The notes beneath the pieces were generated by a model that saw only the letters and a list, made by a program, of their open reading frames with translations, did not search any database and was not told the origin of the DNA. A program made the translations under genes and the position numbers. Shown here in pieces: positions 1 to 64,000 of a DNA stretch of 64,000 nucleotides. Within the stretch, counting starts at the first letter, position 1. Every line of letters starts with the position of its first letter. Location of the stretch: contig JAJDED010000011.1 of NCBI GenBank assembly GCA_029259915.1, forward strand, positions 124,001 through 188,000, in the 5' to 3' direction. The DNA is from Planctomycetota bacterium. GTDB taxonomy: Bacteria > Planctomycetota > Planctomycetia > Pirellulales > Lacipirellulaceae.

Positions 1-628
1 CGTAGGAACCGTCTTGTGAGACGTCGACGACCTTGCTGTAGCGTGGCAATCCCCAGATTCCAAAGTCAATGTGACTGTATAAAAGCATGCTGTCTTTACT
101 TTCTGTGGAGAGCAGTACGCCTCCGATTGCTTCATAGTCACTTCGAGCAGCAGTTCCTATCACATCGTTGGGGGCGTATTTTCTGACGTGCGGTACGGTT
201 GATGTGTAGTTGCTTGTCGAGGGACAAACAAACATGGAGAGTTCGACGTTGACATTCGCTTGGTTTGATGGGTCGGATGCCGCTTTTGTAAAGTCAAGTT
301 GGTCGTATAACGCAGACTGCTCTAGCTGGGGGAGAATCGCGGTTTGCCAAGAGTGAAAGTGTAACTCGTCCCAGTACCTTCGAGGGTAGGAGATGGTCGA
401 ACCATTATTGGTGAACGAGCCGTTGTAGAGCGACGGAATTTGTTTATTGAAGCTGTGAAACGCCTGTAAGGCCAAAGCCGTTTGACGCAAATTGTTTTGG
501 CAAGATATTCGGCGAGCTGATTCACGTGACCGCTGAACAGATGGCAACATCAATGCCAAAAGTACTCCAATGATTGCGAATACGACCATCAGCTCAACGA
601 GCGTCACGCCGCGTCTATGCTGAAACAT
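1..628 (-). CDS. DUF1559 pilin-like exported protein (partial, 3' end outside window)
   Basis: The ATG is at 628 and the frame stays open to the window edge, so 209 N-terminal residues are visible. The protein starts with a short basic stretch, then a prepilin-type motif (RRGVTLVELMVV, residues 6-17) followed by a hydrophobic helix to about residue 29, and then SRESARRISCQNNLRQ. This order is diagnostic of the DUF1559 (SBP_bac_10) family, which is greatly expanded in Planctomycetes. Members look like pseudopilins with a large beta-rich extracellular part; their job is not established. No clear Shine-Dalgarno sequence precedes the start. It is alone in its orientation here, facing away from the next gene to the right. 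Confidence 0.9.
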   Translation of the reverse strand, partial: MFQHRRGVTLVELMVVFAIIGVLLALMLPSVQRSRESARRISCQNNLRQTALALQAFHSFNKQIPSLYNGSFTNNGSTISYPRRYWDELHFHSWQTAILPQLEQSALYDQLDFTKAASDPSNQANVNVELSMFVCPSTSNYTSTVPHVRKYAPNDVIGTAARSDYEAIGGVLLSTESKDSMLLYSHIDFGIWGLPRYSKVVDVSQDGSY

Positions 629-812
629 TATTCCAATATCCCGTGGATTCTGTCGGCGAACTTTTAACTTCACAAACAAGCAGAGTTTATCAAGGAAGTT
701 CTTGAAGAGGCAATCAGACGCAATTATAGCAAAAGTCTCATAGTCAATGGTAAGTCGTCCGACGTAACGATAGCACGCACAAAATACCGAAAAATATAGG
801 TGAAACTCGACA

Positions 813-908
813 CGGGTGGCATGCCCTCGGAGGTCCGCCGACGTGGGCATGATGACGGCATGTCAGCGCGCCTGCCCCATGCCCACGCAGACGAGGGCAT
901 GCCACCCG
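813..908. repeat. Double inverted repeat (nested hairpin) in intergenic DNA
   Basis: An exact 17-bp inverted repeat (CGGGTGGCATGCCCTCG at 813-829 and its complement at 892-908) encloses a second one (CGTGGGCAT at 842-850 and ATGCCCACG at 879-887). There is no T-run on either side, so a simple terminator is unlikely. The GGCATGCCC core is itself palindromic. It sits in a 479-bp gap (629-1107) that holds no convincing gene and looks like a dispersed palindromic element. Confidence 0.75.
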
Positions 909-986
909 CCTGCTACTCCCCAGGTTTCCCCTAGATCTAGTGCCATTCTGGCCAAAAACACCCTAGCAAAAAACTGGCATAAAATA

Positions 987-1002
987 GTGTACAAATGTAT
1001 AC
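987..1002. promoter_or_regulatory. Operator-like palindrome GTGTACAAATGTATAC
   Basis: Seven-base arms around an AA centre with one mismatch. The same core occurs as a perfect palindrome over the promoter of the Tcm cassette at 26704-26723. It lies in an AT-rich stretch about 105 bp before the ATG of the 53-residue ORF at 1108. I infer a repressor site for the small gene pair that follows; the regulator is unknown (a LexA-like protein or the HTH protein at 1381 are candidates). Confidence 0.5.
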
Positions 1003-1055
1003 AAATTGGCCACCGTTTCTGCTAGGTTTTTGTTTCGTGGGCCAGAGGAAATGAA

Positions 1056-1100
1056 ATGACCTCCAACCCCTGACCCCTGACTTCCGACCTCTGACCCCCA
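1056..1100. repeat. Degenerate array of ~7-8 bp units (TGACCCC/CGACCTC)
   Basis: The stretch reads as repeated variants of 'cctgacccc', 'ctgacttcc', 'gacctctg', with unit length near 7-8 bp. Related arrays occur between many genes in this window (for example near 12000, 24960, 25110 and 55305). It is not coding in a convincing frame and ends just before the ATG at 1108. Confidence 0.6.
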
Positions 1101-1107
1101 AACCATC

Positions 1108-1269
1108 ATGCTTGCCACAAGACTTTGCCAAATCGGGCCGGACGATCCGGCGGAAATCGATGATCGCACCCCGATGGAATTCGACGACGAACCCTGGGAC
1201 GCCTTTTTGCCCGACGAAGGTTCCTACGAACCACACCCCGAGCCGGGTGATTTTTGGATCGAAAAGTAA
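1108..1269 (+). CDS. Small acidic protein of unknown function (53 aa)
   Basis: ATG to TAA gives 53 residues, very acidic and proline-rich, with DDPAEIDDRTPMEFDDEP in the middle and EPGDFWIEK at the end. The tidy coding pattern (no stop, strongly biased Asp/Glu/Pro composition) supports a real gene although it is short. No Shine-Dalgarno sequence is obvious; the start lies directly behind a degenerate repeat array. It is followed in the same direction by a small HTH protein and preceded by an operator-like palindrome, so the two may form a small regulated unit. I do not recognise the family. Confidence 0.5.
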   Translation: MLATRLCQIGPDDPAEIDDRTPMEFDDEPWDAFLPDEGSYEPHPEPGDFWIEK

Positions 1270-1270
1270 G

Positions 1271-1361
1271 TAGAGGCAAGAGTCAAGGGTCAAGTGTCGA
1301 GAGCCAGAATGAAAGAAGCATTCCCTCCGGCTCTTGACTCTCGACTCTTGTCTCTCGACTA
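1271..1361. repeat. Imperfect inverted repeat made of GAGTCAAG/CTTGACTC units
   Basis: Left half (1272-1311) carries 'agagtcaagggtcaagtg' variants and the right half (1319-1361) their complements such as 'ggctcttgactctcgactc', so the whole can fold into a long imperfect hairpin. It fills the gap between the 53-residue ORF and the HTH gene and ends about 10 bp before the likely ribosome-binding region of the latter (AAGGAG at 1367-1372). Confidence 0.6.
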
Positions 1362-1380
1362 GCAATAAGGAGTTTTCACC

Positions 1381-1674
1381 ATGTTGCCGTTAGCGGTTGT
1401 CGAAGAGGTGCATCGATTGTTGCAGGAAGGCAAACTGTCGCAGCGAAAAATCGCGGCCAAACTGGGTGTCAGCCGCGGTGTGGTCGGTGCGATTGCCAGC
1501 GGCAAGCGAGGAATCTTCGGCAGCGAAGCGAAGCCGGACGACTTGGGAGTGTTCAACACCAACGCTCTTCCCGAGCGTTGCCTCGGCTGCGGGGCGACGG
1601 TTTACAAGCCGTGTGTCTTGTGCCAGACACGGCAATTCGTTCGCCGCCAGGAAACACTACGCAATGTTGCGTAG
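1381..1674 (+). CDS. Small HTH DNA-binding protein with C-terminal CxxC pairs (97 aa)
   Basis: ATG at 1381 with AAGGAG 8 bp upstream. Residues 6-45 form a helix-turn-helix of resolvase/Hin type (EEVHRLLQEGKLSQRKIA, then SRGVVGAI), and the C-terminal third has two Cys pairs (CLGCG near 67 and CVLCQ near 78), suggesting a zinc-binding knuckle. It probably binds DNA as a small regulator. Its last 122 bp overlap, on the opposite strand, the 3' end of the membrane protein gene at 1553-2431. Preceded by the 53-residue ORF and an operator-like palindrome. The target is unknown; autoregulation is possible but only inferred. Confidence 0.7.
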   Translation: MLPLAVVEEVHRLLQEGKLSQRKIAAKLGVSRGVVGAIASGKRGIFGSEAKPDDLGVFNTNALPERCLGCGATVYKPCVLCQTRQFVRRQETLRNVA

Positions 1675-2431
1675 TAGTTGGATTATGAAGTTGCGCAACG
1701 GAAGGGTATACTACCGCCCACAAACTGACCAAGATGTACATCACCAGCAGCAGCCACCAGCCGAGGATCAGTAGCCCTGGCGTTTCAAAACCGCAAACGT
1801 GCAGCAAGAGCCCCAGCATTGCAATGACACCAAACATCAGCGCCGCCTGATTTGGCCCGCCTAGCCAGCGTACTAACGCCAAGAAAATGGCAGCCGCGGT
1901 CATCGCGCCGAATAACTGCTTGAGCGAGAACGAAAAAGGATTGAACGCGGGCTCATTGCTTGCGTTCCACGTGGTTTCGAGCTTGACGGAGACGGGCCGC
2001 TTGGCAAATTCGCTGTCGCCGGCGCGCTGGGCGGCAACGCGATCTTCCACCTCCTGACGTTGCCGTTCACGTGTGGCGACAGCTTGCCGCTCTTTGTAAA
2101 GCACAAAAAACCAACCCGCGGCCAGCGTTACGACTCCAACGATAAACATCCCCATCCACTCACCAAGATTCCAGGCCGTGAGCACCAAGGATAACACTGC
2201 CGTGGCGATGAGCAGGTGTCGCGTGGTGAAGCGAAAGTTTTTCAAATCTTCGAACGACACTGGATCGGCCTGCTCGACTTCTTCGTAAACCTCATCAAGA
2301 TCCACAGCCACATGTGCTTCGCGTGTTTTACGCTCGGCGCGCTGACGTTCCATTTCCAAAATTTCGGGATCAACCGGCTGGAGTTCATATTCGCCATCGT
2401 CGTCATCAAGGTGAGGATCGTTTTCGCTCAT
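1553..2431 (-). CDS. Multi-pass membrane protein, planctomycete type (292 aa)
   Basis: ATG at 2431. The first ~65 residues are acidic and soluble; two hydrophobic helices follow at about 70-112 (with RFTTRHLLIATAVLS), then a charged loop, then about three helices at 170-242 beginning with a similar FSLKQLFGAMTAAAI motif. These two helix-start motifs are related to one another, suggesting an internal duplication. After the last helix the tail (about 50 residues) is low in hydrophobicity and lies antisense to the HTH gene at 1381-1674, so it may be a readthrough extension caused by loss of an earlier stop. Function unknown. Confidence 0.75.
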   Translation of the reverse strand: MSENDPHLDDDDGEYELQPVDPEILEMERQRAERKTREAHVAVDLDEVYEEVEQADPVSFEDLKNFRFTTRHLLIATAVLSLVLTAWNLGEWMGMFIVGVVTLAAGWFFVLYKERQAVATRERQRQEVEDRVAAQRAGDSEFAKRPVSVKLETTWNASNEPAFNPFSFSLKQLFGAMTAAAIFLALVRWLGGPNQAALMFGVIAMLGLLLHVCGFETPGLLILGWWLLLVMYILVSLWAVVYPSVAQLHNPTTTQHCVVFPGGERIAVSGTRHTACKPSPRSRGNAREERWC

Positions 2432-2576
2432 CGTTCAGCTTCGGAGTGGGGAGGGCATCGCTAAGAGTTGTTCTATTGTGTGCGGAACTTAGCCATCGGG
2501 CAACGTCGGTCCCCTTGCCGGGATGCTCGTCAGGTGCGAGGATGCTTTGCGTGACGTCTAGTAAGTCCTAGAAAAG

Positions 2577-2699
2577 TCTCTCGCAGAGACGCAGAGGCGC
2601 GGAGAAAGACAGAAGATATAAGATGAATTTTCAGAGTTGATGAAAGTAGAATTGCATTAATTCATTGTCCTCCTCTGCGTCTCCGCGTCTTTGCGAGAG
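2577..2699. repeat. Long imperfect hairpin repeat (CTCTGCGTCTCCGCG family)
   Basis: Left arm CTCTCGCAGAGACGCAGAGG (2577-2596) and right arm around 2668-2699, which contains CTCTGCGTCTCCGCGTCTTT and ends GCGAGAG, are near-complementary over about 25-30 nt with an A/T-rich loop of ~65 nt. The repeated sub-unit is about 9-10 nt. It occupies most of the 324-bp gap between two divergent genes, so it is not a terminator in the usual place. Related hairpins are at 17384, 47968, 58932 and 63754. Confidence 0.7.
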
Positions 2700-2755
2700 T
2701 CCTATATTTCGCACTTTCTTTGGTAACCTGAGCCCACTTCCTGCGAGAAGCACCC

Positions 2756-4012
2756 ATGCAATTGTTAATGACCGCGCTGGGCAGCTATGGAGATGTGTTG
2801 CCGTTTGTGGGGTTGGGCGCCGCGATGAAGCAGCGCGGTCATCGCCCGACGGTCATCTCGAACCCCCATTTCCAGGAAGTCATCGAGTCGGCAGGCCTAA
2901 AATTTCTCCCTCTAGGCACCACTGAAGAATACGACGAGCTGGCCCGTCACAAAGATCTTTGGCACCCGATTCGTGGGCCCTTGCTGGTGCTGCGCACCGG
3001 GATGGTGGAAACACTACGCCCGATTTACGAATTGATTTCAGAGCATTATCAACCAGGCGAAACAGTGCTGGTCGCGCATGCCCTGGATGTGGCGAGTCGC
3101 GTGTTTCAAGAAAAAAACGATGCGCCGCTGGCAAGCGTGCATCTTGCGCCGGTCATGCTGCGCAGCTTTTTTCAGTCGCCGCGAATGATTGGAATGTTGA
3201 TGAGCGATTGGACGCCGCGCTGGCTTCGCCGGGGGCAATATTGGTTGGCCGACCATCTGCTTGATCGGCTGGTTGGGCGGGAGCTGAATTCGTTGCGTAC
3301 GGAACTTGGATTGCCGCGCGCGGCGGGCATCTTGCGCGACTGGTACTTCTCGCCGCAATTGGTGCTCGGTTTGTTTCCCGAGTGGTTTGCGCCGTCGCAG
3401 CCCGATTGGCCGCCGAATACACGGCTCACCGGTTTTCCGTTGTGGGATCAGTCTGCTACGACGCCGCTTCCCGCGGAAGTCGATCAGTACCTGCAAAACG
3501 GTGAGCCGCCGATCGTTTTCGCCCCCGGTTCGGCGATGACCGATGGCGGTTGGTTTTTTTCGGCCGCGGCCGACGCGTGTCAAAGGTTGAACCGTCGCGG
3601 TGTTTTCGTCACGAAATATCCTGAGCAGCTCCCGCGGGATTTGCCGAGTTGCGTCCAATATTTCGATTTTGTCCCGTTCAGCCAACTGCTACCCCGAGCG
3701 GCCGCGCTGGTCCACCACGGCGGCATTGGCACCTGCGCCCAAGGCCTCGCCGCGGGAATCCCCCACGTGGTGATGCCGATGGCGTACGACCAACTCGACA
3801 ACGCCACACGCCTAAAAAGATTGGGCGTAGCGCGCACGGTTCGCCGCAAAAAATTCCGAGGACCGACGGTTGCCAAAGCGCTGAGCGAATTGCTTGACGA
3901 ACATTCAATCCATCAAGCCTGCTCCCATTGTGCCGAGCAATTCGATACGCCACGGGCGCTCACCGCTTCGTGCGAAGCACTGGAAGGCTTGATCAGCAGC
4001 GTTGGGAAGTAG
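2756..4012 (+). CDS. GT1-family glycosyltransferase (UGT/sterol glucosyltransferase-like)
   Basis: 418 residues from ATG at 2756. The N-terminal GSYGDVLPFVGLGAAMKQRGH matches the acceptor-side Rossmann start of two-domain GT-B enzymes (GT family 1), and the C-terminal donor site carries HHGGIGTCAQGLAAGIP (about 320-336) followed by PMAYDQLDNA, the nucleotide-sugar signature of UGT/RhlB/sterol glucosyltransferases. It should transfer a sugar from a nucleotide donor to a lipid or small acceptor in the cytoplasm or at the membrane. No partner gene is adjacent and a strong hairpin follows it, so it is probably monocistronic. The acceptor cannot be told from the sequence. Confidence 0.88.
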   Translation: MQLLMTALGSYGDVLPFVGLGAAMKQRGHRPTVISNPHFQEVIESAGLKFLPLGTTEEYDELARHKDLWHPIRGPLLVLRTGMVETLRPIYELISEHYQPGETVLVAHALDVASRVFQEKNDAPLASVHLAPVMLRSFFQSPRMIGMLMSDWTPRWLRRGQYWLADHLLDRLVGRELNSLRTELGLPRAAGILRDWYFSPQLVLGLFPEWFAPSQPDWPPNTRLTGFPLWDQSATTPLPAEVDQYLQNGEPPIVFAPGSAMTDGGWFFSAAADACQRLNRRGVFVTKYPEQLPRDLPSCVQYFDFVPFSQLLPRAAALVHHGGIGTCAQGLAAGIPHVVMPMAYDQLDNATRLKRLGVARTVRRKKFRGPTVAKALSELLDEHSIHQACSHCAEQFDTPRALTASCEALEGLISSVGK

Positions 4013-4155
4013 CACCCAATACCAAAGCTGGGAAAAAGTTTGCGTTTCCCAGATACTTTGCTAGAATGAGACGCGATAGTTAAATCCTGCCCCTATTGGA
4101 CGTGTTCTACTGAGCTTCTAAAATCCACGAGTCCGCTACTGCGACCAACCACATA

Positions 4156-4215
4156 AGGCCAAAGATGCATACGCACGTTTAGTACGTGCGCGAGCATCTG
4201 TGGCCTTCTTTTTTT
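4156..4215 (+). terminator. Rho-independent terminator
   Basis: A two-part stem: outer AAGGCCAAAGATGC pairs with GCATCTGTGGCCTT, inner CGCACGT pairs with ACGTGCG, followed by TTCTTTTTTT. It ends transcription from the glycosyltransferase gene and insulates the PEP-CTERM gene starting at 4287. Confidence 0.85.
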
Positions 4216-4286
4216 GGACTTCTCGCGATCTGAAGTTTCGACATCTTGTCGATCTTGTATTCCTTAATTACGGAGTGAATTGACTC

Positions 4287-5018
4287 ATGAATCACATCCA
4301 TACTTCTCCAATAAAATTACGTCGACTTGCTCGATGGCAGCAACGTATAGTAGCTGTCTCAACCGCTGTGTGGTTTCTCACTGCCGGGAGTTGGGCGACT
4401 GCCGCTCCGGTCGCGCTCGTCAATGCCGACTTCGAGCAGGGAAGCCCGGCACCACCGATCGTTGATCCCGGGGGATCAAGCTACGTCGGAAACATTCCAG
4501 GGTGGAACGTGGTGAACGGAGGTGGCGTATTCGAGCCCAACTTCGTCTCGCAAGTTTCTTATCCCGCCAGTGTCCAGGCGACCGTCGGCGACTTTGTAGC
4601 CTCTTCCTCGGGCCCGGCCGGGGGGCTGGTCACGCAACTTCTCGACGCGTCGTTCACCTATCAACCGAACCAGATTTATACGCTTAGCGCCGATTTCGGA
4701 CACCGATTCGATTTTCCCTTTGGCGGCAGTTTTGGGTTCTATCGTCTTGCCAACCCGTTTCCGACCGCGGTCGCTGTCGCAGGCGTAGTCGATCCGGGGC
4801 TCGGCAACTTTTCACGCCAGACTATTGTTCTAAATTCACCAGTCACCGACACGGGAGGCCGAATACGAATTGGTTTCTCTGGAAGCGGTATGCTGGGACA
4901 AATAATTGACTTCGACAACGTAACGCTGACAATCACAACGATTCCCGAACCAACAGCGCTGCTCCTCCTCGGCATCGGCCTGGCCATGGGAACAATGCGG
5001 CGTTATTTGTCGTACTAA
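4287..5018 (+). CDS. PEP-CTERM sorting-domain protein (243 aa)
   Basis: ATG at 4287 with CGGAG 11 bp upstream. A long signal peptide (basic region to residue 20, hydrophobic core, cut near ATAAPVALVN) is followed by a beta-rich domain beginning NADFEQGSP, typical of extracellular galactose-binding-like (CBM-type) modules in PEP-CTERM proteins. The C-terminus has IPEPTALLLLGIGLAMG followed by RRYLSY: the PEP motif, hydrophobic helix and basic end used by exosortase. The mature protein should be exported and surface- or matrix-attached. It heads a run of three PEP-CTERM genes in the same direction. Ligand unknown. Confidence 0.85.
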   Translation: MNHIHTSPIKLRRLARWQQRIVAVSTAVWFLTAGSWATAAPVALVNADFEQGSPAPPIVDPGGSSYVGNIPGWNVVNGGGVFEPNFVSQVSYPASVQATVGDFVASSSGPAGGLVTQLLDASFTYQPNQIYTLSADFGHRFDFPFGGSFGFYRLANPFPTAVAVAGVVDPGLGNFSRQTIVLNSPVTDTGGRIRIGFSGSGMLGQIIDFDNVTLTITTIPEPTALLLLGIGLAMGTMRRYLSY

Positions 5019-5107
5019 TGTTGGGTGCCGCTTTGAGAGTAGATGTGCAGCAGGCCGTTGGGTCACAAAGACAACCCAAACATAATCACACGAAAGGCAC
5101 TTCAGTC

Positions 5108-5653
5108 ATGGTCCGAACCCTCGCCGTGTTTGCTTTCGTCGCGATTCTGATAGCCGGTTACACAGCATGTGCCGCAGTGGTATTCGAGTACACTGGGGAG
5201 CAGTTCACGACCGTCAGTAGCCCATTTACCACGACAGATTTTGTGTCCGGTTTCGTGGAGTTCTCATCGCCGCCCCTGCCGCTGGGAACATTCGACGCGA
5301 CCGACATTTCTGATTACGCCTTCACCGCCGGGCCACTTACCCTGACGCCAAGCACGCCTGGCAGCGGAGCCGTCGGCACTTTCACTTTCGACGCTAGCGG
5401 CGAAATTGCCACTTGGCTGATCACCTTCACCGGGTTCACTCCCGGTACCAATAACAGCCTGGACGAAATCATTAACACCGACTGGAATGGCTTTGACGGC
5501 GACGATTACGCGGATATCGACGACGCAACCGCAGGTCAAGCATTTAACGAACTGTCTCCGGGCGTGTGGAACTCAATCCCCGAGCCATCGTCGCTGGCGC
5601 TGATGGGCTTGGGCTGTGCCGTACTGGGATTGCGTCGCAGACTTAACTACTGA
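5108..5653 (+). CDS. PEP-CTERM sorting-domain protein (181 aa)
   Basis: An upstream in-frame ATG exists at 5018, but ATG 5108 is preferred: it is preceded by GAAAGG and is directly followed by a clean signal peptide (RTLAVFAFVAILIAGYTACA). The mature part is a small beta-rich Thr/Ser/Asp-rich domain without Cys. The end is NSIPEPSSLALMGLGCAVLG then RRRLNY, a full PEP-CTERM signal. About 90 bp follow the previous PEP-CTERM gene without a terminator, so the two may be cotranscribed. No enzymatic motif seen. Confidence 0.82.
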   Translation: MVRTLAVFAFVAILIAGYTACAAVVFEYTGEQFTTVSSPFTTTDFVSGFVEFSSPPLPLGTFDATDISDYAFTAGPLTLTPSTPGSGAVGTFTFDASGEIATWLITFTGFTPGTNNSLDEIINTDWNGFDGDDYADIDDATAGQAFNELSPGVWNSIPEPSSLALMGLGCAVLGLRRRLNY

Positions 5654-5767
5654 TCAAGTCTTGTGTTGTGTATTTACCAGAAAAGCTTGCTTTTTTCGCG
5701 GATTGCAATCATAATAGAGCATTCTTGCATGCATTCTCCGACGCTACACAAACAGAGATTTTTTCTA

Positions 5768-6580
5768 ATGCGTATCCCTTTCTTCGCCACCTTGATTCTG
5801 TTTTGTTTGGCCCTGGCTTCTGCTACTCAAGCCGCAACATTGGCCTATTGGCGATTTGAAGAGGGCACGCCCGGGGGCGCTGTTTCGGGGCCCGGCTCTG
5901 TGATCGATAGCGCCGGTGGTTTCCACGGCTCGCCCGTGGGCGGACCCACTTACAGTGGCGACGTACCAATCAACCCGGTTCCTCTTACTGCCGCTTCTAA
6001 TGGCGTAAGTTTAGACCTGCAAAACGGTAGCGATTATGTCACTATTCCCGACCCCACTTCCGCGCTAATTCCAACGGCAGCGATTACGGTTGAGGTTTGG
6101 ATGAAGTCGGGCGGCACGCAGCCAGAATTTCAGTCGCTGGTGGTCGACCACTCTCATGGTTGGACCGACGAAACGGGTTGGGCTCTGCAAGGCAACGGTG
6201 GGAATACGCGAATTGATTTCATCATCGGCAATGGCAGCACTTTTCCGTTAGCGCGCTCCACGACCAATGTCTTCGACGGCCAGTGGCACCACGTGGCCGG
6301 CGTGTACAACTTGGCGAACGTGGGCCAAGAGATCAAGATTTTCGTCGACGGCCAACTTGAAGACACGGCTACCACCGCCACTGCACTTGCCGCCAATACT
6401 CGCGACGTGCACATCGGTTCCTCCTGGCACGGAACGCTGCCCACGAATCGATTCTTTCACGGTCTCGTCGACGAGGTGCGCATCTCCGACGTGGCACTTG
6501 CGCCGCAACAGTTTCTCGTAATGGTTCCCGAGCCAAGCGCCGCGCTGCTTACCATTGTCGGATTTGCAGGGCTGGGCTAA
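5768..6580 (+). CDS. LamG/concanavalin-like PEP-CTERM protein with shortened C-terminus (270 aa)
   Basis: ATG 5768 starts a signal peptide (RIPFFATLILFCLALASATQA). The mature protein begins LAYWRFEEGTPGG and contains EVWMKSGG, GQWHHVAGVYN, IKIFVDGQ and GLVDEVRISDVAL: the ordered motifs of a LamG/concanavalin-A-like lectin domain (residues ~20-245). The end reads VPEPSAALLTIVGFAGLG and stops before the usual basic residues. In the next reading frame the DNA continues LSRNFNRFCWR before a stop, so a one-base shift may have removed the basic tail of the sorting signal. Probably an extracellular glycan-binding protein. Confidence 0.82.
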   Translation: MRIPFFATLILFCLALASATQAATLAYWRFEEGTPGGAVSGPGSVIDSAGGFHGSPVGGPTYSGDVPINPVPLTAASNGVSLDLQNGSDYVTIPDPTSALIPTAAITVEVWMKSGGTQPEFQSLVVDHSHGWTDETGWALQGNGGNTRIDFIIGNGSTFPLARSTTNVFDGQWHHVAGVYNLANVGQEIKIFVDGQLEDTATTATALAANTRDVHIGSSWHGTLPTNRFFHGLVDEVRISDVALAPQQFLVMVPEPSAALLTIVGFAGLG

Positions 6581-6811
6581 GTCGCAATTTCAATCGCTTC
6601 TGCTGGCGGATGACAGCAGTGGAGTAAGTATCAGAGTATTCCCCGCCTTATGGAGCTTTGGATTTTTGCGCGCATTTTAGAAAAGTCCTCTTGTCCTGCG
6701 ATCGCCAACTCGCTAAAAACTCACTTAGAAACGATTTAGTGGACCGCCTCTGGTTGTTGATCGGAATATTCGGCCACTTTTTCTAATACTCTCGGGCTGC
6801 TTCTAGGCAGT

Positions 6812-6846
6812 AACCGCTCTCAGACCTCCCCCCTCAGCGGTTTTTT
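6812..6846 (+). terminator. Probable terminator or leader hairpin
   Basis: AACCGCT (6812-6818) pairs with AGCGGTT (6836-6842) and runs into TTTTTT. The loop is 17 nt. It lies 27 bp before the start of the SpeD-like gene, so it could end upstream transcription or act as an attenuator in that gene's leader. Confidence 0.45.
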
Positions 6847-6872
6847 GACCGTTCCCTTGCAAGGAGATTGCA

Positions 6873-7265
6873 ATGCAGACTGCGCTACCAGAGTATCGTC
6901 GCATTCAATACCAGGGAAAACCGTACTACGGCCAGCACGCGCTCGTAACGGCTCTGGGTTGCAACGATCATTTGCTTTCGATTGAGAAGATGTACGAATT
7001 CCTGCAGACAATGGCAGACGAAATCGGAATGGTTCGATACGGCCCGCCAATCGTCGCGCGGTTTGGAAGTGAAATCGAGACCGGCATCTCGGGCGTTCAG
7101 TTGATCGAGACGAGTGCCATCACGATCCATACCAACGACGCCCATCGCGACATGTATTTGGACGTTTTTAGTTGTAAGTCGTTTGAAGCAAAAACCGTGA
7201 AAGAAGTACTGGACGACTTTTTTTCTCCTTCCTCGGTTGAATGTGAGGTGATCTATAGGAAATGA
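6873..7265 (+). CDS. S-adenosylmethionine decarboxylase (SpeD)-like pyruvoyl protein
   Basis: 130 residues; AAGGAG 6 bp before ATG 6873. It matches the small prokaryotic AdoMet decarboxylase (class 1B) fold along its length: YYGQHALVTALGC at the front, ISGVQLIETSAITIHT in the middle and LDVFSCKSFE after it. Counting from the Ser of ETSAI, His is at +5 and Cys at +20, exactly the spacing of Ser63, His68 and Cys83 in the Thermotoga enzyme, so the self-processing and catalytic residues are kept. But the usual ESH is TSA and the TWPE following the His is TNDA, so specificity may differ. It overlaps the SET gene by 4 bp. No spermidine synthase is near, so a classic polyamine role is not implied. 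Confidence 0.75.
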   Translation: MQTALPEYRRIQYQGKPYYGQHALVTALGCNDHLLSIEKMYEFLQTMADEIGMVRYGPPIVARFGSEIETGISGVQLIETSAITIHTNDAHRDMYLDVFSCKSFEAKTVKEVLDDFFSPSSVECEVIYRK

Positions 7266-7783
7266 GAATATACCCTTCCCATCTCAGTCCGGTTTCCCTT
7301 GAACCGCAGATTGAGGACTTTTGTGTGGTCGACGTTGATTCCGAGTTTGGTCAGGGACTTTTGGTCTTGCGCAGCTTTCAGCAAGGCGAAACATTGTTCC
7401 GCATGAATGGTATCTTGACCAGCGAATTAACATTGCATTCGCTACAACTGGCTCCCGATTTGCATATGGACGATCCTTATGTCGCGGGAAAGGTACTGCA
7501 TAGCTGCGCCCCAAATTCGCGATTGGAGGTGGCAACCCAACTCTTCATCGCTAATCGAGCCATCGAAGCGGGAGAGCTACTGACGATGGATTATGAAGAG
7601 ACTGAAGACGTCTTATTTCGACCCTTCATGTGCTGCTGTGGAGAAGCGGAATGTCGCGGAGAGATCGTGGGCAGGCAGCCTTCCCTGGCAACCTCCGGTG
7701 CCGAATTACAGACGTGTAATTTACAAGAACTTGTGTACGAGTTGCCATTACGCGAACGCTATCCCCGGCGAAAACCAGCTTAG
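7262..7783 (+). CDS. SET-domain protein (probable protein-lysine methyltransferase)
   Basis: 173 residues; its ATG overlaps the stop of the SpeD-like gene (ATGA), so translation is coupled. Motifs in order: SEFGQGLLVLRSFQQGE (residues ~27-43, SET-N), LHSCAPNSRLE (about 80-90, the NHSCxPN AdoMet pocket with Asn replaced by Leu), AGELLTMDYEETED (about 101-114, GEELTxDY) and CCCGEAECRG (about 123-132), a post-SET zinc cysteine cluster. All parts of a compact SET methyltransferase are present. Bacterial SET proteins usually methylate lysines of proteins; the target here is unknown. Its partner uses the same cofactor, AdoMet. Confidence 0.85.
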   Translation: MRIYPSHLSPVSLEPQIEDFCVVDVDSEFGQGLLVLRSFQQGETLFRMNGILTSELTLHSLQLAPDLHMDDPYVAGKVLHSCAPNSRLEVATQLFIANRAIEAGELLTMDYEETEDVLFRPFMCCCGEAECRGEIVGRQPSLATSGAELQTCNLQELVYELPLRERYPRRKPA

Positions 7784-7821
7784 GGTAACAACTAGACTAT
7801 GTGAGAAAGGAGCCATCGATC

Positions 7822-8283
7822 GTGGACGATAATGGAATTCTCAAACAATGTCGGATTGAAAACGAGGCATTGTGCCACACACGTGACGCGCTTTTGGCTA
7901 TGATTGCCTGGCCTGTCGAGGGGAAGATGTTTACCCGCAAACTGTCGGGCTTGCGTTTTATGGCACGCTGGTTTCAACAGCAAGTAGAACGCCTTTTTAG
8001 AATTGAAGAACTCGACGGTTACATGGCCATGGTCATTGAATCCGCACCTTATCTGTCTGAAAAGATTAAGGTTTTGCAAGACGAGCATACAACGCTCCAA
8101 AATCAACTCTCCGAAATCGCAACGCGATTGGAGCGAGTGCTTCCCGACGATTTCGATGCTCTCAACGAACTGTGCAACGATCTAAAGTCGGTTTTGAAGG
8201 CCCTCGGCGATCATATGCGCAAAGAGAATTTCTTTATTCAAGATTCGGTGAACCAAGACCTTGGAGGAGAGGGTGGGCTTTAA
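7822..8283 (+). CDS. Hemerythrin (HHE)-like four-helix protein
   Basis: GTG 7822 is chosen because AAAGGAG ends 9 bp before it; a GTG at 7801 in frame has no such site. 153 residues, nearly all helical. FRIEELDGYM (~60), LQDEHTTLQNQL (~85) and HMRKENFFIQDSVNQDLGG (C-terminal) match the ordered HxxE/EHxxL/HxxxE...DIGG pattern of hemerythrin-like proteins, although the His expected before FRIEE is Leu, so metal binding may be incomplete. It lies 38 bp after the SET gene in the same direction and probably belongs to the same transcript. Could sense oxygen or hold a di-metal site; function unproven. Confidence 0.6.
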   Translation: MDDNGILKQCRIENEALCHTRDALLAMIAWPVEGKMFTRKLSGLRFMARWFQQQVERLFRIEELDGYMAMVIESAPYLSEKIKVLQDEHTTLQNQLSEIATRLERVLPDDFDALNELCNDLKSVLKALGDHMRKENFFIQDSVNQDLGGEGGL

Positions 8284-8465
8284 CGCCTGTCAGCCAGTAG
8301 TCAGTTGGGAGCGTGGTTGTGATTGATGGTGCATTCGGAGTGCGGGCTCAATATCGATCGAATGGGACCGTCACCACTCCAATCTAACGTACTACTCGAT
8401 GCTTTGTTTTGGCATTGGTTTTGCTCTATAATATTGTCCAGCTGATTGCCGCTTGGAGAATTGAC

Positions 8466-10076
8466 ATGCAGCAGGCCGTTGTGCCACGCGTTTTGGTGAG
8501 TTGCCTAGTCGGGTTGACGGTCTGGCTGTGCGTGGTGCCGGTCGAGGCGGTGCCTGCGCCGCAGGATGTGGTGATGTACGAAGTCAACCTCCGCGCGTTC
8601 AGCCAAGCCGGAGACCTTGCGGGAGTGACGGCCCGAATCGATGAGATTCAAGCTCTGGGCGCCAATACAATCTGGCTGATGCCGATCCATCCGATCGGGC
8701 AGATAAACATAAAGGGCGAACTTGGGTCGCCTTACTCTGTGCAGGACTACGGCGTGGTCAGCAGCGAGTACGGGGCGTTGTCCGATCTGAACACGCTGGT
8801 CGATGCGGCTCACAATCGCGGCATGTTCGTGATGATGGACTGGGTCGCCAATCACACCGCTTGGGATCACGCGTGGATTTCTTCCAATCCCGGCTGGTAC
8901 ACGCAGAACGGTCAGGGCCAAATCATCCATCCTCCCGGGACAAACTGGACCGACGTTGCTGATCTCAATTTCAGTAACGCGACGATGCGCTCGGCAATGA
9001 TCAGCGAGATGCAGTACTGGGTGTCGGATGTGGGGATCGACGGTTTCCGCGCCGACGCGGCAGACTTTGTCCCCTTCGATTTCTGGCAGCAGGCGATCCC
9101 CGCCGTGCGCGGCGCCACCACGCGCCCGTTGCTGATGTTGGCCGAAGGGGCGCGCAACGATCATTACACCGCCGGCTTCGATATGACCTTCGGCTGGAAT
9201 TTTTACAATACCGTGAAGTCGGTTTTCATCTCGTCGAACTCGGCGACCACCTTGGGCGAGGCCCACAATACGGCACAGGCTCAAGTCCCCGCGGGCAAGA
9301 GCATCCTGCGATTCACCACGAATCACGACGAAAGCGCGTGGGACGCCACGCCGGTCACCCTGTTCGGCGGCCTGGATGCTTCGCTGGCCGCTTACGCGGT
9401 GACCGTTGCCTATGGCGGATCCCCACTGGTTTATAACGGACAGGAAATCGGCTGGGGGCCGAACGTGCCATTTTTCTCGAAGTCGCCACTCGACTGGACC
9501 ACCGGAGGGGCAACTGCCGACTGGTACACGCAGCTGCTCGGCATCCGTGAAGATCACATTGCCTTGCGCGAAGGCACACTCACCGACCAAAGCGACAGCG
9601 ACGTGGCCTTGTTGATGCGCGAGCACGCGGGCGATCAGGTTTTGGTGTTGGTCAACACGCGCAATCAAGCCAGCCAGATCGAGATTCCCTCTGAATGGCT
9701 CGGCGGATGGTTCGATCAGTTCACCGGAACTGCGGAGCAATTAACTTCGTTACGCACCCTCAATCCGTACGAAGTACTGATCCTTGCCGCGACGCCGCCT
9801 AGTGTGCCGGGCGATTTCGACGTCGATGGCGACGTCGACGGTACTGATTTTCTCCAATGGCAACGGGGTAACCCACCCCTTGCGTCCGACCTTACCAAAT
9901 GGCAAACCAACTACGGCACAGCCGCCGCGCTCTCGGCAAGCTCCGCCGTCGTGCCTGAACCGGCTACAAGCATCATGCTGCTACTCGGTTTGCTGCTGCT
10001 AAACTCTCGCAGTAGCAGCAAACATTACGTACACGCGTTTCAATCCAACCGGAGATCAGGAACGTTGCCGACGTAG
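8466..10076 (+). CDS. Secreted GH13 alpha-amylase with dockerin-like segment and PEP-CTERM
   Basis: ATG 8466 is preceded by TTGGAGA and followed by a signal peptide ending near VPVEAVPA. The GH13 barrel shows DWVANHTAWDH (region I), GIDGFRADAADF (region II, nucleophile Asp), LMLAEGARND (region III, acid Glu) and FTTNHDESAWD (region IV), so it should be active on alpha-glucans. After ~440 residues comes GDFDVDGDVDGTDFLQWQRG, the planctomycete dockerin-like calcium segment, then VPEPATSIMLLLGLLLL and an unusually long basic tail. Expected outside the inner membrane. Its 3' end overlaps the convergent gene at 10056 by 21 bp; no terminator is seen between them. Confidence 0.9.
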   Translation: MQQAVVPRVLVSCLVGLTVWLCVVPVEAVPAPQDVVMYEVNLRAFSQAGDLAGVTARIDEIQALGANTIWLMPIHPIGQINIKGELGSPYSVQDYGVVSSEYGALSDLNTLVDAAHNRGMFVMMDWVANHTAWDHAWISSNPGWYTQNGQGQIIHPPGTNWTDVADLNFSNATMRSAMISEMQYWVSDVGIDGFRADAADFVPFDFWQQAIPAVRGATTRPLLMLAEGARNDHYTAGFDMTFGWNFYNTVKSVFISSNSATTLGEAHNTAQAQVPAGKSILRFTTNHDESAWDATPVTLFGGLDASLAAYAVTVAYGGSPLVYNGQEIGWGPNVPFFSKSPLDWTTGGATADWYTQLLGIREDHIALREGTLTDQSDSDVALLMREHAGDQVLVLVNTRNQASQIEIPSEWLGGWFDQFTGTAEQLTSLRTLNPYEVLILAATPPSVPGDFDVDGDVDGTDFLQWQRGNPPLASDLTKWQTNYGTAAALSASSAVVPEPATSIMLLLGLLLLNSRSSSKHYVHAFQSNRRSGTLPT

Positions 10077-10709
10077 GAGCGCGGCTCCAGCCACTAGCGC
10101 AAGCAAAGAAATCGATGTCGGCTCAGGGACGTATTGAAAACTGACATCGTCGATCCCCAACTCCTGCCCGCCAATTGCCAGGCTGGAGATTGGTCCGGTA
10201 AGCGTGACAGTTCCTTTGGTGCCGCCGGCAATTGGTGACCATAAGGCAAAGACGTTCACACCTGCGACAACTGCGGGAGTAGCTACGAAGTCCGACAGCT
10301 CTATGACTGTGCCGTTAATAACCAGGTTCTCGTCGCCACCGAAATCGGCATAGTGGAAGGATGCACTAGTGACCGGCCCTCCCAGGCCGCTGATATCGAA
10401 GTCCAGCCGAATATTACTAATCGTTGCTGGAGTCGTCGGAAATGATGGATCGGTAAATCCACCGATCGTGACGCTGATGAATCCAACAAACGCACCCTGC
10501 GTAAAATTGTCAACGTGAACCCCAACACCATCTTCAGTAAATACCAAGTCGCCGGGCGAGTTGCTCAGCGGCGCAGGCGAACCACCGAACTGAGTGCCAA
10601 CAACCTGCGATTCGAAGTCTACGGTTGCCGTTAGGGCATGTGCTGGACCGCTCATTAAGGCTATTGCAGTCGAAAATAATACCAAACCGAACAATTTCAA
10701 ATTTGTCAT
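10056..10709 (-). CDS. PEP-CTERM sorting-domain protein (217 aa)
   Basis: ATG 10709 has AGGAAT about 8 bp upstream and leads directly into a signal peptide (TNLKLFGLVLFSTAIALMSG, cut near AHA-LTATVDF). The mature part is a beta-rich domain starting VDFESQVVGTQF, with an internal LRLDF-type strand pattern resembling other planctomycete extracellular PEP-CTERM proteins. The end is YVPEPTSISLLALVAGAALL followed by RRQRS, a complete sorting signal. It converges on the alpha-amylase gene. No catalytic motif was found. Confidence 0.83.
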   Translation of the reverse strand: MTNLKLFGLVLFSTAIALMSGPAHALTATVDFESQVVGTQFGGSPAPLSNSPGDLVFTEDGVGVHVDNFTQGAFVGFISVTIGGFTDPSFPTTPATISNIRLDFDISGLGGPVTSASFHYADFGGDENLVINGTVIELSDFVATPAVVAGVNVFALWSPIAGGTKGTVTLTGPISSLAIGGQELGIDDVSFQYVPEPTSISLLALVAGAALLRRQRS

Positions 10710-10857
10710 TTTAGATATTCCTAGGAAAGTAAGTTGCTGTTGTACGTTGCGGCTATTTACAAGAAACGAAACTTGCTTTTTTCGGAACATAAGCAACTCC
10801 TGGGACTACTTCGTGTGTGTCTGTGAGACAGGTCCGCAAGCAGACCCACCAATGCAT

Positions 10858-10938
10858 AAAAAAAACCGCCACGAATCAGGCATCTCAAGCCGCCCGTTGG
10901 AATAACCTTGGGCGGTCTGATGCTTTGATTCGTGGCGG
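10858..10938 (-). terminator. Rho-independent terminator of the TPR lipoprotein gene
   Basis: Read leftward, CCGCCACGAATCA (arm at 926-938) pairs perfectly over 13 bp with its complement at 10866-10878, with an inner GACCGCCC/GGGCGGC hairpin, and is followed by eight U (A-run 10858-10865 on the plus strand). It is placed 157 bp after the stop of the leftward TPR gene. The stretch between (10939-11094) holds no convincing gene. Confidence 0.85.
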
Positions 10939-11094
10939 CTTCGCGTTAGTTCTTACTCGTGGTGTTTGTGTGTGACTAGTTTGGTGACGGTCGCCAGAAT
11001 ACCAATAACTGCGGGTAGACACAAGAAAAAAACATGGGGGGGCAAAAATGCTAAAAAAAGGTGATTGCTCCTGAATTTAGAGACAGTGGCACCC

Positions 11095-11835
11095 CTAGTA
11101 CCGCACCTGGCTGGGCGACCACTGTTGCACGGTGCGGGTTTGGTTGGACGGGGTGACGATCGGCGCGGTTGCGGCGGTTGCGGCTTGGAGCGATGCGACA
11201 CGCGCGGAAATGGCCGGTTGGAAGCGGTTGATGGCCAACGAGCGTTGGTAGTTAGCCAGCGCCTGTTGAGGATCGCCCGAGGCTTCTCGTAAACGGCCCA
11301 GGGCGGTGAGCGCTCGGCTGTTGTGCGGGTCGATTGCCAGGGCTTCGACCAGTCGCGAAGAGGCTTGCGGCAAGTTGTTGGTTTCTTCCAAGATGCGGGC
11401 CAGCTCGATGCGCGGGTCGGACAGTTGCGGGCTTCGTCCGGACCAACCTTCTAAGAGACGGAACGCCGCGTCTTGTCGGCCCGTTTCTGTGAGCAGCACT
11501 GCCAGCCCGCGATAACATTCCGTGTGGTTGGGGTCGTAGTCGAGACATTGGTTATAAAGTTGCTCGGCCTGCGCTATATCTTCTTGACGGTTGTAGAGCT
11601 TGCCGTTCTTGTGCAGCGACGAGGCCAGATTGTAGTAGCCGTCTGCCGAGCTGGGATTGTTGGCGATAGCCCGCTGGAATTGTTCGGCTGCCTGGAGGTA
11701 GTTGCCATTTTGATAGAGACGCACTCCCTCAGAATTCAACGCCTGCGAGGTCATGTTGCTGCAACCGGCCAAGAGAACGGTTGTAACAAGCGCAAGGCTT
11801 CCGCCAATGAATCTGCTGGTGGAGGAACTTTGCAT
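11095..11835 (-). CDS. TPR-repeat lipoprotein
   Basis: ATG 11835 is taken as the start because the signal peptide begins directly after it (246 residues). LLAGCSN near residue 25 is a lipobox, so the protein is predicted to be lipid-anchored. The rest is helical tandem TPR units: VRLYQNGNYLQAAEQFQRAI, then ADGYYNLASSLHKNGKL, AEQLYNQCLDYDP, ECYRGLAVLLTETG and ALTALGRLREASGD. The last ~35 residues are Ala/Thr/Gln-rich without repeats. TPR lipoproteins usually scaffold envelope complexes (pilus or secretion types); no partner is next to it. Confidence 0.85.
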   Translation of the reverse strand: MQSSSTSRFIGGSLALVTTVLLAGCSNMTSQALNSEGVRLYQNGNYLQAAEQFQRAIANNPSSADGYYNLASSLHKNGKLYNRQEDIAQAEQLYNQCLDYDPNHTECYRGLAVLLTETGRQDAAFRLLEGWSGRSPQLSDPRIELARILEETNNLPQASSRLVEALAIDPHNSRALTALGRLREASGDPQQALANYQRSLAINRFQPAISARVASLQAATAATAPIVTPSNQTRTVQQWSPSQVRY

Positions 11836-11959
11836 GATGGACAACGCGCCAAGGGGCACGTCCCTTTTCTAGCAGTGGGGTAGTGGGACAAAATAGTCGC
11901 TTTTGGGAGCGGAAAAGTAGCAGCCAAGCACCCCCGACGCAACCCGGATGGCCGTGGGC

Positions 11960-12050
11960 AAGTGACGAATGACGAATGACCAATGACCAATGACGGAATG
12001 ACTATTTCTGTCTGCTGACGGCTGATAGCTGACTGCTGACCGCTGGCACC
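11960..12050. repeat. Degenerate arrays of 7-8 bp units (GACGAATGA; TGCTGACGGC)
   Basis: Two adjacent blocks: 11963-12003 repeats 'gacgaatgaccaat' variants, and 12010-12047 repeats 'gctgacggctgatag' variants. They lie in the 413-bp gap (11836-12248) between divergent genes, which otherwise holds no convincing gene. Similar arrays with other unit sequences recur in the window. Confidence 0.65.
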
Positions 12051-12248
12051 TTTGTGCGGGTTGCGCCAAAAAGTCTAGCTAACCCATTCTATTCGTACTA
12101 ACCGGTAGATTTGCGCAAGCCGGTTGTTTTTCCTGAGTGCTCTATTTTACGCAGTCGTTAAGTCGATGACTGCTAGCGTCAGAGGTGGTTATTCACCAAG
12201 CGACCTGTCCGATCTCCGGACCCCCCCTAGCTTAGGAGCACTCTCCCC

Positions 12249-12857
12249 GTGGCAAAGAAAACTTCCCCCAAGTCGAAAAGTACCAAGAAGACAGCGTCCA
12301 CCGCAAAAAAATCCACAGCCAAAAAATCATCGACCGCCAAGAAGGCTTCGCCCAAGGGTCGCAAGCCGAGTTCTCGTAACGCCGCTTCCAAAGCGAAGAC
12401 ACCAAAAGGAAAAGCAACAAAAGCGACAACCGCAAAAAGTAAAACCCGCTCGACAGGTGAGGAAGAAGTGACCCTCGACCGCCGACGCAATGCGGATCGC
12501 CGCGGCAAATCGACCAGTGTAAAGCCAGCACCAAATATGGAGCGACGCGAAAAAGTCCAGCGCCGTCGACAGATCGATCCCACCACATGCGAACGCGACT
12601 ATAGCAACGAAGAAGTAGAGTTCATGAACGCCATGGACGACTACAAACGCAAGAGCGGGCGGATGTTTCCCACCTGTAGCGAAGTGCTGGAAGTGATCCG
12701 CGGTTTGGGTTATCTCAGGCTTTCGCCCGTAGAACTTGCTGTGGTTCGGCCCGTTGTTGAGCCGACCGAAATTGCGCCGCAAGAGACTCCAGAAGAAACG
12801 CTTGATTCCGAAGCCACGCTTGAAGCCCTCGTCGTCGGGGAAGTCGACGAGTTCTAA
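12249..12857 (+). CDS. Lys/Ala-rich histone H1-like protein with conserved C-terminal domain (202 aa)
   Basis: GTG start with TAGGAG 11 bp upstream. Residues 1-68 are almost only Lys, Ala, Ser and Thr with repeated [18 protein letters not shown] units, like bacterial H1-type DNA-binding tails. Residues 75-113 have [20 protein letters not shown] basic clusters. A globular part follows ([19 protein letters not shown] then [19 protein letters not shown], ~115-158), which looks like a small helical domain, and the tail is acidic. Probably a nucleoid-associated protein; the globular domain I do not recognise by name. A clear terminator follows. Confidence 0.75.
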
Positions 12858-12886
12858 GCTTAGGCCCTAGAGAATCAAAGAGAGAT

Positions 12887-12920
12887 CAGCCTCGGAAGCA
12901 AGTCTTCCGGGGCTGTTTTT
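12887..12920 (+). terminator. Rho-independent terminator
   Basis: CAGCCTCGGAAG pairs with CTTCCGGGGCTG over 12 bp (one G-T pair), loop CAAGT, then TTTTT. It lies 30 bp after the stop of the histone-like gene. Confidence 0.9.
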
Positions 12921-13061
12921 GTTGGTTGCTAATTTGTTGGTCGCCAATTTATTGGACGCAAAGACAGGTCGAGGCTAAAATACACCAGTCTGCTGGCCCA
13001 GAGTCCGGAACATCTTTGCTGGGCCGATCTCTCTTACGCTAGAACTCCCCGAAGGCTTGCC

Positions 13062-14006
13062 ATGGTTTTGCCATTCCAAAACAACCGTTTCGTTCACATT
13101 CGCATTCTCACGCTGATATGCTGTCTGACAATGGCTTCACCTGCGTCTGCCACGGTTGTCCGATTCAATTCAAACCTTGGATCGTTCGATGTGCGAATGT
13201 TTAACACTTCTACACCGCTATCAGTCGCAAATATTCTCAACTATGTGAACGACGGCGACTTTGACGATTCGATTGTTCACCGTGTAGAGAATACAATTTC
13301 GCAGCTTGCTGATGGAACTTTTGTGAACGACCCCTTCGTGATTCAGGGGGGAGATTGGTCATTACCTCCAGCCAGCGTGTTGACTCAAATTCCCTCCGAT
13401 CCCCCCGTGCTAAACGAACCAGGAATTTCCAATCTGCGTGGTACTTTTGCGCTAGCTAGAGTTGGCGGGCAGATCAATAGCGGGACGAATAACTGGTTTG
13501 TCAACACTCGAGACAATGCGTTTCTCGACACAATCGACCAGGGCTTCACCGTATTTGGACGCGTCGTTCATGACGGGATGCAGGTAGTCGACTCCATCGC
13601 CAATCTCCCCAAACAAACGATATTCAATCAGTTTGGTCAATCCCTGGGCAATACGTTTCCTATGCATGGGGACTTTTCTTCGGGTATAACCAGAGATAAT
13701 TTTGTGTTGTTCTCTTCAGTCACAGATCTCAACATTCCCGATGGGGATTACGACTTCGATGGGGATGTCGACGGCAGCGATTTTCTGATTTGGCAGCGAG
13801 GCAATAATTCGACGACCGATGTGGCCGCAGACAACAATGGCGATGCGATTGTCGATGCCGCCGACTTGGTGCCTTGGGTGACCAACTACGGAACAGTAGC
13901 CTTATCTGCTGCGCAAAGTGTGCCCGAGCCATCAACGCAGGTGATTCTCAGTTTTACGCTCTTGGCATTATCGTTTGTAGCGCGTCCGAGTAGACGAGAT
14001 TACTAG
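13062..14006 (+). CDS. Secreted cyclophilin-type peptidyl-prolyl isomerase with dockerin-like segment and PEP-CTERM
   Basis: 314 residues with a signal peptide cut near SPASA-TVVRF. Residues ~33-220 are a cyclophilin: DDSIVHRVEN (catalytic Arg), FVIQGGDW, GTFALARVGGQINSGTNNWF and GFTVFGRVVHDGMQVVDSI all line up with the family, with the active-site residues kept. It is followed by DYDFDGDVDGSDFLIWQRG and NGDAIVDAADLVPW (two calcium-loop dockerin-like segments) and VPEPSTQVILSFTLLALSFV plus RPSRRDY. So it is an exported prolyl isomerase anchored or processed through the exosortase system. Such fusions recur in this phylum. GAAGG lies 6 bp before the ATG. Confidence 0.9.
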   Translation: MVLPFQNNRFVHIRILTLICCLTMASPASATVVRFNSNLGSFDVRMFNTSTPLSVANILNYVNDGDFDDSIVHRVENTISQLADGTFVNDPFVIQGGDWSLPPASVLTQIPSDPPVLNEPGISNLRGTFALARVGGQINSGTNNWFVNTRDNAFLDTIDQGFTVFGRVVHDGMQVVDSIANLPKQTIFNQFGQSLGNTFPMHGDFSSGITRDNFVLFSSVTDLNIPDGDYDFDGDVDGSDFLIWQRGNNSTTDVAADNNGDAIVDAADLVPWVTNYGTVALSAAQSVPEPSTQVILSFTLLALSFVARPSRRDY

Positions 14007-14049
14007 AGCGACCTGGGTTTAGGCACAGAGAGCCAATAATTTCCCCAGG

Positions 14050-14760
14050 TTATCGCCGCCGGTTCCAAGAACGGAGTGCATCGACTGCGGCTTCGCGGCT
14101 GTCTTTCGTTGCAGGCTTGGTCGACTGTATGGGGAGCTTGCCGGGCTTTGTTTTCTTGCCACTCTTTCCGGCAGATTCGTCATCGGAAGTCTCTTCCGCA
14201 GTCACGGGCGCAATTACGTCGGCGGAGGTTTCTTCCGCGGAGGTTTCTTCCTTAGCAAGTTCCTGTGCTCGTTTTTCGATTTCAACGGCACCTGTGTCGT
14301 CCATCTGGATGGTTGTTGTTTCGGCAACCGATTTGGTATTGCTTCCGGTGTCCAGAAGCCATTTGGAAATGTCGTCGTCGACGAAACCCGAATCACCTTT
14401 TTCCGCAGTACGTTGCACAGCATCGGCTACGTTTTTCACCTGAGGATGTTTGCGGTTGTTGATGCCGTGTGTGATAGTAACCAAAAACCGAAGTGGTCCC
14501 ACAGTCAGCTCATCGCCCGAGGAGAGTTCAACCTCCCCACGGATCTTTTTTCCATTCAGCAGAGTTCCGTTCCGGCTGCCCAAGTCTTTCACAGAAACCT
14601 TGGATTCGTGACGAATGACAGCGCAATGTTTTCTGCTGACTGCGGTACTGCCAGCGCATAGATTGCACTTGGGGCTACGGCCAATCAAGAACTTCTCTTT
14701 CTTGACGGCAATTTTCGTGCCCTCTTTGGCGCCTTCGATTACTTTGAGAACAACGTCCAT
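14050..14760 (-). CDS. FHA-domain protein (236 aa)
   Basis: ATG 14760 fits the start of the domain (DVVLKVIEGAKEGTKIAVKK). The FHA fold covers residues ~1-95 with IGRSPKC, SRKHCAVI and LGSRNGTLLNGKKI: the Gly-Arg, Ser-x-x-His and Asn-Gly phosphothreonine-binding motifs, all present. It should bind phosphothreonine peptides from Ser/Thr kinases. The rest is a low-complexity Glu/Ala/Thr/Lys tail with tandem EETSAEETSA repeats, rich in potential phospho-sites. The next 329 bp to the right (14761-15089) hold no gene or repeat that I can support. Confidence 0.88.
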   Translation of the reverse strand: MDVVLKVIEGAKEGTKIAVKKEKFLIGRSPKCNLCAGSTAVSRKHCAVIRHESKVSVKDLGSRNGTLLNGKKIRGEVELSSGDELTVGPLRFLVTITHGINNRKHPQVKNVADAVQRTAEKGDSGFVDDDISKWLLDTGSNTKSVAETTTIQMDDTGAVEIEKRAQELAKEETSAEETSADVIAPVTAEETSDDESAGKSGKKTKPGKLPIQSTKPATKDSREAAVDALRSWNRRR

Positions 14761-15089
14761 AGCAGTCCACACAATGTGGTCCAACAACCATCACCACCGT
14801 CCCCCCCACAGGGATGGTAGTCGGTTTGAAAGTTAGAAGTGCTATCCCAGCACTTTGGTTGGCTAACGGAGAGGATATTCCAGGCAGGAGTTGTATACTA
14901 TTACCCTCTATATCGAGGATATCACACCCTAAGCCGAACAGCCAGCAATTCTTAGTTGTTTGCCATTCAAATTTTACGCAAGGGCGGCTCTGCAAGTACC
15001 CCCTCAAGTTGGGGAAATTCCTTTGGAGACGCTTCTGAGTGAAAACATTGCGCTTCTGCGCTAATATCGGCAGAAAACCTCTCTTGGCC

Positions 15090-15875
15090 TTAACGCCTCT
15101 CTGTCCAAAGTGGGTTCGTGTACTTTTGATGGTGCAAATCGTTTGCTGTTTGGATTGCCTGACGAGAGACTATGGTTGCCTGCATTTCAAGCTGAAGTGC
15201 ATTAGACAGAACTTTAATAAGGGTATTAATTAACTGAGAAAATGGAGTTTTTTTCCCGAGAAGCTCGCCACAGCCGGTCAGTTCTGGAGCAAATGATGAT
15301 GCATTCCATAGTATGCTGCCATGCTGCAAGACGGCTTCCCTACGCCGGCGCTGAGCGCTACCAACTACTTTGTGGTTGTTGTTATGTTCGCCGTGACCGA
15401 TCCAAAGCACGTCGCCCGGCGATCGGCGCTGAAAGCACAGAAACGGCTCGTCAGAGGCGGCTTGTTTTTTCGGTATTTCACAGAGAGAAAAGTTTGTTGC
15501 CGATTTGTTTGAGAGACGGTTTAGCCAATGAACAATAGACTTATGCACGACGTTGACAAGCGTTTGCGCTTGCATGGCCCAGGGATGCGCCACTGGAAGT
15601 GCAAGGCTGTAGGTGATTTCCTGATCGTGCAGAATCGCTCCGCCTCCGCTGAGCCGACGCACCACATCGACCGCGAGGCTGGGTGGATGGGTTAGTCGAT
15701 CGGAAAACTTTTGAAAGTAGCCCAGCGAAAGCGTCGGACGCTGCCATTGATAGATTCTTAACGTCGGCTGATTTTCTAGGGCCGCCTGTTGCAATAGCGC
15801 TTCATCCACCGCCATGTTCCAAGCCCCCTCGGCAGGCGGATCGACAATAAGTTGGCAGGTGGTTGGAGTTTGCAT
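15090..15875 (-). CDS. lplA: Lipoate-protein ligase A family protein
   Basis: 261 residues of the BPL/LPL family: NMAVDEALL near the start, VDVVRRLSGGGAILHDQEIT (~66-85; the RRxSGGGAVxHD lipoyl-AMP loop) and KVVGSAQRRRREAVLQHGSI (~170-189; the catalytic-Lys GxAxR...LxHGxxL motif). It should attach lipoate (or transfer lipoyl or octanoyl groups) to lipoyl domains; substrate choice cannot be told. It lies 30 bp after gcvPB in the leftward glycine cleavage operon, where GcvH is the obvious acceptor. The C-terminal accessory domain of E. coli LplA is absent, as in many short forms. Confidence 0.82.
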   Translation of the reverse strand: MQTPTTCQLIVDPPAEGAWNMAVDEALLQQAALENQPTLRIYQWQRPTLSLGYFQKFSDRLTHPPSLAVDVVRRLSGGGAILHDQEITYSLALPVAHPWAMQAQTLVNVVHKSIVHWLNRLSNKSATNFSLCEIPKKQAASDEPFLCFQRRSPGDVLWIGHGEHNNNHKVVGSAQRRRREAVLQHGSILWNASSFAPELTGCGELLGKKTPFSQLINTLIKVLSNALQLEMQATIVSRQAIQTANDLHHQKYTNPLWTERR

Positions 15876-15886
15876 GGAGTGCTATT

Positions 15887-15909
15887 GTCAGGTGCCGCAC
15901 CTGACCTAC
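15887..15909. repeat. Dispersed palindrome GTCAGGTGCCGCACCTGAC
   Basis: A 19-bp near-perfect palindrome followed by CTAC, in the 30-bp gap between gcvPB and lplA. Further copies are at 44975-44997, 45234-45256 and 63799-63821, each flanked on one side by CTAC or GTAG. No T-run follows. Confidence 0.75.
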
Positions 15910-17357
15910 GGACTATAGGAAAGCACCGGTTGCCGCGCGGCGCGCACCTCGTCGGGGCGGCTGATTGCCGTGCTGTGTGGGGCATCGTGTAGCAGCGTGG
16001 CATCTTCTTCGGTGATGCGGAACAAAACCTCGGCAAACGCGTCGAGAGTTTCTTTGCTTTCCGACTCGGTAGGTTCAATCATCATCGCCTCGGGCACTGT
16101 CAACGGGAAGTAAACCGTCGGGGCGTGATAGCCATAGTCCAACAACCGCTTGGCAATATCCATGGCAGAGATATCTTTGTCGCGTCGGAGATTGCTAGCC
16201 GAAGCGACGAATTCGTGCATGCAGCGGTGCCCCTGTGGGACGGGCAAAATATGTTTCACCCGGCTGAGTACATAGTTGGCATTGAGGACCGCGTTTTCAG
16301 AAATGCGACGCAAACCGTCGGGACCATGCGTGCGGATGTAGGCGTAGGCCCGCAACAACACGCCGACATTGCCGAAAAATGACCGGACGCGACCAATAGA
16401 TTTTGGCATGTCGTGGTCGAGCCGGAATCGGCCGTCCTCTTTGCGAACGATCGGTGCCGGCAAATAGGGGGCCAATTTTTCGGTGACACAGATGGGCCCC
16501 GCACCGGGGCCCCCGCCGCCATGCGGGCCGCTAAAAGTTTTGTGTGGATTGTAGTGTTGCATGTCGGCGCCAAAATCGCCGGGGCGGCTGATGCCGAGGA
16601 TGGCATTCATATTCGCGCCGTCCAAATATATTAATCCGCCCAACGCGTGGACCCGGTCGGCGATCTCTCTCATGTTCGGTTCAAAGAGTCCCAACGTGCT
16701 GGGATTGGTAATCATGAACACGGCGACCCGCTCGTCGAGTTTCGCATTCAAATCGTCCAGGTCGACAAACCCCGAGGCGGTGGTTTTCACCGTGATTGAT
16801 TCGAAGCCGGCCATCGCGGCACTTGCTGGGTTAGTGCCGTGGGCGTTGTCGGGCACCAGCACTTTGGTACGCGTTTCACCAATGTCGCGGTAATAGGCTG
16901 CCGCGACCAGCAGGGCGGCGAATTCGCCATGCGCCCCGGCCGCCGGTTGCAGCGAGCATTCCTGCAACCCCGAGATCTCCTGCAAGATTTCCTGCATGTC
17001 GTACAAAAGTTCAAGCATCCCCTGCAAGGTTTCCTCCGCTTGATAGGGGTGCAAATCTGAAAGGCCCGGCATAGCCGCGGCGCGTTCGTTGCGCTTGGGG
17101 TTGTACTTCATCGTGCAACTGCCTAGCGGATAGAAATGCGTGTCGACCGACATGTTTTGCGTCGACAGATTCACAAAATGCCGAACCACCTGCGGCTCGG
17201 AAACCTCCGGCAGGGCAGGGGGGCCGGCAGCGATTGCTTCGGCTGGCAAGAGTGTGTCGAGCGCATGCTCCGGCACGTCACACGCCGGAAGGCGCGCAGC
17301 CCGACGCCCGGGCTTCGAAAGCTCAAAAATCAGTTGGGTATCGTGGGTGTTTTGCAT
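15906..17357 (-). CDS. gcvPB: Glycine decarboxylase subunit 2 (P-protein, C-terminal half)
   Basis: 483 residues, the normal length for GcvPB of the two-subunit glycine decarboxylase. NPHKTFSGPHGGGGPGAG (Lys at residue 273) carries the PLP lysine, and SCTMKYNPKRNE, PDNAHGTNPASA and LDGANMNA are conserved pocket segments. Together with GcvPA it decarboxylates glycine and passes the aminomethyl group to the lipoyl arm of GcvH. It is fourth in the leftward gcvT-gcvH-gcvPA-gcvPB-lplA operon; the 125-bp gap to gcvPA holds a long hairpin repeat. ATG 17357. Confidence 0.95.
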   Translation of the reverse strand: MQNTHDTQLIFELSKPGRRAARLPACDVPEHALDTLLPAEAIAAGPPALPEVSEPQVVRHFVNLSTQNMSVDTHFYPLGSCTMKYNPKRNERAAAMPGLSDLHPYQAEETLQGMLELLYDMQEILQEISGLQECSLQPAAGAHGEFAALLVAAAYYRDIGETRTKVLVPDNAHGTNPASAAMAGFESITVKTTASGFVDLDDLNAKLDERVAVFMITNPSTLGLFEPNMREIADRVHALGGLIYLDGANMNAILGISRPGDFGADMQHYNPHKTFSGPHGGGGPGAGPICVTEKLAPYLPAPIVRKEDGRFRLDHDMPKSIGRVRSFFGNVGVLLRAYAYIRTHGPDGLRRISENAVLNANYVLSRVKHILPVPQGHRCMHEFVASASNLRRDKDISAMDIAKRLLDYGYHAPTVYFPLTVPEAMMIEPTESESKETLDAFAEVLFRITEEDATLLHDAPHSTAISRPDEVRAARQPVLSYSP

Positions 17358-17383
17358 GTTTCAGTGAATTCAAAAAATTAGAA

Positions 17384-17461
17384 AACCGCCAAGGACGCCA
17401 AGAGCGCCAAGGGTATTTTGATATATCAAGAAGTCGATATTTCTTGGCGTCCTTGGCGGTT
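17384..17461. repeat. Long perfect hairpin (AACCGCCAAGGACGCCAAG family)
   Basis: 19-bp perfect arms (17384-17402 and 17443-17461), loop ~40 nt containing further GCGCCAAG sub-units. It fills the intercistronic gap between gcvPA and gcvPB and has no T-run. A one-armed relative is at 19394 and a two-armed one at 63754-63858. Confidence 0.85.
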
Positions 17462-17482
17462 CATCTTTCTCAACAGCACGAA

Positions 17483-18865
17483 CTATCTGGGAGATGTGAT
17501 TGCGGTGCCTTGTTTTGCTTTTACTGCCGTCATAAGGGATTGGACCAATCCGTCTATTTCCTCTTTCGTCCGTTTCTCGGTCACCGCCACCAGGAAACAG
17601 TCGGGCAGTTCGGGATACCACTGCCCCAGCGGCACGCCGGCTTGGAATCCTTGGTCGAGGGCAGTCTTCATGAGTTCGTCAACGTTGTTTTCCGCATCGC
17701 GAATGACGAATTCTTTGAATGTCGGTTGGTCAAACGCCGGCGAGAATCGCTCGCTTTGGCAAATCTGTTCCGCGGCGTAACGGGACTTATGCAGGCAGAG
17801 GCTTGCCGTTTCGCGCAGCCCTTGCGGACCGAGTTGCGAAAGAAATACGGTCGCACGCAATGCGAACAGGCCTTGATTGGTGCAAACGTTGCTGGTGGCC
17901 TTTTCGCGGCGGATGTGTTGTTCGCGGGTTTGCAGCGTGAGCACAAAACAGCGATTACCGCGACGATCGACCGTTTGCCCCGCGATGCGGCCCGGCATGC
18001 GGCGGACCAATTTTTGGTCGCAGGCCATGATGCCCAAATACGGTCCACCATACGACATCGGGGTGCCCAACGTGTGTCCCTCGGCCACTGCGATATTCGC
18101 CCCGTAATCGCCCGGTCGTGCGAGGATGCCCAAACTGATTGGATCGAAAACCGAAATCAACAGGGCCCCGTCGTCTTTGGCAACTTGCGAAATCCCGGGC
18201 GCATCTTCCACACAGCCGAAAAAGTTCGGTTGCTGCACGACAACCGCTGCGGTTGTGTCGTCGACCATTTCGGCCAACTGGGCAGCGTCGACGACTCCTG
18301 TAGATGTTTCGAGCGTGACTAACTTGACGTCGAGATTCTCGAGATACGTTGCGATCGTTGCCCGATACTCGGGATGCAAACTCGCAGGAACCACCACCTT
18401 GCCTTGACGCCGGGTGGCGCTGATGGCCATCAACACGGCTTCGGCCGCGGCACTTGCTCCGTCGTAGAGGCTGGCATTGGAAACATCCATGCCGGTCAGC
18501 CGCGTGATGAGCGATTGGTATTCGAACACCACTTGTAGATTGCCTTGGCTCGCCTCAGCCTGGTAGGGTGTGTACGAAGTATAGAATTCACTCCGGGAAG
18601 CGACCGTGTCGACCACGGCGGGAACGAAATGGTCGTAACTTCCTCCACCAAGAAAGCAAACTTTTTCGCCCGCGTGTGCGTTCTTTGCTGCCAACTGGTG
18701 CAGATGACGATCGAGTTCCATCTCCGAAAGTGCGGGCGGGATATCGAGCGGCCGTGCAAGTCGCAGCTCATTAGGAATCGGCGCAAAGAGCTCCTCGATC
18801 GATTTCGCACCGATCGCTTGCAGCATTGCCTGCTGATCTTCAGGAGTATTGTAGAGATAGGGCAT
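17483..18865 (-). CDS. gcvPA: Glycine decarboxylase subunit 1 (P-protein, N-terminal half)
   Basis: 460 residues from ATG 18865. Starts PYLYNTPEDQQAMLQAIG and has FLGGGSYDHFVPAVVD, FYTSYTPYQAEASQG, NASLYDGASAAAEA and TPMSYGGPYLG, all typical of GcvPA, the half of the P-protein that does not carry the PLP lysine. It forms the heterotetramer with GcvPB in the cytoplasm. The gap to gcvH (98 bp) holds a degenerate repeat. A full-length family member with no odd feature. Confidence 0.95.
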   Translation of the reverse strand: MPYLYNTPEDQQAMLQAIGAKSIEELFAPIPNELRLARPLDIPPALSEMELDRHLHQLAAKNAHAGEKVCFLGGGSYDHFVPAVVDTVASRSEFYTSYTPYQAEASQGNLQVVFEYQSLITRLTGMDVSNASLYDGASAAAEAVLMAISATRRQGKVVVPASLHPEYRATIATYLENLDVKLVTLETSTGVVDAAQLAEMVDDTTAAVVVQQPNFFGCVEDAPGISQVAKDDGALLISVFDPISLGILARPGDYGANIAVAEGHTLGTPMSYGGPYLGIMACDQKLVRRMPGRIAGQTVDRRGNRCFVLTLQTREQHIRREKATSNVCTNQGLFALRATVFLSQLGPQGLRETASLCLHKSRYAAEQICQSERFSPAFDQPTFKEFVIRDAENNVDELMKTALDQGFQAGVPLGQWYPELPDCFLVAVTEKRTKEEIDGLVQSLMTAVKAKQGTAITSPR

Positions 18866-18877
18866 TATGAATTAGGG

Positions 18878-18962
18878 GGGAAGGTGGAAGGACGAAGGCG
18901 GGACTGAATGAGGAATGCGGGTTGCTGATTTTTCATCCTTCCGCCTTCCCATTTCCGCCTTG
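18878..18962. repeat. Inverted degenerate array (GGAAGGTGGAAGGACGAAGG / CCTTCCGCCTTCCC)
   Basis: Left half repeats GGAAGG-like units (18878-18922), right half the complementary CCTTCC-like units (18934-18962), with an A/T-rich centre, so the gap between gcvH and gcvPA can fold into an imperfect hairpin. Unit length is 7-8 bp. Confidence 0.6.
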
Positions 18963-18963
18963 C

Positions 18964-19359
18964 TCACCCTCCTTCTTCGCATTGTTTTTGGTACGCGGTG
19001 TGATCGAGCAATTCGCTTAGGCCCGATTCGTCGCTAATTTTGATCTTCGCAATCCAGCCTGTGTCATACGGATCGTCGCCCAAGGTTTCCAAGGCGTCGG
19101 GGAGCGAGTCGTTCACGGCAATCACTTCGCCATCCACCGGGGCGTAGATGTCGCTAACCGCTTTGACCGATTCCACTTCGCAAAAAGGTTGTTGGGCTTC
19201 GACCTGTTTGCCGACCTCGGGCAGATCGATATAAACCAAATCAGTGAGCGCTTCGATGGCAAACGCGGAGATCCCCAGCGTGGCAATCTTCGCGCCGTTT
19301 TCCTCGGCCACAGAAACCCATTCGTGGGTCTTGGCAAAGAGTAGTTCTTCAGGTTTCAC
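18964..19359 (-). CDS. gcvH: Glycine cleavage system H protein (lipoyl carrier)
   Basis: 131 residues. GTG 19359 is chosen: AAGGAGA ends about 11 bp upstream and the protein then begins KPEELLFAKTHEWV as in other H proteins; an upstream TTG at 19386 overlaps the ribosome-binding site. CEVESVKAVSDIYAP carries the lipoyl-lysine (about residue 66). It shuttles the aminomethyl group between the P- and T-proteins. Second in the operon, and the likely substrate of the LplA-like ligase at its end. Confidence 0.95.
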   Translation of the reverse strand: MKPEELLFAKTHEWVSVAEENGAKIATLGISAFAIEALTDLVYIDLPEVGKQVEAQQPFCEVESVKAVSDIYAPVDGEVIAVNDSLPDALETLGDDPYDTGWIAKIKISDESGLSELLDHTAYQKQCEEGG

Positions 19360-19393
19360 GGTTATCGATTCTCCTTGGATATTCAAAAATTGG

Positions 19394-19530
19394 AACCGCC
19401 AAGGACGCCAAGAGCGCCAAGGGGGTTGGTAATGTTAATTGAGAGGTCAGAGATCAGAAAAAAAATTGCCTCCGTTAGGCTATCCACCCGATCCCCCTGT
19501 TCTCTTACCTCTGATTCCTGAATCCTCCCA
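19394..19530. repeat. One-armed CCGCCAAGGACGCCAAG repeat plus degenerate GAGGTCAGA array
   Basis: 19394-19422 equals the left arm of the hairpin at 17384 (AACCGCCAAGGACGCCAAGA and following bases) but its right arm is missing. 19438-19530 carries GAGGTCAGAGATC-like units and, toward the gcvT stop, complementary CCTCTGATTCCTGAATCC-like units. The whole gap between gcvT and gcvH is made of these repeats. Confidence 0.6.
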
Positions 19531-19531
19531 A

Positions 19532-20662
19532 TCACTTCCCGCGTTCGTAAAACGGCAGCGGTACCACGGTCGCCTTATAGGTTTTTCCGCGGATGTCGAC
19601 GGCGACCGAAGTGCCCGGTGCCGCGGCAATTTGTTTGACGTAGCCCATTGCGATCGGTCGACCGAACGTCGGCGAAAACGTGCCGCTGGTGACGGTGCCA
19701 ACTTCTTCTTCCCGCAGCAGAATCGAGGAACCCTCGCGCGGCACGCGGCGGTCGTCTAGCTGCAGTCCGATCCGCACAGGTTGCCGACCCTCTTTCTGAA
19801 TCGCGACAATCGCCTCTTTGCCCACGAACGTGCGATCGCGCAAGTTCACCGCAAATTCGAGTCCCGACGCAATCGGATTGATCGACTCGCTAAGCTCGTG
19901 GCCATAAAGGGGCATGCCTGCTTCCAATCGCAACGTGTCGCGCGCGGCCAAACCGACAACGCTTCCTTCCAACCCCGCTGCTACGGTTGCCAGTTCCTCC
20001 CAAATCCCAAGAATCTTGTCGGCATCGCAAACGATTTCGCAGCCATCCTCGCCCGTGTATCCTGTGCGGCTGACGAAACATTCGACGCCCGAGATCGGCA
20101 TCATTTTTCCGGTGTAGTATCGCAGCGAAGTGACTTCGCTCGGCGTCAAACTATCGAGCAGCCCGATCGCTCGCGGTCCCTGCACCGCGATCATCGCGTA
20201 CTCGGCTGTCATGTCGCGAATTTCGACAGAATGCTTTTCCCGGTGATCGCTGAGCCACGCAAGGATTTTTTTCCGATTGCTGGCGTTCACAACCAAGGCG
20301 TAGCTGGAGGGCGGTCCGTCATTGAGTACTGGCAGGTAAACCAGCACATCGTCCAAAACGCCGCCCGAGGTGTTGCAAACAAGCGAGTAGCGGATCTGGC
20401 TCGGTTTCATATCCGCAACCGAACGCGTCAGCAGTCCGTCGAGAAAGCTGCCGGCGTCGGGGCCATCCACCAACAGCCGACCCATGTGCGAGATATCAAA
20501 TAGCCCCACCGCGGAGCGGGTCGCATGATGTTCCTCGATTATCGAGGTGTACTGCACTGGCATCGACCAACCAGAGAAATTGACCATCCGACCGCCATGC
20601 GCAGCATGCCAATCGGTGAGCGGAGTGCGTTCAAGTTGTGCGTCGGCAGACATGGCATTCAT
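19532..20662 (-). CDS. gcvT: Aminomethyltransferase (glycine cleavage T protein)
   Basis: 376 residues from ATG 20662 (ATG 20653 is possible too). RTPLTDWHAAHGGRMVNFSG, GLFDISHMGR, RYSLVCNTSGGVLDDVLVY and RTGYTGEDGCEI are the conserved folate-binding and catalytic segments; the Asp of MVNFSGWSMPVQY-D-type loops in the family is matched by the local sequence. It releases ammonia and forms 5,10-methylene-tetrahydrofolate. First gene of the leftward glycine cleavage operon; the gap before it holds a perfect 17-bp palindrome near the end of rnr. Confidence 0.95.
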   Translation of the reverse strand: MNAMSADAQLERTPLTDWHAAHGGRMVNFSGWSMPVQYTSIIEEHHATRSAVGLFDISHMGRLLVDGPDAGSFLDGLLTRSVADMKPSQIRYSLVCNTSGGVLDDVLVYLPVLNDGPPSSYALVVNASNRKKILAWLSDHREKHSVEIRDMTAEYAMIAVQGPRAIGLLDSLTPSEVTSLRYYTGKMMPISGVECFVSRTGYTGEDGCEIVCDADKILGIWEELATVAAGLEGSVVGLAARDTLRLEAGMPLYGHELSESINPIASGLEFAVNLRDRTFVGKEAIVAIQKEGRQPVRIGLQLDDRRVPREGSSILLREEEVGTVTSGTFSPTFGRPIAMGYVKQIAAAPGTSVAVDIRGKTYKATVVPLPFYERGK

Positions 20663-20745
20663 CGAGTGGTGTGCGAGAACGCTATTCTAGCGGTTTGCGC
20701 GCGAGCATCTAGGGGCGGGAAATATTTGAAATTTTGAGGTATGCC

Positions 20746-20785
20746 CCGCGAAACCGCAAGCGACCGACCGCTTGCGGTTTCGCGG
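20746..20785. repeat. Perfect 17-bp palindrome between rnr and gcvT
   Basis: CCGCGAAACCGCAAGCG (20746-20762) and its exact complement (20769-20785) around ACCGAC. It lies just after the rnr stop when read leftward, but there is no U-run, so it is either a non-canonical terminator or a REP-like stabiliser upstream of the gcv operon. A related GCCGCAAGCGGC core is at 34547. Confidence 0.75.
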
Positions 20786-20797
20786 AGCGACCCCCGT

Positions 20798-23065
20798 TTA
20801 TCGTTTTTTACGACGCTTTTTTGGCGGAGATTCTTTGCGGCGTTTGCTCGGCTTCTCCTTTTGCCGGGAAGAAGTTTTTTTTCGGGCCGGTTTGCCGCTT
20901 TTTCCCAGCAGGCGAAAATCGAGTTCCCGGCGTTCCACGTCGACCGAAGCAACCGCCACCTGCACCGGGTCGCCCAACCGATAAGTGTTGCCCGAGCGAA
21001 ATCCTTTGATGACGTGCCCTGCACGGTCGTACTTATAGTAGTCGTCCGACAGTGCGCTGATATGCACGAATCCCTCGGCGGGCAGTTCCGTCCCGACGAC
21101 GAACAGGCCGAAACTTTCAACACCCGTAACGATGCCGTCCAATTTAGCGCCAACTTTATCTTGCAAATAGTGCAGCAGTTTCACCTTCTTGAGTTCGCGT
21201 TCCGCGCCGGCAGCCCGTTGTTCGCGCTCGCTGCAATGATCGCCCAGTGCGAACAACTGTTCCGTACTCTGCTCCGGAGGTTTGCCGCGGTTGATCGCAT
21301 CGATCAGCCGATGCACCGTCAAATCGGGATAACGACGAATCGGCGACGTGAAATGACAATAGCAATCGCTGGCCAGCGCGTAGTGTCCCTCTTCTTCCGG
21401 ACTGTAAATGGCCCGTTGCATCGAACGCAACACGGCATAATTGACCGCATGTTGGCGCGGATCGCCTTTTACCGTATCCAAGAGGTCTTGCAGTGCGAAA
21501 CGACTTTCGAGGTTCTCGGCGGTGAGCCCCAGTTCTTTCACAAATTCGTTAAGTGCCTTTAATTTTCTCGGGTCGGGCGAACCGTGAACACGTCGCAGGA
21601 ATAAAAGACCATTGTCGGCCAAAGTTTCCGCAACCGCTTCGTTGGCCGCCAGCATAAACTCTTCGATAATCTGATGGCTCTCGGTATTCTCGGCGAGGTG
21701 CGCGCCGGTCACTTGCCCGTCGGTGTTCAAATCGATTTCCAATTCCGGCATCGACAGTTCCAACGATCCCCGCTTCATTCGCCGTGCGCGGAGCATCATC
21801 GCCAACTCGTGCATTTGGCCCAGTAGTGCGTGAATCGGGGCTTTGAGTTTCTTTTTCCACGCATTGCGATCTGCCAAGTACGAGTCGACCTCCTCGTAAG
21901 TAAATCGCCGGCTGCTCTTGATCGCACTTTTGAACACGTCGGTCGCAATCCGCTGGCCCTCGGGACTAAACTCGATGTGGGCAGTCATCGCGTAGCGCAC
22001 TTTGTCGGGCTGCAAGCTGGCGAGGTTGTTGGAAATCACCTCAGGCAGCATCGGAATCACCCGATCGGGCAAATAAACGCTGGTGGCTCGATCTTTCGCT
22101 TCGCGATCCAGCGCACTTTTTGGCCGCACAAAATGCGAGACGTCGGCAATGTGCACCCCCAACACCCAGTGGCCGTTTTCTTCTTGACGCAAGGAGATTG
22201 CATCGTCGAAATCGCGGGCCGTGGCAGGGTCGATCGTGACAATGGTTTCGTCAGTGAGATCCTTGCGACCGCGAGGGATCGATTCGTCGAACTTCTCGGC
22301 CTGCTTCCGAGAATTCTCCAACGCATCGTCCGCGAATTCGCCCGGCAGATTGTATTCGTAGATAATCGACAGCGTGTCGACCCCCGGCTGACCCCGTTGG
22401 CCGAGTATCTCGACAATCACCCCTTCGCCATCATGCGTGTGCGAGGGGAAGCGGACCATCTCGACGACCACCTTGTCATCTGCCTGTGCCCCTTTCGCGC
22501 CCGGATCGCCCACGTAAATTGGTTTGGTGAACACCTTGCCGTCGATCTGCACAAGCCCCAGACCGCTTTGGACGAAATAGGTGCCCACAAACCGATTGGT
22601 CGCCCGTTCGACGACATCAATCACGCGGCCTTCGAGTTTGCCCTGACGGCCTCTTTTGCTACCGATGCGAATCCGCACCGTGTCGCCATTCGCCGCGTCG
22701 CCCGCACCGTTGGCGGGAACAAAAATGTCAGCATCGCGCCCTACACCCGCTGCTGTTCCTTCCGGTCTTACAAAACCAAACCCCCCTTCGGCGCGGCGGA
22801 ACGTGCCGACCACATGTTTCGGCGTCTTATTTCTCGCAGGCGCATTGCCCACTTTCGCTGCTGGGTGCGATGCCGCCACGGGACAAACCAGATGGCTCGG
22901 CCCGTAAGCGACCTTGCCCCCTTTCACGAGCGCTTTGATCGACCGCTTGAGTCGTCGGACATCATCCCCCTCGAGCCCCAATTTTTTAGCAATCACCATC
23001 GGCTTGACAGGCCGATATTTGGGATCATTTACGTGGCGAAGAATGGCAGCGTCGAGATTGGGCAT
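20798..23065 (-). CDS. rnr: Ribonuclease R (RNB-family 3'-5' exoribonuclease)
   Basis: 755 residues. An N-terminal winged-helix-like part (to ~85) and cold-shock-type OB segments (GTFRRAEGGFGFVRPEG at ~88) lead to the RNB catalytic domain, with TIDPATARDFDDAISL (~270-285, metal-binding Asp residues), RAVLDREAKDRATSVYLPD-like helices, and TSPIRRYPDLTVHR. An S1 domain (KLDGIVTGVESFGLFV) and a Lys/Arg-rich tail follow. It degrades structured RNA. Its 5' end is duplicated as a 60-bp fragment at 23780, on the far side of the nucleotidyltransferase pair. Confidence 0.95.
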   Translation of the reverse strand: MPNLDAAILRHVNDPKYRPVKPMVIAKKLGLEGDDVRRLKRSIKALVKGGKVAYGPSHLVCPVAASHPAAKVGNAPARNKTPKHVVGTFRRAEGGFGFVRPEGTAAGVGRDADIFVPANGAGDAANGDTVRIRIGSKRGRQGKLEGRVIDVVERATNRFVGTYFVQSGLGLVQIDGKVFTKPIYVGDPGAKGAQADDKVVVEMVRFPSHTHDGEGVIVEILGQRGQPGVDTLSIIYEYNLPGEFADDALENSRKQAEKFDESIPRGRKDLTDETIVTIDPATARDFDDAISLRQEENGHWVLGVHIADVSHFVRPKSALDREAKDRATSVYLPDRVIPMLPEVISNNLASLQPDKVRYAMTAHIEFSPEGQRIATDVFKSAIKSSRRFTYEEVDSYLADRNAWKKKLKAPIHALLGQMHELAMMLRARRMKRGSLELSMPELEIDLNTDGQVTGAHLAENTESHQIIEEFMLAANEAVAETLADNGLLFLRRVHGSPDPRKLKALNEFVKELGLTAENLESRFALQDLLDTVKGDPRQHAVNYAVLRSMQRAIYSPEEEGHYALASDCYCHFTSPIRRYPDLTVHRLIDAINRGKPPEQSTEQLFALGDHCSEREQRAAGAERELKKVKLLHYLQDKVGAKLDGIVTGVESFGLFVVGTELPAEGFVHISALSDDYYKYDRAGHVIKGFRSGNTYRLGDPVQVAVASVDVERRELDFRLLGKSGKPARKKTSSRQKEKPSKRRKESPPKKRRKKR

Positions 23066-23101
23066 GGGGGGGAGTGATCTATGAGAATAAGGAAAGAGAG
23101 C

Positions 23102-23551
23102 TCAAGGTAAGTGTTCAAGATCGTTCAGATCTTTTAGCCTTCCGCTGGCGAGTTTGTTCGTTTTGAGATCCTCCAGGCTTAAGAAATTGACAGCCTGGCC
23201 ACCCCACTGTTCAACAATCCGTCGAGAGTAACAAGTAGCGAAATCCAGTCCGGAGACACCAAGCAGGATGTCGATTCTCATTGGAGGAATACCAATTTGA
23301 ATGACTTTATCCTCTTCCAGGAATAAGTCTTCTTGAACGCTTTTCTCCGAAAACCCGAATTCCTTGAGAACGGATACGAGCTTCTTTGCGTTTTCCGTAC
23401 CGACAGCGACCCAAACATCCAAGTCTCCTGAGGACCGTACGTAACCGTGATAGTTTACGGCGTGGGCCCCAACCAAGAGATACTCAACTCCATGGTCGTT
23501 CAGCAACTTTAAGAACTCTCTGAAGTCTTTCGGTATCTGGGTCGTAGCCAT
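23102..23551 (-). CDS. Nucleotidyltransferase-fold protein (AbiEii/MNT-like), second gene of a small pair
   Basis: 149 residues. YLLVGAHAVNYHGYVRSSGDLDVWV (about 24-48) holds the G-S/G and DxD signature of pol-beta-type nucleotidyltransferases, and IGIPPMRIDILLGVSG supplies a third acidic residue; the rest is short. Such proteins occur as an antitoxin-like or regulatory unit, often behind a small gene like the one at 23484. The two overlap by 68 bp. The pair sits between rnr and a duplicated fragment of the rnr 5' end, so it was probably inserted here. Exact activity unknown. Confidence 0.75.
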   Translation of the reverse strand: MATTQIPKDFREFLKLLNDHGVEYLLVGAHAVNYHGYVRSSGDLDVWVAVGTENAKKLVSVLKEFGFSEKSVQEDLFLEEDKVIQIGIPPMRIDILLGVSGLDFATCYSRRIVEQWGGQAVNFLSLEDLKTNKLASGRLKDLNDLEHLP

Positions 23552-23687
23552 GAATGAGTTGCCTCAGATACTCCATTGCCGCCAAACGCTCGGCAGGAGT
23601 CTTTGAAAACCAGTAGGCACGGTCGTCACCCTCTCCTTCGAGTGTCGAAACATGAAATGCCATTTTGTCCAGTTGGTAGTCGGGCAT
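23484..23687 (-). CDS. Small protein paired with the nucleotidyltransferase (67 aa)
   Basis: Residues 25-67 read AYWFSKTPAERLAAMEYLRQ, then GYDPDTERLQRVLKVAER, a pattern I recognise as the widespread small partner encoded just before nucleotidyltransferases of this kind in cyanobacteria and planctomycetes. Its end overlaps the start of the downstream gene by 68 bp, implying coupled translation. ATG 23687 is taken, although ATG 23663 is also possible; neither has a good ribosome-binding site. Function is not known; a toxin-antitoxin-like pair is a reasonable guess. Confidence 0.65.
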   Translation of the reverse strand: MPDYQLDKMAFHVSTLEGEGDDRAYWFSKTPAERLAAMEYLRQLIHGYDPDTERLQRVLKVAERPWS

Positions 23688-23779
23688 GAAATTGGGCTGC
23701 TGATCGTGTGGAGAGTATTCAATACCACTATTCTACCTTACATCTTAACTTCAAGCGATGGGTCTAATTGGCTTCTCTT

Positions 23780-23839
23780 GCCGATAGTTGGGATCATTCA
23801 CGTGCGAAGAATGGCAGCGTCGAGGTTAGGCATGGGAGA
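23780..23839 (-). pseudogene. Duplicated 5' fragment of rnr
   Basis: About 60 bp match the start of rnr (23011-23070) with four mismatches and one missing base. Read leftward it begins ATG and encodes PNLDAAILR, then shifts frame and stops. It stands on the upstream side of the nucleotidyltransferase pair, so the pair is bracketed by direct copies of the rnr start. Confidence 0.8.
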
Positions 23840-23908
23840 GGAATAATGAATAATGAAGGATGATTGATGGATAGAGAAAGTGATTATCCAACCTTCCTTC
23901 TCCAGATT

Positions 23909-23950
23909 TCTTTCTTTATTTCCTTTGTGTCCGTCGTGTCTTCGTGGTTC
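23909..23950. repeat. One-armed TTTGTGTC/GTCTTCGTGGTT repeat
   Basis: TTTCCTTTGTGTCCGTCGTG followed by TCTTCGTGGTTCAATCC: a half copy of the CTTTGTGTCTTCGTGGTT-type sequence seen at 33005-33041. It lies just after the YhaM-like gene stop. Confidence 0.55.
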
Positions 23951-23962
23951 AATCCTGCGGTC

Positions 23963-24940
23963 CTACTCGCCACTCTCCGGCTTGAACAGTTTGCGGCCGA
24001 TTTGGCTGAAGTATTGGGTCCAGTTGCTGTCGGAGTTGGGGCAGTCGCGCATTAGTTGCGTGAAGTTGGCCAGCTTCGCATCGAGATTGTCCAGGTGGTG
24101 CAGCGCGATCGCCTCAAGCGTCATCGGCAACTTGCTGCTGCCGTAGGCGTATTCGCCATGGTGGCTGATGATCATGTGTTTCAGTTCCATGAGCAATCGG
24201 TCGGGTAAGGGTTGGCCCTCTTTTTGAACGATTTGCCGCACCTTGTCGTCGAGCATCGTGACACCGAGCATCATGTGGCCCAGTAATTGCCCTTGGTCGG
24301 TGTAGGCGATGTCGCGTTCGTACGAAAGCTCATCGACTTTTGCCGCGTCGTGGAGGAAAGCACCCACCAGAAGTTTGTCTCGATCGAGCTGCGGATAGCG
24401 CGGGGCGACGACTAACACCAATTCCATCAACCCCAACACATGTTCCAACAGTCCGCCTTGGTAGGCATGATGGTTTTTCATCCCGGCAGGCGCCCGGCAG
24501 AATTTTTCCATAAACTCGTTATCGCCGAGAAACCCGTTGGCAAGGCGCAACAACGGCTGTGTGCCAATGGTACGCAGAATTTCCACGAGTCGCTTGCGCA
24601 TATTGTCGACTTCGGCGGACTGGAGTGTGACGAAATCGGATTCGTCGACTTCGTCGGCCCGCGCTTTGCGAATGCGATTGGCAATCAACTGCATGTTGCC
24701 CTGGAACAACTGCGTGGCACCCTCCACGTGGACGTAGTCGCCATTTTCGAATGCGCGATAATCGCCATCGTCGGCATTCCACATCCGCGTATTGACCGAC
24801 CCGCTACGGTCCGACAGATCGACTTGCAAGTACAGGTTGCCGTTGCGATTGGGTCGCAGTTGCTTGTCGGAAGCAAGGAAAACCTGGCTGATCGACTCGT
24901 TATGGCCAAGTTGGCTGACGTAGCGGCGTTCGGAGGGCAT
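23963..24940 (-). CDS. HD-domain 3'-5' exoribonuclease, YhaM-like
   Basis: 325 residues from ATG 24940. An N-terminal OB-fold (YLQVDLSDRSGSVNTRMWN, ~40-58) precedes an HD phosphohydrolase domain with NHHAYQGGLLEHVLGLMEL, GAFLHDAAKVDELSY (the HD metal site), GHMMLGVTMLDDKV and ISHHGEYAYGSSK. This OB-plus-HD architecture is that of YhaM/CBF1, a 3'-5' exonuclease acting on RNA or ssDNA. Lies between rnr/nucleotidyltransferase genes and the divergent proS. A degenerate repeat array sits over its start region and no clear ribosome-binding site is seen. Confidence 0.85.
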   Translation of the reverse strand: MPSERRYVSQLGHNESISQVFLASDKQLRPNRNGNLYLQVDLSDRSGSVNTRMWNADDGDYRAFENGDYVHVEGATQLFQGNMQLIANRIRKARADEVDESDFVTLQSAEVDNMRKRLVEILRTIGTQPLLRLANGFLGDNEFMEKFCRAPAGMKNHHAYQGGLLEHVLGLMELVLVVAPRYPQLDRDKLLVGAFLHDAAKVDELSYERDIAYTDQGQLLGHMMLGVTMLDDKVRQIVQKEGQPLPDRLLMELKHMIISHHGEYAYGSSKLPMTLEAIALHHLDNLDAKLANFTQLMRDCPNSDSNWTQYFSQIGRKLFKPESGE

Positions 24941-24941
24941 A

Positions 24942-25142
24942 GCGGAGAGGACAGGGGTCAGAGGTTGGAGGTCAGTCAGCCGCGATTCGACGAATCGCCG
25001 GGTAAGAGCGTCATCGTAACACATTCCTCACCAAACCGCTGGGGGGCCGGTTGCGATTTCCGACCCGCGCGGATTGCACTAGAATAGCCATCTTTCCCCA
25101 ATCCCTGATCCCCGACCTCTCACCTCCGACCTCTCTCACAAA
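24942..25142. repeat. Degenerate GGTCAGAGG / CCTGATCCCCGACC arrays around the proS promoter region
   Basis: 24950-24980 has GGGGTCAGAGGTTGGAGGTC, and 25096-25141 has the complementary type (ATCCCTGATCCCCGACCTCT and more). The gap between the divergent YhaM-like and proS genes is therefore framed by facing arrays of ~7-8 bp units. Confidence 0.55.
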
Positions 25143-25144
25143 CA

Positions 25145-26650
25145 ATGGCCAAACCTCCAAAAACTGCAATCACCCCGACTCGCCAAGAAAACTATCCCGA
25201 ATGGTATCAGCAAGTGGTCAAGGCGGCCGACCTGGCGGAAACTTCCGATGTGCGCGGCTGCATGGTGATCAAACCGTGGGGCTATGCCATTTGGGAGAAT
25301 ATCCAGCGTCAGCTCGACGCGATGTTCAAAGCCACCGGACACGAAAACGCCTACTTCCCGCTGTTCATCCCGATGAGTTTTCTGGAAAAGGAAGCCCAGC
25401 ACGTTGAGGGCTTTGCCAAGGAGTGCGCGGTCGTAACCCACCATCGACTCGAGCCCGACCCCGAGGGCGGATTGCGTCCCGCCCCCTCGGCCAAGCTGGA
25501 CGAACCACTGATCGTGCGTCCCACCAGCGAGACGATCATCGGCGCGACGTTCTCGCGTTGGGTCCAGTCGTATAGGGATCTGCCGATCTTGATCAACCAA
25601 TGGGCCAACGTCGTGCGTTGGGAACTGCGCACGCGGATGTTCCTGCGTACTACGGAATTTCTTTGGCAGGAAGGGCACACGGTCCACTCCACTGCGGAAG
25701 AAGCGGAACAAGAAACTCGGCAGATGCTCGACGTCTATGCCGACTTCGCCGAGAACTCGATGGCGATGCCTGTGATCAAAGGCGAGAAAACCGCCGGCGA
25801 ACGGTTTCCCGGCGCGGTGGCCACCTACAGCATTGAGGCCCTGATGCAAGATCGCAAAGCGCTGCAGGCGGGCACGTCGCACTTTTTGGGACAGAATTTC
25901 GCGAAGGCCCAGGAAATCAAATTCCAAGACCCCTCGGGCGACGAAGTTTATGCCTGGACCACTTCCTGGGGCGTGTCGACCCGACTGATCGGCGGTTTGA
26001 TAATGACCCACAGCGACGACGACGGACTGGTGCTGCCGCCCAAGTTGGCCCCGGCCCACGTCGCCATTCTGCCCATTTACCGAAATTACGACGAGCGGCC
26101 TGATGTCTTGGCGTATTGCGAAGCGTTGAAAAAAGAGCTTGTCGCGCAGCGATTCTGTGATGAGCCGGTGCGAGTGCGGATCGACGATCGCGATGTTCGC
26201 GGCGGCGAAAAAAAATGGCAATGGGTCAAGCGCGGCGTGCCGTTGCGAGTCGAAGTTGGCCCACGCGACGTGGCCGCGGGAAAAGTGTTTGCCGCCCGTC
26301 GCGATGTGGGAGGAAAGGGCGAGGGTGTGGATCGAAACACGTTTGTCGCACAAATCTCCGCGACCCTTACCGACATGCAGCAAACTCTTTACGACCGGGC
26401 TGCCGCGATTCGCAAGGAGGCGACAGTCACGATTGACGATCTTGGCGAGTTCGAGAAGTTCTTTGCCGACTCGGCCCCCGGGGGATTGGCGTATTGCCAC
26501 TTTGTCGACGGTCCAGAGATGGAAGCCCAATTGAAAAAACTCAAGGTGACCGCCCGCTGTGTGCCAGTTGATGCCGAAGAAGAATCGGGCAAATGCATTT
26601 TCACAGGTCAACCAAGCAACCTCCGCGGCGTTTTCGCGAGGGCTTATTAA
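25145..26650 (+). CDS. proS: Prolyl-tRNA synthetase, archaeal/eukaryote-like short form
   Basis: 501 residues, close to the ~480-500 of archaeal-type ProRS rather than the ~570 of the E. coli type, and without its editing insertion. Class II motifs: IVRPTSETII (motif 2 flank), WANVVRWELRTRMFLRTTEFLWQEG, and GVSTRLIGGLIMTHSDDDGLVLPP (motif 3). The C-terminus has the zinc-binding-like domain and ends GVFARAY, a hallmark of this class. It charges tRNA-Pro. Monocistronic; start ATG 25145. Confidence 0.95.
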   Translation: MAKPPKTAITPTRQENYPEWYQQVVKAADLAETSDVRGCMVIKPWGYAIWENIQRQLDAMFKATGHENAYFPLFIPMSFLEKEAQHVEGFAKECAVVTHHRLEPDPEGGLRPAPSAKLDEPLIVRPTSETIIGATFSRWVQSYRDLPILINQWANVVRWELRTRMFLRTTEFLWQEGHTVHSTAEEAEQETRQMLDVYADFAENSMAMPVIKGEKTAGERFPGAVATYSIEALMQDRKALQAGTSHFLGQNFAKAQEIKFQDPSGDEVYAWTTSWGVSTRLIGGLIMTHSDDDGLVLPPKLAPAHVAILPIYRNYDERPDVLAYCEALKKELVAQRFCDEPVRVRIDDRDVRGGEKKWQWVKRGVPLRVEVGPRDVAAGKVFAARRDVGGKGEGVDRNTFVAQISATLTDMQQTLYDRAAAIRKEATVTIDDLGEFEKFFADSAPGGLAYCHFVDGPEMEAQLKKLKVTARCVPVDAEEESGKCIFTGQPSNLRGVFARAY

Positions 26651-26675
26651 GGGAATTAACTAAATTTTTGTTTTC

Positions 26676-26723
26676 TTGACATACAAGGGACAATCCTGGT
26701 AAAGTGTGTACAAATGTACACAC
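26676..26723 (+). promoter_or_regulatory. Promoter with overlapping perfect palindromic operator
   Basis: TTGACA (26676-26681), 18-bp spacer, TAAAGT (26700-26705), and GTGTGTACAAATGTACACAC (26704-26723), a perfect 9-bp inverted repeat around AA that starts in the -10 and covers the transcription start. A bound repressor would block the Tcm cassette. The core recurs at 987-1002. Confidence 0.8.
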
Positions 26724-26742
26724 TTCTGTGTGGAGGTGTAGG

Positions 26743-27567
26743 ATGAGCCAAATGTCAAAGATTGAATGGACAGACGCGACTTGGAATCCCGTGCGTGGGT
26801 GCACGAAGATTAGTTCAGGTTGTGCTCATTGCTATGCGGAGACATTTGCCGAACGTTTTCGAGGTGTGCCGGGGCATCCTTACGAACAAGGTTTCGACCT
26901 CCGGATAGTACCGGAGAAACTAGCGGATCCACTGCGTTGGTCAAAGTCATGCCTGGTTTTCGTAAACTCCATGAGCGACATGTTTCACGAAGATATTCCA
27001 GATGAGTATATCGTTTCGATTGCCGAAATCATGCGACTTGCTGATTGGCACACCTATCAAGTTCTTACGAAGCGCTCAGAACGTATGCGTGACATGCTGC
27101 AGGGCAAACTCAAATCTATCGCTAATAAAACTCACATATGGTGGGGGGTAAGTGTTGAGAATCAGAAGCAGGGTATACCGCGGATCGAACATCTTCGGTC
27201 AGCCAATGCAGCGGTGCCCTTTCTTTCCATTGAGCCATTGCTTGAAGATTTGGGCGAAGTGGACATCTCAGAAATGGCTTGGGCTATCGTCGGTGGTGAA
27301 AGCGGCCACGGCGCTCGGCCTATGCGCAAAGTGTGGGTACGAAATATTCGGCGACAATGTCGCAAGTACGATGTTCCTTTTTTCTTTAAGCAGTGGGGTG
27401 GTGTAAGGAAATCACTAGCAGGTAGGGAACTCGATGGACGTACTTACGATGAATTTCCGTTAGTAAACAAAGTTGCAGGGCTTCCATCAAGAAAATCGCG
27501 ATCGAGTGCAATATCAAGTATCGAGAGCCAGGTGCCAACTACTCTGGGGCAGATGTCGCTATGTTAG
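26743..27567 (+). CDS. Three-Cys-motif (Gp37/Gp68, PF07505) protein
   Basis: 274 residues; ATG 26743 has GGAGG 6 bp upstream, which beats any earlier in-frame start. Motifs: IEWTDATWNPVRGCTKIS then GCAHCYAETFAERF at residues ~6-37 give the three cysteines, and QVLTKRS and SVENQKQ follow; YDVPFFFKQWGG is near the end. PF07505 proteins resemble radical-SAM-like or spore-photoproduct-lyase-like enzymes and occur with TcmP partners in bacteria and phages. The gene is more AT-rich than its neighbours, consistent with transfer. It overlaps tcmP by 7 bp. Confidence 0.88.
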   Translation: MSQMSKIEWTDATWNPVRGCTKISSGCAHCYAETFAERFRGVPGHPYEQGFDLRIVPEKLADPLRWSKSCLVFVNSMSDMFHEDIPDEYIVSIAEIMRLADWHTYQVLTKRSERMRDMLQGKLKSIANKTHIWWGVSVENQKQGIPRIEHLRSANAAVPFLSIEPLLEDLGEVDISEMAWAIVGGESGHGARPMRKVWVRNIRRQCRKYDVPFFFKQWGGVRKSLAGRELDGRTYDEFPLVNKVAGLPSRKSRSSAISSIESQVPTTLGQMSLC

Positions 27568-28733
27568 AGGGCTTCGAGAATTACGAAGGTCGTGAGCAAT
27601 CTGCTGTCAAACATGAAGTTTTGAGGCGATATCTTAACTCATTTACGCATATCGTAGGATTCAAATGGCATTCGATCACTTACATAGACGGTTTTTCTGG
27701 ACCATGGAATGCCAAGACGGATGACTTGTCTGATACTTCCTTTTCAATTGCATTGGATGAACTGCGGCGGGCACGGAATACTCATAGTTTGTCAGATAGG
27801 CAGTTGAAGATTCGATGCGTGTTCGTAGAGAAGGAAGCTGGGCCGTATCAACAGCTAAAGGAGTTCGCTGACGCTGTCGACGATGCAGAGATACTTCCAA
27901 TTCATGGGGAATTTGAAGAAGCTATTCCTGAAATTATGAGTTTTGTGCAGAGGGGATCTGATACCTTCCCTTTTACGCTCATTGATCCAACGGGATCTTC
28001 AGGATTTAAGATGAAGGTCATTGCCCCACTACTACAACTTCAGCCAAGTGAAGTGCTAATAAACTTCATGCTTGAATTTATCCGCAGATACATCGAACAA
28101 GAAGGCTTAAGAAAAGGACTTTCTGATCTATTTGGTACGGATGACTTTGATGAGAATCTGGCTAATCTGTCAGGGATCGACCGGGACGATGCGATTACGG
28201 ACAAGTATTGTGAATGTCTGAGACAATTTTGTAATTATCACTACGTCTTGCGAGCGTCTGTTCTTCACCCGGATAAGGATCGCTTACATTTTCAATTGAT
28301 ATACGGAACACGACACTATGAGGGAGTAGCTAAATTCAAGAGAGCAGAAGAGCAGGCGATGCAGGAACAAGAGAAGGCGAGAGCACATGTCGAAGAAGAT
28401 CGTCGAAAGAGAAAAAGTGGTGGTCAAACATCGTTTCTCGTCCCGGAGATAATGCCAGAATCTGACTACTATATCCAGCTGCGGAACCGCTATTTGTTAC
28501 AAGCTAGACACAAAGTTGTTTCGATGATTAATTCGGCCTTACGCGTTGACTATGACGATTTGTGGGTAGCCGCGCTGTCTTTTCCAATGGTTTGGGAAAA
28601 GAACCTACGGCAATGGTTAAAAGAATGGCGTAAGAATGGCCAGCTAGAGTGGAAAGGTTTGGCGCCAAGAGGCCGCGAACTCATTCATGGAAAGAATCAA
28701 TTTGTCTTGTTAGTTGGGAGTAAATTACAATAG
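27561..28733 (+). CDS. tcmP: Three-Cys-motif partner protein TcmP
   Basis: 390 residues, beginning NYEGREQSAVKHEVLRRYL with ITYIDGFSGPWNAKTDD (~45-60), VFVEKEAGPYQQLKEFAD, PFTLIDPTGSSGFKM (~135-150) and a long coiled, charged segment (~265-300) with EEQAMQEQEKARAHVEEDRR. This order is that of TcmP (TIGR04474), which always travels with PF07505 proteins; the IDGFSG/IDPTG segments suggest a methyltransferase-like nucleotide fold. It shares a transcript with the upstream gene and the palindromic operator. Low GC and unusual codons versus neighbours suggest a recent arrival. Role unproven; DNA repair or defence is inferred in the literature-like context only. Confidence 0.85.
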   Translation: MLEGFENYEGREQSAVKHEVLRRYLNSFTHIVGFKWHSITYIDGFSGPWNAKTDDLSDTSFSIALDELRRARNTHSLSDRQLKIRCVFVEKEAGPYQQLKEFADAVDDAEILPIHGEFEEAIPEIMSFVQRGSDTFPFTLIDPTGSSGFKMKVIAPLLQLQPSEVLINFMLEFIRRYIEQEGLRKGLSDLFGTDDFDENLANLSGIDRDDAITDKYCECLRQFCNYHYVLRASVLHPDKDRLHFQLIYGTRHYEGVAKFKRAEEQAMQEQEKARAHVEEDRRKRKSGGQTSFLVPEIMPESDYYIQLRNRYLLQARHKVVSMINSALRVDYDDLWVAALSFPMVWEKNLRQWLKEWRKNGQLEWKGLAPRGRELIHGKNQFVLLVGSKLQ

Positions 28734-28734
28734 C

Positions 28735-28753
28735 CGGACCGCCACGCGGTCCG
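28735..28753. repeat. CGGACCGC...GCGGTCCG hairpin (dispersed)
   Basis: An 8-bp perfect palindrome with CAC loop directly after the tcmP stop, preceded by TAGC. A close relative is at 43519-43538 (CTAGCCGGACCACCACGCGG). No T-run. Confidence 0.7.
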
Positions 28754-28764
28754 AAGTGATAGCC

Positions 28765-29289
28765 ATGGGCGACATCCGCGAACCAAAATCTGTGTTGCTG
28801 CTGATTGCCGTTTGCAGTCGCTACGATGATGCGCTTGCTTGGGCCGAGCAGCGCGCCGCCCAGCAGTTCGGAGCGTTGTTTGCCAAGAGCGAACCGTTTG
28901 CGTTTGTCGAGACCGACTATTACCAGTCGACCATGGGCGCCAATCTCAAGAAACAGTTCCTCACGTTCGCGCCGTTGATTGACCCGGGCGAGCTTGCCGA
29001 GGTCAAATGTCTGACGAATCAATGGGAGTGTGAATACGCAGAATCTTCAAAGCACGATGAGCCCCGGCCCCTGAATCTGGACCCCGGCTATCTGACTCAG
29101 GCAAAGCTCGTTTTGGCGTCGACCAAGGACCATGCCCATCGGATTTACTTGGGCGCGGGAATCTACGCGGAGGTGACCCTGCAATTTCGCGGCGGTGGCT
29201 GGCAAGCATGCGACTGGACCTATCCCGACTACCGCCGCGATGATTACCAGGCATTTTTCACCGCCTGCCGCGATATTTTCCAACAATGA
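28765..29289 (+). CDS. DUF4416 family protein (174 aa)
   Basis: ATG 28765 begins GDIREPKSVLLLIAVCSRYD, then FVETDYYQSTMGANLKKQFL and LNLDPGYLTQAKLVLASTKD: these are characteristic of the DUF4416 family (PF14385), found in planctomycetes, aquificales and others. It is a small alpha/beta protein with conserved YY, N and DxG residues but no known activity. It is only 12 bp after a hairpin repeat downstream of tcmP and does not share that cassette's low GC, so it is likely not part of it. Confidence 0.85.
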   Translation: MGDIREPKSVLLLIAVCSRYDDALAWAEQRAAQQFGALFAKSEPFAFVETDYYQSTMGANLKKQFLTFAPLIDPGELAEVKCLTNQWECEYAESSKHDEPRPLNLDPGYLTQAKLVLASTKDHAHRIYLGAGIYAEVTLQFRGGGWQACDWTYPDYRRDDYQAFFTACRDIFQQ

Positions 29290-29389
29290 GCCGCGGGTTA
29301 GGCAATTTGACGAACTATTTTCTCGTGCGCTACAATAGAGAAACGTTTTTATTACGGTCTGAATTCTAAAAATTGCGCGGAGTCCCCCG

Positions 29390-30550
29390 GTGAAATCTTT
29401 TCTCAAAATAATCGTTGCTTCCGCTCTGTTTGGAATTGGATTGGGAGTGGCCGTGGCTTACGTCGAAGTGCGTCCCTGGGCCTCAGCGAACATTCGGGAT
29501 AAAGGTCCAGCGCGAGAGACACTTGCCAATGAGAATGCGTTGCCGCGAGTCGAAGTGCCGGAGCTGACCTATAAGTTTGGTAATATCGAGCGCGGGGCGT
29601 CGATGTCCCACGTGTTCAAAGTTCGCAATGTTGGGGCTGGCATGCTGACGGTCGAAGTGGGCAGCACCACCTGCAAGTGTACAGTTGGCGATCTTTCGAA
29701 AAATGAAATCGGTCCGAACGAAGAGACCGACGTTCTGTTGGAATGGACTGCCAAAACTGCCGCAGGGCCCTTTCGTCATGGGGCAACACTCATGACCAAC
29801 GATCCCAATCGGTCGCGGATTGAACTGACCGTGTTAGGCGAAGTAGTGGAATCCTCCTCGCTGAGCCCCTCAGAAATGTATTTTGGCACGGTACGTTCTG
29901 GCGAATCGAAGAAACTGGAAATCTTCCTAGCTTCCAATCTGGACGAGGAAGTGAAGATATTGAACACCGACATCTACGACGAACAACTTGCCAGCGAACT
30001 CACACTCAAGATCACATCTGCCGAGACGAGTGAACTTCCTTTTCCTGAATCCACCAATGGGTTGAAAATTTCCGCAACCTATCAATCGGGCAAGCGAATC
30101 GGGCCGTTTCGCGGCTGGCTGGAACTCACGACCAACCTCGCAAAAGCTAAGAAACTGAGTGTGCCAATTGGTGGCACCGTGGTGGGTGACATCTCGGTTT
30201 TCGGTCCCGGCTGGAATGCACCCCGAGGCTTACTGCGCATGGGTTCCTTTGCAAGCACCAAGGGAAAGCAAGTCAAGCTGAACCTGACAGTTCGTGGCGA
30301 GCACGCCAAAACCACTGAGATTGAGGTTCAGAAAGTCGATCCTCCCGAGTTGCAAGCAACTTTGGGGGAGAAACACGTTATGAACGAAAAACTGGTCCAC
30401 GTTCCCCTGATTGTCGAAATCGTCCAAGGAACGCGGCCCCTGGTCCGCACGGGCGAGCCCGCCAGCAGCGACGCGACTATCTTACTGAAAACCAACCATC
30501 CCAAAGCCGATCAGATACTGCTCCGAGTGCATTTCTCCGTCGAACCGTAA
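29390..30550 (+). CDS. DUF1573 exported protein (386 aa)
   Basis: GTG start with CGGAG 8 bp upstream. An N-terminal hydrophobic helix (LKIIVASALFGIGLGVAVAY) anchors or exports it. Residues ~60-160 form an Ig-like beta domain with TYKFGNIERGASMSHVFKV, VGSTTCKCTV and LMTNDPNRSRIELTVLG (DUF1573, HYDIN/MSP-like), repeated once in weaker form in the middle (MYFGTVRSGESKK) and near the end (TNHPKADQILL). Such proteins are periplasmic and of unknown use. It precedes the exported tetraheme protein by 113 bp, so a shared transcript is possible. Confidence 0.85.
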   Translation: MKSFLKIIVASALFGIGLGVAVAYVEVRPWASANIRDKGPARETLANENALPRVEVPELTYKFGNIERGASMSHVFKVRNVGAGMLTVEVGSTTCKCTVGDLSKNEIGPNEETDVLLEWTAKTAAGPFRHGATLMTNDPNRSRIELTVLGEVVESSSLSPSEMYFGTVRSGESKKLEIFLASNLDEEVKILNTDIYDEQLASELTLKITSAETSELPFPESTNGLKISATYQSGKRIGPFRGWLELTTNLAKAKKLSVPIGGTVVGDISVFGPGWNAPRGLLRMGSFASTKGKQVKLNLTVRGEHAKTTEIEVQKVDPPELQATLGEKHVMNEKLVHVPLIVEIVQGTRPLVRTGEPASSDATILLKTNHPKADQILLRVHFSVEP

Positions 30551-30663
30551 CACATACGGCAGACTTCAGGCGAACCGGTCGAAGCGTGCTGGTAGTTCAG
30601 AATGAGAATCGTTACGATGTGGACAACTTTTCTGCTTCTTTCCGGCTTTGATAACGCGCAACT

Positions 30664-32241
30664 ATGAAAAACACCATTAAGAAATGGCCGACGCTAGGGT
30701 TGGTATTCTGCTTATCGGGATTGGTTCTTTTCTCGTTAGCCAGCTTGCTACATTCCGAGGAAGCTACGGATACGGAGCAAGCGTCTGCTGCCAGCGCGGA
30801 TCAAGCCGAATCGGAGAATGACCCGGTCGCGCGCAATGGCCCAATTTTTGTCGATTGGCCTCAGCCGAAAGTGGTGCTTCTTTTTTCAGGGGAGATGGAT
30901 GGCTACCTGGAGCCGTGCGGCTGTGCAGGGCTCGAAAATCAGAAGGGCGGTTTGAAACGCCGTCACACTTTAATCAAGCAACTCGAAGCAAAGGGTTGGC
31001 CAGTTGTCTCATTGGATATGGGTGGGCAAATCCGTCGCATGGGCCCTCAAGCCGAAGTAAAGTTTCGCTACGCGCTCGAGTCGCTGATGAAACTCGGCTA
31101 CGGGACGATCGGCTTCGGGGCGCGCGATCTCCAATTAAGCAGCGACTCGTTGCTTTATGTACTTGCGAACTTGGATCAGGAAACAAATCCTTTGGTCTCT
31201 GCCAATGTTGGGTTGTTTGGTGCCGACAGCCCTTTCGCTCATAAATACAAGGTGATCGAGGCGGGGGGGAAGCGAATCGGTGTTACGGCCATTTTGGGCC
31301 ACAAACATCAGCCGGCAATTGAAAACAGCAGCGATATCACCTGGGTCGAACCTGCCCAGGCGTTACGCGAATTGATGCCGAAGCTGGAAAGCGAAAATTG
31401 CGACGTATTGGTACTTCTGGCGCATGCCGATCCGGAAGAGGCCACCAACCTGGCCAAGCAGTTCCCCCAGTTTCAGCTTGTTGCAACCACCGGCGGCGCC
31501 GAGGAGCCACCCAATCGATCGCACACCATCGAAGGTACTTCTTCCCACCTGATCGAAGCGGGGCACAAGGGGATGTACGTCATCGCACTCGGGCTGTTCG
31601 AGGATTCAAAAATGTCGTTCCGCTACCAGCGCGTGCCTTTGGATCACCGTTTCGAGGATGCCGAGGAAATGCAGGCGATGTTGATATCCTATCAAGACGA
31701 ACTCAAGGGTACGGGGCTGGAAGGATTGGGAATTACCGGTGTGAAGAATCCGGCCGGGCAGTTCGCCGGGTCCGAAACCTGTGCCGATTGTCATGCCGAT
31801 GCAACCGAGGTTTTTGAATCGACTCCCCACGCCCACGCCACCGAGACACTTGTCGATTTGGATCCTCCTCGGCACTTCGATCCCGAATGCTTAAGCTGCC
31901 ACGCAACGGGTTGGAATCCTCAAGAGTTTTTCCCCTACGCTTCCGGTTATCTCGGCTTAGAAGAGACGCCGCATTTGACAAGCAACGGTTGCGAAAACTG
32001 TCACGGCCCCGGTGCAGCACACGTTGCTGCCGAGTTGGGTGAAGTCGACGCCACCGATGCGGAGTTGGAAAGCCTGCGCGCGGCACTACGGCTAAAAGTT
32101 ATCGACAACGAAGGCAACCAGGAAGGCCAGGCGTTGGGCGTAGTTGTTAAGAAGTGCATGGAATGCCACGACATAGACAACAGCCCCGACTTCGATTTTC
32201 AAGAGTATTGGCCCGAGGTCGAGCACGAAGGGAAAGAGTGA
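30664..32241 (+). CDS. Exported tetraheme cytochrome with N-terminal metallophosphoesterase/nucleotidase-like domain (525 aa)
   Basis: A signal anchor (LGLVFCLSGLVLFSLASLL) precedes a region like the N-terminal half of 5'-nucleotidase/UshA-type proteins: LLFSGEMDGYLEPCGC, LDMGGQIRRM, GFGARDL and LAHADPEEA, with the Asp/His positions only partly kept, so phosphoesterase activity is unsure. The C-terminal third has four CxxCH heme sites (CADCH, CLSCH, CENCH, CMECH), giving a small multiheme domain like c554-type proteins. It should act outside the cytoplasmic membrane in electron transfer. The EPCGC motif is unusual. Follows DUF1573 in the same direction. Confidence 0.82.
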   Translation: MKNTIKKWPTLGLVFCLSGLVLFSLASLLHSEEATDTEQASAASADQAESENDPVARNGPIFVDWPQPKVVLLFSGEMDGYLEPCGCAGLENQKGGLKRRHTLIKQLEAKGWPVVSLDMGGQIRRMGPQAEVKFRYALESLMKLGYGTIGFGARDLQLSSDSLLYVLANLDQETNPLVSANVGLFGADSPFAHKYKVIEAGGKRIGVTAILGHKHQPAIENSSDITWVEPAQALRELMPKLESENCDVLVLLAHADPEEATNLAKQFPQFQLVATTGGAEEPPNRSHTIEGTSSHLIEAGHKGMYVIALGLFEDSKMSFRYQRVPLDHRFEDAEEMQAMLISYQDELKGTGLEGLGITGVKNPAGQFAGSETCADCHADATEVFESTPHAHATETLVDLDPPRHFDPECLSCHATGWNPQEFFPYASGYLGLEETPHLTSNGCENCHGPGAAHVAAELGEVDATDAELESLRAALRLKVIDNEGNQEGQALGVVVKKCMECHDIDNSPDFDFQEYWPEVEHEGKE

Positions 32242-32248
32242 AGCAAGC

Positions 32249-33001
32249 TTATTCCGCTTCCAATTCGGCCATGGCGTCTTCGGGGATGTTGAAATTAGCC
32301 GCCACTTTTTGTACGTCTTCGTGATCGTCCAGCGCGTCGACCATTTTTAACACTTTGCGAGCCGTTGCTACGTCCAGATCGACCGTGTCATTGGGAATCC
32401 GGTGGATCTCGCTCATTTCGGTGGCAATGTTGGCTTGTTCGAGAGCTTGGCAAACCTGGCCGAAATTGTCGGGTTCGCAAACCAGTTCGAATTTCCCATC
32501 GACGGTTTTCACATCTTCGGCCCCTGCTTCCATGGCCAATTCCAACAATGATTCTTCATCGGTTTGAGCAGGGTCGATGATCGCAACGCCTTTGCGCTCG
32601 AACATCCAGGCCACACAGCCAGTAGCCCCCAGTTTTCCGCCGGCGATTTCGAAGATTTTGCGCACCTCGGGGGCGGTGCGGTTACGGTTGTCGGTAAGAA
32701 TTTCACACAACACAGCCACGCCACCGGGCCCGTATCCTTCGTAGAGCACCTCCTCAAAGACGCCCCCCTCCAATTCCCCTGTACCTTTTTTGATGGCCCG
32801 TTCGATATTGTCCTTTGGCATGCTGACCGCTTTGGCGTCGTTGATCGCGTAGCGCAGCCGAAGATTGGTGTCCGGGTCGCCGCCCCCGCCTTGGACGGCA
32901 ATGGTGATCGCCTTGGAAAGCTTGCTCCACAGCTTGCCACGCTTGCTGTCGATCAAGGCTTTCTTGTGTTTAATACCAGCCCAATGAGAGTGTCCTGCCA
33001 T
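32249..33001 (-). CDS. YebC/PmpR-family transcriptional/translational regulator
   Basis: 250 residues starting AGHSHWAGIKHKKALIDSKRG, with EVLYEGYGPGGVAVLCEI-type and NRTAPEVRKIFEIAGGKLGA segments: a typical full-length YebC family protein. Members act as DNA-binding regulators or as translation factors easing ribosome stalling at proline stretches. Its stop is 8 bp from the stop of the convergent tetraheme gene. Last gene of the leftward run that starts with nusA, after the HhH-GPD-like protein. Confidence 0.93.
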   Translation of the reverse strand: MAGHSHWAGIKHKKALIDSKRGKLWSKLSKAITIAVQGGGGDPDTNLRLRYAINDAKAVSMPKDNIERAIKKGTGELEGGVFEEVLYEGYGPGGVAVLCEILTDNRNRTAPEVRKIFEIAGGKLGATGCVAWMFERKGVAIIDPAQTDEESLLELAMEAGAEDVKTVDGKFELVCEPDNFGQVCQALEQANIATEMSEIHRIPNDTVDLDVATARKVLKMVDALDDHEDVQKVAANFNIPEDAMAELEAE

Positions 33002-33004
33002 GGT

Positions 33005-33041
33005 GTATCTTCGTGTTCTTTGTGCCTTCGTGGTTAAAAAA
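33005..33041. repeat. One-armed CTTCGTGTTCTTTGTGCC repeat
   Basis: GTATCTTCGTGTTCTTTGTG followed by CCTTCGTGGTTAAAAAAG fills the gap between yebC and the upstream gene. It is a half copy of the CTTTGTGTCTTCGTGGTT-type family (other half copy at 23909). Confidence 0.6.
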
Positions 33042-33047
33042 GTTTGA

Positions 33048-34040
33048 TCAGCGAGGCTTTCGTTTTGCGAGTCGCTTGGTGGAGGTTTTTTTCTTACGTT
33101 TGGCAGAACCAGCTGCCTTTTTCTTTACTGGTTTTTTCTTTGCGACCTTTTTCTTGACCACCTTCTTTTTGACAACTTTTTTCTTGGTGGTTTTCTTTTT
33201 TGGCTTGGCAGTCTTCTTTGGGGCCTTTTTCCCCTTCTTAGAAGAACTGGTTGCTGCGGCCTTCTTGGTCGGCTTCGTTTTTTCTTCGGACTTGGCTGGA
33301 GTTTTCTTGGTCGCGGCCTTTTTGGAGGCCGCAGGTTCCGGTTGTGGTTCCTTCTTGCTGGGGCGCTTAGGAAGATTGTCTTTACAGCCGGGGTCAATTT
33401 CTAACAATAGTTTGCGGATTGTTGGCCCGTAGGGACTGCGATGCAGCTCGACACCCAACTGGTGGAGCAGCGAGCCCACTTCAAAACCTTTGGTCTTGGG
33501 AATCGCTCTTTCCAAACCGGGAACAGCTTTCTTAGCTGCTTCGGCGGGAGAAATCACCCCTACCGAGAGCATCGCTTGCAACAACCCTTCGTTGACCGGA
33601 ATCGCATGGCCTGCAAGAGCATTCTGTGTGATGTAGGCAAGGATGAATGGAGACATGCCATTGAATTTTCCCAAATGTTTGACTGTCTGCCCAATGTTTT
33701 GCTTTCGCATCGACTCGAGATCGAACGAGTAATGCGACTCGAAAACACTTTGCAACACACGTTTCAAACGTGTGGCCGATTGTACCGGATCGTTGAGCGG
33801 TTTCATCATTTCCGCCAACTCGCGGATCGATGTCACGCGAACTTCGTTCCAATCGAAGTAATCATGGTTCAGGGTATCAAATGCCTTGGATGCGTCTTCA
33901 AACAAGGAATTTTCTAGACAGCAAGCGAAAAGCAAATGTTCCAACACACTGAGATTTTTTTGCTGCTCAACCGGTTTGAAATGCTTTTTGACGACCTTGA
34001 TTACTTTGTTAATGCGTGTGCCGCGGTTGTTACTTGGCAT
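33048..34040 (-). CDS. HhH-GPD (endonuclease III)-like protein with histone-like Lys-rich tail (330 aa)
   Basis: Residues ~25-225 follow the all-helical endonuclease III/HhH-GPD pattern: LEHLLFACCLENSLFEDA, WNEVRVTSIRELAEM, RLKRVLQSVFE, the hairpin LGKFNGMSPFILAY and AIPVNEGLL where the enzyme has AVDTH. The catalytic Asp is Asn and the catalytic Lys (GVGRKTA) is not kept, so glycosylase activity is doubtful; no iron-sulphur cysteines are evident. Residues ~235-330 are nearly pure Lys/Ala/Pro/Thr with KKKVVKKK repeats like histone H1. I infer a DNA-binding, non-catalytic relative. Cotranscribed with rbfA and yebC. Confidence 0.62.
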   Translation of the reverse strand: MPSNNRGTRINKVIKVVKKHFKPVEQQKNLSVLEHLLFACCLENSLFEDASKAFDTLNHDYFDWNEVRVTSIRELAEMMKPLNDPVQSATRLKRVLQSVFESHYSFDLESMRKQNIGQTVKHLGKFNGMSPFILAYITQNALAGHAIPVNEGLLQAMLSVGVISPAEAAKKAVPGLERAIPKTKGFEVGSLLHQLGVELHRSPYGPTIRKLLLEIDPGCKDNLPKRPSKKEPQPEPAASKKAATKKTPAKSEEKTKPTKKAAATSSSKKGKKAPKKTAKPKKKTTKKKVVKKKVVKKKVAKKKPVKKKAAGSAKRKKKTSTKRLAKRKPR

Positions 34041-34135
34041 GGCTGAGTTTTCTCTGACACGTGGGAATGAGGAAAAACGTTAGGGCGAACTATTAAACGA
34101 CCTTCAAAATAATCGATGGATTCAGAGGTCGAACT

Positions 34136-34525
34136 TCAATCGAGGTTTGCTTCATCAACTGGCGAGGGCTCGGGATCCGGTTCTTCGGGAAGAACTTCCC
34201 CAAGCATTTTGGCGATGGCGATAGAACGTTTTACGCCCAAGTCCAATTCGAACTGTACGCGGGGAGTGTATCGAGTATCGATACGCTTTGAGATCTTTTG
34301 TTGTAAAAAACCGGCTGAACTGCGTAAGCCATGCAGGCAAAGTCGCTGGGCCGCTTCGTCTCCCATAATCGAGACATGTACCTTGGCCACGCGCATGTCG
34401 GGCGATACTTCCACATAGGTGACGGTCACCCCCTGAACACGCGGATCCTTCAAGTCGGCGAGAATCGCCATGCTGACGACTTCGCGTACTGCTTCAGCCG
34501 CTTTTTGTACTCTTCGTGAAGTCAT
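34136..34525 (-). CDS. rbfA: Ribosome-binding factor A
   Basis: 129 residues; TSRRVQKAAEAVREVVSMAI and DPRVQGVTVTYVEVSPDMRVAKVHVSI match the KH-type fold of RbfA. It helps 30S maturation at the 16S 5' end. The C-terminal extension (LPEEPDPEPSPVDEA) is acidic. It is the third gene of the leftward nusA-infB-rbfA run; the gap to infB holds a hairpin. ATG 34525. Confidence 0.93.
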   Translation of the reverse strand: MTSRRVQKAAEAVREVVSMAILADLKDPRVQGVTVTYVEVSPDMRVAKVHVSIMGDEAAQRLCLHGLRSSAGFLQQKISKRIDTRYTPRVQFELDLGVKRSIAIAKMLGEVLPEEPDPEPSPVDEANLD

Positions 34526-34540
34526 TTTGCGAATGGTTCG

Positions 34541-34578
34541 GGCTAAGCCGCAAGCGGCTAGCCGAATGGGGCTTAGCC
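34541..34578. repeat. GGCTAAGCC hairpin between infB and rbfA
   Basis: GGCTAAGCC (34541-34549) and GGCTTAGCC (34570-34578), with an inner GCCGCAAGCGGC palindrome. Read leftward it follows the infB stop but has no U-run. Confidence 0.6.
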
Positions 34579-34618
34579 AAGAAAACCAGCAAATTCAAAT
34601 GGTTTGCGGTACGAAATG

Positions 34619-37357
34619 TTAATCGTCAAAACTGCGGCCGACTTCCTCGATGCGATATACTTCCAGCAGATCGCCCTCTTTGATGTCGTTGAAGTTGGCC
34701 AATTTGATGCCGCACTCCATCCCCTCGCGGACTTCTTTGGTATCGTCTTTTTCCCGCCTGAGTGTGTCGATGGCATAGTCGCCGATGATGGTGTTATCGC
34801 GGATCACGCGAGCGCGTCCATCGCGAGCGATAGTCCCCGCCAACACACGGCAACCAGCGGCAGTTCCCACGCGGCTGATTTTGAACGTTTGCTGGATCAG
34901 CGCGCGGCCCAAATCGACTTCGCGTTCTTCGGGTTTGAGCAGACCTTCCAGAGCAGCTTTAATTTCTTCGGTGATTTTGTATATGACTTCGTAACGTCGA
35001 ATTTGCACGCCCCGTTTGTCAGCCAAGGAACGCGCCTTTTCGTCAGGCACAACATTGAAGCCAAGGATAATCGCATCCGAAGCATCGGCTAAAGTTACGT
35101 CGGCTTCGGTCACGCCGCCGACGGTCGCTTGCAACAGCTTCAATTTGACCTCGGGGTGATCGAGTTTGCTCAATTCTTTTTGAATAGCTTCGATCGAACC
35201 GCGGACATCGGCACGCAAAATCAGGTTCAGGGTTTGGACATCAGCCGTGCCCTCCAGCCGATCAAACAAATTTTCCAAAGTCACATGTTCGACACCCGCG
35301 CCCAGTGTAACAGCGCGCTCAGTGTCGGTTCGCGACTCAGCAATGGTTCGTGCTTTGGCAATATCGTCTAAAACATAGAAATGTTCGCCGGCACCAGGTG
35401 CGGAGTCGAATCCTGTGAGATTTACAGGAATGCTGGGACCAGCCTCTTCGACGCGCATTTCGGGATTGAGTGTGTCGTACATCGCCTTGACACGACCAAA
35501 CGATTGCCCGCAGACAACTATGTCGCCTACGCGGAGCGTTCCATTCTGTACGATAACTTTGGCGACCACGCCCCGGCCCGTTTCTTGCTGTGCCTCCAAG
35601 CAGGTACCCAGGGCCGCGCGATTGGGATTGGCTTTGTATTCATGAAGTTCCGCGACCGTGAGGACGGTTTCCAATAAGTCGTCGATCCCTGTTCCGGCAG
35701 TAGCGCTGGTTTGTACCACTTCGACATCACCGCCCCACTCGCTCGGCAAAAGCTCGTTGGCCGAGAGGCCTTGCATGGCGCGATTGATATCAACACCTGG
35801 AATGTCGACTTTGTTCAGGGCAACCACGATAGGAACACCCGCCGCGCGGGCATGGCTGATGGCTTCTTCGGTCTGCGGCATGATTCCGTCGTCGGCAGCA
35901 ACAACCAGCACGGCAATATCGGTCACATTTGCACCTCGGGCGCGCATCTCGGTAAATGCCTCGTGGCCCGGCGTATCGACAAACGATATTTTTCGCCCGT
36001 CCTTTTCGGTAGTGTATGCACGAATATGCTGCGTGATACCGCCGCTTTCGCCACTGACAACATTGATGCCGATAATGCTATCTAGTAACGAAGTTTTCCC
36101 GTGATCGACGTGCCCCAAGAAGGTAATTACCGGGGGACGTGGCACGCACTCGGATTCGTCGTCCGTTTGTTCGATGATGTCTGCGAGCAGTTGGGTTTCG
36201 AGGGTGACGGCCTCTTTCAAAACGATATCGACTCCCAACTCTGCCGCTACCATTTCCGTCAGGTCGGGATCCATTTGGGCGGTGATGGTTGTCATCACGC
36301 CTTCGTCCATGAGGATTCGCAGAATTTGGCTGGCAGGTACACCAGCGGCTTCCGAAAGCTCGCGGACCGTGCAAGGAAGCTGCAGGGCAACTTTATCTTT
36401 CCGCGGTGCGGCTGTGCTAACACCAGTTTTTCTGGAGCGTCGAAATGTTCGACGGGAAGGACGATCTTGGCCAAGGGATCTTTGGTTTTGCCGTCGCCGA
36501 TTGAGCTGCCGCGCCTCGCGACCGCCGAGCATTGGAGCGTCTTTTTTCTCTTCTTCTTTTTTGCCTTGGCCCCGTTTACCCCGCGCAGGACGAGTTTTTC
36601 CATCTTCTTCTTTTGGCGGGAGGCTTCGGTCCGTTTTGCGTTTTGCGGTTTCTAGAGATTCTTCATGACGTTTCAAGTGTGCGGTCAGTGGCTTGCTGCC
36701 GGATTTGCCAGCCTTGAGAGCGTCGGCAGGAAGCTTCAAGTCGGGCTTTTGAGTGGGCTCTTCGACCGATTTGCCTTTGCCGACCAAAGGAGTTTCGACC
36801 TCAGGCATGGGAGCCAATTTGATAGCTGGTCTCGCGCGAGGCGTGCTACCTCCCGGCGCAGGTTTCGATTCGCGCGCCGCGGGGCGTTGTCCGCTCAATA
36901 CGGGTGGCTTGCCCATGGCCCCACCCGGCCCCACATATTCCTCACGACGCATGACGCCGGCCAACGGACCGGGCGAGCGTGGCTGATCCGAGGTGTCGGG
37001 CTCTGGGCTAGGTGGCTCCAACTCCGCGGCAACAGGCGAAACTTCTGCTTCGTCAGTGGACTTTGGCTTTCGAAATCCGGCCAAGGGAGATTGAGGACGC
37101 GGCGCGGTGATGACTGGCATTTTTCCCGTGCGCAGTTGCTCGCGGGTTCGCTCCGGCGCAGGAGCTGCGGCGGAAGCTTGAGGAGACTCTTTGCCCCCCG
37201 GGTTTTGGAAATGATCGCGAAGTTTAGCAACCTCTTCGTCAGAAAGACTTGCCAGTGCGGACCCCTTCCCGCGGATACCTACCTTCGTGCAGATATCGAC
37301 CAGCTCTTTGCTGTCAACTTTCAGTTCCTTCGCCAATGCGTAAATGCGAACCGCCAA
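34619..37357 (-). CDS. infB: Translation initiation factor IF-2
   Basis: 912 residues. TTG 37357 is chosen as start: GGAGAG lies 5 bp upstream and the following AVRIYALAKELKVDSKELVD is the standard first residues of IF-2; the ORF extends upstream only without a signal for initiation. A long Pro/Ala/Lys-rich linker (~60-350) separates the first IF2-N domain from a second (LPCTVRELSEAAGVPASQIL). The GTPase has FLGHVDHGKTSLLDSI, DTPGHEAF and ALNKVD motifs; domains 2-4 follow. Places initiator tRNA on the 30S subunit. Second in the nusA operon. Confidence 0.95.
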   Translation of the reverse strand: MAVRIYALAKELKVDSKELVDICTKVGIRGKGSALASLSDEEVAKLRDHFQNPGGKESPQASAAAPAPERTREQLRTGKMPVITAPRPQSPLAGFRKPKSTDEAEVSPVAAELEPPSPEPDTSDQPRSPGPLAGVMRREEYVGPGGAMGKPPVLSGQRPAARESKPAPGGSTPRARPAIKLAPMPEVETPLVGKGKSVEEPTQKPDLKLPADALKAGKSGSKPLTAHLKRHEESLETAKRKTDRSLPPKEEDGKTRPARGKRGQGKKEEEKKDAPMLGGREARQLNRRRQNQRSLGQDRPSRRTFRRSRKTGVSTAAPRKDKVALQLPCTVRELSEAAGVPASQILRILMDEGVMTTITAQMDPDLTEMVAAELGVDIVLKEAVTLETQLLADIIEQTDDESECVPRPPVITFLGHVDHGKTSLLDSIIGINVVSGESGGITQHIRAYTTEKDGRKISFVDTPGHEAFTEMRARGANVTDIAVLVVAADDGIMPQTEEAISHARAAGVPIVVALNKVDIPGVDINRAMQGLSANELLPSEWGGDVEVVQTSATAGTGIDDLLETVLTVAELHEYKANPNRAALGTCLEAQQETGRGVVAKVIVQNGTLRVGDIVVCGQSFGRVKAMYDTLNPEMRVEEAGPSIPVNLTGFDSAPGAGEHFYVLDDIAKARTIAESRTDTERAVTLGAGVEHVTLENLFDRLEGTADVQTLNLILRADVRGSIEAIQKELSKLDHPEVKLKLLQATVGGVTEADVTLADASDAIILGFNVVPDEKARSLADKRGVQIRRYEVIYKITEEIKAALEGLLKPEEREVDLGRALIQQTFKISRVGTAAGCRVLAGTIARDGRARVIRDNTIIGDYAIDTLRREKDDTKEVREGMECGIKLANFNDIKEGDLLEVYRIEEVGRSFDD

Positions 37358-37514
37358 AATAATCTCTCCATGCGATTGGAATATGTCTGGGAAAGTGGTT
37401 CCGTCGAGACACAACCAAATCGCGTAAACTGATATCGTACTAGGAAACCATGGCCAACGTCCTCCAACGGTTGTGGCAGACAACGCTTAGAACACGGGAA
37501 GCGGTTCGAAGGCG

Positions 37515-38939
37515 TTATCCTGGTTCTCCGTCGACAACGCGCGACGGTTCATCGTTTTCGTCACTTGCCGAATCTACGTGCGCGACTTCTGTCGCGACCG
37601 TTTCCTCGGATTGTTCATTTTCTTGTTCTGTTTGCTCCGCTGGTTCTTCCTCAGCTGTAGCTTCAGTTGGTTCTCCCGCCGCGGCAGCTTCCGCTTGTTT
37701 GGCTTTTTCGAGAGCCGCGTTTCCTGCTTCCTCGGCAGCTACCCGACGCTCTTCCTCGCGTTTGGCGCGACGTGCTTGGGCGGCAGCCTCTTCCGCCTCT
37801 TCTGCGCGAGCCTCAGCAAGTTCGACAATTGCATCCACCTGCTCAGCGGTCAAACCGCCCATGCTCATCAGGGCATCGGGTTCGATGATGGTAAGATCGT
37901 CGTAGCTCAAGTAGCCTTCTTCCACGAGCCGCTCGGACAACTCGACGCTCATGCCTTCCAAAGAGCTAAAGCCTTGGACGGCTCGATCGATCGACTCGGC
38001 CAATTCCTCCTGGGTCATGATCTCGATGTCCCACCCGGAGAGTTTGCTTGCCAAGCGGACATTCTGCCCTCGACGGCCAATGGCCAGCGAGAGTTGATCT
38101 TCGCGTACCAGAACAATGGCCCGCCCCAGCATTTTGCAGAGGATTACCTGCTCGACTTCCGCCGGCTGAAGCGCATTGGGAATGAAAATTTCCAAATTGT
38201 CGTCCCAACGAACGATGTCGATACGCTCGCCACTCAGTTCGTCGACAATATTTTTGATGCGGTTTCCACGCACGCCAACGCAAGCGCCCACACAGTCGAC
38301 CCGTTGGTCACTGCTGCTCACTGCGACCTTCGATCGATAGCCTGGCTCGCGGGACATGGCGCGAACTTCGATCACGCCATCGATAATTTCAGGGATTTCT
38401 TGCTCGAACAAGCGCTGGACCAAATGCGGCCGGGCCCGGCTGAGGATCACTTTCACGCGGCTTCCCGACTTGCGCACTTCAAAAACCGTGGCTCGCACAC
38501 GTTCGTTCACATGATGCGATTCGCCAGGGATCTGTTCGCTACGGGGCAGAATTGCTTCGACGTTGGACAGAGTGATGGTGGCGGCACCACCTTCGTAGCG
38601 CTGAACCACCCCGCTGACCATGTCGCCGACCAGATCGCTGTATTCATCAAAGAGGGCGTCGCGCTCCGCCTCGCGAATTTTCTGGATCATCACTTGCTTG
38701 GCAGTTTGAGCGCCAATGCGACCGACGGTTTCCTCCGAGTCGAGAACCTCGCCATCGCAGGTGGCAGCAATCTCACCACTTTCGCGATCGATTTGAACTA
38801 CGATGTCCGCCTCTTCGCCGTAATGTTTCTTGGCAGCGGAAACCAGCGCAGCTTCGATTCCTTCGAAGACGATTTCCTTCTCGATATTCTTATCACGGTG
38901 AATCGCGTCGACGATTCGCAGCACTTCGCTCGCGTTCAT
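37515..38939 (-). CDS. nusA: Transcription termination/antitermination factor NusA
   Basis: 474 residues. N-terminal NusA domain, S1 ([18 protein letters not shown], ~105), two KH domains ([17 protein letters not shown] and [18 protein letters not shown]) and a helical acidic AR-like region with a long Glu/Ala-rich tail (from ~375) peculiar to this phylum. It binds RNA polymerase and nascent RNA. It heads the leftward run nusA-infB-rbfA-HhH-yebC. The usual upstream gene rimP is not present in the 280 bp before it. Confidence 0.95.
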
Positions 38940-39220
38940 GATTTTTCTCTCCGCAGCGTATTTCGCCCGCCGCGCGGCAAACCAAGTTGTTCAAGTTGTC
39001 AGTGATTCAAATTGTCGACCGTCGGTCGGCCCGTGAAGCAAGCACCGGCGACGGGGTGGGCAAGGCACACATTCCTCCCCTGCCACGAGCGGAGTCGCTC
39101 GCAACTCGCCAAAACTCCTTTACCAAGGCCAACTTAAAGCGGTTCGTAATCCAGCTAGGATAGTAGCCAGGTTTTAGGCAGTCAAGGGGCCGAATTAGTC
39201 AGAAACGCCTGGCAAGAGGC
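38940..39220. other. Leader and promoter region of the nusA operon, no gene
   Basis: I see no ORF, hairpin or clear -10/-35 pair; the stretch has mixed composition. rimP, which normally precedes nusA, is missing. Confidence 0.5.
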
Positions 39221-39280
39221 TCAATCCAGTCGCGCGACGACCAGTGCGGAGGCCTGCGCTTGAGGTGTGACACCAAAGTA
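39221..39280 (-). pseudogene. Duplicated 3' fragment of the degenerate ketosynthase gene
   Basis: Read leftward it encodes FGVTPQAQASALVVARLD and a stop, against SVTPQAQAAALVVARCD and stop at the end of the gene at 42087-43409. Similarity covers about 55-60 bp and stops sharply. It stands in the same orientation as the complete gene, so the segment 39281-42086 is bracketed by direct copies of this gene end. Confidence 0.75.
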
Positions 39281-39526
39281 TAGCCCGATTGGTGCGGAAA
39301 AATTATCAAACGATTGAGCTTTGAAAGCACGGTCTGTCGGTGTGGTGGCCGAGGAACAACCGGAACCGATTTTATAGAGTGTGGTCATTCGAAAACCACC
39401 CATTGCGGAGTCACTCTGTAGAGTTGCTGGTACTGCTATTACGGAAAATTACTTGCTATTGGCTATCGCTTTGCAGTAGGTTCGATTCCCGGGACACAAG
39501 GCACATTCTAACAGAAGAGGCTTCTC

Positions 39527-40192
39527 ATGCTTGCTCGACAAGTAGCTTATGGCGTTTTGGCGGTTCTGTTCATCGTGTGCGCAAGTTGCCGTGCGGATTC
39601 TGAACCTGGCGACGGGGATGAGCAACAGCCTGTGACGATCCCCCTCGATCAGATCTGGGCGCTCAACATGCTGGGGACTCGTAACGTCCACGATTTGGAA
39701 AAAAACACACCCTCAGCAGAACGCTTGATGCGAGACATTGGCGATGTACTCGACTTCCAAACCGAAGGACAGACCGCAAAGCCCGCCTTTACGGTTGCTG
39801 GCGTGGGACTAGAGGCCCTTCGAGAAGCCCGCGCCGTGATGGTCGGAAAACGCGACCCGCAACAGACCTTTGCCGCTGGCCAGGAATTGTCGGTCGTTTT
39901 TTTCTCCCATGAATTCGGTTACTACGTTCATTTGCAGGAAGTCGTGATGGATGGCGGCACGGTCACTATTAAGTACCGATTTGTCCCACACAAGACCAAG
40001 GAATTAACGCGGCATTTTGCTTTGATTCCCATCGGCAAGCAAGATATAGGAAAAGTCGAGGTGAAGCTACTTCGATTGCCCATGGAACAACACTTTGTTG
40101 ATGCTGGATTTCAAGAAACGGCGCAGGAATGGGAGTCGCGAGTTGTATGCGGCTCCTCCGAATTTCAAGTGCTACCTAAGACACAGAACTAG
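39527..40192 (+). CDS. Exported protein of unknown function (221 aa)
   Basis: ATG 39527 (AGAAGAGG upstream) begins a signal peptide (ARQVAYGVLAVLFIVCASC), possibly with a lipobox-like SC cut; the first mature part is Asp/Glu-rich. The body has a short alpha/beta segment (IWALNMLGTRNVHDLEK), then a beta-rich half with YYVHLQEVVMDGGTVTIKYRFVPH. I do not recognise a family. It precedes the subtilase by 39 bp in the same direction. The segment that carries both is flanked by copies of the ketosynthase 3' end. Confidence 0.65.
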   Translation: MLARQVAYGVLAVLFIVCASCRADSEPGDGDEQQPVTIPLDQIWALNMLGTRNVHDLEKNTPSAERLMRDIGDVLDFQTEGQTAKPAFTVAGVGLEALREARAVMVGKRDPQQTFAAGQELSVVFFSHEFGYYVHLQEVVMDGGTVTIKYRFVPHKTKELTRHFALIPIGKQDIGKVEVKLLRLPMEQHFVDAGFQETAQEWESRVVCGSSEFQVLPKTQN

Positions 40193-40231
40193 ATGGATTT
40201 TGCACTTTCCTCAACGACAAGGAGATTCGTG

Positions 40232-42090
40232 ATGAATTGGATAAAAATAAGCATTGTCGTAATTGTGGCGCTAATGTCGAGACAGGCAACCGCAAGCACG
40301 CAATCCACAGGGCCAAATGGAATAGTTTCTTCCGGAATTGGACTAACAGGAACTGGAATTGGCATTGGGCAAGTTGAAGTGTTTAGGCCGGGAAATCCGG
40401 GTACCGATAGTCCCACGAATTCCAATACATCGGTTGTTCCAAGTAGCGTATTCTTGCGAGATGGCGTTGCGATAGCAAATATGAATATTGACAGTCACGC
40501 CGAAGAAGTAGCAGGCGTGATGATAAGCACGGATATGGTGGACTCCGATACAGATGGCGATGCGCCGGTGGGAGTGGCTGCGAACGCTTCTCTCTTTTCC
40601 TCTGCAACCAATGTGCCTGTATTGCCTGGCCAGCCAGAGGCTGCTGTTTCAGCACAGCATGTAGCGACGCGAAATGGCGGAGATGTCCGAGCGGTCAACT
40701 TTAGCTTTGGTGAAGACACCGTAGGTGGCGCCATACTGGATGGCAACTCACTGCTTTCACAGTTTGTTGATTGGTCTGCCTCAGAGCATGACACGCTTTA
40801 TGTCGTTGCCGGTAATCAAGGAGGAGGTGGAACAGCTATTCCCACAGATAATTTCAACGGTATGACCGTTGCGTTTTCCAGGAAGAGTAGCGGAGTTTTT
40901 CGAGAAGTTGACCCGAGCAATCTCTTTACCGAAGACGCTGTCGGAGACCGTACTTCGGTTGACATTTTAGCTCCAGGGCGAGATATCGAGGTAGCGGTCT
41001 AGGTGGGGCCGAGGTGAATAATAGCGGCACCAGTTTTGCAGCCCCACACGTTACCGGCACCGTGGCATTGTTACAAGAGTTTGCCGACAACCAGATCACG
41101 GCGGTAGGATCGCCTCGGTGGGATAGTGAAGCGCGCCGTCACGAAGTCAGCAAGGTCATACTGATGAACTCGGCTGACAAGCTGCAAGACACCGGCGATG
41201 GCAACCTGCTCGGGATGACGCGGACCGTACTCAGGAAAAACGGCACCGATACTTGGCTCACTTCCCCCGCTGCGACGAACTCGTCGATTCCGTTGGACCT
41301 GGAGTTCGGTGCCGGGCATCTCAATGCCAGTCGGGCAGTCAAGCAATTCAGTTCCGGCGAGTGGGATCATGATGCGGGCGATGTGCCGGTTATCGGCTGG
41401 GATTTTGATACGACCGCTGGCGATAACTCACTCAATACATATCCCATCGGTCCTGCTTTGCGGGCAGGAAGCCGGATTTCCATTACGCTGACCTGGGATC
41501 GCATTGTTGAGTTCGACAACGACGTGAACGGCGACGGCAACTTTGACGTGGGGGACACATTTGAGGCCTATCCGCCAGGGAACCCCGAGGAACAAATCAA
41601 TGACCTTGATATCTTGTTGGTGAACCGGGGCACCTTGGATGTTGTACCGGGTGGCTCGTCGATTGGAGATGTTCGTTTCGGTGGATATAACCTCGAACAC
41701 TTGTTCTTTGAGGTTCCCATTACCGGACAGTACGACATCATCGTCGATCACTTCGGCACGGGAATTGCTTTTCCACTGGGGCCGCAAGATTACGGGCTTG
41801 CTTGGTGGGGGGTGACCGACGCTCTCAAGAGTAGCGGCGACTTCAACGGGGACGGGTCGGTAGATAGCGAAGACCTTGCCCAATGGTTGGGGGACTACGG
41901 CACCAACGGCTTTAGCGATGCCGATGGGGACGGCGACTCCGATGGGTTTGATTTCTTGCAGTGGCAACTGAATGTTGGAACGACCGCACCATTGACTGCT
42001 GCTGTTGCCGCTGTACCGGAGCCGCCCACGTGGCTCTTGCTGGCAATGGGCACATTGATCGTTCCACGCCGGAATCAAACAGCGTGTTAG
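40232..42090 (+). pseudogene. Secreted subtilase-like PEP-CTERM protein, split by a frameshift
   Basis: Two frames (40232-41002 and 41014-42090) make one protein. ATG 40232 has AAGGAG 8 bp upstream and starts a signal peptide. Frame one holds DSHAEEVAGVM (catalytic His), VVAGNQGG (oxyanion Asn) and ends at TAG 41000; the reading then continues in the -1 frame as GSGLGGAEVNNSGTSFAAPH, the catalytic Ser motif. Where Asp is expected there is GIGQVEVFR, so Glu or loss. A lost or gained base near 40985-40995 explains the break. The rest includes GDFNGDGSVDSEDLAQW and DADGDGDSDGFDFLQW dockerin-like loops and VPEPPTWLLLAMG with RRN. Could be sequencing error, programmed shift or real decay. Confidence 0.78.
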
Positions 42091-43409
42091 TCGCACCGCG
42101 CGACGACCAGCGCCGCGGCCTGCGCCTGAGGCGTGACGCTGAGTTTTAGAAAGTTTTCGCCTGCCGGTTGATCGTCTTTTTGAGTGACTTTCAGAGGAAC
42201 CTCGGCATCGGAATTTTCGTAGTTGAGCGTGCGGAAGAGTTGCCCTCGGTGCATTGCTAGAAGACTGGCGATCAATTCGACCGTGGCACTGCCGGCTCCC
42301 AAGTTGCCAAAATAGCTTTTTGCTGCGACCACCGGTACGCTCGAAACGGCGGAGCCGAGAACTTGCGAAATCGCCCTGGCTTCGTCGGCATCGCAATCTG
42401 GGGTCGCCAAGCCGTGCGCATTCACGTGCCCGAGCTGCTCGGCGGAAAGTTCTGCTTCGTGAATCGCCGTCCGTGCAGCGTTCGCCAGCGCTTGGTCACG
42501 TCGACCGGCAAGATTGGCATCGGTTACCGTGCTGCTGCCCGAGCCGACTACCTCGCCGTAAATTGTGGCACCCCGGCTGCATGCCGATTCCAAATCTTCC
42601 AGCACCACCGCCCCGGCACCCTCACCGACAACCATTCCGGTCCGTTGGGCGTCGAACGGACGCGAAGCGGCAGCGGGTTCACACTCGGGGTTGGCCAATT
42701 GCTCCCACTGCACGGCATGTACGGTTTTGAATGCGTGAAGCCGTGTGCCCGTTGCCCCGGCAATCATCCGGTCGGCGTGGCCGCGTTGAATGGTTTGGGC
42801 TGCCTCGCGCACGGCCATCAGCCCTGAGATCTCCCGGAGCGTCAGCGAATTGTTCGGTCCCCGCAGATCATTGAGAATCGCAATGTGGCTGCCGGGCATG
42901 TTTGGCAGATATTTGAGCATCCACAGCGGATACATTTCGCGCAAGCCATCTCCGCCCCACTGTGAGTATTGAAACTCTCCCTCCCCCGCGCCGCATTTGA
43001 CCATCCCATCGAAAAAATCTTCGGGCGGGCTGAGCATGTAGTCGCTGCCGAACACGACGCCCGAACGTTCGGGGTCGGACGGATGCTCGTTCCAGTTGGC
43101 GTCGGCCACCGCGCCTTGCGCGGCGGCGATGGCCATCATGGTTTCTCGGCACATCACCTTGAGAGCCTTGCGGATTGCCTTTTTTGTATCCTTGGCCAAA
43201 TCGCCGAAATCGTTGATCGCTCCGGTGAATTGCCGTGCCTCGCCGCCAAAGAGAACGCGATTTTCCAATTGCGGCATGATCGTCAGATAGTCGACGCCCG
43301 ACTGCCCCGCCGACAGCGACTCCCACAACGCGGTTGGTGTACTTCCCAACGGACTGACAACTCCCAGTCCGGTGACGACAACTCGTCGAAAATGATTGTT
43401 GAAATTCAT
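42087..43409 (-). CDS. Degenerate beta-ketoacyl synthase (chain-length-factor-like)
   Basis: 440 residues from ATG 43409 (NFNNHFRRVVVTGLGVVSPLG). It is a thiolase-fold ketosynthase in full length, but the nucleophilic Cys is replaced: GPNNSLTLREISGLMAVREA aligns Glu with the Cys of GPN...TACA, and the second active-site His is Asn (KSYFGNLGAGS against KSxxGH). The first His in NAHGLATP is kept. This recalls type II PKS chain-length factors, which have a Gln instead of Cys. Its stop overlaps that of the subtilase. Likely partner of the intact FabF at 45271. A copy of its 3' end is at 39221. Confidence 0.8.
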   Translation of the reverse strand: MNFNNHFRRVVVTGLGVVSPLGSTPTALWESLSAGQSGVDYLTIMPQLENRVLFGGEARQFTGAINDFGDLAKDTKKAIRKALKVMCRETMMAIAAAQGAVADANWNEHPSDPERSGVVFGSDYMLSPPEDFFDGMVKCGAGEGEFQYSQWGGDGLREMYPLWMLKYLPNMPGSHIAILNDLRGPNNSLTLREISGLMAVREAAQTIQRGHADRMIAGATGTRLHAFKTVHAVQWEQLANPECEPAAASRPFDAQRTGMVVGEGAGAVVLEDLESACSRGATIYGEVVGSGSSTVTDANLAGRRDQALANAARTAIHEAELSAEQLGHVNAHGLATPDCDADEARAISQVLGSAVSSVPVVAAKSYFGNLGAGSATVELIASLLAMHRGQLFRTLNYENSDAEVPLKVTQKDDQPAGENFLKLSVTPQAQAAALVVARCD

Positions 43410-43518
43410 AGGAAGATGCAGTCGGAGTGCGGAACAGAAGCCATCCAAGATATCGCCGCCAAGGCCTTACGGCTAGTCGTTAACCTCGACTGTTAACGTT
43501 CATATTGCCTTAAAACTA

Positions 43519-43538
43519 GCCGGACCACCACGCGGTCC
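43519..43538. repeat. CGGACC...GGTCCG hairpin (dispersed)
   Basis: CTAGCCGGACCACCACGCGG and following TCCG resembles the hairpin at 28735-28753 but with an ACC change in one arm. Lies in the gap 43410-43616 together with a GCGACATGTGTGTCGC hairpin near 43571. Confidence 0.55.
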
Positions 43539-43616
43539 GTTAAGCGAGAAAGCCACGCATTCTTGACACTCCCGGCGACATGTGTGTCGCTGGCTACCAA
43601 GGGCCAAGTGGCAGGT

Positions 43617-44855
43617 TCAATACCGCCCGTGAAAGGTTTGATTGGGTCGGCTAGCCGTGGCGGCTGGGCTGACACTGCCAGGCAAGTTGGGGGAGACAGG
43701 TCCGCGGCTTTCGATGAACAACAGCGCATCGGCCCGCGGCGCCGACTTGGGCAGCGGCAGGGCGTCTGCGAAAATATTTGGTTTGGTCGGGCCAGGCGTG
43801 GCAACCACCCCCATGCTTAGCAGCAACACCTGGTCGGTGGGCCAGCGGAACCGCTCGTGCAATTCGACCATCGTCATCTGCGGTACCTGGATTTCAGTAC
43901 GCTGATTCGGGGCGACTGTTGTGGGAACTTCCAATTTCACGGGAATCATTTTTTCTATTTGTGCCAACCGTACTTTGACAACCGCGTCGGTCGTTCCCGT
44001 GTCGAGCGCCAACAGCGGGCTGAATTCCAAGGTGAACCCTTCGTCGAGTTTCCCGATTTCCGGCTGATAGCCGGGCCACGTTTGTTGGGTACGGATGATC
44101 CCTTTGGCGTAACTTACCGGACGCATTGACGAGACCACCAACGATTCGCCGTTGCGGACCATCTGATGCGGCGGATTGTGTTCGCGGTAATCGGTCCGGC
44201 GGCGCAATTCCTCCATCAACAGAGCCGCATCTTCTTTGGCCAGCATCCAACCCTGCACGCCCGGCGATTGTACGGGAATCGGTTTCATCAACGGCAGTGC
44301 CCGCGTACGCCAATTCGGGTTGTTCACAGTGGCGATTCGCAGCCCAAAGCCATGGTTTTCCGCGTGGACGTTGACAAACCGATCGACAATATCGGCCACC
44401 ACCGCCTGCATTTGCGGGGTGTGATAAACACGCAGCATCCGCCGATCGGCGCTCAACAACGCCACCGGCGAAGAGTGCCAGGCTTCGTAGCCCGTTTCGC
44501 GCAAAATCCAATCAACGATAGTCTGCTCGGGATGGTTTCTATCTTTTATGCGCAGCGTGTAGGGGGTGATGTCGTACTCTCGCCACACCTGGCCATCTTC
44601 GTTCGGCAGACTGCTCGAACCCTTGGTCACCGCGGCGCGTGAAGCGCGTCGGACTCCTGTTCCGCCAGGCGTCGGCGTGACGGGGAGCGCTTGCTCGCCT
44701 ACCGCCTGCACTACCGGGGAACTTCCTCCCGGAGCACGCCACCCACTTGCGCCGGGACGCACCGGTTGGACCGACTGGCCTTGGATGGAACAGCACATAC
44801 ATAAAACCACAGCAATACATAAAACCACAGCGAATGTCGCGATGCGAACGGGCAT
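43617..44855 (-). CDS. Exported protein with secretin N-domain-like region (412 aa)
   Basis: A signal peptide (RIATFAVVLCIAVVLCMCC) precedes a Pro/Gly/Ala-rich linker. WREYDITPYTLRIKDRN (residue ~95), WILRETGYEAWHSSPVALLSADRRMLRVYHTPQMQAVVADIVDRF (~115-160, quoted in parts) resembles the N0/N1 ring-building domains of GspD/PulD secretins, but the outer-membrane secretin barrel is absent. A second beta-rich domain follows with FSPLLALDTGTTDAVVKV. It may bind another secretion or pilus part; no partner lies nearby. The fab genes on either side run the same way. Confidence 0.55.
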   Translation of the reverse strand: MPVRIATFAVVLCIAVVLCMCCSIQGQSVQPVRPGASGWRAPGGSSPVVQAVGEQALPVTPTPGGTGVRRASRAAVTKGSSSLPNEDGQVWREYDITPYTLRIKDRNHPEQTIVDWILRETGYEAWHSSPVALLSADRRMLRVYHTPQMQAVVADIVDRFVNVHAENHGFGLRIATVNNPNWRTRALPLMKPIPVQSPGVQGWMLAKEDAALLMEELRRRTDYREHNPPHQMVRNGESLVVSSMRPVSYAKGIIRTQQTWPGYQPEIGKLDEGFTLEFSPLLALDTGTTDAVVKVRLAQIEKMIPVKLEVPTTVAPNQRTEIQVPQMTMVELHERFRWPTDQVLLLSMGVVATPGPTKPNIFADALPLPKSAPRADALLFIESRGPVSPNLPGSVSPAATASRPNQTFHGRY

Positions 44856-45270
44856 GCGAGGATCTCCTCTCCAGAGAGCTTTCCAGCAAAATTAGGGCGA
44901 GGAGTATAGAAACGCCCCCGACACACCACAACCCCGGAGCACGCTAGCAGTGGCGGCAGAATTGGGGGACCGTTGTAGGTCAGGTGCGGCACCTGACAGT
45001 TCACCACAAATAAGCCCGAAGGGCTGGTACAACCCTAGCCGGTGCCGTGAGGCACCGGACACGGATGCAAACATTGAGTTCGAGGCCTGGAGGGCCAGCA
45101 TGAAATGGTGATTGGCAAATGTGTCGGCCCTCTGGGCCTTTCAGAGTAGGGTCGATTCAATCCGGTGGTTGACACCACCGGCTAGGGGTAGGTCAGCCCT
45201 CCGAGCTTGGGAAATGGGGTCCGCATCGATATTGTCAGGTGCTGCACCTGATCTACACGAGGCCTTCTGC
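44856..45270. repeat. Intergenic island of several dispersed palindromes
   Basis: The 415-bp gap holds no convincing gene. It carries two TCAGGTGC-GCACCTGA palindromes (44975-44997 and 45234-45256), a CCGGTGCC-GTGA-GGCACCGG hairpin (45039-45058) and GGCCTGGAGGGCC/GGCCCTCTGGGCC inverted segments (~45086-45139). Other copies of the first type are at 15887 and 63799. Confidence 0.65.
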
Positions 45271-46506
45271 CTACACCTGCCCGGCAACGATTGACGCGTT
45301 GTGCCCACCGAAGCCGAAGCTGTTGCTCATCACTCGGCGGATGGTCCGTTCTTGCGGAGTGTTGGGTGTGTAGTTCAGATCGCAATCGGGGTCGGGCGTT
45401 TCCAGATTGATTGTGGGCGGGGCGACTTGATCGCGCATCGCAAGCAGGCTGAGTACCAGTTCCACGCCGCCGCTTGCGCCCAGCAGATGTCCCAATTGGC
45501 TTTTGGTGCTGGAGACGTTCGCCTTGTAGGCGTGACTTTCGTAAACACGTTTGATGGCCAGTGTTTCGGCTTTGTCGCCTAGCGGCGTGCTCGTGCCGTG
45601 AGCGTTGATGTAGTCGACATCGTCGGGGTTGAGTCCCCCGTCGCGTAAGGCTCCGCTCATGGCACGGGCTGCGCCGGTTCCGTCGGCATTGGGTTGCGTG
45701 ATGTGTCCCGCATCGGCACTGGCACCGTAGCCCAGGATTTCGCCGTAGATTTTCGCACCACGTGCTTGGGCGAGTTCCAATTCTTCAAAAACCAAGATCC
45801 CTGCACCCTCGGAAAGCACAAAACCGTCGCGGTCGGAGTCAAACGGACGACTGGCCTTGGTGGGATCGTCGTTGCGCATCGAGAGGGCCTTCATGTTGGC
45901 AAAGCCCGCCATGCCCATCGGAGTGACAGCCGCTTCGGTTCCCCCGGTGAGCACTACATCGCAATCCCCATGCTGGATTGCGCGAAACGCGTCCCCCATG
46001 GCGTTGGTCGCACTGGCGCAGGCCGTGGCTACCGCGAAGTTAGGGCCGCGCAGGCCGTAGCGTATCGAAAGTTGTCCGCAGGCCGCGTTGATCATCAGCT
46101 TGGGAATCGTGAACGGCGAAACTTTGTCGGGCCCTTTGAGTCGCATGCGTCCCTGCTGCTCTTCAATCGCGTTGAGTCCGCCGATGCCCGAGCCGATGAT
46201 CACACCACACGCATAAGGATCGATAGCCTTGAAATCGATTCCGGAGTCGTCCACCGCGTCGATGCCAGCTACCATGGCAAATTGGGTGGAACGGTCGATA
46301 CGTTTGCTGTCGCGTTGAGGAATTTTGCCGTCGGTGGACCAGTCGTGGACGTCCCCGCCAAACTTGACTTTGTGTTCGGTCGTGTCGAATGCGCGCAACT
46401 CATGGATGCCACTCTTGCCCGCGAGGATTTTTTTCCAAAGGTCCTCCACTTGGCAACCGAGCGACGTGATTGCTCCGATCCCTGTAACAGCGACGCGTCG
46501 TTTCAT
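45271..46506 (-). CDS. fabF: 3-oxoacyl-ACP synthase II
   Basis: 411 residues from ATG 46506 (KRRVAVTGIGAITSLGC). The full Cys-His-His set is present: VATACASATNAMGD (Cys), NAHGTSTPLGD (His) and KSQLGHLLGASGG (His). It elongates acyl-ACP in fatty acid synthesis. It is the downstream member of the leftward rpmF-fabD-fabG-acpP-fabF order and the intact counterpart of the degenerate ketosynthase at 42087. Confidence 0.95.
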   Translation of the reverse strand: MKRRVAVTGIGAITSLGCQVEDLWKKILAGKSGIHELRAFDTTEHKVKFGGDVHDWSTDGKIPQRDSKRIDRSTQFAMVAGIDAVDDSGIDFKAIDPYACGVIIGSGIGGLNAIEEQQGRMRLKGPDKVSPFTIPKLMINAACGQLSIRYGLRGPNFAVATACASATNAMGDAFRAIQHGDCDVVLTGGTEAAVTPMGMAGFANMKALSMRNDDPTKASRPFDSDRDGFVLSEGAGILVFEELELAQARGAKIYGEILGYGASADAGHITQPNADGTGAARAMSGALRDGGLNPDDVDYINAHGTSTPLGDKAETLAIKRVYESHAYKANVSSTKSQLGHLLGASGGVELVLSLLAMRDQVAPPTINLETPDPDCDLNYTPNTPQERTIRRVMSNSFGFGGHNASIVAGQV

Positions 46507-46675
46507 TGCAAAACTGGTCAGATCCAGAGCCAAAATGGTGAGATAGTCGGAGAGAATACGGTGGGCATGTAAAGCAGCAAAAAAAACGAAGGCGTCGGCA
46601 AGTCTTGCTCAGACCCAAAGGGGCCTGTCGACCAAAATTTCAGTCGACCAAGATTCCCTACGCCTGTCTTAGGCC

Positions 46676-46918
46676 TTAGCCGCCGCTGCCGTGTTGTTCG
46701 ATATATTCTACCGCCTGGCCGACGGTTTGAATTTTTTCTGCTGCGTCGTCGGGGATATTCACGTCGAACTCTTCTTCGAGCTCCATCACCAATTCCACGG
46801 TGTCGAGCGAATCGGCACCCAGGTCGTTCACAAACGATGTGTCTGCCGTAATCTTTTCTTTGTCGACGCCCAATTGTTCGGACACGATGTCCGTGACGCG
46901 TTCTATAATCGAGGCCAC
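46676..46918 (-). CDS. acpP: Acyl carrier protein
   Basis: 80 residues; GTG 46918 with AAGGAGG about 9 bp upstream. [10 protein letters not shown] places the phosphopantetheine Ser at residue 37; [21 protein letters not shown] is the typical helix 3/4 end. It carries growing acyl chains for FabD, FabG and FabF around it. Confidence 0.96.
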
Positions 46919-47135
46919 TAGGAAGGTCCTCCTTGCTAAATTGAGAGAAATGAACGGTTAACAGTCTCAGCAGGCAGCTTTTTCTCGAATGCAGTGCATG
47001 CAGAGCCGAAGATTTACTTTCTTTACAAGCCCTTCAAAGTAGAGCGATATCGTAAGAGAGGTCAAGATATATCGTTTATTCCGCGAATTGTCCAGCCGAT
47101 CTTACCTGGCCTGCCCGACGGCAACTTGGGACCAG

Positions 47136-47906
47136 CTAAGCAGTTAGTCCGCCATCGACCGTGAGAATATGCCCCGTCAGGTACGCGGCTGAATCGCTGG
47201 CCAGATAGAGCACCGCATCGGCGATCTCGTGGGCTTCGCCGAGCCGTTTGGCGGGCACCCGTTTTTTCACCTCGTCCTGGACCACTTGGCCCATGGCGTC
47301 GGTCATTTCCGTGGCGATAAACCCGGGACAAATCGCATTGACCGTCACCTTGCGACCGGCCAATTCGCGGGCCACCGTCTTCGTGAGCCCAATAATCCCA
47401 GCCTTCGAGGCGGAATAGTTCGCCTGCCCGGGGTTGCCCATGATGCCCGAGACGCTCGAGATATTGATAATCCGCCCGCTCCGCTTACGCATCATTACCT
47501 GCGTGGCGGCACGCGTGAACAGAAAAACCGAACGCAAATTAGTCGAAATCACGTCGTCCCATTCTTCGTCGCTCATCCGCGGAATCAGTGTGTCGCGAGT
47601 GATGCCGGCGTTGTTCACCACGATGTCCAACTGGCCCCAATCCTCCACGACCGAGTCGACCACTTTTTGCACGGCTGCCGAATCGGTAACGTCGCACATG
47701 TAAATAGCGGCGGTCCCGCCGCCAGCCGAGATGGCGTCGGCCGTCTCGCGCAGCTTTTCTTCGTTGCGGGCAATACAAGCAACCTTGGCACCCGCTTGCC
47801 CCAAGGCCAAAGCGATCGCCTTGCCGATGCCGCGCGAGGCACCAGTCACCAATGCCGTTTGTCCGTTGAGATCAACTTGAATTCTGCGACAGGGTGTTTC
47901 AGACAT
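47136..47906 (-). CDS. fabG: 3-oxoacyl-ACP reductase
   Basis: 256 residues. Short-chain dehydrogenase motifs: ALVTGASRGIGKAIAL (NAD(P) binding), VNNAGITRD, the catalytic ISSVSGI...NYSASKAG (Ser, Tyr, Lys) and CPGFIATEMTD. It reduces 3-oxoacyl-ACP. The first ~10 residues (SETPCRRIQVDLNG) extend the family start by a few residues. Between fabD and acpP in the leftward fab cluster. Confidence 0.95.
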   Translation of the reverse strand: MSETPCRRIQVDLNGQTALVTGASRGIGKAIALALGQAGAKVACIARNEEKLRETADAISAGGGTAAIYMCDVTDSAAVQKVVDSVVEDWGQLDIVVNNAGITRDTLIPRMSDEEWDDVISTNLRSVFLFTRAATQVMMRKRSGRIINISSVSGIMGNPGQANYSASKAGIIGLTKTVARELAGRKVTVNAICPGFIATEMTDAMGQVVQDEVKKRVPAKRLGEAHEIADAVLYLASDSAAYLTGHILTVDGGLTA

Positions 47907-47967
47907 GGTTCAGTTCCATTGAGTTTTTTAGTGCTACAACGCAGAGTTATACCCGCTCTCTCGAAGA

Positions 47968-48093
47968 GAAACCACGGATTACTCGGATTTCGCCGATAAT
48001 AGAAAGCTATGAGTCGATGCTCTTTGGCAACAGTCAACGTAAAATATCAAAACTTACTATTCATCCGTGCCTATCCGTGCGATCCGTGGTTTC
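47968..48093. repeat. Hairpin repeat ACCACGGATTACTCGG / ATCCGTGCGATCCGTGG
   Basis: Left arm GAAACCACGGATTACTCGGA (47968-47987) and right arm GCCTATCCGTGCGATCCGTG and following bases (48069-48093) are near-complementary over ~25 nt, loop of ~75 nt. It fills the gap between fabG and fabD and has no T-run. Confidence 0.7.
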
Positions 48094-48141
48094 CAGCTTC
48101 TGACCCTACACTGTAGTAATAGTTTCATTGATAGATGTTGG

Positions 48142-49053
48142 TTAAGCCGCCACGTTTTCGCAGGGCAGTTTGCGATTGATTCGTTTCAACAGACCCCGCA
48201 GCACGCGTCCGGGACCGATTTCGTAACACCCGTCCACGCCGAAGTCTTCGAGCAGCCACCGCATCGAATCTTCCCAAAGGACCGGGTTTACCACCTGTTT
48301 TTCGAGCAGCGATCGGATTTCCTCTGCGGAGTCGTGCGGTCGGGCGTCTACGTTGGAAACGACCGGAATCCGTGGCGGGCGGATTTCTGCCTCGGCCAAT
48401 GCGGCACTCAACCGCTCGACCGCCGGCTGCATCAGCGGCGTGTGAAACGCCCCCGCCACCGCCAGGGGAATTACTTTCATCGCCCCCGCCGCTTCGGCAA
48501 GTTTCGTAACACGCTCGCAGGCAGCCATGTCGCCGGAGACCGCGATGTTCCCCGGACAAAGCAGATTGGCCAATTGCAGGATGTCGTCACCCCGTGCCTC
48601 GGCACACACCGCTTCCACCTGTTCGCGCTCCATTCCCAAAATGCTGACCATGCCGCTGGGGGTGATATCGGCTGCCGCTTGCATCGCCTGGCCCCGGGTT
48701 TGCACCAGTCGCAGCCCGGCGTCGAAATCAATCGCCCCGGCAAATACCAGCGCGGTGTACTCGCCCAGGCTGAGCCCGGCCGTGACCGCACAATTTTCGA
48801 CCACCCCGGGGGCATCTTGTTTGAGTTGCTCAAGAGCTGCCAACCCGCATACGAACAGGGCCGGCTGGCTGTGGTCGGTCGCATTGAGTTTTTCCGCGGG
48901 TCCGTTGGTGCACAAATCGAGCAGATCATAGCCGAGCACATCCGCCGCCCGGTCGAACAGCTCTTTTGCCTGCGGCAACGAAGCCGCCAATTGCGCACCC
49001 ATGCCCACAGATTGTGCGCCTTGGCCTGGGAATAAAAAGGCAGTCTTCGTCAC
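48142..49053 (-). CDS. fabD: Malonyl-CoA:ACP transacylase
   Basis: 303 residues from GTG 49053. FPGQGAQSVGMGAQL, the active-site GLSLGEYTAL (Ser ~95; the His usually before Ser in GHSLG is Leu) and the later VAGAFHTPLMQPAVE (catalytic His) are present. It loads malonate onto ACP. It lies between rpmF and fabG; plsX and fabH, often in this cluster, are missing from the window. Confidence 0.95.
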   Translation of the reverse strand: MTKTAFLFPGQGAQSVGMGAQLAASLPQAKELFDRAADVLGYDLLDLCTNGPAEKLNATDHSQPALFVCGLAALEQLKQDAPGVVENCAVTAGLSLGEYTALVFAGAIDFDAGLRLVQTRGQAMQAAADITPSGMVSILGMEREQVEAVCAEARGDDILQLANLLCPGNIAVSGDMAACERVTKLAEAAGAMKVIPLAVAGAFHTPLMQPAVERLSAALAEAEIRPPRIPVVSNVDARPHDSAEEIRSLLEKQVVNPVLWEDSMRWLLEDFGVDGCYEIGPGRVLRGLLKRINRKLPCENVAA

Positions 49054-49104
49054 GAGGAAACCCCCTGGCTTGGCCTGGGGAAGAAATAGCGGACGGGGCG
49101 GGAT

Positions 49105-49284
49105 TTATCGTTCGGTATCAACGATGCTGCGGCCCATATATTGCCCACAATTGGGGCAGGCCACGTGCGTGGGCGTCGCTTGGCCACACTTCGGACAGGC
49201 TTGCAATTGCTTGGCGGTAAGCCCGTCGTGTGATCGACGCTTTCCGGTGCGGGAATTGGAATGCTTACGTTTAGGAACTGCCAT
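49105..49284 (-). CDS. rpmF: 50S ribosomal protein L32
   Basis: 59 residues from ATG 49284: AVPKRKHSNSRTGKRRSHDG, then two CxxC pairs (CPKCG and CPNCG) as in zinc-binding L32. The link rpmF-fabD-fabG-acpP-fabF is the classic order, minus plsX and fabH. Confidence 0.95.
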   Translation of the reverse strand: MAVPKRKHSNSRTGKRRSHDGLTAKQLQACPKCGQATPTHVACPNCGQYMGRSIVDTER

Positions 49285-49395
49285 GGCACGTCTCACAGAA
49301 TCGATTGTTGAGAACCCAATAAACTAGCGGGTGTGGGGGCCGGGTGTCAATGGGCCTGTGGGGGGTCGGTTGAAGGCTCAGATTTGAAACCGCAG

Positions 49396-49577
49396 TTGGC
49401 CGAAGGCCTCTACTCATCGTAGCCTGGGGCAACGCCCCAGGTAATGGGTATAGTTTCTTCACGTTGGCTGAAGGCCATCTTCACTACACGGTGACTTTGG
49501 CTTTCAGCCAAACAGGAACGAACGCTCTCATCCCTGGGGCGTTGCCCCAGGCTACGGTGAAAAAGGCCTTCGGCCAA
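49396..49577. repeat. Three-level nested hairpin (TAGCCTGGGGCAACGCCCCAGG family)
   Basis: Outer TTGGCCGAAGGCCT (49396-49409) pairs with AGGCCTTCGGCCAA (49564-49577); inside, 22-nt arms at 49420-49441 and 49533-49554 pair; inside again, TTGGCTGAAGGCC (49464-49476) pairs with GGCTTTCAGCCAA (49499-49511). It occupies the 346-bp gap between rpmF and ruvB, with no gene seen. Confidence 0.8.
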
Positions 49578-49630
49578 AAACTGATGGCAACCGCTTAATG
49601 TTGAAGTGGCCACAAGAAAGCAGCAGGAAG

Positions 49631-50728
49631 TCACTCAAAAAGCGGCAGATCGGAGTTCTGCTCGTCGGCCGTGCGATTGAAGTGCGGGCTGGGGGGGCTT
49701 GCCGGGGGCGTGGCGCCGAGGTGGTTGTAGCCGGAGGTGGTTAGTTTGCGGCCGCGGGGGGTGCGGACTACTAGTTCGGCCCGTAGTAGGAAGGGTTCGA
49801 CTTCGTCGGTGAGTGTGTCGGTGGCCAGGTTGAGTGTGTGGGCAACTGCCTCGACGCCGACCGGGCCGCCATGAAAAACTCGCATGATGGTCTCCAGGTA
49901 TTTGCGGTCTTGGCCGTCAAGGCCAAGCTGGTCGATGCCCAGCATGCCGAGGGCCTGCTCGGCGACCGGCAGCGTGATGGTGCCCCCAGCGCGGCTGGTG
50001 GCGAAATCGCGGACCCAGCGGAGCCGGTTGTTGGCCACACGCGGTGTGCCACGGCTGCACGAGGCGATTTTCTGCGCGGCCGACTGCTCGATTTCTATAC
50101 GGAGCTTGGCCGAGCTGCGGCGGACGATTTCGGTCAGCTCCTCGTGGCTGTAAAACTCCAGATGCTCGCGGACTTGAAACCGATCGCGAAGCGGTGCCGA
50201 CAGCAACCCGCTACGTGTGGTTGCGCCGATGATCGTAAACGGACGCAGCTTCATGTTGATCGTGCGTGCGCTCACGCCCTCGCCCAGCGTGATGTCGACG
50301 CGAAAATCTTCCATCGCTGGATACATAAACTCTTCGACCGCTTTGGGCAGTCGATGAATCTCGTCGATAAACAGCACCGAGCCTTCCTCGGCATTCGACA
50401 AATAGGGCAGCAAATCTTTGGGGGCCGTCAGTGTTGCCCCGCTGGCGATTTGCAGCGGCGTGTTGAGTGCCCGGGGAATACAGGTGGCAAAGGTGGTTTT
50501 TCCCAGGCCTGGGGGACCATCCAGCAAAACGTGTCCCAACGGTTCTTTGCGGATTTGGGCTGCGTCGACCGCGATTTTCAGCCGCTCGTAAACCTCCCGC
50601 TGCCCCACCATATCTTCCATCCGTTTCGGACGCAGAGCGAAATCGTCTTCGCGCGCCAGCGCAGACGAAGCCGTGGCTTCCGGTTGCCCGGTTGCGTCGT
50701 CGGCAGAAAGGATCGGTTCGCGAGACAT
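49631..50728 (-). CDS. ruvB: Holliday junction branch migration ATPase RuvB
   Basis: 365 residues from ATG 50728 (SREPILSADDATGQ). DGPPGLGKTTFA (Walker A), FIDEIHRLPKAVEEF (Walker B), GATTRSGLLSAPLRDRF (sensor/box) are all present and the length is typical. Drives branch migration with RuvA. Unlike the usual ruvC-ruvA-ruvB order, four other genes separate it from ruvA here. A degenerate GGAATTCGG array lies just upstream of its start. Confidence 0.95.
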   Translation of the reverse strand: MSREPILSADDATGQPEATASSALAREDDFALRPKRMEDMVGQREVYERLKIAVDAAQIRKEPLGHVLLDGPPGLGKTTFATCIPRALNTPLQIASGATLTAPKDLLPYLSNAEEGSVLFIDEIHRLPKAVEEFMYPAMEDFRVDITLGEGVSARTINMKLRPFTIIGATTRSGLLSAPLRDRFQVREHLEFYSHEELTEIVRRSSAKLRIEIEQSAAQKIASCSRGTPRVANNRLRWVRDFATSRAGGTITLPVAEQALGMLGIDQLGLDGQDRKYLETIMRVFHGGPVGVEAVAHTLNLATDTLTDEVEPFLLRAELVVRTPRGRKLTTSGYNHLGATPPASPPSPHFNRTADEQNSDLPLFE

Positions 50729-50945
50729 GAGGGAATTCGGAATTGGGAATGCGGAATGGTTGGGACGCTGAACACTTGTACGGCAGTGCCGACCACTATA
50801 ACAGATTGGGCGAAATCCGGAAAACCGCGAATTTGTGGCGTTTTTCGAGCAGAAGAGAGCAAAATAGAATTTGCAGTTTCTGCAAGGGCCGCCTAGTATG
50901 CACACAGAACTTATCTGCTTCTGGCCCCGAACGAGTATGTTTGTG

Positions 50946-51908
50946 ATGCGGTACCTGCCTAGAATCCTGCTTGCGCTTGTCTTTTCATCATTGATTTTCT
51001 CATCCTGCTTTGCGCGGACGGTGCAATTTTCCGGCAGAACTTGGGACGTCAGACAGGCAGGTCTCCAGGGACCTGGGCCAAACCGTTGGTCGGATAGCAA
51101 CGGTCAAGTTTTTATGGATGCCCAAGGCAGGCTCCACCAGAAGATACGAAAGATCGGCCCGGCGTGGTACAGTTCGCAAATAACTCTGCAGCAATCGCTC
51201 GGTTACGGTACTTACGAGTTTCGTCTCGATTCGAACACGGAGTTGTTCGACCAAGAAACTGTCGTTGGCCTGTTCACTTATGCGAACGATTTCGAAGAAA
51301 TCGATATTGAGCTCTCGACATTTGGTGGAAATTTCAACACGAATGGACATTTTACGGTTCAGCCTTACTGGGTTGCGGGGAATCAGTCCAATTACGATCT
51401 CAACCTCACTAGCAATTTGTCGACGCACAAATTCACCTGGTCTCCAACAGGTATTGAGTTTATGAGCCTCCATGGCCATCAGTCCCAACCTTCCCAACCG
51501 AGCGATATCATTAGCCAATTCAGCTATACCGGTTCCGCAAACCCGCCTTCGCTTGGGAACGAGAGAGCGACGATCAATTTTTGGCTGAATCAGGGCAATG
51601 TTCCCACCAATGGCCTTGAACACGAGTTGATTGTCAGCAGTTTTACTTATACCCCTCTCCATGAGACGGCCGACTTTGATATCGATCTTGATGTGGATGC
51701 TGCCGATCTGGCAATATGGGAAGCGTCGTACGGTGTCGACAACGGTGGCGATACCGATATCGATAGCGACACGGACGGGACCGACTTTTTGGCCTGGCAA
51801 CAGCAGTTCACCGGCCCGGGGCCTTTGGCCGGGTCGCTGGCGATCCCCGAACCGTCTAGTCTTGTGCTGCTTTCGATAGGCATGTTTGCCCTGGGAATTC
51901 GAAAGTAG
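50946..51908 (+). CDS. Secreted GH16-like protein with dockerin-like segment and PEP-CTERM
   Basis: ATG 50946 starts the signal peptide (RYLPRILLALVFSSLIFSSC); ATG 50937 in frame is possible. EEIDIELSTFGG near residue 117 is the ExDxE signature of family 16 beta-glucanases, and SLGYGTYEFRLD and INFWLNQG also fit the fold. Then DFDIDLDVDAADLAIWE and DIDSDTDGTDFLAWQQQ (two dockerin-like loops) and IPEPSSLVLLSIGMFALG, with a short RK end. Probably hydrolyses or binds beta-glucans outside the cell. It is one of the four genes between ruvA and ruvB. Confidence 0.75.
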   Translation: MRYLPRILLALVFSSLIFSSCFARTVQFSGRTWDVRQAGLQGPGPNRWSDSNGQVFMDAQGRLHQKIRKIGPAWYSSQITLQQSLGYGTYEFRLDSNTELFDQETVVGLFTYANDFEEIDIELSTFGGNFNTNGHFTVQPYWVAGNQSNYDLNLTSNLSTHKFTWSPTGIEFMSLHGHQSQPSQPSDIISQFSYTGSANPPSLGNERATINFWLNQGNVPTNGLEHELIVSSFTYTPLHETADFDIDLDVDAADLAIWEASYGVDNGGDTDIDSDTDGTDFLAWQQQFTGPGPLAGSLAIPEPSSLVLLSIGMFALGIRK

Positions 51909-51981
51909 AATGTGCAGTTCGCCAACAAGTTCTTCGTCGCTCATTCTGTAGATCACCAAATTCGGTCGAAGAAGTTTTTGC

Positions 51982-53103
51982 ATGAATTGGCGCAGCACAT
52001 TGCAGTCGAAGACTCGCCAGCCGGCATTTTTGTGGCGGATGGTGGCGTGGATTATTGCTGCGGGGATTGTTGCGGGGTACGCGGCACAATATTTCTGTGC
52101 GCCGGAACCTCAGGGGAAATTTGCTGCCGAAACGAGCAAAGAGACAAGCCGCTGGGATAAGATCGAGCGATGGGCCGACCAGGGCGAGTGGTCGAAAGTG
52201 TGGTGGGCGATTCCGGCTTCTCAGCAATGGCGATTGCAGAATCGTGCGACCGTGGCGTTGGCGGCGCTTACTGGCTGTTGTTGGTTGGTGTTTCTCTTGC
52301 AAGCTCTTCAAGTGGGCGGAGTACGCGACGGGCGATTGTGGCTGGCAATCGTTGGGGTGTTGCTGGGAGTGCTGAGTATTTGGCCGACGCAGTTTTTCAA
52401 TCTTTGGCAGGAGACTGGCTGGGGGTTGCGCGAAAGCAGGAAGCTCATTCCTGGCTTGCGGTACAACGTGTTGGGAGTCGGCTTACGGGAAGAATTTGCC
52501 AAACTTCTGTGCCTGTTGCCATTGATTCCAGTGCTGCTTCGGTTACGCAGCGAATTGGCCGCATTGTTGGTTTCGGGGAGTGTGGGCATCGGCTTTGCGT
52601 TGGCGGAGAACGCCGGATATTTTGCCAGTAGCGGCGGCACCAGCGTCATGGGGCGCTACCTCACCGCAAATCCGCTGCACATGACGCTTACCGGACTGAT
52701 TGGGCTGGCCCTTTTTCGTGGCTTGCGACAGCCGCGCGATTGGGGGCCACACGCACTAGCGACGTTCGGGCTGATGGTGTTCGCCCACGGAATTTACGAC
52801 GCCTTGATCGATCTGCCGGCCTTGGCCGACTATGCCATGTTGGGGACAATCGTGTTTGCATTAGTAGTGTACCAGTTTTTTCGCGAACTGCGTTCGCTGC
52901 GCACCACTCGGCGAGAGATGGTGAGCCTGACGGCGAATTTTTTGTGCGGCGTTTCGCTCGTCACCGCCGCTACATTTGTGTATCTGAGCGCCACCGTAGG
53001 CTGTCCAATAGCGTTCGACGTGCTAGCCAGTGGCGTGATTGGGCTGGCCGTGATGGTCTATTTGTTCCTACGCGAAATGCCCGAGACGATGATTCGCGTG
53101 TAA
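51982..53103 (+). CDS. PrsW-family intramembrane metalloprotease-like protein
   Basis: 373 residues, with about eight hydrophobic helices. LREEFAKLLCLLPLI (~164) is the EExxK motif, GFALAENAGYF (~195) the second, and FAHGIYDALID (~262) supplies His and Asp: the PrsW (PF13367) arrangement, with an N-terminal ~100-residue extension. It should cut within or near the membrane, perhaps a regulatory anti-sigma factor. Target unknown. Confidence 0.8.
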   Translation: MNWRSTLQSKTRQPAFLWRMVAWIIAAGIVAGYAAQYFCAPEPQGKFAAETSKETSRWDKIERWADQGEWSKVWWAIPASQQWRLQNRATVALAALTGCCWLVFLLQALQVGGVRDGRLWLAIVGVLLGVLSIWPTQFFNLWQETGWGLRESRKLIPGLRYNVLGVGLREEFAKLLCLLPLIPVLLRLRSELAALLVSGSVGIGFALAENAGYFASSGGTSVMGRYLTANPLHMTLTGLIGLALFRGLRQPRDWGPHALATFGLMVFAHGIYDALIDLPALADYAMLGTIVFALVVYQFFRELRSLRTTRREMVSLTANFLCGVSLVTAATFVYLSATVGCPIAFDVLASGVIGLAVMVYLFLREMPETMIRV

Positions 53104-53122
53104 CCGAAGCCAGAGAAAAAAA

Positions 53123-53884
53123 TCATCCCGCCGGCGGCAGTTCGTCAAGAAATTTGATCAACGCATCGTAACAGTCCTCAGGCAACGGGCCGCTGTGGTT
53201 GCCGTTGGGGACTTCGATAAACTGTTTCTGCTTGCTGGGCGAGGCATCGAATAATTCACGGCCCATCTTGAAGGGGACCACTTCGTCGGCCGTACCATGG
53301 GTTTGTAGCAGTGGGCCGTGGTACTGCCGGATTTTTTCGACCGACGTAAACCGATTGCGCATGATCCAGCGCACCGGCAGCCAGGGAAACAGGTGGGATG
53401 CCGCGTCGGTGAGCCGAGAAAAAGTACGATCCAACACCAATCCGCGTACCGGAAACTCGGAAGCCAGCGCCACCGTCACCGCCCCGCCAAGCGATCGGCC
53501 TAAGAGTACGATTTCTTCCGGTCGAACATTCGCGCACTTGGCCAAACACAGTTGTGCGGCGCGCGCGTCGGACAGCACGTTCTCTTCGTGGGGAATTCCC
53601 TCGCTACGGCCATACCCTCGGTAGTCCCAGGCAAACACCGTAACGCCGATACGTTGATTCAAAATCCGCAATCGATCGGCCAACTGCGCAACATGTTCGC
53701 CGTTGCCATGGCAATAGAGCACGATGGCCTTTGGCTGCGGATGGGCGATAAACCAGCCGTGGAGCCGCACCCCATCTTCTCCCGTGAAATAGACATCCTC
53801 GAAGGGCAGATTGGGAGGATTCCAATCGGCAGAGTTTACCGGGGGGGCGGGAAACACGAGCCAGCGTTCGAAAAGGTTATACAT
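53123..53884 (-). CDS. Alpha/beta hydrolase
   Basis: 253 residues. VLYCHGNGEHVAQLADRL (oxyanion), WDYRGYGRSEG, LLGRSLGGAVTVAL (nucleophile Ser in GRSLGG), GTADEVVPF (Asp) and PNGNHSGPLP (His) make a complete triad. It resembles the membrane-proximal ABHD12/BEM46-type hydrolases; the first residues (YNLFERWLVFPAPP) fit that type. Substrate is unknown. It converges on the PrsW gene. Confidence 0.85.
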   Translation of the reverse strand: MYNLFERWLVFPAPPVNSADWNPPNLPFEDVYFTGEDGVRLHGWFIAHPQPKAIVLYCHGNGEHVAQLADRLRILNQRIGVTVFAWDYRGYGRSEGIPHEENVLSDARAAQLCLAKCANVRPEEIVLLGRSLGGAVTVALASEFPVRGLVLDRTFSRLTDAASHLFPWLPVRWIMRNRFTSVEKIRQYHGPLLQTHGTADEVVPFKMGRELFDASPSKQKQFIEVPNGNHSGPLPEDCYDALIKFLDELPPAG

Positions 53885-54076
53885 AGCAGCCGGGGGTTGT
53901 GTGCCAAAGGATGCCTTCTATTCTAGTCTGCCGTGTGAAAACCCGTCGACGTCAGGTGCGAATGCTTGACGTGGCATATCCGTGCAGCTTAGACTCAAAA
54001 GGTAATACTGGGGTGGATTGCGGGCAATTCTAGGCCCGCTGTGCCCTCCGTTCTTTAGGTTAGAGGTGCGATCGCA

Positions 54077-54646
54077 ATGCGAGTGCTTATAGCAGGGATC
54101 ATTGGTGCCGCAGTTTCCTCAGGAGCTTGGCTGGCTCTCGAACATGTCACACTCAAGAACTTTGGCTGGTTAGCTATTGTCGTGGGGCTTGTTACGGGGA
54201 TTGCCATCCATGCCGCGGCAGGCGTCCATGCGAGGCAGAGTTTTCTGCGGGGAGCTCTGGCGATTATTTTGGCGTTGGCGGCGTGCGTCGGCGGCCGGCA
54301 AGTTTACGCCAAATATATGCAAAAGGTAAATGTCGCGAATCAGCCTGCGAGAATTGCCCTGGCTCAAGTAGAGGGCGGAGAAGAATCCGACGATTCGACT
54401 GAAGGAACCGGCGAAGCAGTTGCCGATACCACAGAGCCTGAAGCATTGGCCGAATTTGGTGCAGGACGAATTGGCGTGAAGAAGCCGTCGCTCAAAATGG
54501 CCATGAGCGAGTGGGATTTTCTGTGGCTTGGTCTCGCGGCGTTGGCGGCCTACGTCACAGGCAAAGGACGCGATCTGCCGGCAGTTGCTAATGTCGAAGC
54601 CTCTGCAGAAGAGCCCACTTCTGAAGACGCAAACCAACAGGCCTGA
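54077..54646 (+). CDS. Membrane protein of unknown function (189 aa)
   Basis: AGAGGT 11 bp before ATG 54077. About three hydrophobic helices (VLIAGIIGAAVSSGAWLAL, FGWLAIVVGLVTGIAIH, ALAIILALAACVGG), then an acidic linker rich in Glu/Thr/Ala, a hydrophobic stretch (WDFLWLGLAALAAYV) and an acidic end. It may have been paired with another envelope gene. I know no family name; similar small proteins occur in this phylum. It precedes the convergent ruvA. Confidence 0.7.
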   Translation: MRVLIAGIIGAAVSSGAWLALEHVTLKNFGWLAIVVGLVTGIAIHAAAGVHARQSFLRGALAIILALAACVGGRQVYAKYMQKVNVANQPARIALAQVEGGEESDDSTEGTGEAVADTTEPEALAEFGAGRIGVKKPSLKMAMSEWDFLWLGLAALAAYVTGKGRDLPAVANVEASAEEPTSEDANQQA

Positions 54647-54665
54647 CGCTGACGGTTGTTTCTTG

Positions 54666-55289
54666 TCAGTTCTGTCGTTGCTGATAAACCGTTTGCAGCA
54701 ACGATTCGACATCTTTGAACTTCTGCTTGCGCGTGAGTGCATCGTCGAGCAACCGCCGGGCGTCGACGTCGCTATGCCCCAGCGCTCGGAGCACTTCAAA
54801 CGCTTCGCTCACGATATCGCGTTCCACATCCGCTCCGGTCGGCGCCTCGCGGGCAACCAAGAGTGCAAACTTCGGCACCTTGCGGCGTAGCTTGGCAATA
54901 ATCCGCTCCGAAGTAGCAGGGCCAATGCCGGGGAGCGCGCTGAGCGCTTTGGCGTCTTGATCTTCGATCGCCTGTGCTACTTCCTGCACCGGGCGAACCA
55001 TGGCCCGTAAGGCTTTTTTCACCCCCACGCCATCCACCTGGCAGAAAAGTTCAAAAAACTCGCGTTCGATCGCGCTCAAAAAACCAATCAGCCGAGGCGT
55101 CAACCGTCCCTGCATCGGGTTGCCTTCTAGATATTCGATCGTGTGCAGGCTGATTTCCTTATCGATTTGTCCCTGAATATGACGACGCGTGAACTCGGGG
55201 ATCAACACTTCGTATTCGAACGCCCCCACGGCAAGCGTGAGTACATCGCCAGAGACAGCGGTCGGTGTGCCGGTGATTTTGGTGATCAT
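54666..55289 (-). CDS. ruvA: Holliday junction branch migration protein RuvA
   Basis: 207 residues. An OB domain ([16 protein letters not shown]), two HhH motifs ([29 protein letters not shown]) and a C-terminal domain that binds RuvB ([16 protein letters not shown]). It recognises Holliday junctions. It is read leftward after ruvC, 125 bp away; ruvB is 3.9 kb further on. Confidence 0.95.
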
Positions 55290-55350
55290 GGAGAAAGGGC
55301 AGAGGTCAGAGGTCAGTGGTCAGTGACATCGCACAATTAGTTGCTTAGAA
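55290..55350. repeat. Degenerate GAGGTCAGAGGTCAGTGGTC array
   Basis: 55299-55328 repeats 'gaggtcag' and 'tggtcagtg' units. A member of the ~7-8 bp family seen also at 24950 and 19438, just upstream of ruvA. Confidence 0.6.
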
Positions 55351-55411
55351 CCTATCCAAGTACTCATTGCCAGCACTGCTACTGCAGCAGTTCGGAGGGT
55401 TCTTGGATAGG
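55351..55411. repeat. CCTATCCAAG...CTTGGATAGG hairpin between ruvC and ruvA
   Basis: 10-bp perfect outer arms (55351-55360 and 55402-55411) around a 41-nt loop that contains ACTGCTACTGCAGCAGT, itself a palindrome-rich stretch. Fills the ruvC-ruvA gap. Confidence 0.7.
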
Positions 55412-55414
55412 CAC

Positions 55415-55903
55415 TTAATTGGGAACACCATGACAGCTTACACAAAAATGACAAAACGCAATGGCCAATGCATCGGCGACATCGGCTGGTTCGGGAGTTG
55501 TGGAAAGGCCCAATTCGCGTTGGATTGCTTGTTGCATTTGTGATTTTGGTGCGCGGCCATTGCCGGTCAAAGTTTTTTTGACTTGCGTGGCGGCATAGTC
55601 GCAGATTTCCACATCGGCTTGCGTCGCCGCAAGACAGATAACTCCCCGTGCGTGGCCCATGAGAATCGCGGTCGTCGGTCGATCGTAGTGCGAGTAGAGT
55701 TTTTCCAAAGCCATCACGTCGGGCCGTAGCGATTCAATCACATCGGCAACTCCGGCGTAGATTTCCTGAATTTTCTCATGGAGCGACCCGCGCGATTTCC
55801 CGCGCACCACCCCCGCCTCCACGAGCTTCGGCTGACGCCCATCGACGTCCAGCATCCCGTAGCCGGTGATGTTCAATCCAGGATCAATGCCAAGAATACG
55901 CAT
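55415..55903 (-). CDS. ruvC: Holliday junction resolvase RuvC
   Basis: 162 residues from ATG 55903 (RILGIDPGLNITGYG). The RNase-H-like fold has Asp in GIDPG, ALEKLYSHYD (Glu) and later VADALAIAFCH (Asp/His) as metal ligands. It cuts junctions. It is followed leftward by ruvA, but ruvB is separate. Confidence 0.95.
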   Translation of the reverse strand: MRILGIDPGLNITGYGMLDVDGRQPKLVEAGVVRGKSRGSLHEKIQEIYAGVADVIESLRPDVMALEKLYSHYDRPTTAILMGHARGVICLAATQADVEICDYAATQVKKTLTGNGRAPKSQMQQAIQRELGLSTTPEPADVADALAIAFCHFCVSCHGVPN

Positions 55904-55938
55904 CCTTGATTCTTCTGAAATATCCAATTATTCAACTA

Positions 55939-56223
55939 TCAAAGTTGTTTGAGCAGTCGTTCGTAATCGGCGTGTATGCCGATCTAAAACCAGACAATGG
56001 TGTTCCTATCGATAACACCTACTGCTCGGTACTTGATATTGACGCGAACAGAATAAATGGGCAATTGCGAATGGACTTTCTTAAACCGTAGGCCAGGATG
56101 CTCCTGGTTCTCGCGAAAAAGACGATAGGCAGTTGCAGCCTGCTGTTGAACCTCGTTCGGTATGTTCGCAAGAGCCTCTCGGAATTTTTTCGTCGTTTTT
56201 GAGATCGTGATTCTAGGGTTCAT
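55939..56223 (-). pseudogene. RelE/ParE-like toxin truncated by an in-frame stop
   Basis: ATG 56223 gives RelE-family features (LANIPNEVQQQAATAYRLFRE; LRFKKVHSQLPIYSVRVN; KYRAVGV) but stops at TAG 55984-55986 after VWF. The frame continues past the stop as IGIHADYERLLKQL to a TGA at 55939, the normal C-terminus of this family, in which Trp (TGG) is expected where the TAG is. So the last ~15 residues are lost by one nonsense change. It overlaps the antitoxin by 4 bp. Likely a dead or weak toxin. Confidence 0.75.
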
Positions 56224-56438
56224 AGCCGATCAGGATCGAGCGGTTTCGTTTTACCGGCGCGATGCTCCGCAAGTGCTTCTTCGGCTAGTTTTTCCAATAA
56301 GTCGCCTGAATTTTGGAAAAGTGCGTCCCAATGTCGCTCCGATTCCAACTCGGTCAGAAGCCAATTGGCCAAAGCATTCTGCTGGTCAGCAGAGAGCTCA
56401 GTGGCTTTCTCGAAGGCTTTTTGAAGTAAGTCGGTCAT
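56220..56438 (-). CDS. Antitoxin of the RelE/ParE-like pair (72 aa)
   Basis: ATG 56438; the stop overlaps the toxin ATG (4 bp). Residues begin TDLLQKAFEKATELSADQQNA and include WLLTELESERHWDALFQNS, the pattern of short antitoxins that precede RelE-type toxins. The helical N-terminal part likely dimerises and binds DNA, and the charged C-terminal part (LAEEALAEHRAGKTKPL) blocks the toxin. Intact, while its toxin partner is truncated. Confidence 0.8.
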   Translation of the reverse strand: MTDLLQKAFEKATELSADQQNALANWLLTELESERHWDALFQNSGDLLEKLAEEALAEHRAGKTKPLDPDRL

Positions 56439-56590
56439 CGCGTCTCTTTTAGCTCGTTCACGTGAACTCTAATGTCACTCGACCTGTATTATACCCAATA
56501 CAAAAGTCACAGGGTAGTTTTGCAGCGTTAAAGTGAATTTGAGGCTTGGGATGCACTGAAAATCATTTTCTACTTCCGAAAAGCAGCCAA

Positions 56591-58348
56591 TCAACTTCGG
56601 GTCCATTCGGTGCCGCCGGGGCGATCTTCCAACGTGACGTCGATTGTCGCCAAACGATCGCGAATCGTGTCGGACGTTGCGAAATCTTTGTTCGCCCGCG
56701 CGGTTTGCCGAAGCGCGATCAGCAGTTGCATCAGCCCTTCGAGCGATCCGGCGTCTCCGCCGGTCCATTCGGTGCCGCCGCCGCGATCTTCCAACGCAAT
56801 GCCAAGTGGTCCGATGCCGTCTCGGATGGCATCGGCTGTGGTAAAGTTTTTGTTCGCCCGAGCTTCGGCCCGCAAGTCGATCAGCAGTTGCATCACCGGG
56901 TCCAACAATTCGTCCCCGCCGCCGCTGTCCTGCGGTGGATGCGAAAAGATTCCCAGGATTGCGGAAAGTTCTTTGAGCGTGGTCAGCATTTTTTCGAGTG
57001 AAACGATGGCTGCCGAATCGTTCTTTCCGCCATCTTCCAGGTTCGCCTGATCGCAAAACTTGTTGATGATCTTGGCCAATTCGAACAGTTCGCCGATGGC
57101 GCCGCCCGTGTTAAAATCGTCGTCCATCGCGGTGAGAAATTTTTCACGGCAGGTGGCTGCGGCCTTTAGCACATCATCGTTGCCTGGTTCGATCGCACCG
57201 GCTTCCCGGGTGCTTGGCGATTCTATCGCGTAAAAATCTTTCCCGGTGATGCGGTGGTAGCGTTTGAACAGTCGGTAAAAGCCGTCGAGTCCGCTGCCCG
57301 CCTCTTCGATAGCCGGTTCGTTGAAGAGAACCGTACTCCGGTAATGGGTTCGCAGCAGGAAAAAGCGAATCCGCTCGCCGCCTTGGCGTGCGATCAAGTC
57401 GGCAAGTCCTCCGGCACCTTTCGAGCGACTCATCTTACCGCTGGCCTGCTCGTCTGCCGAGGATTTGCGATCGCGTTCGCCGCGTCCACCGACTTTCCCA
57501 GCGGCGCTCGACGCCCGCAGCAGGCCGTTGTGCGCCCAATACGTGACCATCGGCTTGCTGTGGCAGCATTCGCTTTGGGCGATTTCGTTTTCGTGATGGG
57601 GGAACACCAAATCGAGCCCGCCGCCGTGGATGTCGAATGTTTCGCCCAACAATTTTTTGCTCATCGCGGAGCATTCGATATGCCAACCCGGCCGACCGTT
57701 GCCCCAGGGGCTTTCCCAGGCCGGTTCGCCCGGCTTGGCCGATTTCCAAAGAGCAAAGTCGGCCAGCCCGCGCTTACGCTCGGCCGTACCTCCGCCTTCG
57801 CCCTGCATAGAATCGACGCTACGGTTGCTCAGCTTGCCATAGTTCGTGTCTTTGGCGACGTCAAAATAAACGTCTCCAGCCGACTCGTACGCAAATCCTT
57901 CGTCGACCAGTGCCTTTACGAAACCAATAATCTCGTCCATGCAATCGGTGGCACGGGGGAAATGGTCGATCTGATCGACGCCCAGCGCGGAGAGATTGTC
58001 GTTGTAATCCTTGATATTTTCCTCAGCCACTTCGAGCATCGAGATGCCCCGCTCGTTGGCTTTGTTGATCAGCTTATCGTCGACGTCGGTGATATTGACG
58101 ACCCAGGTGACATCGTAGCCACAGTAAGTGAGATAGCGTTTGATGCAATCGAAGATCACCGGCCCGACCATGTGGCCAATGTGTGCTTTGTCGTACACCG
58201 TGGGGCCGCAAAGGTAGATCCCCACCTTGCCGGCTTGCACGGTGCGGAATGGTTCCTTTTTCTTACTTAATGTGTTGTAGGCGTGCAGTGTCGGATGGGG
58301 GTCGGAGAGCGTGGCCATTTCAAGTTTTGCTTGGGTGGTAGTAGTCAT
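56591..58348 (-). CDS. cysS: Cysteinyl-tRNA synthetase with duplicated C-terminal module
   Basis: 585 residues from ATG 58348. Class [17 protein letters not shown] (HIGH), KMSRSKGAG (KMSKS) and [10 protein letters not shown] with [18 protein letters not shown] (zinc-binding and active site). At the end, a ~50-residue unit [20 protein letters not shown]...[11 protein letters not shown] is followed by a second [20 protein letters not shown]...[11 protein letters not shown], i.e. the C-terminal helical tRNA-binding tail is present twice. It also carries a Gly/Ser-rich insertion before the KMSKS loop. Starts just after ispF. Confidence 0.94.
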
Positions 58349-58357
58349 GGATAGCAC

Positions 58358-58849
58358 TTAATCGGTTTTCTCTAGTAGCACGATCGCTCGCGCTTGAATC
58401 AGTTGTTGTAAGCCGACGGGACCGATGCCCTCGCCGGTTTTGGCTTTGACATTCACGCAATCGATTTCGAGCGAAAGCAACTCGGCCAATCGGTTTCGGA
58501 TCGGCAGTTTGTGGGGGGCAAGTCGAGGTTGTTGGGCGGAGACCACACAATCGAGATTCACGACTGCAAACCCCGCGGATTCAACCTGCTCGGAAGCCAG
58601 TCGCAGCATCTCGGCGGAGTCGCGGCCTTGGTTGGCTGGGTCGGTGTCGGGGAACAGCTCGCCAATGTCGGGCAAACTTGCCGCTCCCAGCAGGGCGTCG
58701 GTTACTGCGTGCAACAGCACATCGGCGTCGCTGTGTCCGACGGCATGCCGGTCGTGGGGGATGGTAACACCGCCCAGCCGCAACGGTCCGCCCGATTCGA
58801 GACGGTGGCTGTCTTCGCCAATGCCAATTCTCAGCTTGGTGGTACTCAA
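58358..58849 (-). CDS. ispF: 2-C-methyl-D-erythritol 2,4-cyclodiphosphate synthase
   Basis: 163 residues, the family's normal size. TTG 58849 is used: GAGGAG is just upstream, though the spacing is very short. RIGIGEDSHRLESGG, GHSDADVLLHAVTDALLGAA, DIGELFPDTDP and VNVKAKTGEGIGPVG are the conserved metal and CDP-binding motifs. Acts in the MEP isoprenoid pathway. Upstream of cysS by 9 bp, so likely cotranscribed. Confidence 0.93.
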   Translation of the reverse strand: MSTTKLRIGIGEDSHRLESGGPLRLGGVTIPHDRHAVGHSDADVLLHAVTDALLGAASLPDIGELFPDTDPANQGRDSAEMLRLASEQVESAGFAVVNLDCVVSAQQPRLAPHKLPIRNRLAELLSLEIDCVNVKAKTGEGIGPVGLQQLIQARAIVLLEKTD

Positions 58850-58931
58850 ATCTCCTCGCTTAGTTATAGAGTTATCCTGTTGAGCAAGAGCAATGCTGTA
58901 ATATGGCCTATGGCTACAAGCAAGAGTAATA

Positions 58932-59020
58932 GCCACAAAAAAACACGAAGAGTCACGAAAAGGATGAAAACATAAAATAAATCCTAAATCATTTTTGCGA
59001 CTTTTTGTGTTTTTCGTGGC
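58932..59020. repeat. Hairpin repeat GCCACAAAAAAACACGAAG / CTTTTTGTGTTTTTCGTGGC
   Basis: Left arm 58932-58961, right arm 58992-59020; near-complementary over ~28 nt with short loop. Related in sub-unit (CGTGGC, GTGT) to the hairpins at 23909 and 33005. Lies between ispF and the membrane protein gene, with no T-run of terminator type. Confidence 0.7.
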
Positions 59021-59105
59021 GATAGAAAATCTTTCTTGTCGCACAAGGAATCTGACTGCAAACAGGCCAGAGGCTTACGCGGATTATACTACTGCCCGCC
59101 CAGCT

Positions 59106-59981
59106 TCACAACGCGGGTCCGGCCTGTGGCCTGGCGGCCATGTCGATCCAAACGTGCGTGGATTCCGAGGCTGGCGTTGGCAGCCGGACTTCAAGACGGG
59201 CGCCGTGGGCTAACGCTTGGACGACTTTTACCTTGGCGTCGAATCCGGGCAGTGGCTCGGCCTCGATCTCCGGTAAATGGGCAACCGGCGGACAAAACCC
59301 AACGTGCAAGACCGCTCTTCGTTCACCCGGTTGAAAATCCGCACGCAGCGACCCATAAATCACTTCGCCAACATCCTCGTCTCGCACACGAAACAACTGT
59401 TGGACGATCTCCTCAGCCTGGCTCAGTTTGTCGGCAACGGGATCGGTAAAACGGATGGTCGCGATTTCTTCGGTTCCTTCGTCGGGTTCCTCGGCCAGTT
59501 TGAGAAGAGTTCCGCCCGAGTCGAAAAACGATTGCCGCCAAAATGTGTCCGCCACTAGCAACGGAAGCCAGATCAACCATTCGCTGGTGCGGCTCCCAGG
59601 ATAGCAACACCCGATCGCTAGTAACGGGAGAGCCAACGAGGAGCCGAAGCCCACCAAGCGGCCCCCCCAAACATTTACGCGAGAATCTTCGAGAGGATGG
59701 TTTTGGCGAAGCGGAAATACTCTTCGCCAGGCAATCCGCGTACACGATGCTGCTGCGGTTGCCACCAGCGCCGTGAGCAACACCATGCCGAGCGGTAGAT
59801 TCTGGCTCAAAGCGCCCGCAAGTCGGCGTCCGACAATCAGCGCTCCCACCCCGTTAAGCAGCCCGACGACAGTCAGGGCTGTGACGAACGTGGTGTTTTG
59901 CGGTAAACGCCGTGGAGCGGGCGCGAGTTCATTGCGCACAGATTGCGATACATTCGCAGCAAGTGAATAGCTAGCGGACAT
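59106..59981 (-). CDS. Membrane protein of unknown function (291 aa)
   Basis: ATG 59981. Hydrophobic helices near 35-55 (ALTVVGLLNGVGALIV), 63-83 (GMVLLTALVATAAAS) and 110-145 (SSLALPLLAIGCCYPG, WLIWLPLLVADTFW), followed by a soluble C-terminal half with TEEIATIRFTDPVADKLSQ and FQPGERRAVLHVGFCPPVAHLPEIEAE. The soluble half resembles a small beta-rich domain. A family name is not clear. Alone between ispF and metK. Confidence 0.7.
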   Translation of the reverse strand: MSASYSLAANVSQSVRNELAPAPRRLPQNTTFVTALTVVGLLNGVGALIVGRRLAGALSQNLPLGMVLLTALVATAAASCTRIAWRRVFPLRQNHPLEDSRVNVWGGRLVGFGSSLALPLLAIGCCYPGSRTSEWLIWLPLLVADTFWRQSFFDSGGTLLKLAEEPDEGTEEIATIRFTDPVADKLSQAEEIVQQLFRVRDEDVGEVIYGSLRADFQPGERRAVLHVGFCPPVAHLPEIEAEPLPGFDAKVKVVQALAHGARLEVRLPTPASESTHVWIDMAARPQAGPAL

Positions 59982-60082
59982 CAATTCATCGCAAAATGGT
60001 GCAGGTGCCAGAAGGAATAACAGCCCCCAAGCATACCGTTCCCGGGCAATTTCGCCCTACACCAATTGATTCGCGACGCTAG

Positions 60083-61267
60083 CTACGTCGTAGCAGCCGT
60101 TTGTCCGGCGGCTTCGGCCAGCTTGGCTGCCTGATCGGTTTTTTCCCAGGTAAATTCTGGTTCGCTGCGTCCGAAATGTCCGCCGGCTGCCGTTTTGCGG
60201 AAAATGGGGCGGCGCAACTGAAGATGCTCGATAATTCCCGCGGGAGTGAGCGGAAAAATTTCGCGTACCAATTCGCAAATCCGCGCATCATCCACACGGC
60301 CTGTGCCTTCGGTATCGACGCGGATGCTGACCGGCTCGGAAACGCCAATGGCGTAGGCCAACTGCACTTCGCAGCGATCGGCAAGCTCCGCAGCAACGAT
60401 GTTCTTTGCAACATAACGGGCCATGTAGGCAGCGCTGCGGTCCACCTTGGTGGGGTCCTTGCCACTGAACGCTCCGCCGCCGTGCCGACCCCAACCGCCG
60501 TAGGTGTCGACAATAATCTTCCGGCCCGTCAAACCGCAATCGCCATGCGGTCCGCCCACCACAAATCGGCCGGTCGGATTGATGTGGTAGGTGATGTCGC
60601 CACCTGCCAACTCGGCGGGAAGCTCCGGCTTGATGATTTTTTCGATGATGAAATCGTGAATTTCCTTATTCTCTACGTCGGGACTGTGTTGCGTGGAAAC
60701 TACCACAGTATCGATTCTCACCGGCGTGTTGCCATCGTATTCCACCGTGACTTGGCTCTTGCTGTCGGGCCGCAGCCAGTCGACTTCGTTATTCTGGCGC
60801 GCTTTGGTCAGCCGATTGAGAATCCGATGTGACAACGCGATCGGCAGCGGCATCAACTCGGGCGTGTCGTTACAAGCGTAGCCAAACATGAGTCCCTGGT
60901 CGCCCGCTCCGACATCCTTGCCCGTAGAACCATCTTCGTCGACGCCCATGGCAATGTCGGGGCTCTGTTCGTCGATCGCTACTAGTACTGCACAGTGGTC
61001 GGCGCTAATTCCCATCGAAGAATCGGTATAGCCCACTTCGCGAATCACTTCGCGGACGATCTTTTGCATGTCGACATACGCTTCGGTAGTAATCTCGCCG
61101 GCGATCATGACGACGCCAGTCGTGACCATCGTTTCGCAGGCAACGCGGCTGTGGGGGTCTTGGGCAAACAGTGCGTCCAAAACGCCGTCGGAAATCTGAT
61201 CGGCCAGTTTGTCGGGATGGCCCATGCTGACAGCTTCGCTAGTGAAGAGAAATTTTCCAGATGCCAC
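60083..61267 (-). CDS. metK: S-adenosylmethionine synthetase
   Basis: 394 residues. GTG 61267 is chosen because AGGAG lies 8 bp upstream and the next residues ([19 protein letters not shown]) are the standard start. [45 protein letters not shown] and [19 protein letters not shown] are the ATP/Met-binding motifs. It makes AdoMet, used by the SET and SpeD-like proteins among others. The leader (61268-61500) shows no SAM-riboswitch fold that I can recognise. Confidence 0.95.
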
Positions 61268-61520
61268 GTCGATATCTCCTGAAAGGACTATGAGCAATGA
61301 TTCATTGCAAAAAGGAACGATAGGATCCCAGCGTTTGCCGCCGGTCGCATCGGAATCCGGTAAACCCAATCCGAAGCGAATTTCCCAGTATATGTCACCG
61401 GAGCATGGCTGTTCAACCAGTTCTCTACATTCATCTTGGGCCCGAGCCGGGGCAGACACAATGGACGGGCCCAACCTGGGGCTCGAATCTCCCCTAGGCA
61501 CACAGATTCTGGCAGCGATA

Positions 61521-61685
61521 ATGGCGTTTTCATGTTTTTGTCATCTCGCTTGCATAGGGTTTTCCATGGCTCGTTGGCCCCGTCATGTATGGACTTCGCT
61601 TTTTACCTACGGCGTGATATTCGTCGCTTTTCCCATGCTCTGCCTGTTGGCCTACGCTTGGGTGCAGCAGTGGTGGATTTTTTGA
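61521..61685 (+). CDS. Small membrane protein (54 aa)
   Basis: ATG 61521, ending at TGA 61685 directly before the ATG of the uridylyltransferase gene. [18 protein letters not shown] and [23 protein letters not shown] give one or two membrane helices. The tight stop/start junction suggests cotranscription, but no ribosome-binding site is clear. No family recognised; weak as a gene call. Confidence 0.45.
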
Positions 61686-63110
61686 ATGACAGCAGACGAA
61701 CAACATCAACAGCTTCTGGCAAAGCTCGAGCCGTTTGGGCAACAACACGTTTTGCAATTTTGGGAAGAGCTTTCCCCCGGCGAGCGCGACGAGTTGGCCG
61801 ACCAGGTTGCGGCGCTGGATCTGGCGTTGATCGACGCGTTGCATCGGGGCGAGGTGGATCAGCCCGATTGGGGTGAACTTTCGCGGCGAGCCGAGCCCCC
61901 CGCCGTGGTGCGTTTGGCTGAGCAAGTAGGCGGCAGTGTTTCGGAGTCGCATGCAGCCGCTGCGCGACAGCGGGGCGAACAAGCACTCGCCGCGGGCGAG
62001 GTGGGTGTTCTGCTCACCGCCGGAGGGCAGGGGAGTCGGCTGGGGTTCGATTTGCCCAAAAGCATGTATCCCATCGGGCCAATTTCGCAAGCTTCGCTGT
62101 TGGAAATCCACGTCGCCAAGGTCCGCGCCCTGGCCAAACGCTACGGGAAGGCGATTCCGTTGTATCTGATGACCAGTCCCGCGACCCATGCCGATACGGT
62201 CCGCTTCATCGAAGAGAACCAACGCTTTGGCCTGGCTGAGTCGGATTTGTTTGTGTTCTGCCAAGGAACGATGCCGGCCGTTGATATTCAGTCGGGGAAA
62301 CTTTTGCTGGGCAAAAAACATCGGTTGTTTCAAAGCCCCGACGGGCATGGGGGGACGGTTGCCGCGTTGGCGGCGAGCGGCGCATTGGAGGATATGCGAC
62401 GGCGTGGCATCCAAAGTTTATTCTATCTACAGGTTGACAATCCTCTGGTGCCGATCGGCGATCCGGAACTGCTGGGGTACCATTTGCTCGCCGAGTCGGA
62501 ACTCACCTCAGTCGCGGTTGCCAAACAGACCCCAGAAGACAAACTCGGCGTATTCGCAAAGATCGACGGACAGATGCACGTGATCGAATACAGCGATTTG
62601 CCGGACGAGATTGCCGAACTGCGCGATGCTCATGGAGAGCTAAAAATTTGGGCTGGCAGCATCGCGGTACACGTGTTTGCGACCAAACTGTTTGAACGTG
62701 TGCAGACGCAAGCAGATTCATTGCCACAGCACATTGCGCGCAAACTGGTGCCCCACTTGGGGCCGTCTGGCACGCTTGTTTCGCCCACGGAGCCGAATGC
62801 CTTGAAGTTCGAGAAGTTCATCTTCGATCTCCTTCCAAAAGCGACGAATCCGGTTGTCGTGGAGTTAGCAGAGGAAGCTTGCTTCGGTCCGCTCAAGAAT
62901 GCCCCAGGCGCGGAAAAGGATACTGCCGAGTATGTCCAGCAAATGATGCTCGCGCAACATCGGCGTTGGCTCGAGGCGGCGGGGGCGCGTTTGGCACCAG
63001 GCGTCAAAGTCGAAATCAGCCCATCGTTCGCACTTGATGCAGTAGGAGTCGCCGAGCGGATTGAGCCAGGCCAAACTTTCGAGACTTCCCAGTTCCTGTC
63101 GGGCGATTGA
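61686..63110 (+). CDS. UDPGP-family nucleotide-sugar pyrophosphorylase (eukaryote-like UAP1/UGP type)
   Basis: 474 residues. VLLTAGGQGSRLGFDLPKSMYPIGP (~107-131) is the nucleotide-binding loop, with PLYLMTSPATHADT, FCQGTMPAVD, DGHGGTVAAL, YLQVDNPLVPIGDPELLGYH (~245) and NALKFEKFIFDLLP. This is the eukaryote-like UTP-sugar uridylyltransferase family (PF01704), which in bacteria makes UDP-GlcNAc or UDP-GalNAc; bacteria normally use GlmU instead. It probably feeds cell-envelope sugars such as lipid A, with lpxB close by. It follows the small membrane ORF. Confidence 0.88.
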   Translation: MTADEQHQQLLAKLEPFGQQHVLQFWEELSPGERDELADQVAALDLALIDALHRGEVDQPDWGELSRRAEPPAVVRLAEQVGGSVSESHAAAARQRGEQALAAGEVGVLLTAGGQGSRLGFDLPKSMYPIGPISQASLLEIHVAKVRALAKRYGKAIPLYLMTSPATHADTVRFIEENQRFGLAESDLFVFCQGTMPAVDIQSGKLLLGKKHRLFQSPDGHGGTVAALAASGALEDMRRRGIQSLFYLQVDNPLVPIGDPELLGYHLLAESELTSVAVAKQTPEDKLGVFAKIDGQMHVIEYSDLPDEIAELRDAHGELKIWAGSIAVHVFATKLFERVQTQADSLPQHIARKLVPHLGPSGTLVSPTEPNALKFEKFIFDLLPKATNPVVVELAEEACFGPLKNAPGAEKDTAEYVQQMMLAQHRRWLEAAGARLAPGVKVEISPSFALDAVGVAERIEPGQTFETSQFLSGD

Positions 63111-63114
63111 CGTG

Positions 63115-63678
63115 ATGCACTACGAAGTCGAACAAAAATATCGGGCGGTCGACGTGGAGGCGATTCTCAAGCAGCTTGAGGATTGGGGTGTTGCCGACTT
63201 GGTGACGCAACGGCAGGTCGACACCTACTTCGCGCATCCCAACCGAGATTTCGCCGCGACCGACGAAGCACTGCGGATTCGTCAAGTGGGGGAGTCCAAC
63301 GTCATCACTTACAAGGGCCCCAAGATCGACGCGACGACCAAAACGCGCCGTGAACTGGAACTCGCCATCGCCGAGGGCACCACGGCGGCTGAGCATGGTG
63401 GCGCACTTTTCGAGGCATTGGGTTTTCGCTCGGTGGCAGAAGTCTCGAAAACTCGGCGATCGGTTCAAGTCGAGCGAGCAGGCCACACTGTCGAAATTTC
63501 TCTCGACGAAGTCGACCGGTTGGGCGTCTTTACAGAACTGGAAATAGTGGTTGCCAGCAAAGAGGAACTTCCGCCGGCGCGAGAGATACTCGCTAGCGTG
63601 GCCCAGGAGTTGCGGCTTACGGAAGTCGAACGCCGCAGTTATCTCGAACTGTTGCTGGCGCAATCTGCTGTGGAATGA
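63115..63678 (+). CDS. CYTH-domain protein, class IV adenylate cyclase (CyaB)-like
   Basis: 187 residues from ATG 63115. HYEVEQKYR gives the ExExK motif of the CYTH triphosphate tunnel, with YKGPKID, RRELELAI and LDEVDRLGVFTELEI following. CyaB-like proteins act on ATP or other triphosphate substrates; whether it makes cAMP is unsure. It starts 5 bp after the uridylyltransferase stop. Confidence 0.87.
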   Translation: MHYEVEQKYRAVDVEAILKQLEDWGVADLVTQRQVDTYFAHPNRDFAATDEALRIRQVGESNVITYKGPKIDATTKTRRELELAIAEGTTAAEHGGALFEALGFRSVAEVSKTRRSVQVERAGHTVEISLDEVDRLGVFTELEIVVASKEELPPAREILASVAQELRLTEVERRSYLELLLAQSAVE

Positions 63679-63753
63679 CGGGGGGAACTGAACTTTCGCC
63701 CCTTTCGCCAATTTGCCATACTTCGCACCGATTGATTAGTTCTTTAAGAACTG

Positions 63754-63858
63754 AACCGCCAAGATCGCCAAGAACGCCAAGAAAACATTAAAAATTCGTA
63801 GATCAGGTGCGGCACCTGATATCCGAATTTCTTGGCGCTCTTTGCGTCCTTGGCGGTT
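63754..63858. repeat. CCGCCAAG hairpin with a second palindrome in its loop
   Basis: Outer arms (AACCGCCAAGATCGCC at 63754 on; GCGTCCTTGGCGGTT to 63858) are the same family as 17384. Its loop holds the GTAGATCAGGTGCGGCACCTG palindrome core (63799-63821), flanked by AAATTCG and CGAATTT. One dispersed repeat thus appears to lie inside another. Confidence 0.85.
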
Positions 63859-63896
63859 TATCTTTCAGTCTGATATTACGTGTGTGAGGCAGTTGG

Positions 63897-64000
63897 ATGC
63901 GAATTTTCTTTTCCGTGGGCGAACCGAGCGGTGATTTGCACGGTGCGAATCTGATTCGCGCGCTGAAGAAGCGCCACTCCCACTGGCAGTTCGTCGGCTA
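63897..64000 (+). CDS. lpxB: Lipid-A-disaccharide synthase (partial, 5' end only)
   Basis: 34 residues before the window edge: RIFFSVGEPSGDLHGANLIR matches the N-terminal nucleotide-binding part of LpxB (GExSGDxHGA). It makes lipid A disaccharide from UDP-diacylglucosamine and lipid X. Start ATG 63897. Its neighbour, a UDP-sugar uridylyltransferase, could supply sugar substrate. Confidence 0.85.
   Translation, partial: MRIFFSVGEPSGDLHGANLIRALKKRHSHWQFVG

Follow-up and report, generated by a model that had tools for sequence, protein, structure and literature searches.

The described systems closest to the locus reported here are the S-methylmethionine (SMM) route to DMSP in Burkholderia thailandensis and the decarboxylases of the SpeD fold. 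The SET-domain enzyme BurB converts methionine and AdoMet to SMM and does not act on MTHB or MMPA (PMC12542666), and removal of burI from B. thailandensis causes SMM to accumulate (PMC7496086). BurI and SMMDC, both known to decarboxylate SMM, resemble the diaminopimelate-decarboxylase type; in Spartina, an enzyme for this reaction evolved from an ornithine decarboxylase (PMC11464771). The enzyme of Streptomyces mobaraensis is treated as a BurB homologue in two papers (PMC7496086, PMC12542666), whereas another lists MmtN there (PMC9135737). Uptake of DMSP by a planctomycete transporter has been reported (PMC13342039); we found no report of DMSP synthesis in planctomycetes in the accessible part of the literature. 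Among SpeD-fold enzymes, the references are the class 1b AdoMet decarboxylase (AdoMetDC) of Thermotoga maritima (1tlu, 1vr7) and the SpeDC ornithine decarboxylases (PMC10407285).

The window, meaning the whole stretch of 64,000 nucleotides that was analysed, comes from a 4.2-Mb assembly of a Planctomycetota bacterium of the family Lacipirellulaceae (GCA_029259915.1, contig JAJDED010000011.1) that has a single PF02675 match. Its open frames confirmed three genes in one direction (Table 1), as set out in a preliminary description of this DNA, and its sequence likewise confirmed the spacing given there: the SET gene starts inside the stop of the SpeD-like gene (ATGA, a 4-bp overlap), and the HHE-like gene starts with the GTG at 7822, 38 bp past the SET stop. 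Pfam supports all three proteins, the SET domain only narrowly above its cut-off. The HHE-like start matches that of the homologue in the relative G007; a longer frame from 7801 was disfavoured because that homologue agrees with the start at 7822. By eye, PEP-CTERM-like secreted proteins and an alpha-amylase flank the SpeD-SET pair (window 4287-6580 and 8409-10796); the alpha-amylase shows, also by eye, an EF-hand/dockerin-like repeat near its C terminus, and its PEP-CTERM score is below the cut-off.

Table 1. Genes and sites of the locus, in window coordinates
Feature	Position	Strand	Details or basis
AAGGAG, likely ribosome-binding site of the SpeD-SET pair	6861-6866	+	Sequence; predicted
SpeD-like gene	6873-7265	+	130 aa; HTND type; PF02675 62.3 bits (cut-off 25)
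Ser81 codon, predicted pyruvoyl precursor (T. maritima Ser63)	7113-7115	+	Alignments
His86-Thr87-Asn88-Asp89 codons, catalytic His and HxND mark in place of HTWP	7128-7139	+	Alignment
Cys101 codon (T. maritima Cys83)	7173-7175	+	Alignments
SET gene	7262-7783	+	173 aa; PF00856 22.6 bits (cut-off 22.4)
Tyr111 codon of the SET protein (BurB Tyr124)	7592-7594	+	Invariant in 15/15 rows
HHE-like gene	7822-8283	+	PF01814 27.8 bits (cut-off 25.3)

The AF2 model of the SpeD-like protein (pLDDT 94) takes the fold of Thermotoga AdoMetDC (1tlu, 1vr7; TM 0.76 by query, 0.84 by target), unlike the PLP decarboxylase fold of BurI and SMMDC. The catalytic set of Ser81, His86 (+5) and Cys101 (+20), equivalent to T. 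maritima Ser63, His68 and Cys83, is invariant in all 29 rows of alignment A8. ESH has become TSA and TWPE has become TNDA, with Asn88-Asp89-Ala90 where AdoMetDC has Trp-Pro-Glu, so that the motifs read in the preliminary description (Ser, His +5, Cys +20, TSA, TNDA) proved exact by alignment. In the T. maritima enzyme, Trp70 and Glu72 presumably hold the adenosyl group. The TIGR03330 equivalog model scores 38.8 bits against a cut-off of 75.65, and no spermidine synthase gene is adjacent; the genome has one PF01564 match (66.4 bits), inside a 570-aa frame. A bona fide AdoMet decarboxylase was considered and rejected because TIGR03330 falls below its cut-off and TWPE is lost. The Pro that marks bona fide AdoMetDC (PMC10407285), at its position as placed in this analysis, is missing, HTND standing for HTWP. 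Of the SpeDC marks from the same source, again as placed here, Gln76, Thr80 and Tyr95 are present and Phe is replaced by Thr87; SpeDC thus shares with the window protein the fold, the Ser/His/Cys set and these three marks, and differs in having HF where the window protein has HxND after the catalytic His, and the SET neighbour is a feature of this locus.

In a tree of 67 SpeD rows, which has few columns and long outgroup branches and omits rows escaping the motif pattern and viral rows at least 72% identical to one taken, the SET-linked rows together with the viral locus L103 form one clade (96/86), apart from a sister clade of HF type (94/88); a further split (99/94) separates the two clades from the AdoMetDC-type rows. 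Judged by the published marks as placed here (PMC10407285), the HF-type rows resemble SpeDC ornithine decarboxylases. Since the SET-linked rows form one clade apart from the HF-type clade, the altered motif behind the catalytic His tracks with the presence of a SET partner. The earlier suggestion that the substrate of the SpeD-like protein has changed is probably right.

The SET protein is BurB-like. With phmmer against the PDB, BurB is its best match (E=3e-28; the next best is 0.0019), and the SET protein of viral locus L101 also finds BurB (2.6e-26). BurB takes Foldseek ranks 1-3 for the SET model, at 41-42% identity, the model being weak (AF2 pLDDT 60). Three SAM-contact positions are kept, namely His59, His80 and Arg120 (BurB His72, His93 and Arg133), as is the Tyr listed in Table 1; in alignment A7, His80 and Tyr111 are invariant in all 15 rows and the Arg120 position holds Arg or Lys. 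Differences at BurB contacts are Phe29 at Arg42 (a position that is Arg in 11/15 rows of A7), Gln31 at Ala44 and Cys125 at His138. In a tree of 33 SET sequences, the Eleftheria terrae protein groups within the SpeD-paired SETs (94/88), its neighbours being those of Rhizobium and L102 (89/67), and support is weak (51/83) for the branch that separates BurB-like SETs from the other bacterial ones. The BurB-like SETs of E. terrae and Sphingomonas paeninsulae, both on plasmids, accompany a diaminopimelate-decarboxylase-like gene whose products score 191 and 222 bits, below the lysA equivalog cut-off of 297.9; the E. terrae cluster also holds an aminotransferase and an aldehyde dehydrogenase. With BurB as its closest PDB match, the window SET is a putative methionine S-methyltransferase, and the earlier idea that the chemistry turns on AdoMet gains support.

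The SpeD-like and SET genes form a functional pair and are a real unit. The SpeD type is present in 14 of the 43 Lacipirellulaceae genomes searched, and the same 14 carry the SET type, each with a SET match of at least 248 bits and with the two genes adjoining in every case, overlapping by 4 bp in 13 and by 1 bp in one. This bears out the view that the first two genes belong together. A Fisher test of their co-occurrence gives 1.3e-11, a value to be read in the light of related genomes not being independent. Two family genomes (G021 and G448) have weak SET matches only (41-44 bits), and the SpeD of a further one (G026), of the different HF type, is not counted among the 14. In a search of 59 relatives, 13 genomes, the source included, have a SpeD match of at least 69% identity, in each case followed immediately by a strong SET match; weak SpeD matches stand alone in four other genomes and weak SET matches alone in four others. 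SpeD/SET frames and antisense shadows aside, no protein cluster occurs in more than five of the 17 stretches compared, so no conserved neighbour was found beyond the pair. Named relatives of the SpeD-like gene, from a contig scan that finds close relatives only, are those of Aeoliella straminimaris, Botrimarina hoheduenensis and two Planctomycetales MAGs; the genus Botrimarina is classified in the Lacipirellulaceae (Planctomycetota). Across the phylum, the SpeD profile matches in 19 of 392 genomes, none above 75 bits apart from the window; the reading covered 15 of the 18 other matches, of which 13 gave a readable motif, in no case HxND, and two did not fit the motif pattern.

A scan of 72,556 plasmid records gave SpeD matches in three and SET matches in 19. 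Plasmid p7 of Rhizobium bangladeshense carries both: an Asn-synthase-like gene comes first, then SET, then the SpeD-like gene, which has 52% identity. In a phage collection of 50,697 records, SpeD matches occur in 11, at about 31% identity or less, and there is no SET match. No relative came out of a viral scan with SET alignment A2, yet SET genes were seen next to SpeD in viral loci. We read 151 viral loci from two SpeD scans; because these were limited to the best 80 loci each and seeded with the window SpeD family, the frequencies are not representative. Within these best 80 loci per scan, HxND is found in 10 of the 151 (eight contigs, seven distinct sequences), and a SET gene stands beside nine of the 10 (seven of eight contigs). 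None of the 141 loci of the same scans with another or unreadable motif, 14 of which escaped the pattern, has a SET neighbour. Counted by distinct sequences among the best 80 loci per scan, the SET neighbour is found in 6/7 with HxND against 0/86 of the others. It follows from the 0/141 that SET accompanies the changed motif and not SpeDC in general. The SpeD gene precedes SET with a 4-bp overlap in four loci (L101, L104, L184 and L185), and SET precedes SpeD in two (L095 and L102); the pairing is thus kept although lineages differ in gene order. By Pfam, a ParB_N gene and a PAPS_reduct/DUF3440 gene flank the L101 pair.

A gene order recurs in five phage loci (L101, L104, L183, L184 and L185): ParB_N-like, SpeD-like, SET, PAPS_reduct/DUF3440 and a second ParB_N-like gene. 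These calls rest on Pfam for the L101 proteins and the L104 SET, and were made by eye for L183, L184, L185 and the rest of L104. The phage SET of this order has a C-terminal extension of about 100 aa without a Pfam match (Pfam on the L101 and L104 SETs). The one viral HxND-type SpeD with no SET within 12 kb (L103, 5926-6306) lies among glycosyltransferase-like genes, by eye.

Building on the gene pairing, fold, family relationships and conserved catalytic residues, we infer two consecutive steps, and on balance we think it probable that SET makes SMM and that the SpeD-like protein decarboxylates it; the activities, their order and the end product all belong to this inference. The SET protein would transfer the AdoMet methyl to the sulfur of methionine, giving SMM. 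The SpeD-like protein would cleave itself before Ser81, forming a pyruvoyl group, and would decarboxylate SMM to 3-dimethylsulfoniopropylamine (DMSP-amine), a DMSP precursor, as a pyruvoyl stand-in for the PLP-type BurI. The simplest reading of one SET family occurring with two unrelated decarboxylases is that the SpeD-like protein fills the role of BurI. In SMM, a methyl replaces the adenosyl group of AdoMet, and the molecule is near ornithine in size and charge. As a shortened AdoMet it fits a SpeD-fold enzyme that keeps Ser, His and Cys and lacks TWPE. To our knowledge, no pyruvoyl SMM decarboxylase has been described. The preliminary description had the steps running the other way, with SET using the SpeD product, or had SET methylating lysine; with BurB as the best match, the direction is probably the reverse, SET making the substrate of the SpeD-like protein.

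BurI, of the diaminopimelate-decarboxylase type (PMC11464771), has a SpeD-like protein in its place here, and we therefore see one decarboxylase replaced by another. Our initial expectation that BurI would itself be SpeD-like was dropped, since the diaminopimelate-decarboxylase type emerged from the gene cluster of E. terrae, from the Sphingomonas locus and from the Spartina paper (PMC11464771). The likeness to the B. thailandensis route (PMC7496086, PMC12542666) is a BurB-like SET with a decarboxylase gene; a difference is that no NRPS-PKS, aminotransferase or dehydrogenase genes are seen beside the window pair. Spartina SDC (PMC11464771) shares the proposed reaction and an ornithine-decarboxylase-like origin, but is a plant PLP enzyme of unrelated fold. 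In planctomycetes, oxidation by aminotransferases and aldehyde dehydrogenases of general function would most likely turn the amine into DMSP or another sulfonium solute related to it. BurD and BurE family homologues occur in all 43 family genomes, in none of which we found them linked to the SpeD-SET pair; burD and burE mutants of B. thailandensis still yield product, in reduced amounts (PMC7496086). The closest BurD-like aminotransferases, 49-50% identical to that of E. terrae, are at G010:C209:88975-90315 and G017:C5:1893959-1895302, in two genomes without the pair.

Several findings count against the SMM route: the phage gene context is unlike DMSP synthesis, no dedicated BurD or BurE homologue accompanies the pair, L103 has the HxND motif without SET, BurB's SAM-binding Arg42 and its His138 are replaced by Phe29 and Cys125 in the window SET, the SET model and the branch that sets BurB-like SETs apart are weak, and the nearest SpeD relatives resemble ornithine decarboxylases. 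The last is where another explanation begins, in which the SpeD-like protein would be a SpeDC-type pyruvoyl enzyme that decarboxylates ornithine to putrescine, and SET N-methylates putrescine or another small amine, or acts alone. The HF-type and HxND clades are sisters, three of the four SpeDC marks (PMC10407285), as placed here, appear present, and the genome has one Orn_Arg_deC_N match (443-aa frame) but lacks the frame of roughly 650 aa, also matching this domain, that many order-level relatives have. We nevertheless hold this explanation to be unlikely, as the fourth mark, Phe, is Thr87 at the position as placed here, the viral loci outside the HxND class (best 80 per scan) lack a SET neighbour, and the known member of this SET family methylates methionine. 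It is possible, if on the whole doubtful, that the pathway ends at decarboxylated SMM, a sulfonium amine that planctomycetes and phages would make to serve as a polyamine-like cation, to modify bases or proteins, or to act as a small aminopropyl donor with dimethyl sulfide leaving. Such a donor might, tentatively, work like decarboxylated AdoMet. On this reading the phages would perhaps carry a mobile two-gene cassette, in one lineage beside the ParB-like and PAPS-reductase-like genes.

SET domains are best known as protein-lysine methyltransferases, and annotation pipelines name such genes accordingly, so that the SET protein might instead regulate the SpeD-like enzyme or another protein by lysine methylation. 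BurB is far closer than any PDB lysine methyltransferase, by the phmmer values above, and BurB-like SETs recur beside small-molecule enzymes; these comparisons disfavour a protein-lysine role, which we regard as quite improbable. The preliminary description had further made the HHE-like protein a third part, sensing oxygen or metal. The three genes are co-directional and close in the source genome and in G007, but these are the only two of 13 pair-bearing genomes in which an HHE gene adjoins the pair (G449 was outside this search). The source genome has three further HHE matches elsewhere, and His is missing from alignment columns 18 and 58 in precisely the two copies next to the pair, while 4/5 and 5/5 paralogues compared, respectively, have it there. 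That the three proteins work together is thus very improbable, the proposed sensing role found no support, and the three-gene operon was rejected in view of the adjacency in 2/13 and the two lost His columns; the HHE gene is a neighbour and not part of the conserved unit. Of the three families whose co-occurrence was to be searched for, therefore, SpeD and SET stay together (14/14), and HHE is found apart in most relatives.

We found no description of a SpeD-like and SET pair in the literature, mainly the open-access literature in its accessible parts (including PMC11306096, PMC13360808 and PMC9992855), and the locus probably combines a known first enzyme family with a new partner enzyme in new hosts. 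If the proposed route is right, SMM and DMSP-amine synthesis also occurs in planctomycetes and is virus-encoded. DMSP is an important marine sulfur compound. The AdoMet decarboxylase fold would have gained a further substrate, and SMM decarboxylation would have no fewer than three origins, in enzymes of the diaminopimelate-decarboxylase type, in a plant ornithine decarboxylase and in a pyruvoyl SpeD. A simple sequence mark, an HxND-type SpeD beside a BurB-like SET, would then help to find sulfonium producers in genomes and in viromes, and such genes would need other names than 'AdoMet decarboxylase' and 'protein-lysine methyltransferase'.

Some other loci are worth recording. On a Tabrizicola piscis plasmid (L098, 1124-5567), a SET gene with the annotation of a lysine methyltransferase stands first in a row with genes for a GHMP kinase, a PLP enzyme, a DMT transporter and an alanine racemase, which hints at a small-molecule substrate for this SET protein as well. 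In three planctomycete genomes (L015, L062 and L063), an HF-type SpeDC-like gene has directly after it a gene that resembles, by eye, a FemAB/GNAT-type acyltransferase. In L061, a bona fide-looking SpeD gene (ESH, TWPE), an HF-type SpeD-like gene and an opposite-strand gene that is, again by eye, carboxyspermidine-dehydrogenase-like lie side by side.
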